A stretch of DNA of 54,594 nucleotides from a virus. This document shows positions 1-54,594 of the stretch, piece after piece. The notes under the pieces were generated by a model that saw only the letters and a list, made by a program, of their open reading frames with translations, was not told the DNA's origin and made no database searches. Every line of letters begins with the position of its first letter. The first letter of the stretch is position 1. The stretch is taken from the IMG/VR virus record IMGVR_UViG_3300050821_003470, positions 1 through 54,594 of that record. The stretch is one strand, 5' to 3'. The position numbers and the translations under genes are program-made.

Positions 1-279
1 AGCTTCAGGGCTGTTCGATGCCTACGGCGAGAGCCCAGCGACCATCGTTTTGGCCTACGAGGACCTGAGAAGGGAGCGGGAAGCCGCCTCTGCCTCCCCA
101 GCCGTTGCCGCCGTCAACGCCGCTACTGAGCGAAAGGTGGCCGCATCAAACGCCGCTGCCGTGTCGGCAGGAACCCCTGCTTCACCTCCTCAAAGAAAGA
201 CCGTTCCCCCGCCGCCGGCAACCAGGGTCAACGGTGTGGCAGCCGACCCGAAGGACTACTTACGTCAAGCGTTACAACG
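1..279. repeat. Terminal repeat, left copy (circular overlap)
   Basis: Aligns without gaps to 54316-54594. Positions 182-279 are identical to 54497-54594. The first 181 positions carry about 20 substitutions, all at synonymous sites of the scaffold gene. Inference: the contig closes into a circle or is circularly permuted, and this end derives from a sibling strain. Confidence 0.85.
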
Positions 280-301
280 GCGAGCGGCGAGCGCCCCGTA
301 G
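2..301 (+). CDS. Scaffold protein, C-terminal part (5' partial)
   Basis: This is the last 99 codons of the gene beginning at 53255 on the other side of the circular junction. The visible part is Ala/Pro-rich with a basic tail ending at the TAG at 299-301. Joined, the protein would be about 453 aa. Its place between portal and major capsid genes and its low-complexity acidic/alanine composition suit a procapsid scaffold. Differences from the right-hand copy are synonymous only, so it is under purifying selection. The role is inferred from position and composition, with no catalytic motif. Confidence 0.7.
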   Translation, partial: ASGLFDAYGESPATIVLAYEDLRREREAASASPAVAAVNAATERKVAASNAAAVSAGTPASPPQRKTVPPPPATRVNGVAADPKDYLRQALQRRAASAP

Positions 302-519
302 ACCCTTCAGTCGAGAAGGACCGGGCCGAGTTACTTTGTCGCCTGAATCAGACCTTGGCGCATTGGGACCTGGCCCGATACTCGGATAATCCAAGGGTGA
401 AAGAACGGGCGCTAGACGCGGCCTTCGATGCGATGGCTACGGCAGGTAAGTTTAATCGCCGCTGGCCCGAGTTGGCGATTCTAGCGTGTGGTGCTATGAT
501 AAAGGTCGCGGGCGAGTAG
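298..519 (+). other. Open -1 frame after the scaffold stop; frameshift extension or small gene
   Basis: The frame one base behind the scaffold frame stays open from the scaffold TAG to a TAG at 517-519. It encodes a helical, charged sequence (for example VEKDRAELLCRLNQTLAHW) that looks like real protein. There is no ATG or GTG early in it; the first TTG is at 355, giving 54 aa. Either the scaffold is extended by a -1 slip at its CCG-TAG end, or a short gene starts at 355. It runs through the tRNA-fMet promoter and into the tRNA. The frame is seen directly; expression is inference. Confidence 0.35.
472..500 (+). promoter_or_regulatory. Promoter of tRNA-fMet
   Basis: A -35 TTGGCG (472-477), 17-nt spacer and -10 TATGAT (495-500) preceded by TG at 492-493 (extended -10). 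The expected start site, seven bases after the -10, is 507, the first base of the mature tRNA. Confidence 0.7.
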
Positions 520-582
520 GCTAGCTAATACGTCGGGCTCATAACCCGAAGGACGGGCGTGCAAATCCCCGGCCCGCCTCCA
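507..582 (+). tRNA. Initiator tRNA-fMet (CAT)
   Basis: A 76-nt cloverleaf with encoded CCA and loop CTCATAA. It has both bacterial initiator hallmarks: three consecutive G-C pairs at the base of the anticodon stem (CGGG/CCCG) and an unpaired 1-72 position (C1 opposite C72). It is the only tRNA on the plus strand and lies far from no other tRNA: the array starts about 600 bp downstream in the opposite orientation. Its promoter puts +1 at its first base, so RNase P trimming may be unnecessary. The T-loop (TGCAAAT) departs from consensus, and one or two T-stem pairs are weak. Confidence 0.88.
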
Positions 583-587
583 ATTGA

Positions 588-616
588 GAAGAACGCCCTT
601 AAGTGAGGCGTTCTTC
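588..616. terminator. Convergent hairpin between tRNA-fMet and HNH gene
   Basis: Perfect 10-bp stem (588-597 with 607-616) and 9-nt loop, just after the tRNA and overlapping the last codons of the minus-strand HNH gene. There is no clear U-tract on either strand, so it may act as an RNA 3'-end structure or a weak bidirectional terminator. Confidence 0.5.
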
Positions 617-1150
617 GATGCTGAGTTCTCCGAGTATAAACTGCTTCCACTCGTGCGGCATGGTCGTCCGCTTGATGACCACCCACGGGATATAGCTAGG
701 GACGTGGAGCTTGTGGCGCAGCGCCATCCCAGCCTCTTGGGGGGTCCGATCGCGCTTCCGGGAGTTACACCCTTCACAGCAGGCCGCGAGATTCAACCAG
801 GTAGACTTACCGCCCCGAGACTTGGGAACAACGTGGTCTACCGTCAACGTCGCCGCGTCACCGCTCGTAGAGCAATAGCCGCACTGGAAGTTATCCCGTA
901 GAAGGACGTTCCTCTTTGTTAGGGTGACACCGCGTTTCCGGTGCGTGATGTAGTAGAGCATCCGAATGACCGAGGGCATTGGGAACTCGATTATCTTCTT
1001 GGTAACACGGTTGCCGGCGGAATGCAGTAGCGAGCCGTTGTCGTAGAGGACTTCGGCCTTCTGGGAAAACAAGAGCCGCACCGCACGTTGCAACGATACA
1101 ACGCCCAACGGCTCATAGCTCGTATTGAGCAGCAGGACCGAACTGGTCAC
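599..1150 (-). CDS. HNH endonuclease
   Basis: A 183-aa protein. The N-terminal half (VLLLNTSYEPLGVVSLQRAV) and the C-terminal zinc-bound HNH core (CGYC near residue 90, VDHVVPKSRGG, then CEGCNSRK) match stand-alone HNH nucleases widespread in phages and in Actinobacteria/Chloroflexi-type genomes. It probably cuts or nicks double-stranded DNA, either as a homing enzyme or as a packaging helper. The GTG start is supported by AAGGAGG seven bases upstream. It lies directly downstream of the tRNA array on the same strand and could be the last gene of that transcript; its 3' end meets the tRNA-fMet hairpin. Confidence 0.9.
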   Translation of the reverse strand: MTSSVLLLNTSYEPLGVVSLQRAVRLLFSQKAEVLYDNGSLLHSAGNRVTKKIIEFPMPSVIRMLYYITHRKRGVTLTKRNVLLRDNFQCGYCSTSGDAATLTVDHVVPKSRGGKSTWLNLAACCEGCNSRKRDRTPQEAGMALRHKLHVPSYIPWVVIKRTTMPHEWKQFILGELSIEERLT

Positions 1151-1173
1151 GGTGTCACCTCCTTATCACAAAA

Positions 1174-1247
1174 TGGTGCGAGTTCGGGGAATCGAACCCC
1201 GGTCTGCACGTTGGAAGCGTGCGGTCCTACCACTGAATGAAACTCGC
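1174..1247 (-). tRNA. tRNA-Gly (TCC)
   Basis: Anticodon stem CGCAC-type with loop CTTCCAA, acceptor GCGAGTT/AACTCGC, encoded CCA. Reads GGA and, by wobble, GGG. Last tRNA of the array in transcription order. Confidence 0.93.
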
Positions 1248-1248
1248 G

Positions 1249-1322
1249 TGGTGCGGGTTGCCAGAATTGAACTGGCGGCTTCGACTTGGCACGCCGACAT
1301 ATTACCACTATACGAAACCCGC
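1249..1322 (-). tRNA. tRNA-Gly (GCC)
   Basis: Anticodon stem TCGGC/GTCGA with one G-T pair, loop GTGCCAA, acceptor GCGGGTT/AACCCGC, encoded CCA. One nucleotide from its neighbour. Confidence 0.9.
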
Positions 1323-1323
1323 A

Positions 1324-1397
1324 TGGTCCCCAGCAGGCGAATCGAACACCTGTAATCAGTTTGTAGGACTGACGTTCTCCCATTGAACTAGCCGGGG
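1324..1397 (-). tRNA. tRNA-Val (TAC) with C33
   Basis: Stem TCAGT/ACTGA fixes the loop as CCTACAA, giving anticodon TAC but C instead of the near-universal U at position 33. Acceptor CCCCGGC/GCTGGGG, encoded CCA. Only valine tRNA seen. It touches the next tRNA with no spacer. Confidence 0.8.
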
Positions 1398-1471
1398 TGG
1401 TCCTCCCGAGAAGAATCGAACTTCTGTTTCTTGCTTATCGGGCAAGTGCTTTGCCATTAAGCGACGAGAGG
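1398..1471 (-). tRNA. tRNA-Ile (GAT) with C33
   Basis: Stem CTTGC/GCAAG fixes loop CCGATAA: anticodon GAT with C at position 33. Acceptor CCTCTCG/CGGGAGG, encoded CCA. Zero-nt spacing from the valine tRNA. Confidence 0.82.
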
Positions 1472-1472
1472 T

Positions 1473-1546
1473 TGGTATCGCGTGCGGGAATCGAACCCGC
1501 GTTGTCGCGCTGAGAACGCGATTGCCTGCCATTAGCAGAACGCGAC
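1473..1546 (-). tRNA. tRNA-Glu (CTC)
   Basis: Stem TCGCG/CGCGA, loop TTCTCAG, acceptor GTCGCGT/ACGCGAT, encoded CCA. Reads GAG. The discriminator is A, while G is usual for Glu. Confidence 0.9.
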
Positions 1547-1547
1547 G

Positions 1548-1622
1548 TGGTAGCCCGTGAGAGTTTCGATCTCTCTTCGCGGCCTTGAAAGGGCCGCATC
1601 CTAGCCACTAGACGAACGGGCC
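1548..1622 (-). tRNA. tRNA-Glu (TTC)
   Basis: Stem CGGCC/GGCCG, loop CTTTCAA, encoded CCA. The T-loop reads ATCGAAA rather than TTCGAAA. Confidence 0.9.
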
Positions 1623-1623
1623 G

Positions 1624-1698
1624 TGGCGCTCTCGGCGGGTGCTGACCCCGCACCGTCGCCGTGACAAGGCGATATGCAGACCGCTACAACACGAGAGC
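1624..1698 (-). tRNA. tRNA-Asp (GTC)
   Basis: Stem TCGCC/GGCGA, loop TTGTCAC, acceptor GCTCTCG/CGAGAGC, G73 (an Asp identity base), encoded CCA. T-loop GTCAGCA is non-canonical. Confidence 0.88.
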
Positions 1699-1700
1699 AT

Positions 1701-1789
1701 TGGAGGGGGGTGAGTCGCATCGAACGCTTGACCCTCGCGGGTCACTACTGCTTTCAAGGCAGTTTGAGGAGCCAACCTCAGCACCCCCC
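1701..1789 (-). tRNA. tRNA-Ser (TGA)
   Basis: Class II tRNA of 89 nt with a long variable arm. Stem ACTGC/GCAGT, loop CTTGAAA, acceptor GGGGGGT/ACCCCCC, encoded CCA. Confidence 0.92.
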
Positions 1790-1790
1790 G

Positions 1791-1862
1791 TGGAGCCCTA
1801 CGTCGGAATCGAACCGACCCGCTGCGCGATACAAACGCGCTCCGCTCTCAGAGCTATAGGGC
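1791..1862 (-). tRNA. tRNA-Thr (TGT)
   Basis: Stem GCGCG/CGCGC, loop TTTGTAT, acceptor GCCCTAT/GTAGGGC, encoded CCA. Reads ACA. Confidence 0.92.
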
Positions 1863-1863
1863 A

Positions 1864-1939
1864 TGGAGCCGATGACGCGAGTCGAACGCGCTACGTCCTG
1901 ATTACGAAACAGGCCCTCGTCCTCACGAGGAACATCGGC
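1864..1939 (-). tRNA. tRNA-Thr (CGT)
   Basis: Loop TTCGTAA in stem CCTGT/TCAGG with a T-T mismatch next to the loop. Acceptor GCCGATG/CATCGGC, encoded CCA. Reads ACG. Confidence 0.88.
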
Positions 1940-1940
1940 G

Positions 1941-2016
1941 TGGAGACTCTGGGGTGAATCGAACACCGCTAGAAAACCGCTTTGCAGGCGGCTCACCTAC
2001 CATTGGCTTCAGAGTC
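1941..2016 (-). tRNA. tRNA-Cys (GCA)
   Basis: Stem GCCGC/GCGGT, loop CTGCAAA, U73 (Cys identity), acceptor GACTCTG/CAGAGTC, encoded CCA. Confidence 0.92.
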
Positions 2017-2017
2017 A

Positions 2018-2093
2018 TGGTGCCTTCACTGGGACTCGAACCCAGGTCTTACTGCTTAAGAGGCAGCTATTCTCGCCACTGAACTATGAAGGC
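2018..2093 (-). tRNA. tRNA-Lys (CTT)
   Basis: Stem GCTGC/GCAGT, loop CTCTTAA, acceptor GCCTTCA/TGAAGGC, A73, encoded CCA. Confidence 0.93.
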
Positions 2094-2094
2094 T

Positions 2095-2168
2095 TGGCTC
2101 CTCGGGCTCGATTCGAACGAACGTGACCTGCTTCAGAGGCAGGCATCCTACCGTTAGATGACCGAGGA
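2095..2168 (-). tRNA. tRNA-Gln (CTG)
   Basis: Stem CCTGC/GCAGG, loop CTCTGAA, acceptor TCCTCGG/CCGAGGA, encoded CCA. Reads CAG. Confidence 0.92.
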
Positions 2169-2169
2169 A

Positions 2170-2245
2170 TGGTGCCCGCCCAGGGGCTCGAACCCTGACT
2201 TTTCGGCTTAAAAGGCCAACTGTCTGCCTCTCGACTTCGACGGGC
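2170..2245 (-). tRNA. tRNA-Lys (TTT)
   Basis: Stem TTGGC/GCCGA, loop CTTTTAA, acceptor GCCCGTC/GGCGGGC, encoded CCA. Confidence 0.92.
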
Positions 2246-2246
2246 A

Positions 2247-2320
2247 TGGTTCCGAGGGATAGACTCGAACTATCGTCTGAGCTTTCAAAGAGCCCGGTCC
2301 TGCCATTGAACGACCTCGGA
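2247..2320 (-). tRNA. tRNA-Gln (TTG)
   Basis: Stem GGGCT/AGCTC, loop CTTTGAA, acceptor TCCGAGG/CCTCGGA, encoded CCA. Confidence 0.92.
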
Positions 2321-2321
2321 A

Positions 2322-2396
2322 TGGACTCCCCGGCGAGAGTTGAACTCGCGGCCTTCAGGTTCGGAACCTGACGCGCTTCCGCTGCGCTACGGGGAG
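2322..2396 (-). tRNA. tRNA-Arg (CCG)
   Basis: Stem TCAGG/CCTGA, loop TTCCGAA, acceptor CTCCCCG/CGGGGAG, encoded CCA. Reads CGG. Confidence 0.92.
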
Positions 2397-2397
2397 A

Positions 2398-2471
2398 TGG
2401 TCGGGGTACAGGGAGTTCAACCCTGGATAAATGCTCCCAAAGCACTCGTGTTAGCGTTACACTACACCCCG
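2398..2471 (-). tRNA. tRNA-Pro (TGG)
   Basis: Loop TTTGGGA in stem AGTGC/GCATT. It has the bacterial Pro pair C1-G72 with A73 and an encoded CCA. Confidence 0.9.
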
Positions 2472-2473
2472 AA

Positions 2474-2547
2474 TGGAGCCCTTACGCCGGATTGAACGGC
2501 GGTCGTCGCGATACCAACGCGATGCTCTACCACTAAGCTATAAGGGC
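2474..2547 (-). tRNA. tRNA-Thr (GGT)
   Basis: Stem TCGCG/CGCGA, loop TTGGTAT, acceptor GCCCTTA/TAAGGGC, encoded CCA. Confidence 0.92.
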
Positions 2548-2548
2548 A

Positions 2549-2622
2549 TGGTCCCCGCGGCCGGATTCGAACCGACGTTTACGCGCTTAGAAGGCGCGCT
2601 GCTTTCCAGGTTGCTCGCGGGG
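2549..2622 (-). tRNA. tRNA-Arg (TCT)
   Basis: Stem CGCGC/GCGCG, loop CTTCTAA, acceptor CCCCGCG/CGCGGGG, encoded CCA. Directly abuts the next tRNA. Confidence 0.93.
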
Positions 2623-2696
2623 TGGTTCCCTCGGTGCGACTCGAACGCACATTGACGGTTTAGGAAACCGCTGTCTTTCCCTTTGACGACGAGGGC
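2623..2696 (-). tRNA. tRNA-Arg (CCT)
   Basis: Stem GCGGT/ACCGT, loop TTCCTAA, acceptor GCCCTCG/CGAGGGA with an apparent G1-A72 mismatch, encoded CCA. Zero-nt spacers on both sides. Confidence 0.9.
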
Positions 2697-2771
2697 TGGT
2701 CGGAGTAGGGTGAATTGAACACCCGACCTCTCGCTCCCGAAGCGAGCGCGTTGCCACTACGCTATACCCCG
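2697..2771 (-). tRNA. tRNA-Pro (CGG)
   Basis: Stem CTCGC/GCGAG, loop TTCGGGA, C1-G72 and A73 as in Pro tRNAs, encoded CCA. Reads CCG. Confidence 0.92.
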
Positions 2772-2772
2772 A

Positions 2773-2846
2773 TGGTACCTGCACGCCGAATCGAACGGCG
2801 GTGATGCGCTTATGAAACGCTCGTTCTGCCTTTGAACTATGCAGGC
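2773..2846 (-). tRNA. tRNA-Met elongator (CAT)
   Basis: Loop TTCATAA in stem AGCGT/GCGCA (A27-A43 unpaired), acceptor GCCTGCA/TGCAGGT, encoded CCA. It has no initiator G-C triplet. Could be a lysidine-type tRNA-Ile2, but AUA is already served by the TAT tRNA beside it, so Met is preferred. Confidence 0.82.
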
Positions 2847-2847
2847 G

Positions 2848-2947
2848 TGGGCCTCCGGGAGGGAATCGAACCCTCAATCAACCGCTAATCGGGCGGCCGT
2901 TTTTGCCTGCTTATAAGGCAGGGGTTTTACCGTTAAACTACCGGAGG
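2848..2947 (-). tRNA. tRNA-Ile-like (TAT), 100 nt, with a second anticodon-like arm
   Basis: Acceptor CCTCCGG/CCGGAGG, D-stem GTTT/AAAC, anticodon stem CCTGC/GCAGG with loop CTTATAA (anticodon TAT), T-arm GAGGG/CCCTC, encoded CCA. The variable region is about 30 nt instead of about 5. It contains a 5-bp stem (GCCGC/GCGGT) with a 7-nt loop CCGATTA, which mimics an anticodon arm with GAT in the middle. C73 is also unusual. The fold is seen in the sequence; charging identity is uncertain. Confidence 0.7.
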
Positions 2948-2949
2948 AA

Positions 2950-3038
2950 TGGTGTAGAGAGTTGGATTCGAACCAACGCGGCGCATTACACACTTCCGGG
3001 TTACAGCCGGACTCCTTCAGCCACTCGGACATCTCTAC
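2950..3038 (-). tRNA. tRNA-Tyr (GTA)
   Basis: Class II, 89 nt. Stem TCCGG/CCGGA, loop CTGTAAC, acceptor GTAGAGA/TCTCTAC, A73, encoded CCA. Confidence 0.93.
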
Positions 3039-3039
3039 A

Positions 3040-3116
3040 TGGTGCGGACGATAGGATTCGAACCTACACTACACAGGCTCTCGACCTGTTACCTCTGCCA
3101 GTTGGGTCACATCCGC
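3040..3116 (-). tRNA. tRNA with GAG anticodon (Leu codons), short variable loop, C33
   Basis: Stem ACAGG/CCTGT fixes loop TCGAGAG: anticodon GAG with C33. The variable loop is 5 nt, whereas bacterial Leu tRNAs are class II with a long arm. Acceptor GCGGATG/CGTCCGC, encoded CCA. By anticodon it reads CUU/CUC; which synthetase charges it is unclear. Confidence 0.75.
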
Positions 3117-3117
3117 A

Positions 3118-3194
3118 TGGTGCTCCACCCGCGATTCGAACGCGGACTACGCGGTTTTTGAAACCGCCGACTCTACCGATTGGCCTAGTGGAGC
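3118..3194 (-). tRNA. tRNA with CAA anticodon (Leu UUG), class I body
   Basis: Stem GCGGT/ACCGC, loop TTCAAAA, acceptor GCTCCAC/GTGGAGC, A73, G44-T45, short variable loop, encoded CCA. The body resembles a bacterial tRNA-Phe (usual loop TTGAAAA) in which G34 is C, so it would pair with UUG. Canonical Leu tRNAs have a long variable arm. Confidence 0.75.
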
Positions 3195-3195
3195 T

Positions 3196-3280
3196 TGGTA
3201 CCCAAGACAGGATTCGAACCTGCACGCCTCTAGGACGTTGCGTTCTAAGCGCAGTGCGTCTACCGTTCCGCCACTTGGGC
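3196..3280 (-). tRNA. tRNA-Leu (TAG)
   Basis: Class II with a variable-arm hairpin of about 14 nt, as expected for bacterial Leu. Loop CTTAGAA in stem CTGCG/CGCAA, acceptor GCCCAAG/CTTGGGT, encoded CCA. Confidence 0.92.
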
Positions 3281-3281
3281 T

Positions 3282-3357
3282 TGGTCCCGATCGCAAGATT
3301 CGAACTTGCACTTTGCGCCTTTTAAGGGCACCGCCTCTACCGTTGGGCTAGACCGGG
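3282..3357 (-). tRNA. tRNA with TAA anticodon (Leu UUA), class I body
   Basis: Stem GTGCC/GGCGC, loop CTTAAAA, acceptor CCCGGTC/GATCGGG, A73, 5-nt variable loop, encoded CCA. Third Leu-anticodon tRNA in the array lacking the long variable arm. Zero spacer to the Asn tRNA. Confidence 0.78.
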
Positions 3358-3432
3358 TGGCTCCTCGTCACCGACTCGAACGGCGCTTCGCAGGTTAACA
3401 GCCTGCCGTCTTACCTGATAGACGAACGAGGA
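3358..3432 (-). tRNA. tRNA-Asn (GTT)
   Basis: Stem GCAGG/CCTGC, loop CTGTTAA, acceptor TCCTCGT/ACGAGGA, G73, encoded CCA. Confidence 0.92.
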
Positions 3433-3433
3433 A

Positions 3434-3505
3434 TGGTGGATAGTACGAGAGTTGAACTCGTCCCGATTTGCTTGCAAGGCAAGTCTGCACCCCGGTGCCT
3501 TACCC
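3434..3505 (-). tRNA. tRNA-Ala (TGC), shortened D-arm
   Basis: Loop CTTGCAA (anticodon TGC), normal T-arm ACGAG/CTCGT, encoded CCA. The acceptor GGGTAAG/ACTATCC keeps the alanine identity wobble pair G3-U70 but has two mismatches near the base. About 4 nt are missing before the anticodon stem, leaving a compact GCAC/GTGC D-hairpin with a 4-nt loop. It may be functional or decaying. It is the only Ala tRNA. Confidence 0.65.
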
Positions 3506-3509
3506 ATAA

Positions 3510-3585
3510 TGGAACCCCCGCCGAGAATTAAACTCGGTGCCTCCTGGTTCGTAGCCAGGCGCTCTGTTCGATGAGCTACGGGGGC
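3510..3585 (-). tRNA. tRNA-Arg (ACG)
   Basis: Stem CCTGG/CCAGG, loop CTACGAA, acceptor GCCCCCG/CGGGGGT, encoded CCA. A34 needs host TadA to become inosine in order to read CGU/CGC/CGA. Confidence 0.92.
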
Positions 3586-3586
3586 G

Positions 3587-3661
3587 TGGTGGGACGACCG
3601 GATTTCGAGCCCGGCTAGTTGCGCCTTCAACGCAGCGCATCTCCTTCAATGCTTTCGTCCC
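3587..3661 (-). tRNA. tRNA-Phe (GAA)
   Basis: D-stem GCAT/ATGC, anticodon stem CTGCG/CGCAA, loop TTGAAGG, acceptor GGGACGA/TCGTCCC, A73, encoded CCA. T-loop CTCGAAA starts with C. Confidence 0.88.
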
Positions 3662-3667
3662 AAGAAA

Positions 3668-3753
3668 TGGCGGAGAGGCAGGTACTCGAAACCTTGACCC
3701 ATCAGGTCACGACGCCTTAGCAGGGCGCTCGGCCACCTCGGCCCGACCTCTCC
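3668..3753 (-). tRNA. tRNA-Ser (GCT)
   Basis: Class II, 86 nt. Stem GCGCC/GGCGT, loop CTGCTAA, acceptor GGAGAGG/CCTCTCC, G73 as in Ser tRNAs, encoded CCA. Confidence 0.93.
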
Positions 3754-3776
3754 AGACACTATTCAGTTTTCAAAGA

Positions 3777-3853
3777 TGGGGTAGACGACCAGACTCGAAC
3801 TGGCTTTCATCGGCTTCACAGGCCAACCGCGTACCGTAATGCGTCCGTCCACC
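3777..3853 (-). tRNA. tRNA-His (GTG)
   Basis: Stem TTGGC/GCCGA, loop CTGTGAA, acceptor GTGGACG/CGTCTAC. It encodes G-1 opposite C73, the His identity pair, plus CCA. A 23-nt gap, the largest in the array, separates it from Ser(GCT). Confidence 0.93.
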
Positions 3854-3854
3854 G

Positions 3855-3930
3855 TGGCATGCCAGCCGAGACTCGAACTCGGACTCTTCCGCTTTGGAGG
3901 CGGCGCGAGCACCCCACGCTCCCCTGGCAT
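3855..3930 (-). tRNA. tRNA-Trp (CCA)
   Basis: First tRNA of the array in transcription order. Loop CTCCAAA, acceptor ATGCCAG/CTGGCAT, G73, encoded CCA. Its 5' end lies 2 nt after the U-tract of the upstream terminator. Confidence 0.93.
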
Positions 3931-3932
3931 AT

Positions 3933-3966
3933 AAAAAAGGCTCCCCGGGTTTTCACTCGGAGAGCC
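3933..3966 (-). terminator. Rho-independent terminator of the glycosyltransferase unit
   Basis: On the minus strand, a 12-bp G+C-rich stem with one mismatch and a GAAA tetraloop (3966-3939) is followed by six T (3938-3933). It sits between the 42-aa gene and tRNA-Trp with no room for a promoter after it, so array transcription must involve read-through or a start inside or upstream of the hairpin. Confidence 0.8.
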
Positions 3967-4002
3967 TCTATGTCGAACGTCTTTGAGGTTTCTCTAAGCT
4001 AC

Positions 4003-4131
4003 TTACCCATCGTGTGACCGCGTGCGATTTCTTTGCGAGGTGGGCCACATATCAAAAGCTATCGCGGCACCGCAAATACCGTGATAACTCAGACCTGTCC
4101 CGACTCGCTTGGATTCCATCTCCGTCAGCAT
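4003..4131 (-). CDS. Small hypothetical protein (42 aa)
   Basis: The ATG is 6 nt after the glycosyltransferase stop, with GAGGA just upstream. The product starts MLTEMESKRVGTG and contains a short hydrophobic patch (GICGAAIAF). Not recognised. Its place between the glycosyltransferase and the terminator suggests co-transcription. Confidence 0.5.
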   Translation of the reverse strand: MLTEMESKRVGTGLSYHGICGAAIAFDMWPTSQRNRTRSHDG

Positions 4132-4137
4132 ACGTCC

Positions 4138-5187
4138 TCAAACCGCAACGGTCAAGGTAGCCATCTCAATAATTCTCCGCCATGCTGCTAGGCCGACCGC
4201 ACTCGTGTAATAGCCGCGGATGTAAGCATCGTTCCGCTGCGCGAGGTCGCGTCGCATCGGCTGAGACGATACCAAGGCGTCGAGCGACCCGAGCCACTCC
4301 TTCTCGTCATAGGCGGTGAGGATGCCCATATCGTTACGAGCCCGGTACTCGCGGTAGGGTCCAACCGACGAAGCGACCACCGGCCACCCGCAGGACCCGT
4401 ACTCCAGGATTTTCAGGGCGCTCTTTGACTGGTTGAAGATGTTGGGCACCAGCGGGGCTATGGCAACGTCCAACTCCAAGGACTTCAGCCTCTCAAAGTA
4501 GCGGTCCATGAAGGCGAACATCTGCTCCCCTGGGTCGGGGTCGATATAGGGGACGTACTCCCACGGAACGGCAGACAGGCTGGTGGGCGGCTCCTGGCCG
4601 AAAAAGACGAGTCTGACCTCTGGGTACTTAGCGCAGAGCTTCCGCAGGGGACGGGCGACGAGGGCAAGGTCCCCGCCGTGGGTAGACGACCCCGCGTATC
4701 CCACCCGAATCTCCCCCTCCCGCTTGGGAGCCCCGGTGATTTCAGTCGGCGACAACCGCTCGAATAGGGCATCCGGGATGAAGTTCTCCACGACCTCGAT
4801 GTCCGGCCGCCACTTGGCGTACTCAGAAGCTAACCTTCGGGTAGAGCAGGTGACGACGCTAGGAAGAGGGAGGGCCTCCTCGAAGAGTTTGGTCCCCCAC
4901 TTCCCCGTAGAGTACACCCCTCGGGCCTCCGGGTTGTGCTGATGTTGATGTAGGTTATCATCGAAGTCCACGACCACCGGCTTGCCTGCTTGCCTTAGCT
5001 CCTTGAGTAGGTCAAGCATCTCGGGGGTGGAGACTCGGGACATAAACACCAGGTCAGCGGAGCGGAACATCGCTCGGTCGATAGTGTCGGTGAACAGGAC
5101 GGTGTGCTCTGGCAGGCGGGAAAGCGGCATGATATTGCGCCAGTACGCCTGGCCGCGATCGTCACCTAAGGCAACAAGGATTCGCAT
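4138..5187 (-). CDS. Glycosyltransferase, GT-B fold (GT4-like)
   Basis: A 349-aa protein of usual length for one GT-B enzyme. The N-terminal domain is followed by a linker and a C-terminal nucleotide-sugar domain. The signature KSALKILEYGSCGWPVVASS (about residues 258-277) matches the E-x7-E region and PVV strand of GT4 enzymes. It would transfer a sugar to a phage or host glycan; the acceptor cannot be predicted. Start supported by GGAGG seven bases before ATG. It is divergent from the capsid gene and lies upstream of the tRNA array on the same strand. The genome has a second, unrelated GT-A enzyme at 48006. Confidence 0.88.
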   Translation of the reverse strand: MRILVALGDDRGQAYWRNIMPLSRLPEHTVLFTDTIDRAMFRSADLVFMSRVSTPEMLDLLKELRQAGKPVVVDFDDNLHQHQHNPEARGVYSTGKWGTKLFEEALPLPSVVTCSTRRLASEYAKWRPDIEVVENFIPDALFERLSPTEITGAPKREGEIRVGYAGSSTHGGDLALVARPLRKLCAKYPEVRLVFFGQEPPTSLSAVPWEYVPYIDPDPGEQMFAFMDRYFERLKSLELDVAIAPLVPNIFNQSKSALKILEYGSCGWPVVASSVGPYREYRARNDMGILTAYDEKEWLGSLDALVSSQPMRRDLAQRNDAYIRGYYTSAVGLAAWRRIIEMATLTVAV

Positions 5188-5430
5188 GGTATTCCTCCAT
5201 CGCTTGACTTTCGGGCGTGAGTACGCAATCCTTGGCGATAACGGATTCGGCCCGCAGCAAGCTCGGTCAAGCGCAAGCCCCGGAGCCTAAGCGGATACCC
5301 GAAACCACTAGCAGCCCTCAGGCGCGGACCTGACCGCTCACCCGGACAACCCCTCGCGGACCCGAGTTGGAGCGCAGATACTCCGAAGCATCGAGGACGA
5401 TAACTCGTCTTTTGCTTAGGAGTTTTGCCA
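5188..5430. other. Divergent intergenic region between glycosyltransferase and capsid genes
   Basis: 243 bp without a convincing gene. It must hold the start signals of the leftward glycosyltransferase unit and the rightward virion operon. I see both ribosome-binding sites (GGAGG for the leftward gene, TAGGAG for the capsid gene) and a short inverted repeat GGAG/CTCC near 5372-5387, but no consensus promoter I would defend. Confidence 0.5.
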
Positions 5431-6468
5431 ATGGCAGTACAATCCGGCTTGGGCGGATACGATCAGGAGAGTGCGGTCCTAGCTGAAGCGTTTGTTCCGT
5501 ATGTGACGGACAACGTTTTCCAATCGGCTCGCGTTCCCAAAATCGCTTACGACTCAGCCAGCCGCGTGGAAGAGGGGCGCTACCTTGCGCTTCCCTTGCT
5601 CACCGCGAAGAACCAGACAGCCCAAAGTTTCGGGCAGTACGACACGCTGGCTTCCGGCCCGCAGTCACTGCTCTCCGTAGCGGCCTTCCCCTGGTCATGG
5701 TATCAGGCAGCCGTTACCATCGACTATCAGACCCTCCGGTTGGTCCGGGGTCCGAATATGCGTGTGGACAACCTCACGCTGCAGGTCCAAGCCTGTATCG
5801 CTTCGCTCTCAGACCTCATCGCCAACGACCTGACGAACACGACGAAGGGCGCAAGTTCGCTCACCGGCTACCCGGCTCTGGGTGTTATCGAAGCCTCAGA
5901 CAACGGGCAGCTTTTCAACGTGTACGGCAACATCGCGAGAACCGGCACGAACAGCCTCGCCAACTGGCAGGGCAACGTCATCTCGCTGCCGACCAGCGGC
6001 CTGGGAAGCTCGACCAACGACACCTCTCGGGCACAGATGCTTCGTGAGTACACGGCCTGCGTCATCGGTGACGCCGCTCCAACACACATCTTCTGTCACC
6101 AGCAAGCGGTGTCGTCCTACATCTTCACCCTCGACAGCCAGATTCGGGTAAGCCCTGGCGACTCGGCAAACCCGTACACCGGCAACCCGCATCTTCTTGG
6201 TGCAGAGGTCGTGGGCGATAACCACTTCACCGTCACGACCAACGTGTCAGGTGGTAGCACCTATCTAGGGTACACCTACTACTTCCTGAACATGAACCAC
6301 ACCCGGATGCAATACTTCGGGTTCAAGGGCTTCGACTACGTTCCGTGGATTGACACGCCCAACGTTCTCTCTAAGACAAGCCGTTATGTTATCGCCTTCC
6401 AGTTCGCTTCAGACGAACCGCGTCTGAACGGTTGGTACGGCTCAATTAACGATCTGAGCAACCTGTGA
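5431..6468 (+). CDS. Major capsid protein (HK97-like, inferred)
   Basis: A 345-aa protein. Downstream of terminase, portal and scaffold in the circular map, of expected capsid size, with blocks such as SWYQAAVTIDYQTLRLVRGP and the C-terminal SRYVIAFQFASDEPRLNGW that resemble HK97-fold capsid proteins of short-tailed phages. ATG 5431 is chosen over an in-frame TTG at 5425 because AGGAG lies 8 nt before it. First gene of the long plus-strand virion operon. The family call rests on context and general resemblance. Confidence 0.75.
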   Translation: MAVQSGLGGYDQESAVLAEAFVPYVTDNVFQSARVPKIAYDSASRVEEGRYLALPLLTAKNQTAQSFGQYDTLASGPQSLLSVAAFPWSWYQAAVTIDYQTLRLVRGPNMRVDNLTLQVQACIASLSDLIANDLTNTTKGASSLTGYPALGVIEASDNGQLFNVYGNIARTGTNSLANWQGNVISLPTSGLGSSTNDTSRAQMLREYTACVIGDAAPTHIFCHQQAVSSYIFTLDSQIRVSPGDSANPYTGNPHLLGAEVVGDNHFTVTTNVSGGSTYLGYTYYFLNMNHTRMQYFGFKGFDYVPWIDTPNVLSKTSRYVIAFQFASDEPRLNGWYGSINDLSNL

Positions 6469-6483
6469 GGCTAGGAGGATAAA

Positions 6484-6714
6484 ATGAGTATGACAAGAGG
6501 ACGCCCTGGCAGCCCGAAGGTTCGCAAGGGGAGAGCAGTCGGTCCTGACTATCCTGATGGCAAGTTCGCTGTTCCGATGAACGCGGACATCGACAGCCCA
6601 TTCGGTGACGCACGGGACGACAAAGCGATGCAATCCGAAGCCGGGTTGCAGTTCGAGGGCGGTGGCGCACCGCTCGAAAAAGGCCGCTACAACGAACTCT
6701 GGGATGGGAAGTGA
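6484..6714 (+). CDS. Small hypothetical head-region protein (76 aa)
   Basis: Begins at an ATG with a strong AGGAGG 7 nt upstream, straight after the capsid gene. Hydrophilic, with a basic N-terminus (RGRPGSPKVRKGRAVG) and an acidic middle; probably unstructured. Not recognised. It may be a minor head component. Confidence 0.75.
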   Translation: MSMTRGRPGSPKVRKGRAVGPDYPDGKFAVPMNADIDSPFGDARDDKAMQSEAGLQFEGGGAPLEKGRYNELWDGK

Positions 6715-7169
6715 GCCTGATGCCAACTGAAATCGACAACGCTTGGGCGGCCGGAATCATGGATGGCGAAGGCTATGCGTGTCTGATTCAATTTCCTCAG
6801 CGGGAAGGCACTTCATGGGCCGGACACGTTGGGGTGAACAACACTGACCCGCGTATGCTTCGCAAGCTTCAAGAGTGCTACGGAGGGAAAATAAGTAGGA
6901 TGAGTGAGCCGCCAACCTACGCTAAAATCAAGGGTAATAAGCCGGTGTTTACTTGGCGGCTAAACGGACGCTTCGCGGAACCATTCCTGAGAATGATTCT
7001 CCCGCACCTGGTTTGCAAGAAAGACCAGGCGGAAGTTTACCTTCTCTACGTGGAAACTTTGCGGCCGAAGAAGTACAGCTTCGCTAGAAAGACAGACGAT
7101 AACACAATATCTGAGCGGAGGGCCATGTACGAAAGCCTCCGTGCTTTGAAGGCTGAGGTACACGCATAA
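6711..7169 (+). CDS. LAGLIDADG-type homing endonuclease
   Basis: A 152-aa protein with one LAGLIDADG-like motif near the N-terminus (WAAGIMDGEGYACL) and the usual following strand/helix (VNNTDPRMLRKLQECYGGKI). Single-motif enzymes act as homodimers cutting long DNA sites. Free-standing: it overlaps the preceding stop (GTG at 6711, or ATG at 6720) and the next start (TAATG), with no intron or intein around it, so it is probably a selfish gene inserted between head genes. Confidence 0.88.
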   Translation: MSLMPTEIDNAWAAGIMDGEGYACLIQFPQREGTSWAGHVGVNNTDPRMLRKLQECYGGKISRMSEPPTYAKIKGNKPVFTWRLNGRFAEPFLRMILPHLVCKKDQAEVYLLYVETLRPKKYSFARKTDDNTISERRAMYESLRALKAEVHA

Positions 7170-8437
7170 TGGCACTGCTTCAATTATGGAACATCAACAT
7201 GGCGTCGGGAAACCCGTCATCGCTGACGAGTATTCTCCCGGGCGGCGCAGGCGGTAACGCGGTTGCAGGGACCACGCCGGTTCCGATGGTCGGCCTGCCA
7301 ACGGCAGAACCGCTCGACCGTTCGTGCAACGACCAGACCCCAGCGTATGTCGCAGCCAACGGAGCCATTCAAGGGAACCTCGTGGTTCTTCCTTACGGGC
7401 TTCCCGCTGGTATCACCAGCAACAGCGGCGGCGGCTACTGGAGCCTGTCTCAGTTCTACGCTCGCCAGCACGCGCCGCTCTCTTACGGTATCGTGAACGT
7501 CAGCCAAAATAGCGGTATCGGCCAAGAGTTGTTCGTCTGCTGCAACGGGCCAGTCGAGGCGCTTTGCACGACCACGACCAACGCGATTGCGGTTGGAACG
7601 TGGCTCTGCGCGGATGGCCTGGGGAACCTTACGGCCTTCCAACCACCGAGTGCTGCCCCGACTCCGACCATTACCCCGGTTGGTACGTCCGGTTCCACGA
7701 CCTACTCTTACGGGCTCGTTGCCGTTGGGGCAGATGGGACCGTTTCGACCATCACTACGGCCACGACGGCTGGCGGAAACGCTACGCTATCGAACTCGAA
7801 CTACAACCAAATCTCGTGGACTTCGGTAGCAGATGGTTCGACGTACATCATCGTGAGAACGTCGTCTGCCGGTACGCCTTCTACGGTTGGTGTTATCGGG
7901 CAAGTCTCAGCCGCGGATGGAACGTTCAACGATACGGGGCTGGCGATCGAGCCGAACACCTCGGCAACGCAGTTCTTCCAACGCTTGGCGGCACCGTCTG
8001 CGCCCACGGTCACGACCTCGGGCACGGCCGGTACGACTTCGTACAGCTACAAGATAACGGCGGTCGCTCCTAACGGGGTCTACTCGGCGGAATCTACGGC
8101 TGGTACGGTGTCTACCGGAAACGCCACGCTCGGAGCCGTGAACTACAACCACATCACCTGGAGCGCGGTAACGGGCGCGGTCCTGTACGTCATCGACCGG
8201 ACGGCTTCGGCCGGCACGCCGAGCACGTTAGGAACCATCGGGTACTTCTCGGTAACGCCGGGTTCGTCTCCGACCTACGCCTTCAACGATACGGGCCTTG
8301 CGGCCACGGCGTACACGGCGGTAACAGCGCCGTTTGCGACTCCGCCTGCGGGTTCCGTCCTGGCGATTTCGCTGGGAGTTCTTGCGGCAAGCACGAGTAC
8401 ACCTACGCTCGTCAACGTGTGGTGTGGCGGGTTCTAG
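7169..8437 (+). CDS. Decoration-like head protein with two tandem Ig/Fn3-like inserts
   Basis: A 422-aa protein. Residues 1-155 and the last 35 (GSVLAISLGVLAAS...) look like two halves of one beta-barrel capsid decoration domain. Between them lie two tandem repeats of about 100 aa, each with (T)YSYxxxAV, NYNxIxW, YIIxRT/YVIDRT, SAGTPST and FNDTGLA, typical of Ig/fibronectin-III-like phage modules that bind host-surface or environmental glycans. It directly follows the LAGLIDADG gene. No signal peptide. The decoration role is inferred from position and layout. Confidence 0.65.
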   Translation: MALLQLWNINMASGNPSSLTSILPGGAGGNAVAGTTPVPMVGLPTAEPLDRSCNDQTPAYVAANGAIQGNLVVLPYGLPAGITSNSGGGYWSLSQFYARQHAPLSYGIVNVSQNSGIGQELFVCCNGPVEALCTTTTNAIAVGTWLCADGLGNLTAFQPPSAAPTPTITPVGTSGSTTYSYGLVAVGADGTVSTITTATTAGGNATLSNSNYNQISWTSVADGSTYIIVRTSSAGTPSTVGVIGQVSAADGTFNDTGLAIEPNTSATQFFQRLAAPSAPTVTTSGTAGTTSYSYKITAVAPNGVYSAESTAGTVSTGNATLGAVNYNHITWSAVTGAVLYVIDRTASAGTPSTLGTIGYFSVTPGSSPTYAFNDTGLAATAYTAVTAPFATPPAGSVLAISLGVLAASTSTPTLVNVWCGGF

Positions 8438-8451
8438 TCCAGAGACAGGTT

Positions 8452-8494
8452 AGGGCGCTCGTTCGTCTCCACAGCGCCCTTCCTTTCATTGTTT
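8452..8494 (+). terminator. Candidate terminator after the decoration gene
   Basis: An 8-bp perfect stem (8452-8459 with 8473-8480) with a 13-nt loop, followed by a T-rich stretch. It may limit read-through so that the head genes before it are made in excess. Confidence 0.5.
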
Positions 8495-8517
8495 ACGAGA
8501 CGGTTTAAGGAGGAACT

Positions 8518-9333
8518 ATGCCTACACTCACAGCCGAACAGCAACGCACCGCCGACCTGCAACGTATGGGTCGCGACACGCGGCCCGGACACCAGTGGCA
8601 GCCCGGCGCACAGACGCCTGAAGCCGACGTTATCCAAGCGCTCAACTCTTCACCGCTCGGTACGTTAGCAGGCGAAGCCAATCTTCAGACCCCGTTCAAC
8701 GCCACGCCTCGCACCCCGAACGTCTACGTCGTGAACCACTCGCGCAAGAAGGTTCGCCGGGTATGCGTCGTTCCGGTTTCAAGTCTGAGCGGAGCCGAAG
8801 AAGCGCTCATGTACCACAGCGAAAAGGACGGCGAGAAGTGCAAGGGTGCCAAGGAATGCAAAGGGGCAGAGTACCGGCAGACCTTCGGTAACGCCGAGAA
8901 CCTTTACAAAGCCGCCGTGCGTAGAGACATGAGCATCTACGAGGACAAGATTGAAGCGGTATTCTTCACCATTAACTTCGCTGGTATCAAGTACAGCATC
9001 GAACCGGCAACCGAAGCCGACCCGGACAACCCCCCGGTAGAGAAGATTCCCGAAGGCGCGTGGGACCTGTACTGCGGGAACTACGAACGGATGCACTCTA
9101 CGCTTCCCGATGGACGCCCGGACAGCAAGGCGATCGGTGAGGAAGTTCAGCGGTTGGCTTTGAGATGGTCGCGCAAGCACAATCCGGTGTGGATTATCAC
9201 CGACGACGGCGCAGCCGACCCGAACAAGAATCCGTTTGGGTTCGTAGAGTTCATTCGCGAGATTCCGAAGGAAGCTCCGATTCGCGTTGACGGTAAGTTT
9301 GTGTCCGCGATGGAACTGGCGGAAGTCGAGTAA
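8518..9333 (+). CDS. Hypothetical virion-region protein (271 aa)
   Basis: Preceded by TAAGGAGG. The first 60 residues are polar; residues 65-150 include a Lys/Cys patch (EKCKGAKECKGAEYR); the C-terminal half is mixed alpha/beta. No family recognised. Position between decoration and connector genes suggests a head or neck protein. Confidence 0.75.
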   Translation: MPTLTAEQQRTADLQRMGRDTRPGHQWQPGAQTPEADVIQALNSSPLGTLAGEANLQTPFNATPRTPNVYVVNHSRKKVRRVCVVPVSSLSGAEEALMYHSEKDGEKCKGAKECKGAEYRQTFGNAENLYKAAVRRDMSIYEDKIEAVFFTINFAGIKYSIEPATEADPDNPPVEKIPEGAWDLYCGNYERMHSTLPDGRPDSKAIGEEVQRLALRWSRKHNPVWIITDDGAADPNKNPFGFVEFIREIPKEAPIRVDGKFVSAMELAEVE

Positions 9334-9599
9334 TGGCCCGTAAAAAGTTCGCGCTTACGAGCATTGTTGACATTCCTCCCGATGAGCGCAAGCGCGGACC
9401 ATTAACTTCTGACGACCGCGACTGGTGGAGTTCCAACGACCCGACCAGGGGTGGAAGCATCGAGTGTTCCGGCGTGCTTGGCGACCAGCCAGGGCGTGTC
9501 CTTGGCGTCCGTACCGTCAATGCCCGTGAACTCAACCGTAACCCTTACGATGTAGGCTCAAACGGTGAGGACAACGATGAGCACCAAAAAGCGCAGTAA
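9333..9599 (+). CDS. Small hypothetical protein (88 aa)
   Basis: Starts in a TAATG overlap with the previous gene. Hydrophilic, with a basic N-terminus (MARKKFAL) and an Asn/Asp-rich end. Overlaps the next gene by 23 bp. Not recognised. Confidence 0.65.
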   Translation: MARKKFALTSIVDIPPDERKRGPLTSDDRDWWSSNDPTRGGSIECSGVLGDQPGRVLGVRTVNARELNRNPYDVGSNGEDNDEHQKAQ

Positions 9600-9798
9600 A
9601 GGCAAGTGGCTTCAGTCTGCCCGCGAGCGCATGGACGAGAAAGGCTCGAAGGGTTCCTACGGCCATAAAACCATCAAGCAGATGAAGAAAGATAAGGCCA
9701 AGGGCGGCGCTATCGGCAAGAAGGCCAACTTCGCCCTCAATGCCCGTAAGTTCAAGCACGGTGGTAAAAAGGGCGGCCGTAAGGGCTCGCGGCGGTAA
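9577..9798 (+). CDS. Small Lys/Gly-rich basic protein (73 aa)
   Basis: ATG 9577 gives MSTKKRSKGKWLQSARERMD; the tail is FKHGGKKGGRKGSRR. Extremely basic and low in hydrophobics, like DNA- or RNA-coating peptides. The same kind of tail occurs in the 40-aa protein at 52884 and in the next gene. It probably helps condense or neutralise packaged DNA (inference). Confidence 0.7.
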   Translation: MSTKKRSKGKWLQSARERMDEKGSKGSYGHKTIKQMKKDKAKGGAIGKKANFALNARKFKHGGKKGGRKGSRR

Positions 9799-9804
9799 TG
9801 CTGC

Positions 9805-9981
9805 GTGCCGTTTCAATCTCAAGCTCAGGAGCGTTGGGCCTTCGGGACCGGGCAACCGTTCGCGAAGAAATGGGCGGATATAACCGACCAAAAGCGCTTG
9901 CCTAAGCGCAAGCGTAAGACGAACAAGCGCCACAAGAAGAAGGCGTCTCGCAAGCATTCCCGTAGGATGGCTCGCCGTTGA
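9805..9981 (+). CDS. Small basic protein with a FxSxAQxRWxF N-terminus (58 aa)
   Basis: GTG start 9805. The N-terminus MPFQSQAQERWAFGTGQPFA followed by KKWADIT and KRLPKRKR is a pattern I recognise from many phage genomes, where it occurs as a short conserved protein of unknown role. The C-terminus is almost all Lys/Arg/His. Its stop overlaps the TTG start of the adaptor gene. Third Lys/Arg-rich small protein of the head cluster. Confidence 0.75.
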   Translation: MPFQSQAQERWAFGTGQPFAKKWADITDQKRLPKRKRKTNKRHKKKASRKHSRRMARR

Positions 9982-10697
9982 GCACCCCGATTGGTTACAG
10001 CGGTTCGTCCGCTATCGCTATGTGCCGCGCCCGGACAAACGAGTACACGGCACAGCCGGACGCCTCCGTTCTGACGTTTCTAAATGCTGCCGTTGAACAA
10101 GTGGAGGGCGAACTGGGGGCAATTCGCCTGTACCTTCCGTATGACGTTACGCCAGGCCAGCAGATTCTAAACCTTAACCCCGATGTGCAGGACGTTTACT
10201 CGATGAGCTTTTCAACGGGACCACTAACGCCAGCACCGTCAACGGCAATAGTTTATCCTATGTTTGAATTGGAGCCGCAGACGTTTATGCAGACGGCAGC
10301 GGGTTTTCCCGGCGTGGGTGCCGGGCCTCCTACCTGGTGGTGTCCGTACAACGATGCTTCAAACGTAATGTCCATTCAAGTTTATCCTCCATGTATGCTA
10401 GGGCAGTTGAACGTGTACTATCGCGGTCGCCCGCAACTGTGGGCCGATACGACCGTGAACTCGTCAACGAACCTCGATACGCTTTCGCAAGAAGCGTGTA
10501 TTCTGTGGACCTGTTGCCGAATGCTTGAAGCGGTGCAACGCGGCGACGAGAGCAAGGATATTTTTCAGCCTCAGTTTGAAACCGTAATTACCAAGCTCAA
10601 AGATTCGATGGCTCGTCGTTCCGTTCCCAAACAAGGGCGCGTGACCGACGTTAACGCCTATTCGTATCCAACGACTACTCCGTGGTGGCTAAACTAA
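9978..10697 (+). CDS. Head-tail adaptor protein
   Basis: A 239-aa, mostly helical protein (LTFLNAAVEQVEGELGAIRL; LSQEACILWTCCRMLEAVQR) with the size and composition of short-tailed phage adaptors that join portal to tail nozzle. TTG start overlapping the previous stop, and TAATG coupling to the nozzle gene. Assignment is from gene order (adaptor just before nozzle) plus general resemblance. Confidence 0.65.
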   Translation: MSTPIGYSGSSAIAMCRARTNEYTAQPDASVLTFLNAAVEQVEGELGAIRLYLPYDVTPGQQILNLNPDVQDVYSMSFSTGPLTPAPSTAIVYPMFELEPQTFMQTAAGFPGVGAGPPTWWCPYNDASNVMSIQVYPPCMLGQLNVYYRGRPQLWADTTVNSSTNLDTLSQEACILWTCCRMLEAVQRGDESKDIFQPQFETVITKLKDSMARRSVPKQGRVTDVNAYSYPTTTPWWLN

Positions 10698-12601
10698 TGC
10701 CATTTCAACGCTATGGCAAGATGCGTCGCGACACGGCAGGGCAACTCGACTTCGGGGTTTACGATTTCTCCGGAGGGCTCAACGTGAAGTCCGCCCCTCA
10801 AGCCTTAGCTGATAACGAACTGACGCAGGCGCTTAATGGCTACCTCCGCATGGATGGCGGCTTTGAATCTCGTCGTGGCTTGAACTTGTACCAAACGCTA
10901 CCATCTCGTGACCCAGTGCAAGGGCTGTTTCGCTTCTATCAAAACGTCGTCGCCGGCAAAAACGTTATTGTCAGAGAGACGCTCGCCCAATGCGGTGGTA
11001 TCCTCTACAACCTTGACTCAAAGGCCGTGCTTGGGACTCTAAGCGCGAAGGCCGAGGACGCGCCGTGGAGCATTACGATCGCCTCTGACCCGCAAGCCAA
11101 CCCCCGCCCGATGACCAACGAAGCCGGACTTACGGATGTTGCGGTGATATGCACGGGTGAAGCGGAAAGCGGAATCTCCGGTAGCCCTCATGGGCCGTTC
11201 ATCTATGACGGGTACACTTTGTACCATCCTTCAGGTTGGAATAACGCCAGAGGTGCGAGGTGGTGCGTTCTTGTCAACGGCGTCGTGTGGTTTGGGGGGA
11301 TTCCCAACTTCCCAACTCAGGTAATGTCCACGGGTTCCGGTCAAGTGCAGGGCGATTCGTTTGAGAAGATTGCCGGGTACAGCATCTTTGACTTCGGGCA
11401 GCCGGTAGTTGGTTTGAGCGCGGTAGGTAGCGGCGCACAGGCAATGCTTTGCGTTGGTCTGCCCAGTGGGTTCTCTCTCATCTATGGAACCGGCCCTGCG
11501 AACTATACGCAGCAGGACGTTCCGATGGATAACGACGGAGTAGCCTGCGGGTACGCCATGCAAAGCGTTAACGGTATCCAGTACCTTCTCGGAAACAACA
11601 ACGCCTATTCGTTCACCCCTAGTACGAGCCTCACGAGCCAATCGCTAAATCCGCTGTCTACGAAGGTGCAGCCGTGGATTACGGACGACCCGTTCGTTAC
11701 CGGCTACCCCATGCAGGGTACGCGGCAGAACTTCTTTGCGTTTACCTACTACGACCGCTACCATATCGTGTACTCATCGGCCAACGCTAACGTCCTCGAT
11801 ACGTTGCTCGTCTACGACACAAACATTCAGGGTTGGACGGTGCTGTCACTCGGCGAGCCGATATGTTGCGCCACGTTGGTGAACGCTCCTGGCGACCCGT
11901 CCCCTTCGGCCTGTCTCGTTGGCGGGACTGATGGAAGGGTTTACACCTGGGACCCGTATGTCGGGCAGGACAACTCTCTCTGGAACGTATCGGCGTGGGA
12001 CGGTGCTCTCTGGGACGATACGACCACGAACAGCGATAACGGCGCTACGATTCAAACGTGGATAGCCACGAAGTTCTTTAAGGTTGGCGAGCCGGGCACC
12101 GTTAAGACGTTGCACCGTATCTACCCTGAGATTATCTACCCCATCTCATTTGGTGGGACGGCGACGGTTCAAACCGACTACGCTCAGGAATCGGCGTTCA
12201 CAGCGGCGGTCTACGCAACTCAGGTCAGCGGAGCGTTGTGGGACGTATCGACTTGGGACCAAGCGTTCTGGCAATCCATCCCTGCGGCTCGTTCGTCATG
12301 GAACGCGCCTGCATCGCGTATTGACGTATTCTCATTGCTGCCGAATAACATCGGCAACTTCTTGGTATGGAACCTCGGTAAGTGGAACCAAGCTCCCTGG
12401 GGTTCCGTACCACTCCCATTCATTCAAGCTCCAGGTATCCAAGCCGAAGCGTTCTCCTTCGGAATGCAAAGCGGTATCGGCACTGGCGGAGGTATCTGGG
12501 ACTTATCAACTTGGGACAACGCAACCTGGGCGGTGAGCGACCAACTCCCCTGGGTTTTAAGCGGGCTTACCGGAAGTTTTGGACAGGGCGGTAAACGCTA
12601 G
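10697..12601 (+). CDS. Tail nozzle / DNA-stabilisation protein with W-D-x-S-x-W-D repeats
   Basis: A 634-aa protein. The start GGLNVKSAPQALADNELTQA resembles short-tailed phage nozzle/hub proteins (P22 gp10-like, T7 gp12-like), which plug the tail with a beta-propeller body. ATG 10697 is favoured by its TAATG overlap; an in-frame GTG lies at 10682. The C-terminal third has four copies of a tryptophan motif: LWNVSAWDGALW, LWDVSTWDQAFW, VWNLGKWNQAPW, IWDLSTWDNATW. They probably form successive blades or surface-binding sites. Confidence 0.75.
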   Translation: MPFQRYGKMRRDTAGQLDFGVYDFSGGLNVKSAPQALADNELTQALNGYLRMDGGFESRRGLNLYQTLPSRDPVQGLFRFYQNVVAGKNVIVRETLAQCGGILYNLDSKAVLGTLSAKAEDAPWSITIASDPQANPRPMTNEAGLTDVAVICTGEAESGISGSPHGPFIYDGYTLYHPSGWNNARGARWCVLVNGVVWFGGIPNFPTQVMSTGSGQVQGDSFEKIAGYSIFDFGQPVVGLSAVGSGAQAMLCVGLPSGFSLIYGTGPANYTQQDVPMDNDGVACGYAMQSVNGIQYLLGNNNAYSFTPSTSLTSQSLNPLSTKVQPWITDDPFVTGYPMQGTRQNFFAFTYYDRYHIVYSSANANVLDTLLVYDTNIQGWTVLSLGEPICCATLVNAPGDPSPSACLVGGTDGRVYTWDPYVGQDNSLWNVSAWDGALWDDTTTNSDNGATIQTWIATKFFKVGEPGTVKTLHRIYPEIIYPISFGGTATVQTDYAQESAFTAAVYATQVSGALWDVSTWDQAFWQSIPAARSSWNAPASRIDVFSLLPNNIGNFLVWNLGKWNQAPWGSVPLPFIQAPGIQAEAFSFGMQSGIGTGGGIWDLSTWDNATWAVSDQLPWVLSGLTGSFGQGGKR

Positions 12602-14202
12602 TGGCTAACGTTATTATCCCTAACGTTTTCGCGCCTAACACCTTAGCAGACGCAAACGCCGTCAACGCCAACTTTACTGCTGTTGCAAATGCTATCAACA
12701 GCGGGCTAACGGGCTACTACTACGATGCTTCAGCAACGCCATACGGTCTAGCGCCAACCAACACCGGCGCATTAAACCTAACCGCGCTAAATACCGTTTT
12801 GACAGCGGCCCAGGGCGACAACGGCGGAACCATCATTATCCCGACTTTCACAACGGCCTGTCAGGTGTCAGGGACTTGGAACCTTGGGACATTTGCGCTC
12901 ATCGTTGCCGGGTCCAGCCCGCAGTCGGAGTTGGTGCAGCAGGTCACTGGTAACTTTATTTCGGTCGTTAATAACTCTCCGCTTGGCGTCCTCATCAACT
13001 CGCTCAAGCTTAATATGACGGCCTGTGCTTCAGGCATTGGACTTTACACCTCTAACTGCCAGAACATCAAAGCTGAGAACGTTTATTTTGCCAACTGCCC
13101 AACTGCAGCGTACTTCGACAACTCCTCGCTGCAGTGCGGCTTGACCAACTGTACGATCGAGAATGACTCGCAGGGTGGCACGGTTAGCACTGTAGCTCCA
13201 ATGGTGGCGGTATTCGGTGCCCAGGACTACATTGTCGAGAGCGTTATCCGGCAAATGCCCATCGGTAAGGGTGGCCCGCGCCACAACGCTGGTTTCGGGA
13301 TGGGGAACTTCAGCGATTTCAGGGCGACCAACGTACACTTCTCGGACACCGATTACGGGCTTATCATACTGCAGGACGGGGCGAAGAACGGAGTGTTCAC
13401 CGCTTGCCGGTTCGACAGCTATACGCAAGCTCTAAACCTGCAGTCCCTGACCCCTGCGGGGAATATAAATTGTCTCTACTTTTCAAACGTCGAGTGGTAC
13501 TTAACTACCACTTCTACTAGCGCCCTCCCTGGCGCTTTCATAGATACCAACGGTGGACCCAACACCAACTACGATAATCTCCAGTTCACGAGTTGCACGG
13601 CAGCCGGGTGGGGTGGTGCTGGCCTCAACATCAACGCGGGCGAAAACATCAAAGTCGTTGGCGGGCGGTACTCCTCGAACGGCCAGAGTTCAGCCACGGG
13701 CGCGGGCATCCTTATTAGCGGCGGAAACCTCATCGACATAGATTCTGCCAACTGTACGGGGCAGCTTCAGGATTTCGGCAACCAGACATTCGGCGTACAG
13801 CCCTATGGTATTGCAGTGACGGGCGGAACGAACATCACACTACGCGGCTGCAACCTCTCGGGTAACATCGCTGGGGCACTGTACGTTCCGACGCCAATCT
13901 CGTCGCTTGAAGTCTACGACTGCAAGGGCTACAACGATGTTCCAACGGTAATCACCGCTTCAATGCCAACTAGCGGCGTTGGATTTTCTGCTCAGACTGC
14001 GGGGGCAACCCCTTACTACGGACCAGCCACCTTCGAGGTTACCGGGGGAACTATTACGTCCATTGCTTTCTATGCGAGTTCTGCGGCCGCATTGCCGGAG
14101 TACACTTCACCGTTGACCTCGGGGACGTTCGATCTGTCGCCGGGGCAGTATTGCAAAATCAACTACACGGGCAGCCCGTCTTTCGTGATGGTCGGCCGGT
14201 AA
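12601..14202 (+). CDS. Tailspike with parallel beta-helix
   Basis: A 533-aa protein. The N-terminal module (NVFAPNTLADANAVNANFTA) is the short attachment motif common at the start of phage tail fibres. Residues 60-440 are Asn/Gly-rich with recurring strand-turn units (for example NIKVVGGRYSSNGQSS, NITLRGCNLSGNIAG), typical of pectate-lyase-like right-handed beta-helices. A small C-terminal trimerisation-like domain follows. Likely receptor-binding and possibly polysaccharide-degrading. GTG start overlapping the previous TAG. Confidence 0.85.
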   Translation: MANVIIPNVFAPNTLADANAVNANFTAVANAINSGLTGYYYDASATPYGLAPTNTGALNLTALNTVLTAAQGDNGGTIIIPTFTTACQVSGTWNLGTFALIVAGSSPQSELVQQVTGNFISVVNNSPLGVLINSLKLNMTACASGIGLYTSNCQNIKAENVYFANCPTAAYFDNSSLQCGLTNCTIENDSQGGTVSTVAPMVAVFGAQDYIVESVIRQMPIGKGGPRHNAGFGMGNFSDFRATNVHFSDTDYGLIILQDGAKNGVFTACRFDSYTQALNLQSLTPAGNINCLYFSNVEWYLTTTSTSALPGAFIDTNGGPNTNYDNLQFTSCTAAGWGGAGLNINAGENIKVVGGRYSSNGQSSATGAGILISGGNLIDIDSANCTGQLQDFGNQTFGVQPYGIAVTGGTNITLRGCNLSGNIAGALYVPTPISSLEVYDCKGYNDVPTVITASMPTSGVGFSAQTAGATPYYGPATFEVTGGTITSIAFYASSAAALPEYTSPLTSGTFDLSPGQYCKINYTGSPSFVMVGR

Positions 14203-14211
14203 AGGAACGAT

Positions 14212-14664
14212 ATGTCACTTATCACGATACCGTATGTTTTCGTCCCCGGAACCGTCATCTCGTCCTCTCAGGTGAATGCGGACTTCGCGGCGATTACCAA
14301 CGTGGTCAACGGCAACCTGGACGGAACGAACTTCTCCACTATCTTCTCCTCATTGAACCTGGTGGCGAAGGGGCACGCAACCTTCCCGGGCGGCCTTATC
14401 ATCCAGTGGGGCTCTCCTTCGTCGGTGCCGTTCGACAACAGTGCTAACCTGCTCGTTACCTACGACATCCCGTTTGTGAATCAGGTCTTCGCTATCGCCA
14501 CGGGGGTCAGGGAGAATACGCAGCAAGCGGGGACCGCCGCGGCTATTTCTGTAGCTACGAACGTGACCGGGATTTCCTTGCCGCTCACGCAGGTCAACAT
14601 CACGGCTCAGGGTGGAGCGGCAGGTTCGACAGGCACCATCTTCTGGATAGCCGTTGGATATTAG
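14212..14664 (+). CDS. Short tail-fibre-like protein
   Basis: A 150-aa protein. N-terminal ITIPYVFVPGTVISSSQVNA is the same attachment module as in the tailspike, so the two are partial paralogues. The C-terminal half (GGLIIQWGSPS... FWIAVGY) resembles the compact tip domain ending many phage fibres. It may be an accessory fibre. AAAGGA ribosome-binding site 9 nt before ATG. Confidence 0.75.
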   Translation: MSLITIPYVFVPGTVISSSQVNADFAAITNVVNGNLDGTNFSTIFSSLNLVAKGHATFPGGLIIQWGSPSSVPFDNSANLLVTYDIPFVNQVFAIATGVRENTQQAGTAAAISVATNVTGISLPLTQVNITAQGGAAGSTGTIFWIAVGY

Positions 14665-14671
14665 GAGGAAG

Positions 14672-16654
14672 ATGAAACTTAAAACGTTCTTCGTCGTCCT
14701 GCTCTTAGCAAGTTGCGGTCTTATGGCAACTGGGCTAGGACAGCAAGGCGGTCCAGGCTACCTCGACCCGCAAAGGGCCGTTACTCAATCGCTCGCAGCG
14801 GTGGGGGCTGTGTCACAGTTCCAGCTTGCCTCGGGCAACTCGGTCTGCTCGATCGCGGTCAGTGGTACGTTCGTCGGGACTATCCAGTTCCAGCAAAGCA
14901 CGGATGGGGTAAACTGGCAGCCTATTTATGTCACGCCGAATAGCAACGGCACGGCTATCAACAGCACGACCGGAGCTTTCTTCGGGGCTGCACCAATGCT
15001 GGGGTCAACGTTCTTCCGTGGGTACATGAGCGCGTACACGAGTGGTACGGCGCTAACGACGACCTATTGCGTTCCCGTGAAAGTGTCCTTGGTAAACCTC
15101 GGCCCTTTCGCGCAACCGTCGGGTAGTGGTGGTGGCGGCTTCCCGGCGTTTACCTGTGTAGGTCCAGTCACCTGTAATCCGAGCAGTGGTCCGAACGTTG
15201 GCATTGCAGCCGCTACTCCTTCTCCTGGAGCGCAAGGATGCGGCTTCTGGAATGGAATTTGGCCGTACACCCTCAATATGAGCGGCTGCGCTTTATCTTC
15301 TCAGGCGTTTACCGGGCTTGTGTGTAGCGGGTTAGCGTCGTGCTCCCCGAGCGCTGGCCCGTCTCCGGCCGTAAATGTCCCAGTTCCTATTCCAAGCAAT
15401 CTTGGATGCGGCGTTCTCACGATAGCGTGGCCTGCTGTGAATCTAAATACCTCTCAGTGCGCTGGCGGTGCAGAATACCCGAGCCTGGTGTGTTCTGGTA
15501 TCGCTACCTGTTCCCCCAACGGAGGCCCGACTCCAGCCGTTTATGTGCCGTCGCCAAATCCGACTGGGAGTAACGGCTGCACGGTTACTGGAACGTGGCC
15601 CTCCCAGACGTTTTCATGCCCGACTGCGGGACCAGGGGCCACCCCATCGCCAACTTCTTCTGGCGGAATACTCATTAGCGGCTCGTATCCTTACACTATC
15701 TTCGCCTCGCCTGCCGTCCCGCAATCAACGCCATCGCCTACTGTTACAGCTACAGCCTGCGCGGGCTCTCCGAGCGCGAGCGGCTCGTACCCGTACACCT
15801 TAAACATCCCGGCTGGTTGCAGTGGTGGTGGCGTCACACCGGCTCCTTGCGCCACAGCAGGTCAGACGGCCGGCTACACCTGTATTTACGCCTTTCCAGT
15901 GCCAACCACATCGGCTTCGATAGAACCGGGGTACATCGGAGTTAACGCGGTGTTTTTAGCTCCTGCGCCATCACCTTCCGCGACAGCCAACTATCTAGCC
16001 TGGACCGCTGGGAGTGGCGGGTGCGGGTCATCTCAACCGGCTGGCTACGCATCGCTCGGGGTTAACTACGGAAACACGTTCTTCTCAATCAACGGCGTGA
16101 GCGGGAGCCTAGCAACTTTTTGGTGCTACAACACAGCCGACACCCCACCGTTCCTGGCGATAAACGCTGGCGTAGGCGGGCAGCGGTGCTGCGTTGGCAT
16201 CTATCAAAACGTCTACTCCCAGGGATACGATATAGATGCTCCCGCTTTTAATACCGGCAATGATGGTGTTTATTGGGAATCAAATCAGACGTACGGCTGT
16301 GGGTTCTCTGGGCATGGCTCGGCATCAACATACACCTATTACTTTGATGCCTACCCGGCGACACCAGCCCCTAACCCCTGCGTCCTCAGCATAAGCAATT
16401 TAGCTATTCCGGCTGGCGTCACACAGAATAAAGGGCAGCTTACTTGCACTCTCTCCACTCTAGTCTGCTCGCAGACAGCAACGGTCATCTCTGGTGCCAT
16501 TTGCACCGCGTCGTATGACACGGCTGCAACCACCGTGACGGCCTCACTCCTTTTACCGCTGACGGTAAAGGTCGTGACCACCACCCTAACTATATCTATG
16601 CAAGGAGCCCCAACGGCTTCGGGAACCGCGGCGGCGGATTATCTATGCCTCTAA
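14672..16654 (+). CDS. Exported fibre-like protein with lipobox and Cys-pair repeats
   Basis: A 660-aa protein. The ATG at 14672 has TTAGGAGGA before it and yields a signal peptide with a possible lipobox (FFVVLLLASCGLMA). The body has three repeats of a Cys-pair unit (FTCVGPVTCNPSSGP, LVCSGLASCSPSAGP, LVCSGIATCSPNGGP), Pro/Ser linkers and a module (GGILISGSYPYTIFASP) shared with the next gene. An export signal is unusual for a virion protein. It may be a secreted or lipid-anchored surface protein or a fibre assembled outside the cell. Function unknown. Confidence 0.7.
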   Translation: MKLKTFFVVLLLASCGLMATGLGQQGGPGYLDPQRAVTQSLAAVGAVSQFQLASGNSVCSIAVSGTFVGTIQFQQSTDGVNWQPIYVTPNSNGTAINSTTGAFFGAAPMLGSTFFRGYMSAYTSGTALTTTYCVPVKVSLVNLGPFAQPSGSGGGGFPAFTCVGPVTCNPSSGPNVGIAAATPSPGAQGCGFWNGIWPYTLNMSGCALSSQAFTGLVCSGLASCSPSAGPSPAVNVPVPIPSNLGCGVLTIAWPAVNLNTSQCAGGAEYPSLVCSGIATCSPNGGPTPAVYVPSPNPTGSNGCTVTGTWPSQTFSCPTAGPGATPSPTSSGGILISGSYPYTIFASPAVPQSTPSPTVTATACAGSPSASGSYPYTLNIPAGCSGGGVTPAPCATAGQTAGYTCIYAFPVPTTSASIEPGYIGVNAVFLAPAPSPSATANYLAWTAGSGGCGSSQPAGYASLGVNYGNTFFSINGVSGSLATFWCYNTADTPPFLAINAGVGGQRCCVGIYQNVYSQGYDIDAPAFNTGNDGVYWESNQTYGCGFSGHGSASTYTYYFDAYPATPAPNPCVLSISNLAIPAGVTQNKGQLTCTLSTLVCSQTATVISGAICTASYDTAATTVTASLLLPLTVKVVTTTLTISMQGAPTASGTAAADYLCL

Positions 16655-16667
16655 CGGGAAACTAAAT

Positions 16668-18176
16668 ATGAAACTAAAACGGTTCTTCTTCGTTCTCTTG
16701 ACCCTTGGCGGGTGCGGACTGATGGCAAACGCGATCGGCCAGCAATATCCTTATCCGCCACAGCTTGGGCCGACTTCGTTCACACTTAATGGCTCCAGCG
16801 GGACGTTCGTGCTCAAGGGATTGAACGGACAAGGGTTCTGCACGGCGGCGGTTCCGAGTACGGCCACGATGGGGAGCGGCACGATAACGATTAAGCTAAG
16901 TAACGATAACGGCTCGACGTACTACTCGGTGAGTGGTGTCGCGGACCTTGGAAATCCAGCCTCACCTGCGCCGAGCCAAACGATAACCGTTGCTGGGACG
17001 AAGCTCGCCTTCCCGGTGTCCGGCTCAACTGATGTTGAGTTGGTTCTTTCTGGAGCGACTAACGCAGTTATTACCGGAACGCTCACCTGTAACGCTGGGA
17101 ACGCGGTGGTTATCACAAGCGGCGGCGGAAGCACGAGCGCTCCGCAAAACACGGCATCACCAACGGCGTCGGGCGGTGTACTAATAAGTGGTTCGTTCCC
17201 TTATACGATTTTCGCATCTCCGCTTCCACCCTTTCCGCTCTCGACCGCAAACGGAGGTACGGGAACGTCCGCACCAAGCCCTACAGTGACCGCTACGGCT
17301 TGCGCGGCATCGCCTAGTCTTAGCGGTACGTGGCCTTCTCAGACGATTTCAGTTCCGGCTGGCTGTACGGTATCAACAGCTTCTCCGAACCCTTACGTTT
17401 CTACGGTGCTCGCTGAAACGAGCGCCACGCATTTTTGGGAGATGAACGATTCGCCGGGTGTCGGAACGCCCAGCCCCGGGCAGTGCCCGTCCACTATCGC
17501 CGATGCAATCGCAGGTGGAGCAACGGGGGCACCATCGCCAGTTCCGCTTACCGTGGAGGCGTCTCCGTTGCCTCATCCTGCCGGTTCCCCGTATGCCCTA
17601 CAATGCGGAGTCACCGGAATCATCAAAAATGGAACCACGGGAATTGAGTGGCTAGGGGCCACCATCCAAGCGTATCTTCAGGTGCCATCGGCGGTCTTTC
17701 AGACGCTGTGCAACACAGGCGGCGGTACGTGCAACCTGCCGTTCACCGTTGAGTGTATCGTTGAACCGGCGAACTCGGCCGGTTACGGGTCTAGTGGAAC
17801 CAACTTCATGTGGTCCATAGATACTGCCGGAACCCACGGGTACGTTGAAATAACCAACCCGGGAAGCGGAGATATGGCCGTCTGGAAAACCACAGGAGCG
17901 TCATTTATTGGTGTTGCCGCCTCTGGAGTTCCGGTTATGATTGACTACGAGTTCGACGGGACGAGTGAAAGCTATTACTTCATCAACGGAACATTAGCGT
18001 TATACGCAGCAACTTCGCCTCAAATGACCGCCTCTAGCCTTTCGTTTTTCGGGTGGGACGGCACTACGTCTGCCAACAACTTCTGGAACGGCCGGATGCA
18101 CGGCTGCTCGACCTACAATACGGCTCTCTCGATCGCTAAGATTCACGCGCATTATGCGGCCACAGGACTACCGTAA
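16668..18176 (+). CDS. Exported LamG/concanavalin-like protein, paralogue of the preceding gene
   Basis: A 502-aa protein. The signal peptide FFFVLLTLGGCGLMANAIGQQ closely matches that of the preceding gene. Residues 20-150 form a beta-rich domain, followed by the shared linker module (GGVLISGSFPYTIFASP; SPTVTATACAASPSLSG). The C-terminal 240 aa have the layout of a LamG/concanavalin-like lectin domain (ATHFWEMND ... AYLQVPSAVFQ ... PFTVECIVEP ... FWNGRMHGCSTYNTALS). Probably carbohydrate-binding. Duplication with a C-terminal domain swap is the simplest history. Confidence 0.75.
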   Translation: MKLKRFFFVLLTLGGCGLMANAIGQQYPYPPQLGPTSFTLNGSSGTFVLKGLNGQGFCTAAVPSTATMGSGTITIKLSNDNGSTYYSVSGVADLGNPASPAPSQTITVAGTKLAFPVSGSTDVELVLSGATNAVITGTLTCNAGNAVVITSGGGSTSAPQNTASPTASGGVLISGSFPYTIFASPLPPFPLSTANGGTGTSAPSPTVTATACAASPSLSGTWPSQTISVPAGCTVSTASPNPYVSTVLAETSATHFWEMNDSPGVGTPSPGQCPSTIADAIAGGATGAPSPVPLTVEASPLPHPAGSPYALQCGVTGIIKNGTTGIEWLGATIQAYLQVPSAVFQTLCNTGGGTCNLPFTVECIVEPANSAGYGSSGTNFMWSIDTAGTHGYVEITNPGSGDMAVWKTTGASFIGVAASGVPVMIDYEFDGTSESYYFINGTLALYAATSPQMTASSLSFFGWDGTTSANNFWNGRMHGCSTYNTALSIAKIHAHYAATGLP

Positions 18177-18203
18177 TGACTAGTATCTACCTGAAAGCGT
18201 GTA

Positions 18204-18476
18204 ATGGCGGATGAGGAGCAGGAGGCAAAGCGACTTGTGGACTTTCGTATTCTCGCCCTTGAACGGGAACAAGACGCACAAGAGTTACGGCTTCGAGCGG
18301 TGGAGTCCGCTATCGTGAAGGTCAACGGGAGCCTCGATATGATTCCTGAGATTCGTTCTGGGCTACGGCAGCTTTTCAACGACCGCTACAAGAATCTTAT
18401 CGGCTTCGTCCTTGTCATGGCGACGGTCATAGGGACCTTTCTTTTCAACCATTTAACCAGTTTCGGTGCCAAATGA
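18204..18476 (+). CDS. XhlA-like membrane protein (holin-associated)
   Basis: A 90-aa protein: N-terminal amphipathic/coiled-coil stretch (about residues 5-60) and one C-terminal membrane helix (LIGFVLVMATVIGTFLFNHL). This is the layout and size of haemolysin XhlA-type proteins found beside phage holins. ATGA overlap with the next gene. Likely part of the lysis module, by inference. Confidence 0.65.
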   Translation: MADEEQEAKRLVDFRILALEREQDAQELRLRAVESAIVKVNGSLDMIPEIRSGLRQLFNDRYKNLIGFVLVMATVIGTFLFNHLTSFGAK

Positions 18477-18700
18477 GCAGCAACGTTATCATCGTGCTTA
18501 TCGGTCAAGGAGTGGTGGGCGTCATCGTAACTATCGCGTCTGCCATTATCATTTCTAGGGTCGGAGCCGTCCACACGCTAGTAAACAATCGTTCGGAACA
18601 GCAGGACGCCAAAATTGCAGTCTTAACAGCCCAGCTTGCGGCCAAAGGGGTTCGGCTTACTGCCGCTCAGGAAAAAGTAAAAACGAGGGCAAGAAGGTGA
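18473..18700 (+). CDS. Small membrane protein with coiled coil (spanin- or holin-like)
   Basis: A 75-aa protein: an N-terminal membrane helix (IIVLIGQGVVGVIVTIASAI) then a charged coiled-coil tail. Mirror image of the preceding protein and translationally coupled to it. It could be an inner-membrane spanin-type partner or a holin regulator; no lipobox. Confidence 0.6.
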   Translation: MSSNVIIVLIGQGVVGVIVTIASAIIISRVGAVHTLVNNRSEQQDAKIAVLTAQLAAKGVRLTAAQEKVKTRARR

Positions 18701-18972
18701 AACTCTGGCCGCTCATATTCCTCCCGTTTATCCTAGGCATGGCCTTCCTGGGTCACGCAGCCCTAACCCCAAAGCCCCCTGGGCTGTTCGGTTATGCTAC
18801 AGTAACCACAAGGGAGGGCGTGAACTTGTGCGTTGGCTCATTCCAGAACTGCCGCCTACTCTATGGGCATGGGGACAAGAAGCCCCGTCTCACCGTATGT
18901 ATGACAAGCTACGATAAGTACAATTTCTGCCCGTACCCCAAGAAGGAAAAACGCTATGCGGTTGCTCCGTAA
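18697..18972 (+). CDS. Secreted Cys-containing small protein
   Basis: A 91-aa protein. GTG start overlapping the previous stop. N-terminal signal peptide (LWPLIFLPFILGMAFLGHAA), then a domain of about 65 aa with four Cys (NLCVGSFQNC, VCMTSYDKYNFC) that could form two disulfides. Periplasmic or exported; role unknown, perhaps an outer spanin-like partner or superinfection factor. Confidence 0.65.
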   Translation: MKLWPLIFLPFILGMAFLGHAALTPKPPGLFGYATVTTREGVNLCVGSFQNCRLLYGHGDKKPRLTVCMTSYDKYNFCPYPKKEKRYAVAP

Positions 18973-19714
18973 ACTCAACGCTCCCCTCCCTGGTGGGCTA
19001 GCCCTGGTCCTCCTCTTAGCCTTTGGGCTCGGAACGGCGGCTGTGCTGCCTACCTGGTCAAGCGGTACGGCTACGATGGGACCTGGCGGCTTCTGGGACC
19101 TTGGCTCGGTTGACGCCGCCATAACGAGCCCTGGCCCGTCTGACCCTATCATTTACAACGGGAGCGGGGTGAACCTCAACGTCATGGCCCCCAACGGCGG
19201 CAACCTGAACCTTCGGAACTGCACGACGAATACATGCAACACCTCGGCACAGCAAATCACCACGCAGATTACCGCCAATCAGGTCAACTCTGTCGTGCCG
19301 ATGTACGCCGCCCCTTCTCCATCTGCGGACGTAACCATAAACCCAGCGACGACTGGTCCGGTGGCTCCGTGCTACAGTGCATCGGGAAACGGCTGCAATG
19401 CCGGGTGGAAGGTAGTCCACGGTTCGGTTCAGGTGGCGTTCACAACGACTTGCCCAAGTGCCACTTTGTGTTCGCTTGGGACAGGTTCTGGGCACAGCTA
19501 TATCCTGAACTTCAACGGCAACGGCGTCTTTTCAGAGACAGCCTTTTCCCAATACTACGGATGCTCGGCGTCAAGCAACGACCCCAACGGCACTATAGCG
19601 TTCATTGAAAATGAGAACGCCTCTACCGCGATTATACAAATCTACAACACCGCTGGCACAGCGTTGCCAAGCAGCACCAACCCGTATGTGGGTTGGATGT
19701 GCTTCGGGTACTAG
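18956..19714 (+). CDS. Exported Cys-rich beta protein (252 aa)
   Basis: AAGGA before ATG 18956. Signal-peptide-like N-terminus (GLALVLLLAFGLGTAAVLP), then Asn/Gly/Thr-rich beta sequence with several Cys and an end (NPYVGWMCFGY) like fibre-tip domains. It resembles the exported fibre-like genes upstream in composition. Function unknown. Confidence 0.65.
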   Translation: MRLLRKLNAPLPGGLALVLLLAFGLGTAAVLPTWSSGTATMGPGGFWDLGSVDAAITSPGPSDPIIYNGSGVNLNVMAPNGGNLNLRNCTTNTCNTSAQQITTQITANQVNSVVPMYAAPSPSADVTINPATTGPVAPCYSASGNGCNAGWKVVHGSVQVAFTTTCPSATLCSLGTGSGHSYILNFNGNGVFSETAFSQYYGCSASSNDPNGTIAFIENENASTAIIQIYNTAGTALPSSTNPYVGWMCFGY

Positions 19715-19715
19715 C

Positions 19716-19868
19716 ATGGTAACTTTTACGAACCTGGGCGAAGCCATCAAGGATGGCTGGACGGTGATGGAAGCGCGCCCTGATGGGTACACGCTGAGAA
19801 AGAAGTTCGGTGAGGTTTGGTCGCTTGCGCTCTGCACTCCGAAAACCGAGGCTGACCCAGAGTGCTAG
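19716..19868 (+). CDS. Small hypothetical protein (50 aa)
   Basis: Starts with MVTFTNLGEAIKDGWTVMEA directly after the previous stop, and a compact alpha/beta sequence ends at a TAG overlapping the next GTG. Not recognised. Coupling on both sides supports it. Confidence 0.55.
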   Translation: MVTFTNLGEAIKDGWTVMEARPDGYTLRKKFGEVWSLALCTPKTEADPEC

Positions 19869-20593
19869 TCACCTGCCACTGGTCAGCCTCACCGCCTGTT
19901 AGGCTTCGTGCCTATCAGGTTGAGTTTGCGCTCACAGGCTCGTTCACGGGCGAGGACTTCCATAACCTTCGTGCGCTCCACGATTCACCAACCGGATATA
20001 CCTTGGTTCCGTGGGCCACGCTTTCTTCGCAGTTCACCATTTGGAAGAACGATGACCTCTCGTCACCCAACGACTACGGGACCTGGGACCTCAACACCGA
20101 CCCACGCGATGGCTCCTCGAATATCGAGGTGGCGGCTATGTGCATGGACGGGGCGACGACGAACGACTTTGGTTCCGACCCCTACACGATCGCTCACGCT
20201 TGGATGCACGCTGGCATTGTGGCGCGCATCTGCCAGCTTAAAGGTATCGACGCCTCGGAATCGTTCCCGGCGAGCGTTGGCCCGCAGCTTCAGAACGGTC
20301 CCATCTTCACCGTATCGACGCATGGGGAACGGGCCTATCAGACCATCGACTACGGCGTTCCCGGAGGCGCAGCTTCCAGCCAAGCGGCTTCGGACGAGTT
20401 CGGTTATTTTGTCGGCAGTGGCGACCCTAACTCGCGTTGGGATATTGCGCTGTTAGACCCTGCGTACATCCCTAATGGCGTGACAGTCGCCAATGCTCAA
20501 GCCTCGGCAGCGTGGATACGCTCTCAGGCGCACCTAATCAAAGCTCAAGGCATCACGGGTATGTGGGGCCTTGACGGAGGAGATACACCATGA
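19862..20593 (+). CDS. Putative endolysin (amidase-like)
   Basis: A 243-aa protein. Several His/Asp blocks look like a zinc amidase or peptidase active site: AAMCMDGATTNDFG, YTIAHAWMHAGIVARICQLK, STHGERAYQTIDYG, YFVGSGDPNSRWD. It is flanked by small membrane proteins, as expected for a lysis cassette. GTG start overlapping the previous TAG. The exact family is uncertain; a head- or tail-associated hydrolase is the alternative. Confidence 0.5.
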   Translation: MLVTCHWSASPPVRLRAYQVEFALTGSFTGEDFHNLRALHDSPTGYTLVPWATLSSQFTIWKNDDLSSPNDYGTWDLNTDPRDGSSNIEVAAMCMDGATTNDFGSDPYTIAHAWMHAGIVARICQLKGIDASESFPASVGPQLQNGPIFTVSTHGERAYQTIDYGVPGGAASSQAASDEFGYFVGSGDPNSRWDIALLDPAYIPNGVTVANAQASAAWIRSQAHLIKAQGITGMWGLDGGDTP

Positions 20594-20781
20594 TCTCGTT
20601 ACTAATAACGCTCATAATCATCTGCGTCGTCGCAGGTATCGCGTACTGGATACTCACGCAAATCCCCGGCATCCCGCCCATCGTTCCGAATCTCGTCTGG
20701 GTTGTCGTGGCGCTCATCATCTTGGTATGGCTGCTGCAAAATCTTGGCAGCCTTAGCTTGGGGCATCTGGGCCGGGGGTGA
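20590..20781 (+). CDS. Holin candidate, two membrane helices
   Basis: A 63-aa protein almost entirely two hydrophobic helices (residues 2-23 and 32-53) joined by a Pro/Gly turn (QIPGIPPIVP), with few charges. Classic small class-II-type holin layout beside the endolysin candidate. GGAGATA before ATG and ATGA overlap with it. Confidence 0.65.
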   Translation: MISLLITLIIICVVAGIAYWILTQIPGIPPIVPNLVWVVVALIILVWLLQNLGSLSLGHLGRG

Positions 20782-21260
20782 TTCCCTGGTGGATTCTGCT
20801 TGGCTTTCTCATAGGGCTCCTGGTGGGGCTCCCGTGGAAGCACAAGCACCGACCTGAGAAACTCGTACTCGTCCTACCAATACTCACATCCAAAGGAGAT
20901 AAACCCGTGCCCAACTATGAACTCGCGAACGACGCAGTAGCGTATGTTCCAATCCAAACCCTCGATGCCGAGGGCAACCCGGTAGCGCCACCGTCTGGCG
21001 ATACGTTCACCGTAGCTTCCAGCGATACGACCTCGCTTGGCGTAGCGGTCGGAACCATGCCTTCTGGCCCGCTCCAAGGTCAGCCAGCAGCCGTTCTCAC
21101 CCCGCTCGTTCCAACCGCCTCGGGAATCACCGTGACGCTCACGGATGCCGACAACCTCACTGCTGGAACGCAGGTTGTGGACATCGTTCAAGGCGTAGCG
21201 ACCACGGACTTCCTCGACGTATCCGCAGCGGTCACGGTTCCGCAGGCTCCGCCAGCGTAA
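20778..21260 (+). CDS. Ig-like protein with optional N-terminal membrane anchor (dual start)
   Basis: The GTG at 20778 gives 160 aa with an N-terminal membrane helix (WWILLGFLIGLLVGLPW). An in-frame GTG at 20907, preceded by AAAGGAG with good spacing, gives 117 aa (MPNYELANDAVAYVPIQTLD...) holding only the beta, Ig-like domain. Both starts look usable, giving membrane-tethered and soluble forms. The function of the Ig-like domain is unknown. Confidence 0.65.
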   Translation: MIPWWILLGFLIGLLVGLPWKHKHRPEKLVLVLPILTSKGDKPVPNYELANDAVAYVPIQTLDAEGNPVAPPSGDTFTVASSDTTSLGVAVGTMPSGPLQGQPAAVLTPLVPTASGITVTLTDADNLTAGTQVVDIVQGVATTDFLDVSAAVTVPQAPPA

Positions 21261-21577
21261 TGCCACCGCTCCCGATTCGTAACCCGTGGCTGGCCGCGCT
21301 TTACGCTGCGCTCTATTCGTGGGGGCTTTCGGCCTTCGCTATCGTCTCCGCAGCGGTCGGCATCGGTTATTCCCTGGGACCAGCCAATGGCGGATACAAC
21401 GATTGGCCGACGTTCGTGCTGTTTGCAAAGCACGCATGGTTCGGCTGCGTTATCGGCCTCGTGTTCCAAATCGGACCCTACGTTCGGGCCAAGCAGGGGT
21501 TCACGGCAGCGAATAATCCTGACGTAGCTCCGCCTCCCGAACAGAATCAACCATCACAACTGAAAGGAAACCCCTAA
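21260..21577 (+). CDS. Membrane protein, two helices (holin-like)
   Basis: A 105-aa protein with hydrophobic stretches near residues 10-38 and 50-75, then a Pro/Gln-rich hydrophilic tail. Starts in a TAATG overlap. It could be a second holin or an antiholin; at least five small membrane proteins cluster here. Confidence 0.6.
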   Translation: MPPLPIRNPWLAALYAALYSWGLSAFAIVSAAVGIGYSLGPANGGYNDWPTFVLFAKHAWFGCVIGLVFQIGPYVRAKQGFTAANNPDVAPPPEQNQPSQLKGNP

Positions 21578-21763
21578 GTGCAGAACATCGGTAAAATCTT
21601 TGTCGCAATCGGCGGCATTATCTCAGCCTTCTTCCCGCAATGGGCAGCCGAAGGCGCAGCGCTCGTTACGATCGGCGAAGGGCTCCTGGCTGGAAACGGC
21701 ACGGTGGGTCCAATCCGCATCGGCAACGAAGGCATCACCGTAACCGTAGCTCCCTGGACGTAA
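21578..21763 (+). CDS. Small membrane-associated protein (61 aa)
   Basis: GTG start right after the previous stop with GAAAGGAA upstream. One hydrophobic/amphipathic segment (IFVAIGGIISAFFPQWAAEG) and a short beta tail. Not recognised. Confidence 0.6.
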   Translation: MQNIGKIFVAIGGIISAFFPQWAAEGAALVTIGEGLLAGNGTVGPIRIGNEGITVTVAPWT

Positions 21764-21766
21764 ACC

Positions 21767-22063
21767 TTGTCCGCCGACTTCGCCGCTCAAGTAGCATCCA
21801 CACAGGGCCTACCTATCTCGAAGCCGTTGGTTTCGGGAAGCAAGGTAGGCTCCGTGTACCCTGTTCTTGGCGTTGAACTTGGAACGAGCGATGTTGCGGT
21901 TCCCATCCAACTCGGAAGGTTGCCTTCCGGTTTCATTACTATCAACGCTCCGGTTGGAGGTGGGGTCGTGACCACGGGTTCCCTCAATGGACAGGATTGG
22001 ACTCCGACGAGTATTACACTTCAAGCTACTGTCCCAGGACAGTATTCAATTATGGTGCTCTGA
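21767..22063 (+). CDS. Hypothetical beta-rich protein (98 aa)
   Basis: TTG start 3 nt after the previous gene; no strong ribosome-binding site, so coupling is likely. Gly/Val/Thr-rich beta sequence ending GQYSIMVL, plausibly a small virion protein. Stop overlaps the next ATG. Confidence 0.55.
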   Translation: MSADFAAQVASTQGLPISKPLVSGSKVGSVYPVLGVELGTSDVAVPIQLGRLPSGFITINAPVGGGVVTTGSLNGQDWTPTSITLQATVPGQYSIMVL

Positions 22064-22473
22064 TGTTGACTAGAACGATGCGCGTGCGAGACGCACGGCC
22101 CGAGGACCTCGAAACCGTACAATCCATTGCGGCTGAGAACGGTCGTGTTGGCTACCAGTGGCCGTGGGGAGGTGCGTGGGGAGCCATCGCTATCCTCGAT
22201 GAAAAGGCAGTTGCTTTTTGTGCTGGCCGCGATGTCAACCAAGGCATCCTCATAGAAGATTTGTGGGCCGTTCAGGGGCAGGACGGCGTTCGTGGCCTCT
22301 CCGCTATTTCGGATTGGATTGAGGAGCAAGCCAAAGACTTGGCGCGGCGGATGGACCAGCCCGTGAACCTTGGAGGAATCGTCTACCCTTCCAACGTGAC
22401 GCACCAGCGCGCTTTGGAACATCGCGGGTATCGGCATTATGCCAACGTCTTAGCAAAGGTAGTGAATCCATAA
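22063..22473 (+). CDS. GNAT-like acyltransferase
   Basis: A 136-aa protein. N-terminal VRDARPEDLETVQSIAAENG is the usual first strand and helix of GNAT folds. A central strand (AIAILDEKAVAFCAGRD) and late helix (THQRALEHRGYRHYANVL) match a minimal acetyltransferase, though the Q/RxxGxG/A acetyl-CoA loop is weak. Position just before the internal proteins suggests a virion-related role; GNAT-like proteins occur there in other short-tailed phages. Confidence 0.65.
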   Translation: MLTRTMRVRDARPEDLETVQSIAAENGRVGYQWPWGGAWGAIAILDEKAVAFCAGRDVNQGILIEDLWAVQGQDGVRGLSAISDWIEEQAKDLARRMDQPVNLGGIVYPSNVTHQRALEHRGYRHYANVLAKVVNP

Positions 22474-22910
22474 TGGAATCCATGTTCTCGTCCCCGGGCA
22501 AAGAAGCACAGCAGGGCGCGAGCGGCGTCCAAGGCATCAACACGCAGACGATCGACCAGTTGGAAAACTACGTCGGTCAGCAGCAGCAGTCCGAACGTGC
22601 GGGAATCGCGGGCATAGATAACCCCTACTTCTCTGCCGCGCAATCTATGAGCCCCGCACCCTATCGTGTAAACCCAGCGCAGACGCAGACATTTGGGGCA
22701 AGTGGGCCGGGAACGTACCTTGCGAACCTTTCCTCTAAGAGTGCTGGCGGTGCGCCTCCAGCTTGGAATCCAGTTCCTCGTGGTGCGTTCGGCGGAGGGA
22801 ACGGTAGCGATGGTGGGGGCAACGGGAAGGTAACGCCTCCGATAATGATTGGTCCGGGCGGTGGCAACATGAGTAACCCGCCTGGCGCTCGTGGACATAA
22901 TATGCTCTAA
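22473..22910 (+). CDS. Hypothetical internal-head-region protein (145 aa)
   Basis: TAATG overlap on both sides. Gln/Gly/Pro-rich, no membrane segment, with a glycine-rich C-terminus. Probably a small ejection-complex component, by position before the internal proteins. Confidence 0.6.
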   Translation: MESMFSSPGKEAQQGASGVQGINTQTIDQLENYVGQQQQSERAGIAGIDNPYFSAAQSMSPAPYRVNPAQTQTFGASGPGTYLANLSSKSAGGAPPAWNPVPRGAFGGGNGSDGGGNGKVTPPIMIGPGGGNMSNPPGARGHNML

Positions 22911-23671
22911 TGGCGCAAGCACAGCCGGGCGCAACTCAGCCGAAATATACACCGTTGCAAGGGCCAGCCAATCTAAATCCAACTAATGTAAACGCTACGG
23001 CTCCTGCGCCCTATCAGCAATTCGGTAACATCGCTCAGATAGACCCGAGCTACTACAGCGCGGCTTACGCTTCACCATTCCAACAGCAAAAGTACCTTTC
23101 GCAGTACGACAAACTCTACGCGGCTGGATTGCAGCCGACGTTCAATCAGCAGGACCTTGCACTGTCGCAGGACCTCGCCTCTCGTGGCATTACCGATTCA
23201 AGCGCAGCGTCAAATACGATGGGCGACCTTTACGCACAGCAAGGAGGTCAGATCGCACAGGGCGAGGCTCCGTTGGTAAGCCAGGCGTTTGGATATACGC
23301 AACAAGATATTATGGCGAACCAGGCGGCTACGAATGCGGCAAACGCAACGAACGCGGCTGCATCGAATCAGGCTGCTGGCGCTAACGCTGGCTTCTACAA
23401 CCAGGCTGTCACGGGTAACGAGAACGCTTACAACTCTTATCTCTCGTCTCTCTACAGTGCCGGGACTGGTCAGAACAACGCCCTTCTCAGTGCGTACCTC
23501 GGTTCGTTCGGCCCGAACACTGGCGTCACGAGCGCCTTCGGTTCTGGAATATCTGGCGAGAGCAGCGTGTACGGCGACATCTACGGCTCTGCGCTTCAGG
23601 GTGAAGGTTCGGCAGAGGGTGGGCTTGGACAAGGGCTCGGAACCTACTTTGGCGCGGCTGCGGGCGGCTAA
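22910..23671 (+). CDS. Internal virion (ejection) protein, small subunit
   Basis: A 253-aa Ala/Gln/Tyr/Asn-rich protein with long low-complexity helices (NQAATNAANATNAAASNQAA) and a Gly-rich end. Resembles the small ejection proteins (P22 gp7/gp20 class) that line the DNA channel after leaving the head. First of three successive internal protein genes. Confidence 0.65.
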   Translation: MAQAQPGATQPKYTPLQGPANLNPTNVNATAPAPYQQFGNIAQIDPSYYSAAYASPFQQQKYLSQYDKLYAAGLQPTFNQQDLALSQDLASRGITDSSAASNTMGDLYAQQGGQIAQGEAPLVSQAFGYTQQDIMANQAATNAANATNAAASNQAAGANAGFYNQAVTGNENAYNSYLSSLYSAGTGQNNALLSAYLGSFGPNTGVTSAFGSGISGESSVYGDIYGSALQGEGSAEGGLGQGLGTYFGAAAGG

Positions 23672-26200
23672 ATGAGCGGCTTCGGTTCTCCCACAATGAC
23701 CGCAGGGCTGGCACCGCCGCCTCCAACGCCACCACCCGCTCCACCAGCGCCGCCGCCGACTTTACCGAGTCCACAGCAAGCCGCACAGGTAGCTTCGCTC
23801 GCTGGCGCGATGTTCGCTGGCGCTACAACCGGAGCAAAGAACGCTCTCCCCAACGCTGCCCTCGCTCAACCGCAGCCTGGGCCCGTTCCACCCGTAACGC
23901 CTCCGCAGATTCCTGGAGTGGTGCCGGGAGCGCCAGCTACGCCTTCAGACGCGATGATGCAGAAGCTCATCTCGGACAGCAAAGCCGGACTCGTTGGACC
24001 GCAGTTCAATCCAGCCGTTGCGCCTACTGGACCCACGACGCCCGGTGGGCCACAACCGCCGTCTGACCCAACGACGCTCGGTGACGCGCTCGCGCGGCTG
24101 CAAGCCGATCGCTCCAAGTACGAACAAGATTCAAGCAACGCTCCGCAGTACAAGCCGCCGAACAAGTGGCTTGAACTCGCCACGGCGCTTGTTGGGTTGG
24201 CTTTCCCTGCTGGTGGTATTGGGAAGTTCGCTGCTGGGCTGAGCGGTGGATTGGCACAGGGCGCACAGCAAAGTTATCAGCGCAAAGAGGAGCAGTGGAA
24301 AGATAAGCAGACCGCCGATGAAAAAGCGATGGGGCTAGATGCCACCCTCTATGACGCCCAGGCTAAAATAGACGCTACGGCTCAAGAGAACGCGATTCGC
24401 AACGACCTCGCTCAGCAGCGTATTGGCATCTCGGAGAACCATCTCCAGCTTGCGGCTCAGGGCATGAACTGGAAAGAGAACGTCGAGTTCCCGGCTAACC
24501 AAAAGCGCTACTACGATCTCGCTCAAGAGCACAACGACGTTATCATGCGCGGCCAGGACTTTACGATCGCCGGCAAGCAAATGGGCATCGCGGCGCAGTA
24601 CAAGCTCGAAGGCATCCGCCAAATCGGTATGAACAGCCGCGCTGCGGCGAGCATCTCAGAGCGGCAAGCGAACACGCAAATCGTTCAAGGCGCAGAAACC
24701 GCTCGGGCGCAGTACAACAAAACCGTTGCGACTATCCAAAAAGTCTACGCCAAAGACCCAGCCACGATGGCTTCCAAAATCACCGAGGCTACGGCCCAAC
24801 TCAACGATACGGTAAACGGGTTGCTCGCAAAGGCTCCGCCTGGTTCGGATATGGCGAACCTCGGAACGCTTGGGACACGCCTTGACGCCGACACTGCACA
24901 GACTTCGAATGAAGAACTGAGCGGCTACGCTAACGCAGCGGGTGGAATCGACAGCGGAGCGGACCAGGGCTACTCACCGTCCGGGGGCGTAACGCCTCAG
25001 ACGCAAGCTCAGGCCATCCAACTGTCACAGAAGGGCTACACGACGGACGCGGCTACCGGGCAGATGTACCCTCCTGGCTATCAAGGACTGGCGGCACCGA
25101 TAGACGCGAACACCCCTCCGGGTGGCGTTCCTACGGGACAGCCTGCACAGGGGCCACCGCCTCCCGTGGGAGCGGGAGCACCTGGTACGCCGATCGACCC
25201 TGCCGCACCGCAAGCAACGAATCCAGCCGAACAGCACGGTATCAACCTCGCGCAGCAGCAGAGTGTGTACCAACTCCAACTTGGAGCGGAGGCGCAAAAG
25301 CTGGGAGTCGGTGGTGGCGTGGGAGTTGACGAAGCGAGTTTCAAAGGGGCTAGGGAGTTCGCTTCTCAGCACGCGGCCGACTACCCAACGCTCCAGGCGT
25401 TTGTCCAAGCGATGAACGGCCCCGGCGGGAAACTGATGTCCAACCCACAGGCTGGGCAACTCGTAGAACTCTGGGCGCACACCCGCCGCGCTCAAGGGCT
25501 TCCCGTAGACGTACCGCCTCCTCCGGGGCAGACTCCACCGCATCCTACGGTGCCCGGAAGCGGCCCTGCAAGCCTCGATATTACGAAACCCAACCTTGGA
25601 CTCCCAACGAAGCCCGCAGGCGGTCCTGTGGCCTCTACGGGGCCTGGAACGCCACCTGCGAAAGCACCGGATGTAGCCGAGGTGGCCTCGCACAATCCAC
25701 CTGCCACCGCTGGCCTGCCGCCGCAAATCGCAGACGCAGCAGGGAACGTCATCCACGCCGTTCAGGGTGCAATCGGTCACGCTACCCCAACCAAAGGTGA
25801 GGTCATCCAGCAGGCAGCGAAAAAGACGGGTGTGCCAGAAGCCCTCCTCATAGCCATTGCCAAGAACGAGAGCAACTTTAACAACGATGCCACAAGCCTG
25901 GTAGGGGCTCACGGGATGTTCCAGTTGATGCCGGGCACCGCAAAGGCGCTAGGGGTAGACCCGAACAACCCGGTACAGAACGTCATGGGTGGAGCAACGT
26001 ACATCGCGGAGCAACTCAAACGGTTCCACTCTATCCCCGCCGCGATTGCCGCTTACAACGCAGGCCCGCAGGCGGTCATCGACCACCGCGGTATCCCACC
26101 GTTCCCTGAGACGCGAGCCTACGTCCAGAAGGTTCTTAGGGATTATCGTTCATTGCTTCAAGAGTACCCAATCCAAACCGACGTTTCGGCGAAGTTCTAA
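23672..26200 (+). CDS. Internal virion protein with lytic transglycosylase domain
   Basis: An 842-aa protein. Residues 10-160 are Pro/Ala-rich and disordered, the middle is helical and Gln-rich, and residues about 705-825 form a GH23 soluble lytic transglycosylase domain: KKTGVPEALLIAIAKNESNF (catalytic Glu in KNESNF), GAHGMFQLMPGTAKALG, GATYIAEQLKRF, IAAYNAGPQAV. It would open the peptidoglycan locally during DNA entry. TAATG coupling to the next gene. Confidence 0.92.
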   Translation: MSGFGSPTMTAGLAPPPPTPPPAPPAPPPTLPSPQQAAQVASLAGAMFAGATTGAKNALPNAALAQPQPGPVPPVTPPQIPGVVPGAPATPSDAMMQKLISDSKAGLVGPQFNPAVAPTGPTTPGGPQPPSDPTTLGDALARLQADRSKYEQDSSNAPQYKPPNKWLELATALVGLAFPAGGIGKFAAGLSGGLAQGAQQSYQRKEEQWKDKQTADEKAMGLDATLYDAQAKIDATAQENAIRNDLAQQRIGISENHLQLAAQGMNWKENVEFPANQKRYYDLAQEHNDVIMRGQDFTIAGKQMGIAAQYKLEGIRQIGMNSRAAASISERQANTQIVQGAETARAQYNKTVATIQKVYAKDPATMASKITEATAQLNDTVNGLLAKAPPGSDMANLGTLGTRLDADTAQTSNEELSGYANAAGGIDSGADQGYSPSGGVTPQTQAQAIQLSQKGYTTDAATGQMYPPGYQGLAAPIDANTPPGGVPTGQPAQGPPPPVGAGAPGTPIDPAAPQATNPAEQHGINLAQQQSVYQLQLGAEAQKLGVGGGVGVDEASFKGAREFASQHAADYPTLQAFVQAMNGPGGKLMSNPQAGQLVELWAHTRRAQGLPVDVPPPPGQTPPHPTVPGSGPASLDITKPNLGLPTKPAGGPVASTGPGTPPAKAPDVAEVASHNPPATAGLPPQIADAAGNVIHAVQGAIGHATPTKGEVIQQAAKKTGVPEALLIAIAKNESNFNNDATSLVGAHGMFQLMPGTAKALGVDPNNPVQNVMGGATYIAEQLKRFHSIPAAIAAYNAGPQAVIDHRGIPPFPETRAYVQKVLRDYRSLLQEYPIQTDVSAKF

Positions 26201-28926
26201 TGTCAGGCGTCACCCCGATTTTCGGAGGACAGGCAGCCTCACCCCCTCCTTCACAGCCGACCCCTCCACCCGCGGCTCCGCACCCAGCAGTGCAATCCGG
26301 TGGCACCCCCATATTCGGGGGCCAAACCACGGCCGCACCGAAGCCAGCGTTCCCCACTAGCGGACCCGCTTTCAATACATTGGCGCAGCATAACCAGTCT
26401 ATCTTCGGTGACATCCCACAAGAGACAGGGCAGGTAGCTTCAGGCGCAAGCAAAGTCCTCGATGCTCAAGGGTGGTTAGCCCGTAGAGCCATTACGGGTG
26501 AGAGCGATACCGATAAGCAGATGACCGCGATACGGCACAAAATTCCTGGCATGGATGCGGCCTATAACTCAGACATCGCTCACACCGGAATCAAGCCGCT
26601 GGATTGGATTCAAAGCGTCGGCAACCAGGCTGGGCGCGGGCTGATCGACGCGGGGATTCAAACGGCTCTTGACCCGCTCACCTACGAGACTCTCGGCTTT
26701 GGTGCGGTAGCCAAGAGCATGGGAGCCCCAGCGCTCCGCCTCTACATGAAGGCAGTAAACTCCACGCCGTTCACCCGGGGCGTCTATGACGCTCTCCACT
26801 TCGGCGGTCCGGTGGCGCGTTCGTTAGGCCCCGAGAAGCTCGATATGATTCGTGGCGCAGCCAACTCTGCCGAAGCCACTGGAGCAGCGGTCGAACGGCA
26901 CATGAGCCATCGCTTCGATAACATCGTCAACGGCGTGCCTATCAAGAACCTCAAAACCGGAAAGATTACCCCAGGCGTGGCGCTCACGGATGACGAGAAG
27001 AAGCAGGTAGCGAGAGCCCTCAATGGGGACGAGGACCCGGATGCCCCGATGGCCGCTCGCGAGAACCTCACGCCTCGGGAGCAGTCCGCGTACCGACAGC
27101 TTCGGACCCTCACGGCTCTAGACTTCCATTTCCGCCAGCAGACCGCTCTTGACCAGGCCATCCGCTACAACGCTCCTCCGCAGTTTCGTGACGAGTTGAA
27201 GCAGCTATTCCATAGCGGGAAGGACCCGGAGATTCCTGAGCCGGCGGAGCGGGTGAAAGTCCCCTACGGTGAACCGCAGCCGCGTTCGCGTATGATAAAT
27301 GCCGAACTGCCGCCAAACGAAATGACCCTGTACCAGGAGGCGACCTCACGGATGACGACGCCCGAGAAGATACGGTTCTCCAAGGCGCTCACCGACAACG
27401 CCATCTTTAACGCGTTGCCTCCTGAATTACAGAAGCAGGCACAGGCCGTAAAAGATGCCATCCACGCTAAGTTCTCCCCGCCTGGAATGGTGGGCGATAC
27501 CCAAGAGTTGGAACCGGCGCAACGAGCGCACTTCCCGCCTGCGAACCAGGCTGCGATCGACCACGCCACCGAACTAAAAAAACTGCACACCAAGATAGCG
27601 GCGGCGCTCGAAGATAACCTGTACTTCCGGGAGAACTACTTGCCTTCGGCGCACGTCGGGGAAAAGACGGAGGCGCGAGAGGCACAGACTCTCAATCCGA
27701 CTGATTACTTCGACCCACGCAACGTTCACCGTAATGAAATAAAGGTCACGAATCCTCAGCAACTTCAGCAAGGCTTCGAGGCGATGGCTCGCAACACGAA
27801 TCGGCAGGTCACAAACAAAGCCATTAGTGACTCTTTGGGCGACCTTCTGGACAAGCCCGAGGTGTCCAAGCTATTTGATAAGGTCATCCCAGCAACGGGT
27901 GACGCCCGAACCGACAACGAGAGATGGCGCGATGGCTGGCTAACGGCGGTTGGCTACCCTCGTGCTGCCACCGTTTCGTTGACGCCCCGGCACGCTGCCA
28001 ACATCCTTGACCTGTTAGCTAACACGGTTCCTCCAACTCAGCTTCCAACGGCTATGAAGCAGGTGACGGAACTAGCCGCTAAACTTATAAAGGCAACCCC
28101 CAAAGAGTACAACGCACTCACGAAAGACGGGCGCGTGCTCGGCTCGATCGGCGGAGGCTTCCGTGAGAAGCAACCCTTCTTCCAGCGGTTCCCAGATTGG
28201 AAGGCCCTCGGTCCACTTGCCGGCAAAGGCACCGGCCCTCTGGGAGCTTGGACCCGGATGAACAATAAGCTCGTGTGGGCGGTAGACGAAGCGGCGAAGC
28301 AGGTCTACGGGAAGATGATTTCCGAGAGCGGTGAGGCCGAAGGCTTCCGTGCGGGTGGCCTTGCTTCTCAGAGGCTCGTAGACTACGCTCATCTTTCGCC
28401 TCTACAGAACGCGCTTCGCTACGTTGCTCCTTTCGGTACGTTCCGCGGCGGCGTCCCAGGAGCGGTTGCCGGTGGAGTTGCACGGATGCCAGCGAGAGCG
28501 GCCTTCTATAACCGCCTTTCCGGGAATACGATGTACGGTAGCAAGCCGCAACCTGGAAGTTCAGGGTGGCAGCAGTACAACCCAACCGCCGACGTTGGCC
28601 GTGGGCTTGGAGCCCCTAATGAGTTCGCGCAGGCTACTCTAGGAGCCCCGGCTTCCGCTGTCATCGGAGCAACAGCGGACACTCTCTTCCCCAGGAAGTT
28701 CTCGCCGTGGGAGAACCCCGTGGCCTACGGCCAATCGTGGCTTCCCAAGCGTTTATCTAACGGTCAACTAGACCTCGGGTTCGTCGCGTCGTCCGCGTTG
28801 GCAGGGGTTCCAGAAGCAGAGACGCTGCTTGAAAGCATCGGCATCTCACGCTTCAAATGGAAGGGCCTAGCCAACGAGGCTATGCGTCAGACACTAGGCG
28901 TGCAACATCTTTCTGCTTCGCCCTAA
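26200..28926 (+). CDS. Large internal virion (ejection) protein
   Basis: A 908-aa protein. Short Pro-rich N-terminus with a duplicated TPIFGG motif (residues 5-10 and 32-37), then a long, mostly helical body with amphipathic stretches. Size, position after the transglycosylase protein and composition fit the largest ejection protein. The plus-strand operon ends here; its 3' end overlaps the convergent minus-strand gene. Confidence 0.7.
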   Translation: MSGVTPIFGGQAASPPPSQPTPPPAAPHPAVQSGGTPIFGGQTTAAPKPAFPTSGPAFNTLAQHNQSIFGDIPQETGQVASGASKVLDAQGWLARRAITGESDTDKQMTAIRHKIPGMDAAYNSDIAHTGIKPLDWIQSVGNQAGRGLIDAGIQTALDPLTYETLGFGAVAKSMGAPALRLYMKAVNSTPFTRGVYDALHFGGPVARSLGPEKLDMIRGAANSAEATGAAVERHMSHRFDNIVNGVPIKNLKTGKITPGVALTDDEKKQVARALNGDEDPDAPMAARENLTPREQSAYRQLRTLTALDFHFRQQTALDQAIRYNAPPQFRDELKQLFHSGKDPEIPEPAERVKVPYGEPQPRSRMINAELPPNEMTLYQEATSRMTTPEKIRFSKALTDNAIFNALPPELQKQAQAVKDAIHAKFSPPGMVGDTQELEPAQRAHFPPANQAAIDHATELKKLHTKIAAALEDNLYFRENYLPSAHVGEKTEAREAQTLNPTDYFDPRNVHRNEIKVTNPQQLQQGFEAMARNTNRQVTNKAISDSLGDLLDKPEVSKLFDKVIPATGDARTDNERWRDGWLTAVGYPRAATVSLTPRHAANILDLLANTVPPTQLPTAMKQVTELAAKLIKATPKEYNALTKDGRVLGSIGGGFREKQPFFQRFPDWKALGPLAGKGTGPLGAWTRMNNKLVWAVDEAAKQVYGKMISESGEAEGFRAGGLASQRLVDYAHLSPLQNALRYVAPFGTFRGGVPGAVAGGVARMPARAAFYNRLSGNTMYGSKPQPGSSGWQQYNPTADVGRGLGAPNEFAQATLGAPASAVIGATADTLFPRKFSPWENPVAYGQSWLPKRLSNGQLDLGFVASSALAGVPEAETLLESIGISRFKWKGLANEAMRQTLGVQHLSASP

Positions 28927-29101
28927 ACCTCGCACCGGGACAGAGTAATACGGACTCAGTTTTAGTAGGGCCAAAAGGGTCCTCAGTTATTTTACTGATA
29001 ACCGGAACGTGGGTTTTTAGCGGTTCTCCGCACTCGCACTCAAACGGGGCGTAAACCTCTGTCTCAGTCACGCGCGGAAGGTGCTTCTTGCCGACGCTCA
29101 C
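28880..29101 (-). CDS. Small Cys-containing hypothetical protein (73 aa)
   Basis: GTG start overlapping the upstream gene's TGA (GTGA). MSVGKKHLPRVTETEVYAPF, then ECECGEPLK and VLLCPGARFR: three or four Cys that could bind zinc. Overlaps the convergent ejection gene by 47 bp. Last gene of the leftward unit. Confidence 0.5.
   Translation of the reverse strand: MSVGKKHLPRVTETEVYAPFECECGEPLKTHVPVISKITEDPFGPTKTESVLLCPGARFRAKQKDVARLVSDA
28967..28983 (+). terminator. Weak candidate terminator of the virion operon
   Basis: Six-base-pair hairpin (AGGGCC/GGTCCT) followed by an interrupted T-rich run, 41 nt after the last plus-strand stop. It lies inside a minus-strand gene, so support is weak. Confidence 0.3.
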
Positions 29102-29337
29102 TTCGCCACCGCAGCAGCTTTCCAAGCCTCTTCAACCTTCACGCCTTCGGCCGACTCCTTGATAAATTCCGTGATGACGACGGCGCAGGCCGCTCTAAGT
29201 GCGAGCACCTCTGGCTCCGGTTCGTGCTCATCTACTTTCACAGCTTGAAGAACTCCGAAAGCGAGATTGACCCGCGCCTCCTTCTCGCTGAGTGGCCGCT
29301 GTTGTGGCATTGCAGGTTGGGCTACTCGTGAATCCAT
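29098..29337 (-). CDS. Small helical hypothetical protein (79 aa)
   Basis: The ATG at 29337 is preceded by GGAGGAATA, better than longer in-frame starts. Gln/Pro-rich N-terminus, then helices rich in Ala, Glu and Val. Not recognised. Confidence 0.7.
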   Translation of the reverse strand: MDSRVAQPAMPQQRPLSEKEARVNLAFGVLQAVKVDEHEPEPEVLALRAACAVVITEFIKESAEGVKVEEAWKAAAVAK

Positions 29338-29375
29338 TATTCCTCCATGCCGCTCTAGGCGGCGGTTGACGTTAC

Positions 29376-29540
29376 TCAAGCTAAAACGGTTCCGCAGTAC
29401 GAACAGGCTATCCCTTCGGCTTCGTCATTGAACAGTACCGAAGCCAACTGCCCCGCTCGTTCCCGGCAATCGTCCTTTCGGCAGACTACCGGGCTATAGC
29501 GGTTCGTCGTTACGGTGAAGCCGACGATTCTCCGGGTCAC
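29376..29540 (-). CDS. Zinc-ribbon microprotein (54 aa)
   Basis: GTG start inside TAGTGA at the end of the lipoprotein gene. Cys pattern C-x5-C near the middle (VVCRKDDC) and C-x2-C near the end (IACSYCGTVLA) forms a zinc ribbon. Binding partner unknown. Confidence 0.6.
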   Translation of the reverse strand: MTRRIVGFTVTTNRYSPVVCRKDDCRERAGQLASVLFNDEAEGIACSYCGTVLA

Positions 29541-29971
29541 TACGACGCGCAGTATTGGACTTTGAGCTTCACTACGCCGCTTGATGGGTCTGCGATGGAA
29601 CGTAGAACCACGACGGTGCTGTGCTTGCCGAGCTTGACCGTGACCGGCTTGCTGCTGTGGGTTTCGTCGTGGCCTGGCACGTAGGTACGCTTGTTGCCTG
29701 GGTTGCCGCCTCGGACGTAGACGCCGTTGCTCATGTCGTTGACGACGATGGCTGAGACGTTCCAATAGCCGGGGTCGGCTGGGATGAACACATGGCGGTG
29801 GTCGTTCTTGAGTGTTTTCCACCCGACGACGTAGCTGGTAACGTGGCCGCTGTTGCAACCCGTGGCGTTGGCCTCGACAGGCGGCTGCGTTATGTTCGGC
29901 ATCGGTGCTAACGAGTTCGTGGCGCTGCATCCTGCGAAGGCGAGCGCGGCTAAGATGGCGAGGTGTTTCAT
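29540..29971 (-). CDS. Predicted lipoprotein (143 aa)
   Basis: Starts MKHLAILAALAFAGCSATNS: a lipoprotein signal peptide with the lipobox AFAGC. The ATG has TAAAGGAG upstream. The mature part is a beta domain with paired Cys. Early-region lipoproteins in phages are often superinfection-exclusion or envelope-modifying factors; that role is inference. Confidence 0.75.
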   Translation of the reverse strand: MKHLAILAALAFAGCSATNSLAPMPNITQPPVEANATGCNSGHVTSYVVGWKTLKNDHRHVFIPADPGYWNVSAIVVNDMSNGVYVRGGNPGNKRTYVPGHDETHSSKPVTVKLGKHSTVVVLRSIADPSSGVVKLKVQYCAS

Positions 29972-29980
29972 TTTGCTCCT

Positions 29981-30262
29981 TTAGTCGGTTGGTGCGTTGT
30001 CGGCGTCTAGCATTTCTGCGATGATGGCACAGCAGGTGCAGCCGGTTTCTTTATGCTTTTGAACGTGGGCGTCTATTTTGTCAATAAGCGGCCCCCATTC
30101 GTTTAGTTGGTCCTCCTCCCACGGGTCTAACTTCCCGACGAGAGCGGCCCGCAGCGAGAGCGTGTTAACATGACCGCCCTGTTTGATGCTGTACTGCTCG
30201 ATCATGATTTGCTCGGCGCGGTCGCAGATTCTAGCGATTCGTTCGCATGAGGCGCAACTCAC
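29981..30262 (-). CDS. Cys-rich hypothetical protein (93 aa)
   Basis: N-terminal SCASCERIARIC and C-terminal HKETGCTCCAII supply possible metal ligands around a helical core. GTG start overlapping the upstream gene's stop. Not recognised. Confidence 0.65.
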   Translation of the reverse strand: MSCASCERIARICDRAEQIMIEQYSIKQGGHVNTLSLRAALVGKLDPWEEDQLNEWGPLIDKIDAHVQKHKETGCTCCAIIAEMLDADNAPTD

Positions 30263-30585
30263 GGCTCTCTCTTTTCCAGGGCAGCCGCGATTGCTGCCTC
30301 GGCTCGATTTAGTATTCCGAGATACGAGTGCGGTGACGTTTCGGCGTCGGCGTCTTTGACGAAACCTTTTAGCAAGCGGATGACTTCGGAAAGCTCTGCA
30401 AAAACAGGCTCGTCCGTCACCTGCACCTGGGTATTACGGGCTTCCCAACCTGCTACGAAGGCGTCCGCGATAATAGATAAAACGCTGCCGGTTATCGTGC
30501 CGTACGTGCAACTGATCGAGGGCGTAACTCTGTCGCAATACGCCTCCGCCTCCCTACGCGCTGCTTCTGCCGTGCTATCAGACAT
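30259..30585 (-). CDS. Hypothetical helical protein (108 aa)
   Basis: The ATG at 30585 has AGGAGGGTGACAGTA before it. Polar N-terminal helix (AEAARREAEAYCDRV), then alpha-helical sequence. Not recognised. Confidence 0.65.
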   Translation of the reverse strand: MSDSTAEAARREAEAYCDRVTPSISCTYGTITGSVLSIIADAFVAGWEARNTQVQVTDEPVFAELSEVIRLLKGFVKDADAETSPHSYLGILNRAEAAIAAALEKREP

Positions 30586-30590
30586 TACTG

Positions 30591-30704
30591 TCACCCTCCT
30601 TTTGTGTTCGATCGGCCCCAATAATAGCCATACAGCATAGCCAATAAAATAGCACCGATAACCGTAAACGATTGAACGTAATCCAGGGTGCAACCGTCAG
30701 TCAT
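30591..30704 (-). CDS. Single-pass membrane microprotein (37 aa)
   Basis: Starts MTDGCTLDYVQSF, then one membrane helix (VIGAILLAMLYGYYW) and a basic end. ATGA overlap with the upstream gene; its stop lies in the next gene's Shine-Dalgarno. Confidence 0.6.
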   Translation of the reverse strand: MTDGCTLDYVQSFTVIGAILLAMLYGYYWGRSNTKGG

Positions 30705-31192
30705 TTCCGTTCCTCCTCATGGCAAGCGTCTGGCTCCGAGACTTTACCGAGTCGCTGGAAGTAGGCGGTTTCGCTTTCGCCGGTTAATGGTCGATGAACT
30801 ACAAATCCGGCTTCGATGAGGTGCGCGTCGATAACGTCCTGCCGCAACCACAATACGCCGCCTGCCTCCACTTTTGCGGGTCCGACAAAAGAGATTAACT
30901 TCAGGGCTGTCCGCAATCGAGCTATCTCTTTTCTATCGCTGCGGATGGTTGCCAAGAGGGCGGGTATGTCGGTGCGGGATGCGGCGATGAAGTTTGCGTT
31001 GGCCCGGTCATGCTTCCTCGAAAGATAACTGCCGTCGAAGCCGGTCCATTTTATAATCGGTGCGTCGGTGTCTCCATCGTAGTCCACCTCAATCGTTTCG
31101 CCCTTAGCGAAAACTGTCCAAGGTTCTACAGTCGCGGCCTCGGCCCGCTTCTCAATCTCGGCTAGCTCGGCGTCTGTTAGTATATCGCTCAT
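30701..31192 (-). CDS. Ead/Ea22-like hypothetical protein (163 aa)
   Basis: Contains ANANFIAASRTDIPALLATI, the characteristic motif of a widespread early phage family (Ead/Ea22-like) whose function is un-established. Coupled to both neighbours by 4-bp overlaps. Confidence 0.7.
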   Translation of the reverse strand: MSDILTDAELAEIEKRAEAATVEPWTVFAKGETIEVDYDGDTDAPIIKWTGFDGSYLSRKHDRANANFIAASRTDIPALLATIRSDRKEIARLRTALKLISFVGPAKVEAGGVLWLRQDVIDAHLIEAGFVVHRPLTGESETAYFQRLGKVSEPDACHEEERK

Positions 31193-31629
31193 ACCTTACC
31201 TTTCGCATCTCTGATAGCGGTGCGTATCTTTGCCAGCACTACGATTAGGATATGGTCGAGCAGCCAGCGGTCGTTCGAGTCGTAGCGATAGCTTTCTGCG
31301 AAGCCGTGCAGTTTAGATTCGCGGTTCGCCTTCTGCAGCCACTCGTTGAGGAATGGTTGCAGGTCGTTGCGAACGTCAATGGTGTTTAGCGCCTTCGGCT
31401 CATCTATCAACTGCTCGACGGCTTTCAATGCGGAGGCTTGCTGCTCTAGCGTTCTCATCGCTCGCCAAACGATTTCAGCGTCATCCGCATCGCGGCTCGT
31501 CAGGTGCTCCGCGATACAGTCGAGGCGCTTCATTTCGGCCGCATTCGGTGGCCTCTTTTGCTCTGCGAAGTAACGCTCTACTTCCGCATCCTCCAGGTCC
31601 GAGGGGGTGGGCTGCGATTGCTTAGTCAT
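31189..31629 (-). CDS. Hypothetical helical protein (146 aa)
   Basis: Acidic/Gln-rich N-terminus, then long helices (RAMRTLEQQASALKAVEQLI). No recognised domain. Overlaps the next gene by 4 bp. Confidence 0.65.
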   Translation of the reverse strand: MTKQSQPTPSDLEDAEVERYFAEQKRPPNAAEMKRLDCIAEHLTSRDADDAEIVWRAMRTLEQQASALKAVEQLIDEPKALNTIDVRNDLQPFLNEWLQKANRESKLHGFAESYRYDSNDRWLLDHILIVVLAKIRTAIRDAKGKV

Positions 31630-31643
31630 CCCGTTTGCCTTCC

Positions 31644-31817
31644 TTAATTAAGTTCTTCAGGCTTAAAATACCTAGCACCACAGCGGATTAACAGCCCCGT
31701 AAAAACCATTGTATCAATGTAATTCTGTGCTGCTTTTCGCGCTGCCTTTTCAGTATAGCGAGAGCCATTCTTTCCCCGAAAATCCAAAATCCTTGCAACA
31801 ATCTCATCAAAGGTCAT
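31644..31817 (-). CDS. Small hypothetical protein (57 aa)
   Basis: MTFDEIVARILDFRGKNGSR then a basic helix (YTEKAARKAAQNYIDT). GGGAG 7 nt before ATG. Ends TAA just upstream of the next gene. Fold resembles a small helical DNA-associated protein; not recognised. Confidence 0.6.
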   Translation of the reverse strand: MTFDEIVARILDFRGKNGSRYTEKAARKAAQNYIDTMVFTGLLIRCGARYFKPEELN

Positions 31818-31853
31818 TTTCACTCCCGCTTTCGGCTGAGGCAGTAGAAGGGC

Positions 31854-32015
31854 TCATTGGTGATTCCTTTCACGCTGCGCCGGAAGCCAGCAGCACAGAA
31901 GCCACGCCAACGAAGCGAGCGCCACGGTAAGATTGCGTCCGAGCCAGCGATCTTCAGCGAACGCCAGGGCGAGCAGTATCGCGACGAAAATCCGAACGCC
32001 TGAAGTGAGGCTCAT
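31854..32015 (-). CDS. Two-helix membrane microprotein (53 aa)
   Basis: Two hydrophobic segments (VRIFVAILLALAFA and VALASLAWLLCCWLP) separated by a charged turn. ATGA overlap with the upstream gene. Confidence 0.6.
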   Translation of the reverse strand: MSLTSGVRIFVAILLALAFAEDRWLGRNLTVALASLAWLLCCWLPAQRERNHQ

Positions 32016-32146
32016 ACTTCGTCCTCGCAGTCGAATCCGGCCTCAAACGCTTCACACTCCGGGTCATCGCACCACGCCACTTCGTCGGTTTGGTGTTCGC
32101 CGGGGTCGTGGCAAACGTCGAGGTGCGTCAGTTTTGTGGCACTCAT
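32012..32146 (-). CDS. Acidic Cys/His microprotein (44 aa)
   Basis: MSATKLTHLDVCHDPGEHQT... with VCHD, WCDDPECEAF and DCED: four Cys and several His/Asp that could coordinate zinc. Strongly acidic. ATGA overlap on both sides. Confidence 0.55.
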   Translation of the reverse strand: MSATKLTHLDVCHDPGEHQTDEVAWCDDPECEAFEAGFDCEDEV

Positions 32147-32253
32147 CGTTTTTTCAACCCGTCGCGGATGATGAGAGCGCACACAATAGCGGTCAGCGGA
32201 TACGGGAACAAGTACCGGAAAAAGAAGTCCCGTATCTGGTACCGCAGGCTCAC
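32143..32253 (-). CDS. Membrane microprotein (36 aa)
   Basis: GTG start inside the upstream stop. Basic/aromatic N-terminus then a hydrophobic helix (LTAIVCALIIRDG). Found from overlap architecture and clean coding frame only. Confidence 0.5.
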   Translation of the reverse strand: MSLRYQIRDFFFRYLFPYPLTAIVCALIIRDGLKKR

Positions 32254-32564
32254 GTTGGCATCTCCAGCTTAGTTTTAAGAACGGCATTGAGGGCGGTGAC
32301 AGACTCTTTTCGGTCTTTGAGGGTGAAGCTCAGGGTGCACCGGCCGATGCGATTGTGGCAAGCCCGGCACCCGGGACGGCCGTTCTCCTCCGGGGCAGCG
32401 TAACGCCGAGAACCGAGCCTGCTGCCTCGTCCGTAGATATGCATGGCGTCCGTAGCTTGGCCCCCACAAAAGTAGCACTTGTAACCATGCTTCGCAAATA
32501 CGCGACGGTGAAACTCTGCCGCTTCGCTTTTGCGCTTCGGATTAGGAAGAAGCGGTTTGCTCAC
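32250..32564 (-). CDS. HNH endonuclease (NinG-like)
   Basis: A 104-aa protein. HGYKCYFCGGQATDAMHIYG supplies C-x2-C and the catalytic-type His; GRPGCRACHNRIGRC supplies the second Cys pair and His-Asn. This is a compact HNH finger as in lambdoid NinG-type recombination endonucleases. It sits next to a resolvase-like gene and a single-strand-annealing-like gene, suggesting a small recombination module. Confidence 0.8.
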   Translation of the reverse strand: MSKPLLPNPKRKSEAAEFHRRVFAKHGYKCYFCGGQATDAMHIYGRGSRLGSRRYAAPEENGRPGCRACHNRIGRCTLSFTLKDRKESVTALNAVLKTKLEMPT

Positions 32565-32908
32565 TGTTCGCGCGCCTTTGCTACTGCAGCCTCAAAGTCG
32601 TCTAGGCCACGATGGATACCAGGAACGTGCCAGCGAAGGAGATTCCGGCCTTTCACCTTCACCTTGCGGACAACTAACAGGAACGCGCCTGGGAAGTTTG
32701 GGCTCCCCTCCATCTTAGCGAAAGCCCCCTTTGCCCGTTTGTTCTTCGTCCCAACTTCAAGGAGCAAGTGGGGAAGGTTTGTGGTGGAGAGCCCTACTAC
32801 GTCAATGCCCCGAGAGCCTCGGCTTGGATAGCAAAAGTAGCCGTGTTTATCTTCGAGGTATTTGATGGCGAGGTTCTCTGTCACGTTGCCTTGCTGGCGC
32901 GTACTCAT
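32561..32908 (-). CDS. Holliday-junction-resolvase-like / PD-(D/E)XK nuclease
   Basis: A 115-aa protein. N-terminal helix, then YPSRGSRGIDVVGLS (catalytic Asp after GSRG) and HLLLEVGTKNKR (Glu followed two residues later by Gly rather than Lys, then Lys residues), the strand pattern of Hjc-type resolvases. The lysine of the E-x-K motif seems displaced, so activity is uncertain. Adjacent to HNH and ssDNA-annealing-like genes. Confidence 0.65.
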   Translation of the reverse strand: MSTRQQGNVTENLAIKYLEDKHGYFCYPSRGSRGIDVVGLSTTNLPHLLLEVGTKNKRAKGAFAKMEGSPNFPGAFLLVVRKVKVKGRNLLRWHVPGIHRGLDDFEAAVAKAREQ

Positions 32909-33192
32909 TGCGGAATCCCTGGAGCTAGGGTCACCCGAACAGCCGGTGTCATCAGGTTCTTAAAGAGCCACGTTCCATGCTGGCACACGACGTACACGCC
33001 GTCCTTCGTAGAGATGAGATGCTCAAAGCGGCCTTCACGTTTCCAGGCGCACCACGTTGGAAAGTCTACGGGGAGCACAGAGGTAGGTATCGGTGTGGGA
33101 ACTGCGGGCCACGCCCAACGCGGGAACGCGAGGATGAGCAAAAGGTAAACGAAGAACGGCGGATTGAGAACGGCTGTGAGAAAGCGGTTCAC
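32905..33192 (-). CDS. Membrane-anchored or secreted small protein (95 aa)
   Basis: GTG start. N-terminal hydrophobic segment (PPFFVYLLLILAFPRWAWPA), then a short domain with two Cys (WCAWKREG, VVCQHGTW). Not recognised. Confidence 0.6.
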   Translation of the reverse strand: MNRFLTAVLNPPFFVYLLLILAFPRWAWPAVPTPIPTSVLPVDFPTWCAWKREGRFEHLISTKDGVYVVCQHGTWLFKNLMTPAVRVTLAPGIPQ

Positions 33193-33335
33193 TTCGCCTT
33201 GTGTCCTATCTTTAGCCCGATATGGTTAGCGCAATACACAGCGTTACGCCATGCTGGGAGCGTACAGCCAGGCTTTGAGCACATCGGTGGAATCGGTTTG
33301 CTGCGAGAGTGCCCGCGTAGAGGGTCGCGGTACAT
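33189..33335 (-). CDS. Zinc-finger microprotein (48 aa)
   Basis: TAATG start overlap with the upstream gene. PPMCSKPGCTLPAW and VYCANHIG give C-x4-C and C-x2-H, a zinc-binding pattern. Ends KIGHKAK, stop overlapping the next GTG. Confidence 0.6.
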   Translation of the reverse strand: MYRDPLRGHSRSKPIPPMCSKPGCTLPAWRNAVYCANHIGLKIGHKAK

Positions 33336-33643
33336 TAGCGTTCGTCACCAACGCCGAAGTACTTATCCTCATAAAGAACGTCGATCAGGGTTTTCGGTTC
33401 CCCGAACAGGTCGCGTCCGTTGGTCCAAATCGCATACGGCGGGTCGGCTTGCGCCTGGCCTGCGGCGTATTGTTGCTCCGCCGCTACGCGCTCACGCTCC
33501 CATGCGGCACGTTCTTCCTCCGCGCCAACGTCGGCGCACTCACGCGCACCCCTGGCTTCAAGGATGGCAGCCTTAGTTGTCTCCCAATCCCTAGCGGGGG
33601 GTTCAAACGCTTTGCGGCGCTGTTGCTCGAAGGCGATACTCAT
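33335..33643 (-). CDS. Hypothetical coiled-coil protein (102 aa)
   Basis: Residues 20-70 are rich in Glu, Arg, Ala and Gln (AEEERAAWERERVAAEQQ), forming a likely coiled coil. A C-terminal aromatic/acidic tail follows. Not recognised. Confidence 0.65.
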   Translation of the reverse strand: MSIAFEQQRRKAFEPPARDWETTKAAILEARGARECADVGAEEERAAWERERVAAEQQYAAGQAQADPPYAIWTNGRDLFGEPKTLIDVLYEDKYFGVGDER

Positions 33644-34581
33644 AGAGGTATCTCGTCCTCCAAGCCGTCAAACATAGTTTCGCCCAGGTCAACTCGTCCG
33701 CCACCAACAGGCTTGCCTTCAACGAACTTGGTGCGCCGCTGAAGCTCACCGTAGACCTCCCGCAACTCGGGTATCGTCAAGTCACCTTCTGAGACAGTCC
33801 CCGTTTTCTCAGACTTGCGGTGTGGAACCATCTCTAGTAGCAACGCTTGAAGCAGCGCAGGCGAGATGAACCGTTCCCTTCTCAGATTAGCGAGAGCATC
33901 CAGGGCTTTCCCTTTGAGAACTGGGTCCTCGGCAATAGTGGCCCCGCTATGTGACGCCTCTGCGGCGGGGCTAGGCACAGGCTTACCGGCTTCCGAGGGG
34001 GATGCGGCCCGCGGAGTCCGTGGCGGCACAGGTTTAGGTGGCGGTAAAGGGGCCTGTAAGCCCTCAGGAGGCATTTCTTCGCTTGGGGTGGGTTTGTACC
34101 CGGCCAGCACCAAAATCCACGCTAGCTGGCCCCGCAACGCCCTGCTTTGAGCCCTTGTCTGAGCCATCCCGCTCAGGGCGTAGTCGTCCCGGGTTTTCCA
34201 ATTGTACTCCGAGCGGGTGCAACGGCTTTCGCCTGAGCCAATCTCAAGTCCGGTGTCAACGCGAATCACGACGGCTCGGGCCTCGAAGCCGCCTTCGATC
34301 TGGCGGCACCATTCGATCTTGGCGCTCATCCCGCAGAGCTTACCGCAGGTCTGCCACGCCTCTAGCTCAACGTACTCGTCGTCGGGGTTCTTCTTGTTGA
34401 GCCTGTGCGAGAGCCCTTTCTGTTGAATAATCGGCTTTAGAGCATCGGCTACCTCAACGGCATACGCCACCTGCTCGGCGGGCGAAATGTCCTGAAAGTA
34501 GCGAGGGACCGGAACCGCGATAGGTCGGGCGTGGACCGGAACGATAGCGCCGGCCTCTTGGTACTCTGGCTCTACGCTCAT
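33640..34581 (-). CDS. Single-strand-annealing / ssDNA-binding-like early protein (313 aa)
   Basis: The ATG at 34581 (ATGA overlap, AAAGGA upstream) fits better than a longer in-frame start. The conserved core YVELEAWQTCGKLCGMSA ... GESRCTRSEYNWKTRDDYAL ... MAQTRAQSRALRGQLAWILV is a family I have seen in actinobacterial phages and mobile elements, usually near recombination genes, with RecT/Rad52-like annealing as the usual guess. The C-terminal part is Pro-rich then helical. Next to the resolvase and HNH genes. Confidence 0.65.
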   Translation of the reverse strand: MSVEPEYQEAGAIVPVHARPIAVPVPRYFQDISPAEQVAYAVEVADALKPIIQQKGLSHRLNKKNPDDEYVELEAWQTCGKLCGMSAKIEWCRQIEGGFEARAVVIRVDTGLEIGSGESRCTRSEYNWKTRDDYALSGMAQTRAQSRALRGQLAWILVLAGYKPTPSEEMPPEGLQAPLPPPKPVPPRTPRAASPSEAGKPVPSPAAEASHSGATIAEDPVLKGKALDALANLRRERFISPALLQALLLEMVPHRKSEKTGTVSEGDLTIPELREVYGELQRRTKFVEGKPVGGGRVDLGETMFDGLEDEIPL

Positions 34582-34877
34582 GCTGCATCCTTTCGTATCG
34601 GGTAAGTTATCTCCAACTCGCGAGGCATCAGCCATCGTGGGAGAGCCCCTTGAGGCATTTGCGCTCTCCACTTCCGGCGCTGGCTTGGGGTTCCGCTCAC
34701 CTTAGCTGGAACTGCTCGGAACGTTACCCCATGCAGGCGCATTGAGAGTTGGTTGCGTTGGGCCATCTCGCGCAAGAGGGCGGCTTCTACGGCATCGGAG
34801 TACGCGAAGTCACGTCTGCGGCGAGAGCGTGCGGCGAGCGCAAGTTGAGCGAGCCTTTCGAGATTGGAGGTCGTCAT
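34578..34877 (-). CDS. Hypothetical basic protein (99 aa), module A paralogue
   Basis: The N-terminal 38 aa (SNLERLAQLALAARSRRRRD, then FAYSDAVEAALLREM) closely match the start of the gene at 35251. The C-terminus differs and is rich in Arg/Pro. TGATG coupling. One of three genes sharing exchangeable halves. Confidence 0.65.
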   Translation of the reverse strand: MTTSNLERLAQLALAARSRRRRDFAYSDAVEAALLREMAQRNQLSMRLHGVTFRAVPAKVSGTPSQRRKWRAQMPQGALPRWLMPRELEITYPIRKDAA

Positions 34878-35254
34878 CACGCTCTAGCCTTGTAGCCAAT
34901 CAGGTCTGCAATGGCTTTCACGGTCGCGTAGTCATCCACTAGGCGAAGGGCGTCGGCAATCCCAACGCGGTTCTCTTCAACGAAAGCGCGCTGGTCTATC
35001 TCTTCACGAGAGAAAGCAAAACCCAGCCGAGAACGGTCGCGAAACTTGCCATTCTTGGGAATCTTGGCAGCAACGTAGCCCCCGGCCTCAAAGCCAACCA
35101 GCCACGAAGTGCGATTCTCACCAATGATTTTCTGTTCCCTGAAATACTCTCGCCAAATGATTTTAGCGCCCATGCCGGAGCCGTTGTAGATGCGGCGGTT
35201 GCGGTCGAAAACCCAAACGGCGTCGCCCATCTTTAGGTCCGTCGCCTCCTTCAT
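34877..35254 (-). CDS. Hypothetical protein (125 aa)
   Basis: Starts MKEATDLKMGDAVWVFDRNR with a beta-barrel-like N-terminal half (VWVFDRNRRIYNG; TSWLVGFEAGGYVA), then two helices. Not recognised. Confidence 0.65.
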   Translation of the reverse strand: MKEATDLKMGDAVWVFDRNRRIYNGSGMGAKIIWREYFREQKIIGENRTSWLVGFEAGGYVAAKIPKNGKFRDRSRLGFAFSREEIDQRAFVEENRVGIADALRLVDDYATVKAIADLIGYKARA

Positions 35255-35460
35255 TTCGTTCCCCGATTCACCAAGAGGCGGTAGTAGAACAGACCTTCAC
35301 CCGCGTATTCTCTTTCCACCTTGTGCGAGCCAAACCGCTTCTTTCTCATATCACGCAGAATCGCGTTCTCTACTGAATCACAGAAGGCAAAGTCTCTGCG
35401 TCTACGATTGCGGCCAGCGAGCACGAGCGAGGCAAGGCGCGAAAGGTTTTGCTCAGACAT
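35251..35460 (-). CDS. Small DNA-binding-like protein, chimera of modules A and B (69 aa)
   Basis: The ATG at 35460 starts module A (MSEQNLSRLASLVLAGRNRR), shared with the 34578 gene. The C-terminal module B (KVEREYAGEGLFYYRLLVNR) is shared with the wHTH gene at 35773. It therefore looks like a recombinant of its two neighbours, truncating or rearranging a winged helix. Confidence 0.65.
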   Translation of the reverse strand: MSEQNLSRLASLVLAGRNRRRRDFAFCDSVENAILRDMRKKRFGSHKVEREYAGEGLFYYRLLVNRGTK

Positions 35461-35776
35461 CACGTTTTGTCTCCAGGTATGGGCGGAGAAGCCCGAGGGC
35501 ATCAAGCATTTCTTCAAGGAGCGAACCACCTTGCCGAAGCGCCGTGCAATTGGCTCCAGGTTTCTCGCGTTCCGCCCACAGTTGGTCACGGACAGAAAGA
35601 ACGTGCTCCACGTAGTCTTTGTAAGGCGGCACCCAAGTTACGTTGGCAACGAGATTACGGATAACGCGAGCACAAGCCCGGTAGTCGGGAGCGACCTTCG
35701 CCCATCCTGGCCCGTCTAATAGGCACTCCTCGGCTCGATTGTCTAAGAACGAAAGCGCAATGTCAGCCTCGGTCAT
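35453..35776 (-). CDS. Hypothetical protein (107 aa)
   Basis: ATGA overlap at 35776 supports that start. Helical, with VIRNLVANVTWVPPYKDYVE and LLEEMLDALGLLRPYLE. Common early-phage composition; not assigned. Confidence 0.6.
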   Translation of the reverse strand: MTEADIALSFLDNRAEECLLDGPGWAKVAPDYRACARVIRNLVANVTWVPPYKDYVEHVLSVRDQLWAEREKPGANCTALRQGGSLLEEMLDALGLLRPYLETKRDV

Positions 35777-36048
35777 TTCGGACCCCGATTTAGAAGAAGG
35801 CGATAGTACCAAAGTCCTTCACCTGCATATTCTCGCTCTACGGTGTGCCGACCATTTCTGGGCTTTCTCATATCACGCAGCCTCGCCGAAACCGAGGATT
35901 CCGGGCAGCGCGTTAGCTCGGCGATCTGCCGCAACGTCCTGAAATGCCCGTCTGACATTAACTCAAAGACGGAAAGGTATTGCTTCGCCAGGCGTGGCCC
36001 GTCCAGGCGTGGCATATAGGTCAGGCCATCAAATCGTAGCTGTTGCAT
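35773..36048 (-). CDS. Winged-helix DNA-binding protein (91 aa)
   Basis: Residues 27-86 fit a wHTH: FELMSDGHFRTLRQIAELT, recognition helix PESSVSARLRDMRK, and wing TVEREYAGEGLWYYRLLL. A small helicase-loader- or regulator-type phage protein. Its second half is duplicated in the gene at 35251. It is a candidate ligand for the operators at 41635-41657, without direct evidence. Confidence 0.75.
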   Translation of the reverse strand: MQQLRFDGLTYMPRLDGPRLAKQYLSVFELMSDGHFRTLRQIAELTRCPESSVSARLRDMRKPRNGRHTVEREYAGEGLWYYRLLLNRGPK

Positions 36049-36233
36049 CAGGACCTCCCAAAGAAGGCAGGAACCATTTGCCTTGCCTCCCAGGACTTCT
36101 GCTCGTAGAGGCTATCTCCAGGCTGCGGGCGTGAATGGTCGAAAGCGCAGGTTCCGCAAAACCACGTATCGCAACTCATGCACAGGACTGCGCCCATCCC
36201 GCCGTCATTGTTAGCGCATAGCTCCGGTTTCAT
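36048..36233 (-). CDS. Zinc-finger protein (61 aa)
   Basis: LCMSCDTWFCGTCAFDHSRP gives two C-x2-C pairs and a His, similar to a small treble-clef or B-box-like finger. Overlaps both neighbours. Confidence 0.65.
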   Translation of the reverse strand: MKPELCANNDGGMGAVLCMSCDTWFCGTCAFDHSRPQPGDSLYEQKSWEARQMVPAFFGRS

Positions 36234-36601
36234 TCAGTCACCTTCGCTTCTAGCCAGGCTACAACGTGCTTGTAGCGGGCGCGCTCTTTCTTTTTCCCGT
36301 TCTCGCGGTGGCAGAAATCTTCGTTTTGGTTAACGAGACTTTCAAGAGCGCGATTATTGTAGGCGAACCGTACCGCGTCGCCATACCAATCCATCATGCT
36401 TTTAGTTATCGGAAAGACGCCGATTTCTCGGGTTAAAGCTGCCAGGGTTTCGGCTTGCCTTTGATGCACCGCGGCGGCTCCAGCGGCGCAGACCGCGCCG
36501 TTGGCCCAATATGGCCCAGAGATGAGGCGCTTCGATCGTAGGCGGCGCATGGCCCGAAGCATCTGAACGTAACTTTCGTGTTCTGATAATAGCCTTGTCA
36601 T
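36230..36601 (-). CDS. Hypothetical helical protein (123 aa)
   Basis: ATG 36601 (MTRLLSEHESYVQMLRAMRR) chosen because the longer frame overlaps the upstream microprotein gene. Mostly helical with a basic end. Not recognised. Confidence 0.6.
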   Translation of the reverse strand: MTRLLSEHESYVQMLRAMRRLRSKRLISGPYWANGAVCAAGAAAVHQRQAETLAALTREIGVFPITKSMMDWYGDAVRFAYNNRALESLVNQNEDFCHRENGKKKERARYKHVVAWLEAKVTE

Positions 36602-36603
36602 TA

Positions 36604-36777
36604 CTAGCTCGGCATCCCGGCGGGCAACGGCACGATCTGGCGCACCTTCGCTTCGGTCTGTTCGCCGCAGTCCAAGCACTTGAAAAACTGTATCTCGAAG
36701 TCGTGCTCTCCGTGGCGGCTGCAATCAAACAGCTTCACGGGTTTCGTTCTTTCGTGGCGGCAAGGTTCGTTTTGCAT
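36604..36777 (-). CDS. Zinc-ribbon microprotein (57 aa)
   Basis: MQNEPCRHERTKPVKLFDCS and FFKCLDCGEQTEAKV give a C-x2-C knuckle plus upstream Cys/His. TAG then the next ATG within 3 nt. Confidence 0.6.
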   Translation of the reverse strand: MQNEPCRHERTKPVKLFDCSRHGEHDFEIQFFKCLDCGEQTEAKVRQIVPLPAGMPS

Positions 36778-36794
36778 CCTATCTCCCTTAAGTG

Positions 36795-37118
36795 TTAGTC
36801 GTCGTAACGTTCTAGCGCATTTCCAATATAGTCTGCCATGCGCTCTACGGTCTTTTCGCGGTGCTTCTCAAACACAACGCCGAAAGCCTCGGCAACTAGC
36901 AGGCGCACCATAGTGGAGAATCCCGCGTCGTCCTTGATCTGCTTTTCCGCTATTTCCTGGGCTGCGCTGCGAAGTGCCCTGGCTATGCAGTCCTGCAATG
37001 GGGACGAAGGGGCTTTCCCCGGAGGCCAGCGCAGCGTACTTCCATCCAGCTTCGTAAATTCGGCCATCGCGTCGGCCGCGGCTTTCCCGAAAACCTCGGG
37101 GTCGATCGTTATATTCAT
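36795..37118 (-). CDS. Hypothetical protein (107 aa)
   Basis: Starts MNITIDPEVFGKAAADAMAE; helical with TMVRLLVAEAFGVVFEKHRE. TAATG overlap with the upstream gene. Not recognised. Confidence 0.65.
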   Translation of the reverse strand: MNITIDPEVFGKAAADAMAEFTKLDGSTLRWPPGKAPSSPLQDCIARALRSAAQEIAEKQIKDDAGFSTMVRLLVAEAFGVVFEKHREKTVERMADYIGNALERYDD

Positions 37119-37261
37119 TAGTGGAAAGCCCAGTACGTTCCGAGGCCCAAAATGAAGGCGTAGGCTATGAGGGCCAGGACGTTGCGGCGGACTTCTCGTC
37201 TATTGCGGGCTGTGACGCTCGGGGATTCACAAGAGCCCCGCCGCTTAACTACTAGTTGCAT
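37118..37261 (-). CDS. Membrane microprotein (47 aa)
   Basis: Basic N-terminus (MQLVVKRRGS ... RNRREVRRN) then one membrane helix (VLALIAYAFILGLGTYWAF). TGATG and TAATG overlaps on either side. Confidence 0.6.
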   Translation of the reverse strand: MQLVVKRRGSCESPSVTARNRREVRRNVLALIAYAFILGLGTYWAFH

Positions 37262-37416
37262 CAGTCTCCCCGGTTCTCGCGCCGCGCCTTTTCCAGTGTC
37301 GCTTCGCGAACGTATGCTGCAAACTTCTGGCCTGCTCGGGTGGCGGCGAGCGTGACCTCAGCCTTCTCGGTGGCCCCCCAGCGTATTAGTCCAGGCTTGC
37401 TTTTGGTTTCGGGCAT
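37261..37416 (-). CDS. Ribbon-helix-helix-like small protein (51 aa), leaderless first gene
   Basis: MPETKSKPGLIRWGATEKAE with RAGQKFAAYVREATLEKARR suggests a ribbon-helix-helix or MobC-like DNA-binding fold. First gene of the third leftward unit. The predicted transcription start is the A of its ATG, so it would be translated from a leaderless mRNA. It could be the unit's own regulator. Confidence 0.65.
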   Translation of the reverse strand: MPETKSKPGLIRWGATEKAEVTLAATRAGQKFAAYVREATLEKARRENRGD

Positions 37417-37422
37417 GGCCTA

Positions 37423-37451
37423 AGTGTATCTCAGTTGAGTATCGGTTGCAA
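37423..37451 (-). promoter_or_regulatory. Leaderless promoter of leftward unit 3
   Basis: Minus strand: -35 TTGCAA (37451-37446), 17-nt spacer, -10 TACACT (37428-37423), then 6 nt to ATG. The expected +1 is 37416, the A of the start codon. Confidence 0.65.
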
Positions 37452-37465
37452 GGGGGTTGGCACAA

Positions 37466-37504
37466 AGTAAGAGAGCCCGGACACCTTCGCCGGGCTCTCT
37501 TACT
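37466..37504 (-). terminator. Strong hairpin terminator ending leftward unit 2
   Basis: Perfect 15-bp stem (37466-37480 with 37490-37504) and 9-nt loop, between the last gene of unit 2 and the unit 3 promoter. Only a short TTTGT follows, but the stem is the strongest in the early region. Confidence 0.75.
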
Positions 37505-37552
37505 GTACGCGGGCGTTGTCATCGACAAGCGCGTTCAGTTCGCATCACCTCC

Positions 37553-37774
37553 TCACCTTACGTCCACGACTTGAACGCCCTTCGGCGCTTCCCCAGGGCA
37601 CCGATCGGTGCCGTTACTCGTCATCCCGTTCCAATAGTCCAGCCTCGCAGTGTAAGTGGGTATCTCTGCTGGGCCGTGGCCTACTAGCTCGAAGCAAAAG
37701 GCGCAGACGATAACGCCCACCGTGAAGGCTGCAATCGCTTTGATGTTGCCGGCGAACTGCTTGTCCTCCCTCAT
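37553..37774 (-). CDS. Membrane-anchored small protein (73 aa)
   Basis: N-terminal membrane helix (IAAFTVGVIVCAFCFELV) and a short external tail with Cys and Tyr/Trp. Last gene of unit 2; ATGA overlap upstream. Confidence 0.6.
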   Translation of the reverse strand: MREDKQFAGNIKAIAAFTVGVIVCAFCFELVGHGPAEIPTYTARLDYWNGMTSNGTDRCPGEAPKGVQVVDVR

Positions 37775-37881
37775 GGCCGTGGCTTTTCGAGGGTGCTACG
37801 GGTATGCGCGCATTCTTGGCGCTTCTTGCAGTATCGGCAAGGATGACGGCGCAGTAGTTTTTTGGCCTGCTCGCCCGTCAT
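37771..37881 (-). CDS. Zinc-knuckle microprotein (36 aa)
   Basis: HPCRYCKKRQECAHTR gives C-x2-C, Cys and His in 16 residues, enough for one zinc site. ATGA overlaps on both sides. Confidence 0.6.
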   Translation of the reverse strand: MTGEQAKKLLRRHPCRYCKKRQECAHTRSTLEKPRP

Positions 37882-38066
37882 GGCTTTACTTCGTCGCCAA
37901 GCATCCAAAGCGGCGGGAAGCCTAGCCAACTTCTAAGCGAAACGGCCGAAACGGATATACGGCGACCATTCTCATGGCGGAATAGATATAGGGCGTTCGC
38001 AATATCGTGATATTCGAAGGCGCACAGCGTTTCGTTGCTAGGCGCGGGCCATTGCGGCACCTTCAT
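37878..38066 (-). CDS. Hypothetical small protein (62 aa)
   Basis: MKVPQWPAPSNETLCAFEYH; compact alpha/beta composition with FRHENGRRISVSAVSLRSWL. Coupled to both neighbours. Confidence 0.6.
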   Translation of the reverse strand: MKVPQWPAPSNETLCAFEYHDIANALYLFRHENGRRISVSAVSLRSWLGFPPLWMLGDEVKP

Positions 38067-38188
38067 GGCACGACCTTGGGGCTCTTAGCGAGGTTCCAGG
38101 CCATCACCACTAACCCTAAGGCTATGGTAATGCCTATTCCTGGGCCGTACTGATACCAAGTAAGAACGGCATTGAAGAAGGCGCTCAT
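38063..38188 (-). CDS. Membrane microprotein (41 aa)
   Basis: MSAFFNAVLTWYQYGPGIGI then TIALGLVVMAWNLAKS: one membrane helix with a short basic tail. ATGA overlaps. Confidence 0.6.
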   Translation of the reverse strand: MSAFFNAVLTWYQYGPGIGITIALGLVVMAWNLAKSPKVVP

Positions 38189-38394
38189 ACAGGCGCCTCC
38201 GCTCGGCAGAGGTTAAGGCGCTGCAACTCATCTTCAAGCGCGACTAACTTAACTTCTAATGTTTGAATCCGAAGGACTAGCCGTTCAATGCAGTTGATTC
38301 CGTCAGCAAGAACCGTGGAAACGTCAGCGTCACCGATGTCGCTCATGCGCTCCAAGAGAATCTTAACCTCCCCAGCAAGGCTCTCATTCTTCAC
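38185..38394 (-). CDS. Coiled-coil protein (69 aa)
   Basis: GTG start. Residues 40-62 (LVLRIQTLEVKLVALEDELQ) form a clear leucine-rich coiled coil. Probably oligomeric; partner unknown. Confidence 0.65.
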   Translation of the reverse strand: MKNESLAGEVKILLERMSDIGDADVSTVLADGINCIERLVLRIQTLEVKLVALEDELQRLNLCRAEAPV

Positions 38395-38476
38395 TTGGTT
38401 TGGCTCCCTTCATGCTTTTTGCAATAGCTATAACGGCGTACGTTACATCAAACCGCTTGCCGGTACACTCGCTCAC
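38384..38476 (-). CDS. Possible microprotein (30 aa)
   Basis: GTG-started frame (MSECTGKRFDVTYAVIAIAK) with a purine-rich stretch upstream and an end overlapping the next start. Preceded by a 10-codon frame in overlapping register, so it could also be only a coupling device. Confidence 0.35.
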   Translation of the reverse strand: MSECTGKRFDVTYAVIAIAKSMKGAKPSEE

Positions 38477-38502
38477 GCCATCCCCCCCTGGGCGGGACCT
38501 AC

Positions 38503-38823
38503 TCATATCGGCGGAAATCCCGCAGCATCCAGAGCGGCGAGAGTGAGGCGCGTATACTCGTCACCAAGGCGGCGGTGCAAATAACCCTCAAACGATTCTT
38601 TTGTGTTTTCCGTCGCCATGGTCAGGCGTTCGCGCAGGTCGAGAATCTCTTTTCCTTGACGCTCCACGACGGTTACTCCAAAATCACCACAGTCGCACGA
38701 CGGGCAAAGCGCTGGCCCTCCCGTAGAGAGAGGGTAGTTGACCTTTCCGCATATCATACACGGGCCAGCCTGCGGATTAGGATAAGCGTCAATGTAACGC
38801 TGCAAATCATTAGTCTCGCTCAT
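38503..38823 (-). CDS. Zinc-finger hypothetical protein (106 aa)
   Basis: PCMICGKVNYP and LCPSCDCGDFG supply two C-x2-C pairs; a coiled coil and a helical C-terminus (YLHRRLGDEYTRLTLAALDA) follow. Not assigned. Confidence 0.65.
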   Translation of the reverse strand: MSETNDLQRYIDAYPNPQAGPCMICGKVNYPLSTGGPALCPSCDCGDFGVTVVERQGKEILDLRERLTMATENTKESFEGYLHRRLGDEYTRLTLAALDAAGFPPI

Positions 38824-38862
38824 TTCGTCCTTTCTTTAGCCCGAGGAAGGAATCGCGGGCCA

Positions 38863-39111
38863 CTATGGCCCCACGTAGTAGTTAAGTTGGCCCGGTAGCA
38901 GGTAGACGCTGCCCTTGCCCTGGCGGAGGCGGTATCCGTCGCCCTCTGCCTTCAGTAGCCAGCTGCCGGCCTTTTCGAAACGATTGAGCGTCTTCTTGTC
39001 TATGAGGATGCACTTGGTGTACGAGGGAACCATTAGCCGGCCGCCAGAATGAACGAAGGTAAGGGCTTCTTCGAGTGAGTTTGGCGGTACGGGGCGAAGG
39101 GTCGAATCCAT
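38863..39111 (-). CDS. Hypothetical beta-rich protein (82 aa)
   Basis: MDSTLRPVPPNSLEEALTFV; alternating strands (GRLMVPSYTKCILIDKKTLN, GYRLRQGKGSVYLLPGQLN). Not recognised. Confidence 0.65.
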   Translation of the reverse strand: MDSTLRPVPPNSLEEALTFVHSGGRLMVPSYTKCILIDKKTLNRFEKAGSWLLKAEGDGYRLRQGKGSVYLLPGQLNYYVGP

Positions 39112-39115
39112 TTTC

Positions 39116-39298
39116 CTAGTCCTTTTCTTTCATAGCGTTAGGCTTCGAGGGGCGTTTACGTTTAGCTGCCAGCAAGGCCGATTCCCGAACGAAGGCCGCG
39201 AAGGCTCCGCGCTCGGTGCCGGCCGCTTCCACGATCGCGGCAACGTCGGAATCTGACCAGCGCATCATTCGGACATTGCGAAGCGGCTCGCCCCTCAT
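39116..39298 (-). CDS. Ribbon-helix-helix-like protein (60 aa)
   Basis: The ATG at 39298 overlaps the upstream stop. VRMMRWSDSDVAAIVEAAGT then GAFAAFVRESALLAAKRKRP is a strand-helix-helix layout like MobC/antitoxin RHH proteins. A basic tail supports DNA binding. Confidence 0.6.
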   Translation of the reverse strand: MRGEPLRNVRMMRWSDSDVAAIVEAAGTERGAFAAFVRESALLAAKRKRPSKPNAMKEKD

Positions 39299-39675
39299 AT
39301 TTCCTCCGGCGGGAAGGCTTCGACGTTTGGATAGCGGCCGGGCGGATTCGGCGACGGGCCTAGATTGTCGCCGTTCAGCGCTTCGCGGACCCTGGCGAAC
39401 GAAAGCTCCATGAGTTCGTGAACCTTGCTTCCCTCGGGCCGCAGTTCGTTCACCGCGATGGACCGCATCATGTCGATCGCGGTGAACGCAGCGGTGATGC
39501 GGCGCTGGTACTCGCGAATGTCCTTGGAGAGTCTTTGTAGCGCCTCGGCTACCTCGCATTCAAACGAAGTGTCGAGCAACCGTGCCCGCAAGCGTTCCAG
39601 GCCCTCAGGCGTATCAGCGCGGCATACTGGACAATGCATCGCCCCGCGCCCGTGTTCGCAAAACACCTCAGTCAT
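39295..39675 (-). CDS. Zinc-knuckle helical protein (126 aa)
   Basis: N-terminal FCEHGRGAMHCPVCRAD (Cys/His and C-x2-C) followed by long helices. ATGA overlaps on both sides. Confidence 0.65.
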   Translation of the reverse strand: MTEVFCEHGRGAMHCPVCRADTPEGLERLRARLLDTSFECEVAEALQRLSKDIREYQRRITAAFTAIDMMRSIAVNELRPEGSKVHELMELSFARVREALNGDNLGPSPNPPGRYPNVEAFPPEEI

Positions 39676-40088
39676 GGCAGCCTCTTGAGCTTCGGGATAT
39701 GCGTTTCGGCGCAGCCTGAGTCGCTACCGCAAACCATGCAAACGAGCTTCTCTATAGCCTTCGCTTGGCAGTCATCGTCACAATCGGCGTGATTCCATTC
39801 GGCCACCTCAGCATCTGTTAGTGTTTCGGGGCCACGGCATTCGCACTGGTATTCTATCCAATTGCCGCAATCATTTTTGCGGTCGTGCGTACTATGGTCC
39901 CCAGAGGCGCAATCATCGCACCTAGGCGAGCGCGGCCTCTCAAGCCAAGCAACGCGCTTCGCGTACCATTCTAAAAGGTCGGCAGACTCCTTCAGCATAT
40001 CAATCGTTCCGGCTGTAAGCGTAAAGTTAACTATGCCGCCCTGCCGAAAATCGCGCAAGAAGTGCACTAGGTCATCCGTAGTTCTCAT
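39672..40088 (-). CDS. Cys-rich hypothetical protein (138 aa)
   Basis: An N-terminal helical part, then about twelve Cys in CDDCASGDHSTHDRKNDCGN, YQCECRGPE, HADCDDDCQA and CMVCGSDSGC, consistent with two or three zinc sites. Not recognised. Confidence 0.65.
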   Translation of the reverse strand: MRTTDDLVHFLRDFRQGGIVNFTLTAGTIDMLKESADLLEWYAKRVAWLERPRSPRCDDCASGDHSTHDRKNDCGNWIEYQCECRGPETLTDAEVAEWNHADCDDDCQAKAIEKLVCMVCGSDSGCAETHIPKLKRLP

Positions 40089-40213
40089 GGCTGCTCCTCC
40101 TCATAGGATTCCTGGGCTTCAAGACACGGACCACAAAGCCAAGCTAACTCCGTCCCGATATAGTGCGAATCACTAGCTTCGGCCGAATGGCAAATCCAGC
40201 AAGGGTTTAGCAC
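40085..40213 (-). CDS. Zinc-ribbon microprotein (42 aa)
   Basis: NPCWICHSAEA and WLCGPCLEAQ give two C-x2-C knuckles separated by about 22 residues, a textbook zinc ribbon. GTG start overlapping the upstream TAA; ends in an acidic tail. Confidence 0.65.
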   Translation of the reverse strand: MLNPCWICHSAEASDSHYIGTELAWLCGPCLEAQESYEEEQP

Positions 40214-40380
40214 GACGCCACCTTGTCCCGAAGAGCCTCGGCTGAATGTTTTAGGCCGTAGACCGATTGGGGCGCGAGCCGATTTTTGGCGTGCGCCTTG
40301 TCGATCGTTCGCTGGTGGCTGGCGATAATGGCATCGAGTTGAACGATGCGCCGAGCGCGAGTAACAGCATCCATAACCAT
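40207..40380 (-). CDS. Small helical protein (57 aa), leaderless first gene
   Basis: Start ATG 40380 is set by the promoter: the predicted +1 is its A. MVMDAVTRARRIVQLDAIIA continues as basic helices. First gene of the second leftward unit. Could be a regulator or translation-coupled leader protein; not recognised. Confidence 0.65.
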   Translation of the reverse strand: MVMDAVTRARRIVQLDAIIASHQRTIDKAHAKNRLAPQSVYGLKHSAEALRDKVASC

Positions 40381-40386
40381 GCCACC

Positions 40387-40415
40387 ATTGTAACTCAATC
40401 CTGTAACTCAGTCAA
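40387..40415 (-). promoter_or_regulatory. Leaderless promoter of leftward unit 2
   Basis: Minus strand: -35 TTGACT (40415-40410), 17-nt spacer, -10 TACAAT (40392-40387), then six bases to ATG. Near-consensus at both boxes; +1 falls on the A of the start codon. Confidence 0.8.
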
Positions 40416-40459
40416 TACCTATTTTCGCCTATATTCGGCCTAATTACCGTGAAAGAGAG

Positions 40460-40485
40460 GAGCCCCGCTAGTTTTAGCGAGGCTC
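40460..40485 (-). terminator. Hairpin terminator ending leftward unit 1
   Basis: Stem of about 10 bp (GAGCC and CGCTA paired with TAGCG and GGCTC, one mismatch) and short loop, 8 nt after the stop of the 40493 gene and before the unit 2 promoter. Followed by a CT-rich stretch rather than a long U-run. Confidence 0.6.
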
Positions 40486-40492
40486 GGTGTCT

Positions 40493-40975
40493 TTAGGCGG
40501 CAGTGGCTTTGCGTTTCGCTCGCGATCGCTTCACGTTCTCCGAGAGGTAGGCGAGGCAATCTTCGCAGAGGGTCCGCCCTGGTTTCGCCGGCCTGCTCAT
40601 GTAAAGCGGGCACCTTTGGCAGACCCCTTCGGGGCGGTTTGCGGCCCAACGCCGGCGACGGTCGGTTTGCTTTCCCACCTCGTTATCATAACTCGCCCCG
40701 TCAAGGTCTGATAACGCTTCGGTGAGCAGACCTTCGACCGTATCGAGAGGGAGGGTAAATCCGGCCTTTCGCAGTTGCGATCGCAACTTCTTGGCTTCGT
40801 GCTGCGTATAGGCGAAGGCGGACCTTTCTTGGTTCCCGTATTCGCCTTTCTTGATTCGGAGGTCCCCATCGTTCGAGGTGAAATAGGTCGTGCCGCGTGC
40901 TGCCGGCGATTCGCGGACTGCCTGAGCGAACGAGGCTACGTCGGCTTGGAGGGCACGAGGTAGGAAGGCTAGCAT
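40493..40975 (-). CDS. Hypothetical protein with C-terminal zinc ribbon (160 aa)
   Basis: The N-terminal 110 aa are mixed alpha/beta with basic helices (EAKKLRSQLRKAGF). The C-terminus VCQRCPLYMS ... LCEDCLAYL is a C-x2-C ... C-x2-C ribbon followed by KRSRAKRKATAA. Probably nucleic-acid binding. Carries an internal copy of the operator sequence (40682-40692). Confidence 0.65.
   Translation of the reverse strand: MLAFLPRALQADVASFAQAVRESPAARGTTYFTSNDGDLRIKKGEYGNQERSAFAYTQHEAKKLRSQLRKAGFTLPLDTVEGLLTEALSDLDGASYDNEVGKQTDRRRRWAANRPEGVCQRCPLYMSRPAKPGRTLCEDCLAYLSENVKRSRAKRKATAA
40682..40692. promoter_or_regulatory. Third copy of the 11-bp operator-like sequence
   Basis: GTTATCATAAC, identical to the two tandem copies at 41635-41657, here inside the 40493 gene about 950 bp downstream. 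Could act as an auxiliary operator. Confidence 0.45.
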
Positions 40976-41259
40976 ATCGACTTCTTAGGCTTGTAGTCGG
41001 GGACCGTCACCTTCGCTCGGCAGAGGTTACAGGTCGCCGGCGTGCGAGGCTTGGCGATGAAGGAGGCAGCACAGGTTCCGCAGGTCTGCCTCGCTAGCCG
41101 TGCTGGCTCGAAGGTTAGGTCGAATCGCGGGCCTTCAACCGTGAAGATTCCGGGGACGATGGTCGGAGCGCCTTTGATTTCGGCTAGCTCCTGAGAGAGG
41201 GGGCGGCCGGAGGATAGTGCCTCGCGTTCGGCCGCAGCAGTGAAAAGGTCGGCGCTCAT
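40969..41259 (-). CDS. Zinc-ribbon hypothetical protein (96 aa)
   Basis: TCGTCAASFIAKPRTPATCN followed by LCRAKV gives C-x2-C ... C-x2-C. The N-terminal half contains FTVEGPRFDLTFEPARLARQ. Coupled to both neighbours in unit 1. Confidence 0.65.
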   Translation of the reverse strand: MSADLFTAAAEREALSSGRPLSQELAEIKGAPTIVPGIFTVEGPRFDLTFEPARLARQTCGTCAASFIAKPRTPATCNLCRAKVTVPDYKPKKSIC

Positions 41260-41555
41260 GGTAGCACCTGGTTAAACTCAGCAAGAGCCTTCGCGTTCTC
41301 GGTGGCGTCGCCGCGGTTGACCCAGGAGTTAAAGTCGCCGATCGTGTCGATCTGACGCGTCCGAAAGTCGTATTTGCGAACGCTGAACCGCGAGGGCATG
41401 TTCGGGCCAGTCTCTTGCGTCACGAAGAACGCAACCTCGCGGGAGTTGTTAGCGTAAGCAACGCGAGGGAGTTTCGTCTTGAAGAACCGCATGGTATCGC
41501 GGTCGAACCAATGGCGACCCTCGCCGCTCCCATAGTGGGCACGAACGTCGCTCAT
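41256..41555 (-). CDS. First gene of leftward unit 1 (99 aa)
   Basis: ATG 41555 gives MSDVRAHYGSGEGRHWFDRD; an ATG at 41579 would add eight residues. A small beta-rich protein (FKTKLPRVAYANN, VAFFVTQETG, FSVRKYDFRTRQI) ending in a helix (DFNSW ... ENAKALAEF). It resembles a common early phage family of unknown role. Transcribed from the operator-covered promoter. Confidence 0.7.
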   Translation of the reverse strand: MSDVRAHYGSGEGRHWFDRDTMRFFKTKLPRVAYANNSREVAFFVTQETGPNMPSRFSVRKYDFRTRQIDTIGDFNSWVNRGDATENAKALAEFNQVLP

Positions 41556-41632
41556 CGGAATACTGGTAAATCTCCGCATCCTGGGTTATCTGCCTTTCCG
41601 CCCATAAAGGGCGAGAGAAGTATCTACCTCGT

Positions 41633-41661
41633 ATGTTATCATAACGGTTATCATAACGCAA
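41633..41661 (-). promoter_or_regulatory. Leftward early promoter of unit 1
   Basis: Minus strand: -35 TTGCGT (41661-41656), 17-nt spacer, -10 TAACAT (41638-41633); expected start near 41626. Both boxes and the whole spacer are overlaid by the tandem operators. Confidence 0.55.
41635..41657. promoter_or_regulatory. Two tandem 11-bp operators
   Basis: GTTATCATAAC at 41635-41645 and again at 41647-41657, 12 bp centre to centre. Each is a near-perfect inverted repeat (GTTAT-N-ATAAC). Placement from -10 to -35 of the leftward promoter suggests repression by an unknown dimeric regulator. Confidence 0.7.
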
Positions 41662-41665
41662 GGGG

Positions 41666-41694
41666 TTGACGGAAGATTCTTGGTCGCTTATGGT
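41666..41694 (+). promoter_or_regulatory. Divergent rightward promoter
   Basis: -35 TTGACG (41666-41671), 17-nt spacer, -10 TATGGT (41689-41694), +1 expected near 41701. It lies back to back with the operator-covered leftward promoter and faces a region without a clear gene. Confidence 0.55.
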
Positions 41695-41700
41695 AGTGAC

Positions 41701-41800
41701 GGGTAGAGCCGTGAAGAAGTGAAACCCAGGAGGTCGGTGCAAGCCGGCCTCTTGCAATTCCCGAGCCAAAGCGTTAGGATAGGGCCACTTCTTCAATGCG
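41701..41800 (+). ncRNA. Candidate structured RNA
   Basis: Immediately after the rightward promoter. A 10-bp closing helix joins 41712-41721 to 41786-41795 (TGAAGAAGTG with CACTTCTTCA). Inside it an 11-bp hairpin pairs 41727-41737 with 41744-41754 around a 6-nt loop. There is no credible reading frame. It could be a small regulatory RNA or an untranslated leader. Structure seen by base pairing only; a minus-strand coding explanation is not fully excluded. Confidence 0.4.
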
Positions 41801-42302
41801 TTCCCCGCCTCCAAAGACGAGCGAACGAAACCAGAAGCACGTTTGAACGTCTTAGCGCCAACCAGCGCCGTGGAACCGACAGTACTTCCCCTATTCCCCA
41901 GTCCTGCAGAAGCACTAGCCAGCGATCGCGCCGGCCTCGCCTGCAGAATGCTTCCCAATTTCCTTTGCGGAGTAAACGACGGAGCGCGACCGCAGGGAGC
42001 CAGCGAAGCGCCACCTCCGCGCGCGAGCGCCTCACAAATTCCCAGCGCGCAGCACGCCACGTTCTCTCTAACCTCCAGAGCGAAGCAATCTCAACGCCGG
42101 CTAATCCCCCTTCCACCCCGCTTGGCGTGTCTAGCGCCTGCGTGAGGGAGCCCTCCAGCGTGCCTAAGGACGTCTATGAAGAGGAGCGCCGACCGGTCCT
42201 GACCCCACCCTGGGTACCAAGCCACCTCGCTCGAACTGAGGCTATGGGGGGGAACAAGCCCTAGAGCGGGGTAGGGACCCAAAAAATTAAGAAAAGGAAC
42301 AA
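41801..42302. other. About 500 bp without a credible gene
   Basis: Frames are open on both strands here, but their products are Arg/Ser/Pro-rich random-like sequence with no Shine-Dalgarno or coupling. The minus-strand frame runs on through the operators and a real gene. G+C-rich with short palindromes. May be an RNA-coding, replication-origin or decayed-gene region. Confidence 0.5.
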
Positions 42303-42785
42303 GTGAGGGTGGCGTCGAACCACCCTGCTATGTTATACCGCTGTTGGTCGTGCCACGAAAGCCTTCCGCGCGAGGCATTCTTTCCAAAGTTGAAAAGGTT
42401 CCAAAGCCAGTGCCGCGCCTGCGACCGAAAGAAGCAAGGAACGGTAAACGCTCGCCACGCGGCTCTCGTACGCGAAGCGAAGTCGAAGCCCTGTCAGGAT
42501 TGTGGCGTGACCTACCCATATTACGTCATGGACCTCGACCACCGTCCAGGAGAGAAGAAGGAGTTTATGTTGTCGCAGTGGGCTCGCAACATAGGGCGGG
42601 TCCAGGCTGAATTAGCCAAGTGCGATACGGTTTGCTCGAACTGCCACCGGGAGCGGACGCAGCAGCGTAAGCAATGGGGCACGAAAGGGCAAGCATCGAG
42701 GCGCGACCCGCTAAAGCCAATACCGGAACTTGGTGCCGATTTTAGCCAGCCGCTTCCCTTCGCGCGCGCGGAGTGTTCCTCGTAA
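42303..42785 (+). CDS. HNH endonuclease upstream of terminase genes
   Basis: A 160-aa protein. YRCWSCHESLPREAFF and QCRACDRKK form an N-terminal zinc finger. PCQDCGVTYPYYVMDLDHRP and VCSNCHRERT form the HNH core (C-x2-C, DH, C-x2-CH). GTG 42303 has AAGGA close upstream; an internal ATG at 42330 follows a GGGTGG/CCACCC hairpin. HNH genes near terminase often assist cos cleavage or are homing genes. First gene of the late rightward unit. Confidence 0.85.
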   Translation: MRVASNHPAMLYRCWSCHESLPREAFFPKLKRFQSQCRACDRKKQGTVNARHAALVREAKSKPCQDCGVTYPYYVMDLDHRPGEKKEFMLSQWARNIGRVQAELAKCDTVCSNCHRERTQQRKQWGTKGQASRRDPLKPIPELGADFSQPLPFARAECSS

Positions 42786-42872
42786 CTCAAGGTCGTTTTT
42801 GTTAACGGCGTGCGGCTACGACGGAGCGTGGAACATAGTGAGTGTTTGGTTGAGCGACGGCGAGACGGGGAC

Positions 42873-43007
42873 ATGGCCGGACCAGGTTGCGGAGAGGTTA
42901 CCGCGGATGGTCCCTGCTGGGCAAACGGCGATGGTGTGAGGATGGGTGAGGAGCACTATTGCGTTTGGTGGTGTGGAGGAGTAAGGTTTGTTGAAGCGGG
43001 CGAGTAA
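42873..43007 (+). CDS. Possible zinc-binding microprotein (44 aa)
   Basis: MAGPGCGEVTADGPCWANGD then HYCVWWCGGV: Cys pairs suitable for one zinc site. Only a weak purine-rich stretch precedes the ATG. It resembles the microproteins of the leftward region. Confidence 0.45.
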   Translation: MAGPGCGEVTADGPCWANGDGVRMGEEHYCVWWCGGVRFVEAGE

Positions 43008-43053
43008 GCCGCGTGTGAGGTAGCTCCGCCTTCTCGGTGCACGCGGCCCCGCC

Positions 43054-43059
43054 TATACT
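43054..43059 (+). promoter_or_regulatory. -10 box before the 43079 gene
   Basis: TATACT with an expected start at about 43066, giving a leader of only 13 nt that just includes TAGGAGGA. No good -35 is seen. Confidence 0.45.
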
Positions 43060-43078
43060 GTTACGCTAGGAGGAATAC

Positions 43079-43306
43079 ATGGCTAACGAACGTGCGAAGC
43101 TTTTTCAGTACGCGGTACTTTTTCATCCGAAGCCGACCAAGGACCAGCTAGAGACTGGTGAGCGTCCGAAGTCGGTGGTGGTCACGGAGTTACAGACGAT
43201 TTTGGCTGGCGGTCCCGAGGAGGTAGGGATGCTTGCTGCCCGGTCGATCGACGGCCAGTACGTTGACAAGCTGGAAGATGTGGAGATACTCGTCCGTCCT
43301 TTTTAG
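43079..43306 (+). CDS. Conserved small phage protein ending VRPF (75 aa)
   Basis: AKLFQYAVLFHPKPTKDQLE ... VVVTELQTILA ... AARSIDGQYVDKLEDVEILV-RPF. I recognise this compact family from many phage genomes, always about 70-80 aa and of unknown function. Strong AGGAGG Shine-Dalgarno. Its stop lies in CCTTTTTAG, and the -1 frame stays open after it. Confidence 0.8.
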   Translation: MANERAKLFQYAVLFHPKPTKDQLETGERPKSVVVTELQTILAGGPEEVGMLAARSIDGQYVDKLEDVEILVRPF

Positions 43307-43374
43307 GAACCCCGCATCCTAATACGAGGAGCGCGGGGAGTACCAGTGCCACGGCGGTTCCTGAATCTGCTCGG

Positions 43375-43506
43375 GTGACGTTGGCGGCAACCACGAACGT
43401 TCAGGACTACTGGCCCTCGAATCAGGGATACCAGTTAAACTATGCGTCTTTGCAACCGCAGGCGGTCAGCTATTCGGCTTCTCAGATGGCAGCGCAAGCC
43501 AACTAA
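43375..43506 (+). CDS. Small protein (43 aa) or -1 frameshift extension of the preceding gene
   Basis: A frame ending with QPQAVSYSASQMAAQAN and a TAA immediately followed by the next GTG. Within it the first usable start is GTG 43375 (MTLAATTNVQDYWPSNQGYQ) without a Shine-Dalgarno. The same frame is open back to the stop of the 43079 gene, where a T5 run would allow a -1 slip. Composition looks coding; mode of expression unresolved. Confidence 0.45.
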   Translation: MTLAATTNVQDYWPSNQGYQLNYASLQPQAVSYSASQMAAQAN

Positions 43507-43866
43507 GTGCCAAGTTCTTCTTGGTCGCGTAAACAAATGCCGGAGGCTCTGGATGGGCCGGAGGTATGGAGCGGGTGGCGGGAGAGTGACTTTGGTTATC
43601 CGTTGGTGAATTACGTTCGTGGGAATGGCGGTGGGTTGCAGTGCGCGTATTTGACCGAGCGGGAGTTGGGTGAGAAGCCTGGGGTGCGGGCGGATATAGC
43701 CAGAGTACGGATGGTGTGTGCTAGGGACCGTCTGAGGGGGAGCGTACCGGTAAACGTCACTTGCGGGACTTGCGGGCTCGCCTACTTGGTTAACGGCCAA
43801 AGCGTGGCACACACTTGTTCTACTCCTGCGAGCCAAGGGGCTCAGACGCTAACAGGTCATGCGTGA
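43507..43866 (+). CDS. Hypothetical protein with zinc knuckle (119 aa)
   Basis: GTG start directly after the previous TAA. The middle is alpha/beta; the C-terminus VTCGTCGLAYLVNGQSVAHTCS has Cys/His zinc ligands. Convergent overlap of 47 bp with the minus-strand gene at 43820. Confidence 0.6.
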   Translation: MPSSSWSRKQMPEALDGPEVWSGWRESDFGYPLVNYVRGNGGGLQCAYLTERELGEKPGVRADIARVRMVCARDRLRGSVPVNVTCGTCGLAYLVNGQSVAHTCSTPASQGAQTLTGHA

Positions 43867-44209
43867 GTAACCGTCTTTCCACCGTTTCCTTCGCTCGTAG
43901 CCGTCGTGCTTCTTTTGCCATCGCTGCTCTGACCCTACGGTCGGTCTCGCACTTCAGGCACTGTTCTAACGTCCAGCGAGGCGAGAGGGTAGCTCGACAG
44001 CGGGAGCAGTTTTTGGTTTCGATGGGGACTTGGGTGGGCGTGTGATGGAGTCCGTTGTTGAAGAAGGCGTCTTTACACGTCTTGCCGCAAAACGCCCGAA
44101 ACCCACGGCGCTTACCGCTGTACCTGACCGGGTTGGGGCACCCCGGGTTAGCACAGGGGGCAAGAGTAACCTGGTCCCCGTTCTTTGGCCGGATAAGGCT
44201 CGCAAGCAT
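43820..44209 (-). CDS. Two-zinc-finger protein on the minus strand (129 aa)
   Basis: LAPCANPGCPNPVRYSGKRR, FRAFCGKTCKDAFF, then NCSRCRATLSPRWTLEQCLK with a final C: two well-formed Cys-quartet zinc sites and a basic helical tail. No Shine-Dalgarno; the start almost abuts the divergent gene at 44213. Only minus-strand gene within the late rightward region, likely a late insertion or regulator. Confidence 0.55.
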   Translation of the reverse strand: MLASLIRPKNGDQVTLAPCANPGCPNPVRYSGKRRGFRAFCGKTCKDAFFNNGLHHTPTQVPIETKNCSRCRATLSPRWTLEQCLKCETDRRVRAAMAKEARRLRAKETVERRLLTHDLLASEPLGSQE

Positions 44210-44212
44210 GGT

Positions 44213-44542
44213 ATGGGAGTTATTCTACGCGGTACAGCCGAGTTCATCAAACGCCGGGGCTGGCACCCCAACACTCAAGAACTGGCCTCCTTTCTGTTGA
44301 CGACCTCGTATGCGGTGCAGTGGTTTGCTGACGAGAACCGGATAGCGGGGCTGATGGAACGGTACGGGGATAGGACCGGAGGCAATAAAGCGCTCAATCG
44401 GGAGCATCGTCTCACGGCGAGGGGTTGGGCAGCGGTTGGGATGGAACCTATAGGGCCTCGTAGACGTAGACCCAGTAAACTGATGCGCGACCGGATAGCA
44501 GCAAAGGTCGTGAGCGATGTGGTGAAAGCATTGAAGGCATGA
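44213..44542 (+). CDS. LexA-like winged-helix protein (109 aa)
   Basis: GVILRGTAEFIKRRGWHPNT then a helix-turn-helix (QELASFLLTTSYAVQWFADE) and NREHRLTARGWAAVG, a wing typical of LexA-type or restriction-controller wHTH domains; C-terminal basic helix. Start uncertain: ATG 44213 avoids overlap with the divergent gene. Possible late regulator or TerS-associated DNA-binding protein. Confidence 0.6.
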   Translation: MGVILRGTAEFIKRRGWHPNTQELASFLLTTSYAVQWFADENRIAGLMERYGDRTGGNKALNREHRLTARGWAAVGMEPIGPRRRRPSKLMRDRIAAKVVSDVVKALKA

Positions 44543-44892
44543 TAGCGGACCTCTTTGGAGCGATCGCTTTCCTCGCGTTTATGGGCTGGGGGGTTACCCT
44601 TGCTCTTCTTAGCCGTAACCACTTCCGGGAGGCCCAAGCTCTAGAGATTGAGGAACGGGTGAACGCTCGAATTGACGACCGGGTTGGCGCGGTTATCAAC
44701 CGCTACCGAGCGCTGAAAGCCAAAGGAACCGAAGGGGGAGCGCCGGAGAAAACCGTCCTTGATGATGCGACCGAAGCCGAACGTGAGAAACGCCGTCAGA
44801 AGTTTATGACCTCCGATATGCCCGAAGGCGACACCGAGCCGTTTGATTTCACCCTCCCCTTAGACGGGCAGCCATTGAGTTCGGTAGAGTAG
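44539..44892 (+). CDS. Membrane-anchored coiled-coil protein (117 aa)
   Basis: N-terminal membrane helix (LFGAIAFLAFMGWGVTLALL), then a charged coiled coil (ALEIEERVNARIDDRVGAVI) and an acidic tail. ATGA overlap upstream, and the stop overlaps the TerS start. Its presence right before terminase is unexplained. Confidence 0.6.
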   Translation: MIADLFGAIAFLAFMGWGVTLALLSRNHFREAQALEIEERVNARIDDRVGAVINRYRALKAKGTEGGAPEKTVLDDATEAEREKRRQKFMTSDMPEGDTEPFDFTLPLDGQPLSSVE

Positions 44893-45452
44893 TGCCCAGA
44901 CAGAAGCAGCCTACGCCGGTTGTCGGAGAACTGGTAGAAGAACAGCCTCTTGCTATCCCAGCAGCCAGACGGGAACACGAACACCGGGTAGACCCCTATA
45001 AGACTCTAGCCGGCGCAATGCCGAACCCCGACGCTCCTTCGAAGCCGAAAAAAGCGAGAGCGCACGACGAGAACGCGGCCATCCTGGCAGAACAACGCGA
45101 CCGCACTTTTCGCTACGATGCCTACCTCGATAACTTGGGAACCTTTCACGGGGACATCGACCAAGCTCTCGCAATCGTCTACCAGGTAAGTATCGAACAG
45201 GCTTCCGAACGGCGGGCAGAACTTCTTGCCGACGTACAGTTAGGGATAGGGTCATCCAGCCTTGGAGAGATAATCTCGCGCCGGGACCTCAACCACAGCG
45301 CGCTAATCACTCTTCTAAGAAAATGGGCGTATTGCGGTAACCCTGCTGCTTCATTGAAGGCCATAGATATGCTGCGGGATATGGGGGAAGGCGCACCGTC
45401 TGAAGGGTCGTTCGAGAAGTACGCTCGCCTCGCATTGTTAGAAGCTAAATGA
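44892..45452 (+). CDS. terS: Terminase small subunit (inferred)
   Basis: A 186-aa helical protein directly before TerL with ATGA coupling. Residues 75-160 contain short helices in helix-turn-helix-like arrangement (YDAYLDNLGTFHGDIDQALA, ALITLLRKWAYCGNPAASLK), fitting the DNA-recognition subunit that selects phage DNA for packaging. Called by position and size; sequence resemblance is weak. Confidence 0.65.
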   Translation: MPRQKQPTPVVGELVEEQPLAIPAARREHEHRVDPYKTLAGAMPNPDAPSKPKKARAHDENAAILAEQRDRTFRYDAYLDNLGTFHGDIDQALAIVYQVSIEQASERRAELLADVQLGIGSSSLGEIISRRDLNHSALITLLRKWAYCGNPAASLKAIDMLRDMGEGAPSEGSFEKYARLALLEAK

Positions 45453-47467
45453 CGCTCATCGCTCCCTCGGAGTTGCTCTCAGTCGGGGAGTTCTTCGAGC
45501 AGAAGTTCGGGCGTGAAGCCCCCGAGCCGCATGAGGTCAACGCCTGGCGTCTAGCGGAGACAACGCAAATGGTAAACTCCGCTCCGTTTGCCATCACCAA
45601 CTATTTCAAGGTAGCCGATAAAGACGGCGACCTCGTTCGCATCAAACCTTTCGTGTTTCAAGCCATCCTCAGCGTCTGCCTCGAAAGCCAAAGAAGGCGT
45701 GGGTTAGCACAGCGCGTCCTAGAAGATAAGTCCCGTCAGACCGGCGGCACAACGTGGTGCCTCGGAGAAGCGTTGTTCAACTCCCTGCACCCCAACCGTA
45801 AGTCCATCGTTCTAGTCAATGACGAGGACGTAGCAATGGCAAAGGCTACCGTCTTAGCCGGGATGGTCAACGGGCTACCGATGCATATGCAGCCCAAGCG
45901 CCGTATCCAAAACCTCAAGCATCTTTTCTTCGATAACCCTAACCCCAAAGAACGCATCTACGACCCAGGGTTGAACTCCGAGATACAGATAACCGTCCCT
46001 TCCGGTATGCGTGGAACCACCCCGCATTTGGTTATCATCTCAGAGTACGCCTTTATGGATGACAACCGCAAAGAAGAAGTTAACACCGGCTTGCTCTCTG
46101 CTATGGGTTTACGGAAAGCGTCCTGCGTTATCATCGACACGACGCCAAACGGGATGGGCGACGAGTACCATTCACTCGTTATGGAGGCGGTCGAGAACAA
46201 CCCGAAGTGGACACGGAGACTAGAGACAGCGGTAAACATCACGGCTGCCGACATCTTCGAGGGCAAACTCGGAGAACCAGAACGCCCCGATGCAGGCTGG
46301 GTCTTAGCTTACGCTCCGTGGTTCACGCATGAAGAATATACCACGCGCAACGATAACCCGCGTGGCGAGTACGCACGAATCACCAAGGCGCAACTCGCGG
46401 AGTTCCTCACAGAGATTGGCGACAATCCGAAGTACGGTAGAGAGAGCGAGATGCGGTTGCAAGAGATGGGCGTCTCTCCATATCGCCTCTACTGGCGGCG
46501 CAAGAAGATAGATTCCTTTCAGCAAGCATCACAAGAGTTGAAGCTGCTGGTGTTCGAGCAAGAGTACAGCACAACGGTAAGCGAGAGCTTCGTCAACTAC
46601 GAGAAGTCACCCTTCGATCGAGATTGCCTCACCGCTGTTGTCAAGCACGGACGCGAACCGATTGCTACCGGGATACTCCGCAAAGAGAACGGGAAAATCG
46701 GAATCGACACGACCTTCTTCTCTGACTGGCAAGAACTCCGGGTACACGCTCCGCCCGAGAGCAGCGAACAATATGCGATAGGCGTAGACACCGGAGGCAT
46801 TCGCTACGGTTCACTAGACGCCGATGCGTGGGTGGCGCAAGTTCTAAGAGCAAGAGACTTCAAGGTCGTCGCAACGTATGAGGCTCGTGTTGACGAGTTC
46901 ACCTTCTGCGAACAGCTAATGCTTCTCTATGAGTGGTATGGGTACGCCTATACTTGCATCGAGTTGCAAGCCTCCGGTTACGCTGTTGTGCGACGGATGA
47001 TTGACTCGGGACTACGGAACTTCTACCAGTGGAAACGCTTGGACGTAGACTTCCCGCAACCCGGGAATACGGTCTACCCAGGCTGGGAAACCACGGCAAA
47101 GACGCGCCCCATCATGGACGATTGGCTCGTTTCCACTATCTGCCACCGTGACCCAATGACGGGGAAACCGGAGCCGACCATCATCGTGCCGGACCTCAAA
47201 ACGCTCTCGGAGTTGCAGAGCGTTCGAAGGACGGTGAGCGGCGCAATAAAGAACGATAACGGACACGACGACCACTGCGATGCGTTAGCGTTAGCGATGA
47301 TAGCGTGCTCCGACCCGTGGAGCGGGATTAACCGTAAACCAAAGGAGCAAACCATAGAGCAGCGCGTAAGCAACTTCGATGCCTTGGGCCCGAGGCGCTG
47401 GCGTTCGCAAGGTTCGATTATGGCGGAACGCCGTTCTAGGAATCAACCGGACATAGCCAGCTTATGA
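45449..47467 (+). CDS. terL: Terminase large subunit
   Basis: A 672-aa packaging motor. ATPase: Walker A-like region DKSRQTGGTTWCLGEA at about residues 93-108, Walker B LVIISEYAFMDD at 194-205, and a C-motif-like DTTPNGMG near 230. RNase-H-like nuclease: YAIGVDTGGIRYGSLDADAW near 443, with DNGHDDHCDALALAM near 602-616 supplying acidic metal ligands. Full length. Cuts and translocates concatemeric DNA through the portal. Confidence 0.93.
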   Translation: MTLIAPSELLSVGEFFEQKFGREAPEPHEVNAWRLAETTQMVNSAPFAITNYFKVADKDGDLVRIKPFVFQAILSVCLESQRRRGLAQRVLEDKSRQTGGTTWCLGEALFNSLHPNRKSIVLVNDEDVAMAKATVLAGMVNGLPMHMQPKRRIQNLKHLFFDNPNPKERIYDPGLNSEIQITVPSGMRGTTPHLVIISEYAFMDDNRKEEVNTGLLSAMGLRKASCVIIDTTPNGMGDEYHSLVMEAVENNPKWTRRLETAVNITAADIFEGKLGEPERPDAGWVLAYAPWFTHEEYTTRNDNPRGEYARITKAQLAEFLTEIGDNPKYGRESEMRLQEMGVSPYRLYWRRKKIDSFQQASQELKLLVFEQEYSTTVSESFVNYEKSPFDRDCLTAVVKHGREPIATGILRKENGKIGIDTTFFSDWQELRVHAPPESSEQYAIGVDTGGIRYGSLDADAWVAQVLRARDFKVVATYEARVDEFTFCEQLMLLYEWYGYAYTCIELQASGYAVVRRMIDSGLRNFYQWKRLDVDFPQPGNTVYPGWETTAKTRPIMDDWLVSTICHRDPMTGKPEPTIIVPDLKTLSELQSVRRTVSGAIKNDNGHDDHCDALALAMIACSDPWSGINRKPKEQTIEQRVSNFDALGPRRWRSQGSIMAERRSRNQPDIASL

Positions 47468-48009
47468 GTCTGTTACGCCAAGTCCCAGACCTCAAGGGTT
47501 TGATAGATAAATATGGATTGAAGGTATATGCTGAGACTGGATGCTTTCAAGGTGACGGACTGCGAACCGCAAGAGAACTGGGCCTTGAGTGTTATTCCTG
47601 CGACATAAACCCGGAGTCGTGCGCTTTTTGCGCTGACTTGGGGTTCATCTTCAATGAAGATAGCTGCGTGTTCCTCCGGCGTATTATTGGGCTTGGAGAG
47701 TTTCCTCCAACGCTTTGGTTTCTGGACGCGCACTTTCCGAAGATGTACGGCATGGAAGGCGAGCGTTGGCCTCTCCCAAATGAACTCCGTATCTTATCGG
47801 GGAAAAAGGGAATCGAGCGCGACGTTATTATCTGCGACGATATGCAAGCAATCCAGGACCCAGCTAACTGGGCTCGGCAGGCGGGGCAGGGGCACGACTG
47901 GGAAGCAGTTGACGGGACGATCGCAGAACTCACCTCTCCATTCGAGTCTACTCACATCGCAACGCTGCACGCCGTTAGCACGGGAATACTTATCATGGTT
48001 CCCAAATGA
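47464..48009 (+). CDS. SAM-dependent methyltransferase-like protein
   Basis: A 181-aa protein. LKVYAETGCFQGDGLRTARE is motif I (E-x-G-x-x-x-G-D-G), ECYSCDINPESCAFC is motif II, and TLWFLDAHFPK plus VIICDDMQAI the later strands. This is the class I fold seen in glycan-modifying methyltransferases encoded beside glycosyltransferases. Overlaps TerL and GT2 by 4 bp. Substrate probably sugar or surface glycan, by context. Confidence 0.75.
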   Translation: MSLLRQVPDLKGLIDKYGLKVYAETGCFQGDGLRTARELGLECYSCDINPESCAFCADLGFIFNEDSCVFLRRIIGLGEFPPTLWFLDAHFPKMYGMEGERWPLPNELRILSGKKGIERDVIICDDMQAIQDPANWARQAGQGHDWEAVDGTIAELTSPFESTHIATLHAVSTGILIMVPK

Positions 48010-48722
48010 AGGTTACATGTATTTGCCCAACAGCTAATAGACCGGAACTACTCGTAGCTGCCATGAAGTTATTCCATTCCCAAACGTTCACGGATGCGGA
48101 ACTTGTCATCCTTGATGATGGCCTGGAACAGAGTCTTGGCGAACTACAGGTTCTTCCGTGGAAGCAGCAACTTCTTGGAGAACAGCGCATTCGCTACTAC
48201 TACGAAAATCCGAGCCGTAGCCTTGGCAAGAAGCACAACCGTCTAGTAGAACTCGCCAAGGGCGAATACATCATGCACTGGCCTGACGACGACTGGTTCG
48301 CACCGTGGCGCATTGCCTACCAAGTTGGACTGCTCGAACAGTTCGGTTGGGATATGTGTACGACTAGCGAGACGTTGTGGATAGATGCGGCAAAGAAGAA
48401 AGCATGGCATTGGAACCCGCCTGACCCGCGAAACTACAACGCCGCCGAGTTGTGCTATCGGCGCAAGGTGTGGGAAAAGTCTCCCTATGAGGACGTAGCG
48501 ACGGGAGAGGACGCGGCCTTCGTTCGCAGCGGACTCGCCAACGGCTTCTCGCTGGGTCTGAAACTCGACTACCGCTTCGTGGTGCAGCGCATCCACGCAA
48601 ACAATACGGCTAGTAACCAGCAGATGCACAACGACTGGCTAACCTCATTCGAGGACGTAAAGGCCGTTGTGGGAAAAGACTGGGATAGCTACTTTGGGGG
48701 CACAGATGGACTTCCACGTTGA
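48006..48722 (+). CDS. Glycosyltransferase family 2 (GT-A)
   Basis: A 238-aa protein. CICPTANRPELLVAAMKLFH is the first GT2 strand and helix; LVILDDG is the nucleotide-binding strand; GKKHNRLVELAKGEYIMHWP then DDDWF is the metal-binding DxD region at about 93-95; a catalytic-base region GEDAAF lies near 162. Works on nucleotide-sugar donors. Paired with the methyltransferase, possibly decorating virion proteins or host surface. Confidence 0.88.
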   Translation: MKVTCICPTANRPELLVAAMKLFHSQTFTDAELVILDDGLEQSLGELQVLPWKQQLLGEQRIRYYYENPSRSLGKKHNRLVELAKGEYIMHWPDDDWFAPWRIAYQVGLLEQFGWDMCTTSETLWIDAAKKKAWHWNPPDPRNYNAAELCYRRKVWEKSPYEDVATGEDAAFVRSGLANGFSLGLKLDYRFVVQRIHANNTASNQQMHNDWLTSFEDVKAVVGKDWDSYFGGTDGLPR

Positions 48723-48810
48723 CCTGCACGACGTTTGGGTAGGGGTTGGCCTCTTTATCGTGTTTGTTATAATCGTTATGGCTGGTATGCTTACTTCAAA
48801 AGACTTCTAG
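48706..48810 (+). CDS. Single-pass membrane microprotein (34 aa)
   Basis: MDFHVDLHDVWVG then a membrane helix (VGLFIVFVIIVMAGM) and TSKDF. Preceded by a G-rich run and overlapping the GT2 end. Its stop sits in the Shine-Dalgarno of the co-chaperonin gene. Confidence 0.55.
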   Translation: MDFHVDLHDVWVGVGLFIVFVIIVMAGMLTSKDF

Positions 48811-48820
48811 GAGGAATACT

Positions 48821-49429
48821 TTGAGCGTAAAACCTTGGGAACCAAAAAGACAACTTAGGCTGATTGACCAGGACCCATTAGCCTTCATCCCGCACGGCGA
48901 TCGGCTATTAGTCGAGATGCTGGATGTTGACGAGAAAACGGCTGGAGGTCTCATTCCCGTTCGTAGCGGTGACGCCCAAGAGTCTGAGATAGGCTGGACG
49001 GTTGGTGTCATTGTGAACGTTGGCAACGGGCACCGCATGGATACGCCTGACCAAGCCGTGAGGATGAGGTCCATTATCAGTAAGGAGGATATGGCGCGAG
49101 GCGTTCCGTTCCTAAAGACCTACGACGACGAAACGATGGAAGGAATCTTCATGGTGCCTTCTACTGTGCCAATGCCGTTCTCGCGTGGCATGGTTATTAT
49201 TTTGGCGAAGTACGCGGGAAGCGATGTTCTCTTTCAGGGCCGAGAATATAAGATAATTACCCAGGTCCATGTTCTCGGGGTGGTGTCTAACTTGCGCCTG
49301 AACGTAGGCGTCGAAACCGCGCAGTTGCAAGAAGCTCCTGAAGGCTACTTGCCGGCGAAGGTGGTTATGAGAAAGCCAGTGATGCCAAACGGCGAAGCGA
49401 CAGCGGAAACCTATGCCGAGGAAAAGTGA
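48821..49429 (+). CDS. GroES-like co-chaperonin (Cpn10 family)
   Basis: A 202-aa protein. PHGDRLLVEMLDVDEKTAGG followed by LIPVRSGD matches the GroES start and mobile loop; IGWTVGVIVNVGNGHR the conserved VGxG segment; RGMVIILAKYAGSDVLFQGR, EYKIITQVHVLGVV the C-terminal barrel strands. About twice GroES length, owing to an insertion of about 40 aa between barrel halves and a C-terminal tail. TTG start after TAGGAGGAATACT. By analogy with T4 gp31 it may adapt host GroEL to fold the capsid protein. Confidence 0.85.
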   Translation: MSVKPWEPKRQLRLIDQDPLAFIPHGDRLLVEMLDVDEKTAGGLIPVRSGDAQESEIGWTVGVIVNVGNGHRMDTPDQAVRMRSIISKEDMARGVPFLKTYDDETMEGIFMVPSTVPMPFSRGMVIILAKYAGSDVLFQGREYKIITQVHVLGVVSNLRLNVGVETAQLQEAPEGYLPAKVVMRKPVMPNGEATAETYAEEK

Positions 49430-49592
49430 GCCCTTCGACCTGTTCGTGGATTGGAACAACGAAAGCCAACGGCAATACGAATACGATATGAGCCACATGA
49501 GTCGCGTGTTCCGCCACGGCGTTGGTCCCGACTGGAAACCTCGCGTGATTAGCTGCAAGGTAGAGCGTGAAGATACCCAACTGGCTTCGTAA
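49413..49592 (+). CDS. Small hypothetical protein (59 aa)
   Basis: MPRKSEPFDLFVDWNNESQR then YEYDMSHMSRVFRHGVGPDW. Overlaps the co-chaperonin end and the next gene start, as is usual here. Not recognised. Confidence 0.6.
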   Translation: MPRKSEPFDLFVDWNNESQRQYEYDMSHMSRVFRHGVGPDWKPRVISCKVEREDTQLAS

Positions 49593-50289
49593 GCTAGCCG
49601 ACCCTCGTGGGCCGCTAGGAGAGGTCGCGTCCCCATTTGACATCTACAAGTCGGGTCGCGGCCTCCCATTCTCTGTCGGCCACCGCCAGCGGGCCGAGCT
49701 TGCGCCTATTCCCATAGAGGAGATTCAGCGTGCCTGTGCCCCGGAAAAACGATACGCCAAAGGCGAGATCGAAGTCCCCTACAGCCGAGAGCGAGTCGTT
49801 AGTCCCTACATCCTCGAACGATACTCCCCGGTCATGGACGGCATGGCTATCACAGGCTGGAGGGTTAGCCAAGAGCCACGGTCGCAGTTTTGTGACTGTC
49901 AACGTGCTAAATTCTCCAAATCAGACGACCAAATGGTTCATGCGGCCTGCGGACGTAGACGAGCCCCACTCTCAGATGAAGAGGTTATCGAGAAGGCCCT
50001 AAGCGTTCAAATGCAGCCCGGGGACGGATTCTATAGCCAGTACGCCGTTTCGATACCAGGTAACGATTCGGCCGTAATCGACGGGATGACGGTGAAGGGT
50101 GGAACGTGGGTTCGCTCCCGCAAGCACCACCGAGAGTTAACTCGTGGTATGGTGTTCTGGGACAAAGGGACGCCCAAGTGCGTTGAAAAGGCTCTTGCAG
50201 ACGAAAACGCGAAACGCAAGGCCGATACGGCGCGTGCCATCGAGAGGAAAACTCACCGCTTGATTAGCGACCATCCTGGCGACGTATGA
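49567..50289 (+). CDS. Hypothetical protein before portal (240 aa)
   Basis: GTG start. MKIPNWLRKLADPRGPLGEV; central Cys/His block (SQFCDCQRAKFSKSDDQMVH then AACG) that may bind zinc; basic helical C-terminus. ATGA coupling to the portal gene suggests a head-assembly or packaging role. Confidence 0.65.
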   Translation: MKIPNWLRKLADPRGPLGEVASPFDIYKSGRGLPFSVGHRQRAELAPIPIEEIQRACAPEKRYAKGEIEVPYSRERVVSPYILERYSPVMDGMAITGWRVSQEPRSQFCDCQRAKFSKSDDQMVHAACGRRRAPLSDEEVIEKALSVQMQPGDGFYSQYAVSIPGNDSAVIDGMTVKGGTWVRSRKHHRELTRGMVFWDKGTPKCVEKALADENAKRKADTARAIERKTHRLISDHPGDV

Positions 50290-52349
50290 GCGTTTTCGGG
50301 CCGTCTAGCGGAGCAACGTGGGGACCTTCACCAGGGTCCTACCTCGTCACCGCTCCCTCGAAGCCGTGGGCCGATACCACCCGGTACAACGAAGAGGACG
50401 ACTACGACGACCCGCTTCTAACGTGGTGCCGGAACGCTACAGCCGTCCTTCACCGCGAGAAGCAGCCTGTCACCGAACGCATGGGCCGGGCGATGAACCT
50501 CTACCGCGGCGGAACCCCGTGGTGGAGAAACCGCCCACGTTGGAAGCTCGGCAAGCAGTTCAATAAGTGCGCGACAGTCCCCATTCAGTGGGCCTCCATC
50601 CTCTCAGATAACAAACCTCTCGTAACATATTCGGCCTATCGGTCGAGTGACCAGCGCATCGCGGACATTGCGACCGCAGCGTTCAAGGAAGCCTACGAGA
50701 AGGGGAAGTGGCAGCAGAAGATTCGTAACGCCATCCTCGGCTCGCGCATCCAAATCAAATACTTCCTCCGTCTCGTCCCCGACCAGTTCGGCCCTGGGGG
50801 CGAGACGAAGTTCACCTTAACGGTTGTGACGGGCGAGCAGGTCTTTGCCGACGCCAACGCTACCTGTGTTGACGACGCCGAAGTCCTCCTGTACGAGTAC
50901 CGGGAATCTCCGAACAAAATCTTCGCTCGCTGGCCGCATCTCAGAGACAAAATCATCCGTAAACGCAGCGAACAGCGCGGGTTTGAGAACACCGACAATA
51001 ACGGTGACGTACTCTCCCCGCCGACTACGATGACCTTCCCGGATGGCGGAGGAACCCTGAACAACCCTCCCTTCGCTGCGTCCGCAAATCCACCCGATAA
51101 CTCCGGTGGCACCAGTGGGCTTATTGTTAGAGAGTTCTGGACCCGCCCTCGTAAGACGACCAAAGTAACGAAGGTGCTATTCACGGCAGGCGGCGAGCCG
51201 GCCACCCGCGAGAAGAAGGTCACGCTTACCGATGGTGACACCCAGAGACTCCGAAGGGTTATCACGGAGGGCAACGTCGTCTACGAATGGCCCGAAGAGT
51301 ACGTTGCGATCGTAAGAGAGGCCGAGATTTACGGTGGGTTACGCATCATAAACGAGATGGATGCGCTCGAAGTCATCAACCATAAAGTTGACTATCCGCT
51401 CTATCCCGATGGTCGCTTAGTGGTCATCGTAGACGAAGATTTCAAAGCCGAGGACCGGATGAACCCGCTCGGATACATACCGCTTATTGAGATTGAGGCT
51501 TACCCCGACCCGCAACAGTTCTGGGGCCTTTCGGACCTTGACCTTATCGCGGATGCCTATGAGTATTGGATTCGCCTTCTAGGGCTCATGTACGACGCAG
51601 CTAACCTCACGGCCAACCCGATATGGCGTCTACCTCTCGGCGACGAGATGGCCGATGAAGATATAACCAACGCTCCTGGTGCCATCCAGCGCGAAACGCA
51701 GATGAGCCTTCGGTACGGCAAGAGAGAGCCCGGCCCGGATATGCCGCAGTACGTCTACCAGCTTCTCCAGTATTCCGAGGGGCAGATTCGCGAGCTATCG
51801 GGGCTCAACGAGATTTCCAGCGGTACGGCCAAGTTCAAAGGCCAGCAGTCGAGTGAAACCGTTTCGATGTACCAAGAGGCCGCGGGCGTTCGATTCAATG
51901 ATTCGCTGCACCGTATCGAAGGGGCGATGGTGCAACTGGGGGAGCAGTTCCTAGAAGGGGCAACGAGATTCTACACAACCCCGCAGTTGGTCAGAATCAA
52001 GAACGCGGCGGGCATCGTGGAATCCATCCCCTTCTTAGGGTCACAGCTTTCTGCCCCGCTCAAAGTAGAGGCGAAGCCGGGCTCTAACCGGACGCCGACG
52101 CAACGCTTCAACAGCTTGATGAATCTCCTCGGAAGCGGAAAGGCGCTCATCGACCTGCCAGAGGTATGGCGTCAGCTTCAGGAGATGGGCCTCATAGACT
52201 CGGCTACGGCGCTGGAACGCCGGATGTTCGATAACCTCAAAGACCCGAGCAAGAATTGGCTGATTACCGGGCAAATCCCAGGTTCCGCGCCCAACGCCAG
52301 CCAGGCCAAGAAGCCTGGCGGAAAGCGAAAGAGTTCACAATCCGCATGA
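50286..52349 (+). CDS. Portal protein (P22-like)
   Basis: A 687-aa protein. N-terminal NATAVLHREKQPVTERMGRA and RGGTPWWRNRPRWKLGKQFN, wing-like beta domains in the middle, clip/stem helices near 440-560 (YQLLQYSEGQIRELSGLNEI ... SETVSMYQEAAGVRFNDSLH) and a basic low-complexity tail. The layout and the IRELSGLNEISSG-type segment are characteristic of dodecameric portals of short-tailed phages. Located between terminase and scaffold. Confidence 0.85.
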   Translation: MSVFGPSSGATWGPSPGSYLVTAPSKPWADTTRYNEEDDYDDPLLTWCRNATAVLHREKQPVTERMGRAMNLYRGGTPWWRNRPRWKLGKQFNKCATVPIQWASILSDNKPLVTYSAYRSSDQRIADIATAAFKEAYEKGKWQQKIRNAILGSRIQIKYFLRLVPDQFGPGGETKFTLTVVTGEQVFADANATCVDDAEVLLYEYRESPNKIFARWPHLRDKIIRKRSEQRGFENTDNNGDVLSPPTTMTFPDGGGTLNNPPFAASANPPDNSGGTSGLIVREFWTRPRKTTKVTKVLFTAGGEPATREKKVTLTDGDTQRLRRVITEGNVVYEWPEEYVAIVREAEIYGGLRIINEMDALEVINHKVDYPLYPDGRLVVIVDEDFKAEDRMNPLGYIPLIEIEAYPDPQQFWGLSDLDLIADAYEYWIRLLGLMYDAANLTANPIWRLPLGDEMADEDITNAPGAIQRETQMSLRYGKREPGPDMPQYVYQLLQYSEGQIRELSGLNEISSGTAKFKGQQSSETVSMYQEAAGVRFNDSLHRIEGAMVQLGEQFLEGATRFYTTPQLVRIKNAAGIVESIPFLGSQLSAPLKVEAKPGSNRTPTQRFNSLMNLLGSGKALIDLPEVWRQLQEMGLIDSATALERRMFDNLKDPSKNWLITGQIPGSAPNASQAKKPGGKRKSSQSA

Positions 52350-52395
52350 AGTATGCCATGATTGACGCCGATGGCGGGAATTTTGTGAGGGGCCT

Positions 52396-52833
52396 ATGAC
52401 TGCTGGTTTGCCGCCGGGAGCAGGCGCGGCACCCCCGGGTGCTGCACCACCTGTGCCCCCGCCAGGACCACCGCCAGTTTCGCCCCCGGCGGGCATCGCG
52501 CCCCGCCCCCCGTCATCTTTAGCCGCTCAGGGCTTTGAAGATTTACCCTCTGAGTTACCCGGTGGATGGCAACTCGTAGATGCTGCGATGAGGCAGTTGA
52601 AGCTCGCTATCAAAATGCCGACCTTCGCCAAGACGCCCAAAACGGTCGCAGTCTTGTACTCGATGGTCGAAACCGGAACACAGCTTATCAGCCATTACAC
52701 AACCAAAGGCGATGCGGCGGGGGCTCCAACCTCCGTAGCGGAGCCCGATGGAGGTAGTGATGATAATAGTTCGGACGCGCACTACACGTCGGCTGATACC
52801 GACGCGCAGCCCGCCCCGGATAGCATGTCTTAG
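52396..52833 (+). CDS. Pro/Ala-rich head-assembly protein (145 aa)
   Basis: Residues 5-45 are almost only Pro, Ala and Gly; 50-100 form a helical core (WQLVDAAMRQLKLAIKMPTF; TVAVLYSMVETGTQLISHYT); the end is acidic. A 17-codon frame at 52346-52399 couples portal to this start by ATGA overlaps. Likely a scaffold- or portal-associated protein. Confidence 0.6.
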   Translation: MTAGLPPGAGAAPPGAAPPVPPPGPPPVSPPAGIAPRPPSSLAAQGFEDLPSELPGGWQLVDAAMRQLKLAIKMPTFAKTPKTVAVLYSMVETGTQLISHYTTKGDAAGAPTSVAEPDGGSDDNSSDAHYTSADTDAQPAPDSMS

Positions 52834-52883
52834 ATGGCATGCGAGATGGACGCCTATATGGCACGAAAGGAGGGAACACACTG

Positions 52884-53006
52884 ATGGCTCGCAGACGTAA
52901 AGGCAAGGGCAAGAAGGAGCACAAAGGCTTCGGAAAGCACATGAAAGAGATGAAGAAGGGCGGCAAGAAAGGCCGCAAGGCATCGCGTCGGGGACGCAAG
53001 CGCTAG
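52884..53006 (+). CDS. Lys/Arg-rich microprotein (40 aa)
   Basis: MARRRKGKGKKEHKGFGKHM followed by KEMKKGGKKGRKASRRGRKR. Strong AAAGGAGG. Preceded by a 16-codon frame (52834-52884) in TGATG register. Similar in composition to the basic proteins at 9577 and 9805. Probably binds nucleic acid in the head. Confidence 0.7.
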   Translation: MARRRKGKGKKEHKGFGKHMKEMKKGGKKGRKASRRGRKR

Positions 53007-53024
53007 TGCGCTGATCGCCTAGTT

Positions 53025-53049
53025 CGGGGGCCGCTTTACCGCGGCTCCC
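53025..53049 (+). terminator. Hairpin between basic microprotein and scaffold unit
   Basis: GGG(G)GCCGC paired with GCGGC(T)CCC around TTTACC, followed by GTTTATC. May be an attenuator before the scaffold genes. Confidence 0.45.
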
Positions 53050-53075
53050 GTTTATCATTCGGAGGAGGAATAGCA

Positions 53076-53255
53076 GTGGCATACGAGATTGTCGAGCAGC
53101 ATCTGCACGCCGAAAGCGGTGCGGATAGGGTCATAATTTACACATTGAAGGAAAAGGTGTTGGCTTCGGGGCTGGACGTGAAAGCCGCATCGCGGTTATC
53201 GGGGCTCAAGCCGCTTGGCGGCGGTGTGCTTTTTCTTCGTGAGGTGGCGGTTTAA
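53076..53255 (+). CDS. Small hypothetical protein (59 aa)
   Basis: GTG start with GGAGGAGGA upstream. MAYEIVEQHLHAESGADRVI, then LASGLDVKAASRLSGLKPLG and a hydrophobic beta end. TAATG overlap with the scaffold gene. Not recognised. Confidence 0.65.
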   Translation: MAYEIVEQHLHAESGADRVIIYTLKEKVLASGLDVKAASRLSGLKPLGGGVLFLREVAV

Positions 53256-54594
53256 TGGCTACTAAGGGAAATGGGCCGCCGTCGCTATCCGACGTAAACG
53301 ACGAAGCACGCAAACTCGTTGAAAGAATAACTGCCCCCCAAACGCCCGCGGCTGAACTTCATGCCGAGCCGCTCGCTGCCCCGGTAACGCCGCAACTTCT
53401 ACCAGATTTCTCCCGCGGCACCGCAGCGCTCGATGACGAGACAGGCCAGCCTGTGGCCCCACGCCAAGCCGCCGAACTCCCCGTTGGAGACGCGGGCGGG
53501 ACGGTTGATGCGCTTGCGGATGCGAAGGCCGAGCTTTCGGGAACCCCTGATAAGGAGCGCGATGCTCAAGGGCGTTTCGTTTCCGAGGCGGCTGCTGATG
53601 TAAGCGATGCTCCCCAGGGTGCCACTCCAGCGGCACAGCCAACTGGAGAAGCCGCGGCTGAAGCCGTCGCGCAGGCCATCCTTGATAAGCCTGCCGAGGA
53701 TTTCGAGGACATCGAGTACGATGACGTAGACCTCGACAAGAAATTCACCGTGCGGGTACCGAAGGATGCTGCTGCGGCCGTTCGCAACGGCTATATGCGG
53801 CGCGCGGACTACTCGCGCAAAACGATGTTCCTAGGCGACCTTAGAAAGACCGTCGAGCCGCTTGTGGGCGATGGCAGGCTCAAAGCCATTTTGCCACTCA
53901 TTCAGAGAGCCTTAGAGGACCCGGAATACGGGAACTTCGTGGTGGACGCCTACAACCGGCGAATCGCTGGCAAGCCCCTCACTGAAGCCCAAGCCGCCGC
54001 CGCGCAAGCTGGAGCCGCCGTCGCTGCTGCTGCTCCGCCCGTTACGCCGCTCACCGAAGCGGAGGACCCATTCCTCGCAGACGCTCTCCGTCCGTACAAC
54101 GAAAAACTCGGACAGGTGACGAGCTTAGTCGAGCGGATGGCGAAGCAAGAAGAAGAGCGCAACGCCCAAGAAACCGCCGCCCGCCAGCAGTACGAGCATC
54201 GAGTCAACGTTGGTAACCAGGGTTACGCTTTGCTCACTCAACGCTACAGCGACGAGTTCTCTGGGAACCCGGATAAAGACAAAGACTCGTTCATGCGAGC
54301 GGTCAACTACGGGCGGGCTTCTGGGCTATTCGATGCCTACGGTGAGAGCCCAGCAACCATCGTTCTGGCTTACGAGGACTTGAGAAGGGAGCGGGAAGCC
54401 GCTTCTGCCTCCCCAGCCGTCGCAGCCGTGAACGCCGCTACTGAGCGAAAGGTGGCCGCATCAAACGCTGCTGCTGTATCGGCTGGCACCCCGGCGTCAC
54501 CTCCTCAAAGAAAGACCGTTCCCCCGCCGCCGGCAACCAGGGTCAACGGTGTGGCAGCCGACCCGAAGGACTACTTACGTCAAGCGTTACAACG
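53255..54594 (+). CDS. Scaffold protein (3' end continues at position 280)
   Basis: 446 codons to the window edge. N-terminal 150 aa are Ala/Pro/Asp-rich; IEYDDVDLDKKFTVRVPKDA and RRADYSRKTMFLG mark a conserved segment typical of phage scaffold/protease-region proteins; residues 280-330 form a coiled coil (YNEKLGQVTSLVERMAKQEE). Ends Ala/Pro-rich with a basic tail in the left copy at 280-301. Location between portal and capsid (through the circle) supports scaffolding. Confidence 0.75.
   Translation, partial: MATKGNGPPSLSDVNDEARKLVERITAPQTPAAELHAEPLAAPVTPQLLPDFSRGTAALDDETGQPVAPRQAAELPVGDAGGTVDALADAKAELSGTPDKERDAQGRFVSEAAADVSDAPQGATPAAQPTGEAAAEAVAQAILDKPAEDFEDIEYDDVDLDKKFTVRVPKDAAAAVRNGYMRRADYSRKTMFLGDLRKTVEPLVGDGRLKAILPLIQRALEDPEYGNFVVDAYNRRIAGKPLTEAQAAAAQAGAAVAAAAPPVTPLTEAEDPFLADALRPYNEKLGQVTSLVERMAKQEEERNAQETAARQQYEHRVNVGNQGYALLTQRYSDEFSGNPDKDKDSFMRAVNYGRASGLFDAYGESPATIVLAYEDLRREREAASASPAVAAVNAATERKVAASNAAAVSAGTPASPPQRKTVPPPPATRVNGVAADPKDYLRQALQ
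54316..54594. repeat. Terminal repeat, right copy (circular overlap)
   Basis: Matches 1-279; the last 98 bases are identical to 182-279. See the left copy. Confidence 0.85.

Follow-up and report, generated by a model that had tools for sequence, protein, structure and literature searches.

The minus strand of the window, by which we mean the whole 54,594-nt stretch of viral DNA analyzed, carries 35 tRNA genes between positions 1174 and 3930, a set that serves all 20 amino acids and, given wobble, all sense codons. The array lies in an inserted cassette (482–4137, boundaries approximate) together with an HNH endonuclease gene (599–1150, minus strand), and the same cassette, with the same tRNA order, is found in Eremiobacterota chromosomes. 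We consider it likely that this mobile array and HNH cassette, homologous to an Eremiobacterota island of tRNA array and RNA-repair genes, backs up translation when tRNAs are cleaved.

The first-pass annotation had proposed 35 minus-strand tRNAs with the same anticodons as found here, and had asked for an ARAGORN run. ARAGORN returned 32 tRNAs, every one on the minus strand and spanning 1174–3930, while 27 exceed the gathering score of Rfam RF00005, Ile-TAT among them; the count of 35 follows from adding Ile-TAT, Ser-TGA and Ala-TGC to the ARAGORN calls on the grounds of covariance model, fold or synteny. By window coordinate, and called by both ARAGORN and Rfam unless stated otherwise, the genes are Gly-TCC (1174–1247), Gly-GCC (1249–1322), Val-TAC (1324–1397), Ile-GAT (1398–1471), Glu-CTC (1473–1546), Glu-TTC (1548–1622), Asp-GTC (1624–1698; unusual T loop GTCAGCA, cloverleaf score also considered), Ser-TGA (1701–1789; see below), Thr-TGT (1791–1862; short D arm, ARAGORN), Thr-CGT (1864–1939; ARAGORN), Cys-GCA (1941–2016; ARAGORN), Lys-CTT (2018–2093), Gln-CTG (2095–2168), Lys-TTT (2170–2245), Gln-TTG (2247–2320), Arg-CCG (2322–2396), Pro-TGG (2398–2471), Thr-GGT (2474–2547), Arg-TCT (2549–2622), Arg-CCT (2623–2696), Pro-CGG (2697–2771), elongator Met-CAT (2773–2846), Ile-TAT (2848–2947; see below), Tyr-GTA (2950–3038), Leu-GAG (3040–3116; C33 in place of U33), Leu-CAA (3118–3194), class II Leu-TAG (3196–3280), Leu-TAA (3282–3357), Asn-GTT (3358–3432), Ala-TGC (3434–3504; see below), Arg-ACG (3510–3585), Phe-GAA (3587–3661; ARAGORN), Ser-GCT (3668–3753; ARAGORN), His-GTG (3777–3852) and Trp-CCA (3855–3930; ARAGORN, with an Rfam score of 24.5 bits, under the cut-off). 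Ile-TAT has no ARAGORN call but scores 58.7 bits with Rfam and is backed by family comparison. Ser-TGA, also without an ARAGORN call, reaches 41.3 bits with the tRNA-Sec model, under the family cut-off of 47; it forms a complete cloverleaf with an 8-bp acceptor (fold z = -3.2 against shuffles), and its position is syntenic with the Ser-TGA of other arrays. Ala-TGC is partly decayed: it has a reduced D arm, an imperfect acceptor and an approximate 5' end, falls under all covariance cut-offs, has no ARAGORN call, and its fold is not above shuffles. It retains the G3:U70 pair, A73 and CCA, and the same slot in the gene order is filled by Ala-TGC in at least five homologous arrays.

A CCA end is encoded in 35/35 tRNAs, and spacers measure 0–2 nt in 31 of the 34 cases. 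Cloverleaf scores exceed those of shuffles by z = 5–11 in 33 of the 35 genes, the remaining two being Ser-TGA (z = 3.9) and Ala-TGC (z = 5.3). Set against an orthologous array, the window has 153 stem pairs out of 391 in which both sides are altered and pairing persists, and 10 that have lost pairing on the window's side alone. Given these cloverleaf scores and compensated stem pairs, the array is not a product of chance.

The claimed coverage of 20 amino acids and all 61 codons holds for the elongators with wobble assumed, Ala-TGC being accepted on synteny and identity elements. Full coverage requires inosine in Arg-ACG and, for the four-fold boxes of Val, Ala and Ser(UCN), reading by U34. 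Leu-GAG, Leu-CAA and Leu-TAA are class I, without the long variable arm (a reading to which the cloverleaf score contributes), and Ile-TAT has a 30-nt variable arm with the hairpin loop CCGATTA. As a side observation, across the Ile(UAU) tRNA type the variable arm is long and covarying, its loop mostly reading CAGAUUA. The sequence of tRNA-His encodes G-1 (3853) and has C73. We raise tentatively, as rather less likely than not, the idea that the cassette supplies a further translation set whose tRNA bodies have been rewired, in which class I Leu and long-variable-arm Ile(UAU) tRNAs are recurrent, apparently undescribed types, occurring across phages and bacterial islands and selected to evade tRNA nucleases and yet be charged.

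An initiator tRNA-fMet had also been claimed, and here the outcome is divided. The plus-strand candidate (507–582) has a CAT anticodon, a GGG/CCC anticodon stem and a 1–72 mismatch, and ends in CCA; just upstream lies a promoter-like site (472–500, plus strand; TTGGCG-17-TATGAT, extended -10, predicted start near 507), two such sites being found against 1.7 expected by chance. However, it scores 21.9 bits against an Rfam cut-off of 29, has no ARAGORN call, shows poor D and T arms, and its fold (z = -0.3) is not above shuffles. An initiator tRNA at this position is thus doubtful. At the other end of the cassette, a strong terminator-like hairpin with a T run (3931–3967, minus strand; fold z = -4.6) stands directly upstream of the first tRNA of the array; as regards an array promoter, we counted it against our favored explanation.

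A 278-bp overlap (94%) between the contig ends indicates a circular genome of about 54.3 kb, and no polymerase, helicase, primase or ligase family was found among the scanned ORFs (PHROGs and Pfam, E 1e-3), as the earlier description of a phage of about 54 kb without replication genes had it. The array is absent from nine relatives (68–91% capsid/terminase identity). In the relatives L015 and L016, which are without the cassette, the sequences that flank it in the window (to ~360 and from ~4432) are 395 bp apart; the array is a 3.7-kb insertion that includes the HNH endonuclease gene. The cassette ends show neither direct nor inverted repeats, and both flanks are phage, with scaffold and glycosyltransferase genes. 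In the related phage L013, the interval that holds the array in the window, with the scaffold side at one end and the glycosyltransferase at the other, is occupied by RtcB, 80.5% identical to the RtcB of the island L428 (next best 64.6%). The window itself is without RtcB and RlaP. Its first 25 kb have no nucleotide match in the phage collection, and blastn at the tRNA level retrieves single tRNAs only, at about 74–84%. Since the portal has no phage match and TerL and capsid have remote phage matches only, the host is not readable from phage kin; the capsid protein matches 1 of 149 Eremiobacterota genomes, weakly. From the cassette, we infer that the host belongs to Eremiobacterota.

Colinearity with the island arrays is extensive: 27/27 tRNAs with L428, 25/28 with L425, and 21/28, 21/23, 20/23, 19/25, 14/18 and 13/13 with the others, where shuffles reach at most 13 and unrelated arrays 6–9. 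With the array of G162, a 129-kb virus that also holds HNH, Ro60/TROVE, RlaP, NUDIX/nucleotidyltransferase and NAMPT (NAD-salvage) genes, 21/34 are colinear. The same tRNA order thus recurs on different replicons, as in mobile units of the Mycobacterium type. In tRNA identity, the window genes are on average no closer to the array than to the ordinary tRNAs of the island genome G010 (mean difference zero), and the signal of homology lies in gene order, not in tRNA identity. Rather than being the phage's own invention, the array is homologous to the Eremiobacterota island and to the array of G162.

The HNH gene, recognized with Pfam and PHROGs, stands at the array 3' end in both the window and the islands. 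In a tree built without long-branch sequences, the array-linked HNHs, with those of the window and G162, separate from 22 core Eremiobacterota HNHs (100/99), and the window is sister to the HNH of L428 (98/93). HNH relatives in viral contigs, from a first search, were distant and array-free apart from a few tRNAs. The island genomes also hold an ordinary tRNA set, so the array is a second one beside it, with scattered and array tRNAs totaling 62 in G010, 60 in G132 and 68 in G141. RtcB occurs in 14 of the 149 genomes of the phylum and in 6 of the 9 array genomes, adjoining the array in five (RtcB–array association, Fisher 5e-6), and the gene order in L428 is array-HNH-RtcB-HD-RlaP-integrase. 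RNA-repair linkage, a supporting rather than strictly defining mark of anti-tRNase tRNAs, is therefore present through the homologous arrays and L013, with RtcB in the latter and beside five island arrays, and RlaP in L428 and G162.

The array is of a known kind, exemplified by mycobacterial arrays and the Anabaena trn operon, of which the window is a new, unusually compact member. Array units in Mycobacterium chromosomes, plasmids and phages of clusters M, C and V comprise at least 20 clustered tRNAs for 19–20 amino acids, in the same order across these replicons, are extra to the ordinary set, and have an HNH endonuclease as their most widespread neighbor (PMC5966550, PMC12803027). The window shares the clustering of tRNAs, the order common to chromosomes and phages, the HNH neighbor and the status of second set, but differs in hosts, order and its 54-kb genome; islands with RtcB and RlaP such as those of Eremiobacterota are not described in these papers. 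The trn operon of Anabaena sp. PCC 7120 is a 26-tRNA second set induced by translational stress, whose repressor, TrcR, has rtcB and an HNH gene under its control as well (PMC10272220), a similar association, although it resides on a cyanobacterial plasmid and no phage copy was shown. A survey of viral tRNA gene clusters, defined as groups of at least 15 tRNAs with a minimum density of 2 per kb, found all 20 isotypes in eight (PMC6409571); with 35 tRNAs and 20 amino acids the window belongs among these, though at 12.7 tRNA/kb in 54.3 kb compared with about 2–10 tRNA/kb in genomes of 72–617 kb. Jumbo phages carry RNA-repair sets, with tRNAs beside RtcB, RlaP and TROVE proteins (PMC7824862), which L428 and G162 resemble, whereas the window has tRNAs and HNH only. 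Phage tRNAs replace cleaved host tRNAs in mycobacteriophage C1 (PMC10264068), T5 tRNA-Tyr evades retron-Eco7 (PMC11555353), and T6 tRNA-Tyr and SegB, a homing endonuclease beside tRNAs, act against Septu (PMC13096335). Those cases share with ours tRNAs as stand-ins and, for SegB, the adjoining endonuclease; they rest on single tRNAs, on experiments or on altered anticodon loops that counter nucleases already known, whereas ours is a full set with no known nuclease.

Could the tRNAs instead be kept for translating codons that are rare in the host? The phage GC3 of 0.65, against 0.78 in sampled Eremiobacterota genes (codon usage correlation 0.81), and the presence of AUA-, UUA- and AGA-reading tRNAs would fit, but we regard this as unlikely: the set leaves out no amino acid and also serves frequently used codons, codon usage is much the same in a relative that has no array (r = 0.87, although GC3 is higher there, at 0.77), arrays homologous to this one reside in chromosomes with the cell's own codon usage, and the linkage to RNA-repair genes would go unexplained. 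That linkage, to RtcB and RlaP, also weighs against a cassette driven by HNH homing, with the tRNAs as passengers or recombination targets of no benefit to the phage. Such a distinctly improbable scenario would account for the HNH gene at the array 3' end, the additional HNH genes inside other arrays and the scatter of the cassette over unrelated replicons while close relatives lack it. Yet the tRNA structures are intact, with compensated stem pairs far outnumbering broken ones, identity elements (His G-1/C73, Ala G3:U70) are retained, and the co-occurrence of HNH and array is partly by construction, as these arrays were found via an HNH query. The array-less relatives and the bacterial copies of the cassette might even suggest a chimera, in which assembly had fused a tRNA island from a bacterium with a phage contig. 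This is very improbable, given the phage genes on both flanks, the use of the same site for RtcB cargo in L013, the second virus with the same cassette, and an identity to the compared copies of only 62% for HNH and mostly 65–82% for the tRNAs.

Replacement of damaged tRNAs is the best-supported function, because the set is complete and not codon-biased and its homologs are linked to RtcB and RlaP. The first-pass annotation had envisaged a self-sufficient set replacing lost host tRNAs, an idea already published for other phages (PMC10264068). Self-sufficiency in elongators is supported and replacement is favored, but not as a trait of the phage type, as the array-less relatives demonstrate; the loss of host tRNAs during infection we infer. 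Under replacement, the array would be transcribed from the minus strand as a single precursor, which would be cut at the CCA ends into tRNAs charged by host synthetases, providing a second, complete elongator set. Their diverged bodies, with variable arms dropped or added, may escape nucleases that cleave host tRNAs, be these defense systems or toxins triggered by infection, so that synthesis of late proteins could continue. Spread or maintenance of the cassette is probably the work of the HNH protein, acting by homing, and the sister phage with RtcB at the array site would repair in place of replacing.

Here one cassette brings together elements that as a rule occur separately, namely a full complement of spare tRNAs, RNA-repair enzymes and an endonuclease of homing type, and it would move between phages and the chromosomes of a phylum that has received little study. 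That a 54-kb phage without recognizable replication genes spends 5% of its genome on tRNAs opens the question of why phages carry them to direct testing, and the presence of RtcB at the array site in the sister phage offers a natural comparison of replacement versus repair.

ARAGORN called 32 tRNA genes, which span 1174-3930 and without exception lie on the minus strand, and 27 matches in the array exceeded the cut-off of the Rfam tRNA model. The first-pass annotation had counted 35 minus-strand tRNAs; we reach the same number, with the same anticodons, once Ile-TAT, Ser-TGA and Ala-TGC are added to the ARAGORN calls. Ile-TAT is an above-cut-off Rfam match without an ARAGORN call. Ser-TGA is a hit of the tRNA-Sec model, and its predicted fold is a clear cloverleaf whose acceptor has 8 bp. 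Ala-TGC has an imperfect acceptor and no support from covariance models; it retains G3:U70, A73 and CCA, and occupies the same place in the order as Ala-TGC in homologous arrays. All 35 array tRNAs have an encoded 3' CCA, tRNA-His retains an encoded G-1 together with C73, and 31 of the 34 spacers measure 0-2 nt. Immediately upstream of the first tRNA lies a strong terminator-like hairpin with a T run (3931-3967, minus strand).

An initiator tRNA and the reading of all sense codons had also been proposed. The initiator-like gene at 507-582 does have a correct anticodon stem and a promoter-like site, but its scores are weak and its fold is not in excess of shuffles; the gene is regarded as doubtful. 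Under established wobble rules U34 can read whole boxes and A34 can be converted to inosine. All sense codons are predicted to be read only if A34 becomes inosine in Arg-ACG and lone U34 tRNAs serve every codon of the Val, Ala and Ser(UCN) boxes. Three of the four Leu tRNAs lack the long variable arm, and these may be functional, because E. coli tRNA-Leu deprived of it can still be leucylated given A73 and D-T loop contacts (PMC9976931). Leu tRNAs without the bacterial-type long arm are found at 3040-3194 and 3282-3357, and account for about half (68/129) of those labelled 'Leu' across 119 viral tandem-array loci.

Long variable arms are found, in turn, in tRNA-Ile(UAU) (window 2848-2947; loci L054, L093, L114, L129, L137, L151, L161-L194 and others), with 132 distinct sequences, 95 viral and 37 from genomes. 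The four pairs of the variable stem are 98-100% paired across the 132 sequences, with 2-5 pair types per position; sliding the stem by one or two yields mostly 10-63% pairing, with a few positions at 70-83%. The variable-arm loop is CAGATTA in most, GATTA being the only part of the arm fixed in the search pattern. Such covarying tRNAs are carried by numerous phages and also by a few kinds of bacteria (Ruegeria, Acidobacteria and Eremiobacterota MAGs among the genomes), and in isolated phages are annotated as plain tRNA-Ile. No description of the phage type was found in the literature searched; a parallel is the nematode nev-tRNA-Ile(UAU), which is leucine-charged in vitro (PMC4300185).

The two ends of the 54,594-base record (54317-54594 and 1-279) share a 278-bp overlap with 94% identity, the inner part being fully identical, so the phage genome is circular and measures about 54.3 kb. 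The ends show strain variation, and the record itself lacks a circular label. Its genes are those of a podovirus-like phage, with a P22/SU10-type portal, an SU10-type adaptor, a terminase, a capsid and a scaffold, and one ORF encodes a GroES-like co-chaperonin (Cpn10). PHROGs and Pfam revealed no replication protein in the window, as the first-pass annotation had stated. Comparison with relatives indicates that the array is an insertion. It is absent from nine contigs whose capsid or terminase shares 68-91% identity with that of the window; some of these are fragments, but several span the array site. The flanks of the cassette, which comprises the initiator-like tRNA, an HNH endonuclease gene (599-1150, minus strand) and the array, lie 395 bp apart in the related phage L015, and in another, L013, the RNA ligase gene rtcB occupies the site. 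The sole tRNA among the related contigs is a lone 103-nt gene (G001:24646-24748; L020 6947-7049), with anticodon CTT (by eye), a different long variable arm and a short direct repeat on either side.

The unusual Ile(UAU) tRNA, when searched for in bacterial genomes, pointed to contig L296 from an Eremiobacterota MAG, where a syntenic array is followed by a homolog of the window HNH gene. Its content is chromosomal (gene names read by eye from translations), and the genome additionally has a scattered, ordinary tRNA set. HNH relatives (E 1e-25) occur in 127 of 149 Eremiobacterota genomes; about 30 of these loci were inspected, and the majority hold a tRNA-free core copy, while nine copies sit at the end of tRNA arrays, one of them on a 2.37-Mb contig. 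Order agreement with the window is far beyond chance in the Eremiobacterota arrays L428 (27/27 tRNAs) and L425 (25/28), compared with a maximum of 13 for shuffles and 6-9 for unrelated arrays. The HNH tree separates the array-linked copies, the window and G162, a 129-kb virus, from core copies (100/99), and pairs the window, on a long branch, with L428 (98/93). Between these two tRNA sets, 153 of 391 stem pairs are changed on both sides with pairing kept, and 10 are broken in the window alone; tRNA structure is thus under selection in both. A DUF6847 protein gene lies inside another Eremiobacterota array (L427:11899-12357), with a similar protein at L430:3813-4289.

In L428 the array is followed by HNH, RtcB, HD, RlaP and a tyrosine integrase. 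RtcB is present in 14 of the 149 genomes and in six of the nine with arrays, adjoining the array in five; for arrays carrying array-type HNH the association is significant (Fisher 5e-6, using the 12 strongest RtcB genomes), to be read with caution because the genomes of the phylum are related to each other. The RtcB of L013 shares 80.5% identity with the L428 protein, the second-best match standing at 64.6%, so the window and this sister phage, both of one group, hold different pieces of one island. G162 has an exact 127-bp terminal repeat and an array of 34 tRNAs, 21 in the window order, as well as array-type HNH, a Ro60/TROVE protein, RlaP and a NUDIX/nucleotidyltransferase plus NAMPT pair. 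The latter pair resembles phage NAD+ reconstitution genes countering NAD-depleting defence, and the whole region looks like an anti-defence island.

Pope et al. are said to have described, in 2014, cluster M mycobacteriophages pairing a near-complete tRNA set with RtcB, and reportedly already proposed those tRNAs as substitutes for degraded host tRNAs. Clusters covering all 20 tRNA isotypes are known from phages, and so are HNH-bearing array units common to phages, plasmids and chromosomes (PMC6409571, PMC5966550). The window array is a known type of system in a new host group; relative to the 2019 survey, and that survey only, the genome is below its 72 kb and the density above its 10 tRNA/kb (PMC6409571).

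Codon compensation is disfavoured, given that the window set is complete and a relative without the array has similar codon usage. Selfish carriage of the tRNAs by the HNH, and a chimera, are rival explanations. For a back-up role there are precedents: the Anabaena trn operon is induced by translational stress, and its repressor has an HNH gene and rtcB as further targets (PMC10272220); some phage tRNAs have altered nuclease sites (PMC10264068); and tRNA-Tyr of T5 and T6 acts against retron-Eco7 and Septu (PMC11555353, PMC13096335). The array would be expressed, and its tRNAs charged and able to escape nucleases, taking over upon cleavage of cellular tRNAs. The best explanation is a mobile spare set of elongator tRNAs for times when cellular tRNAs are cleaved.
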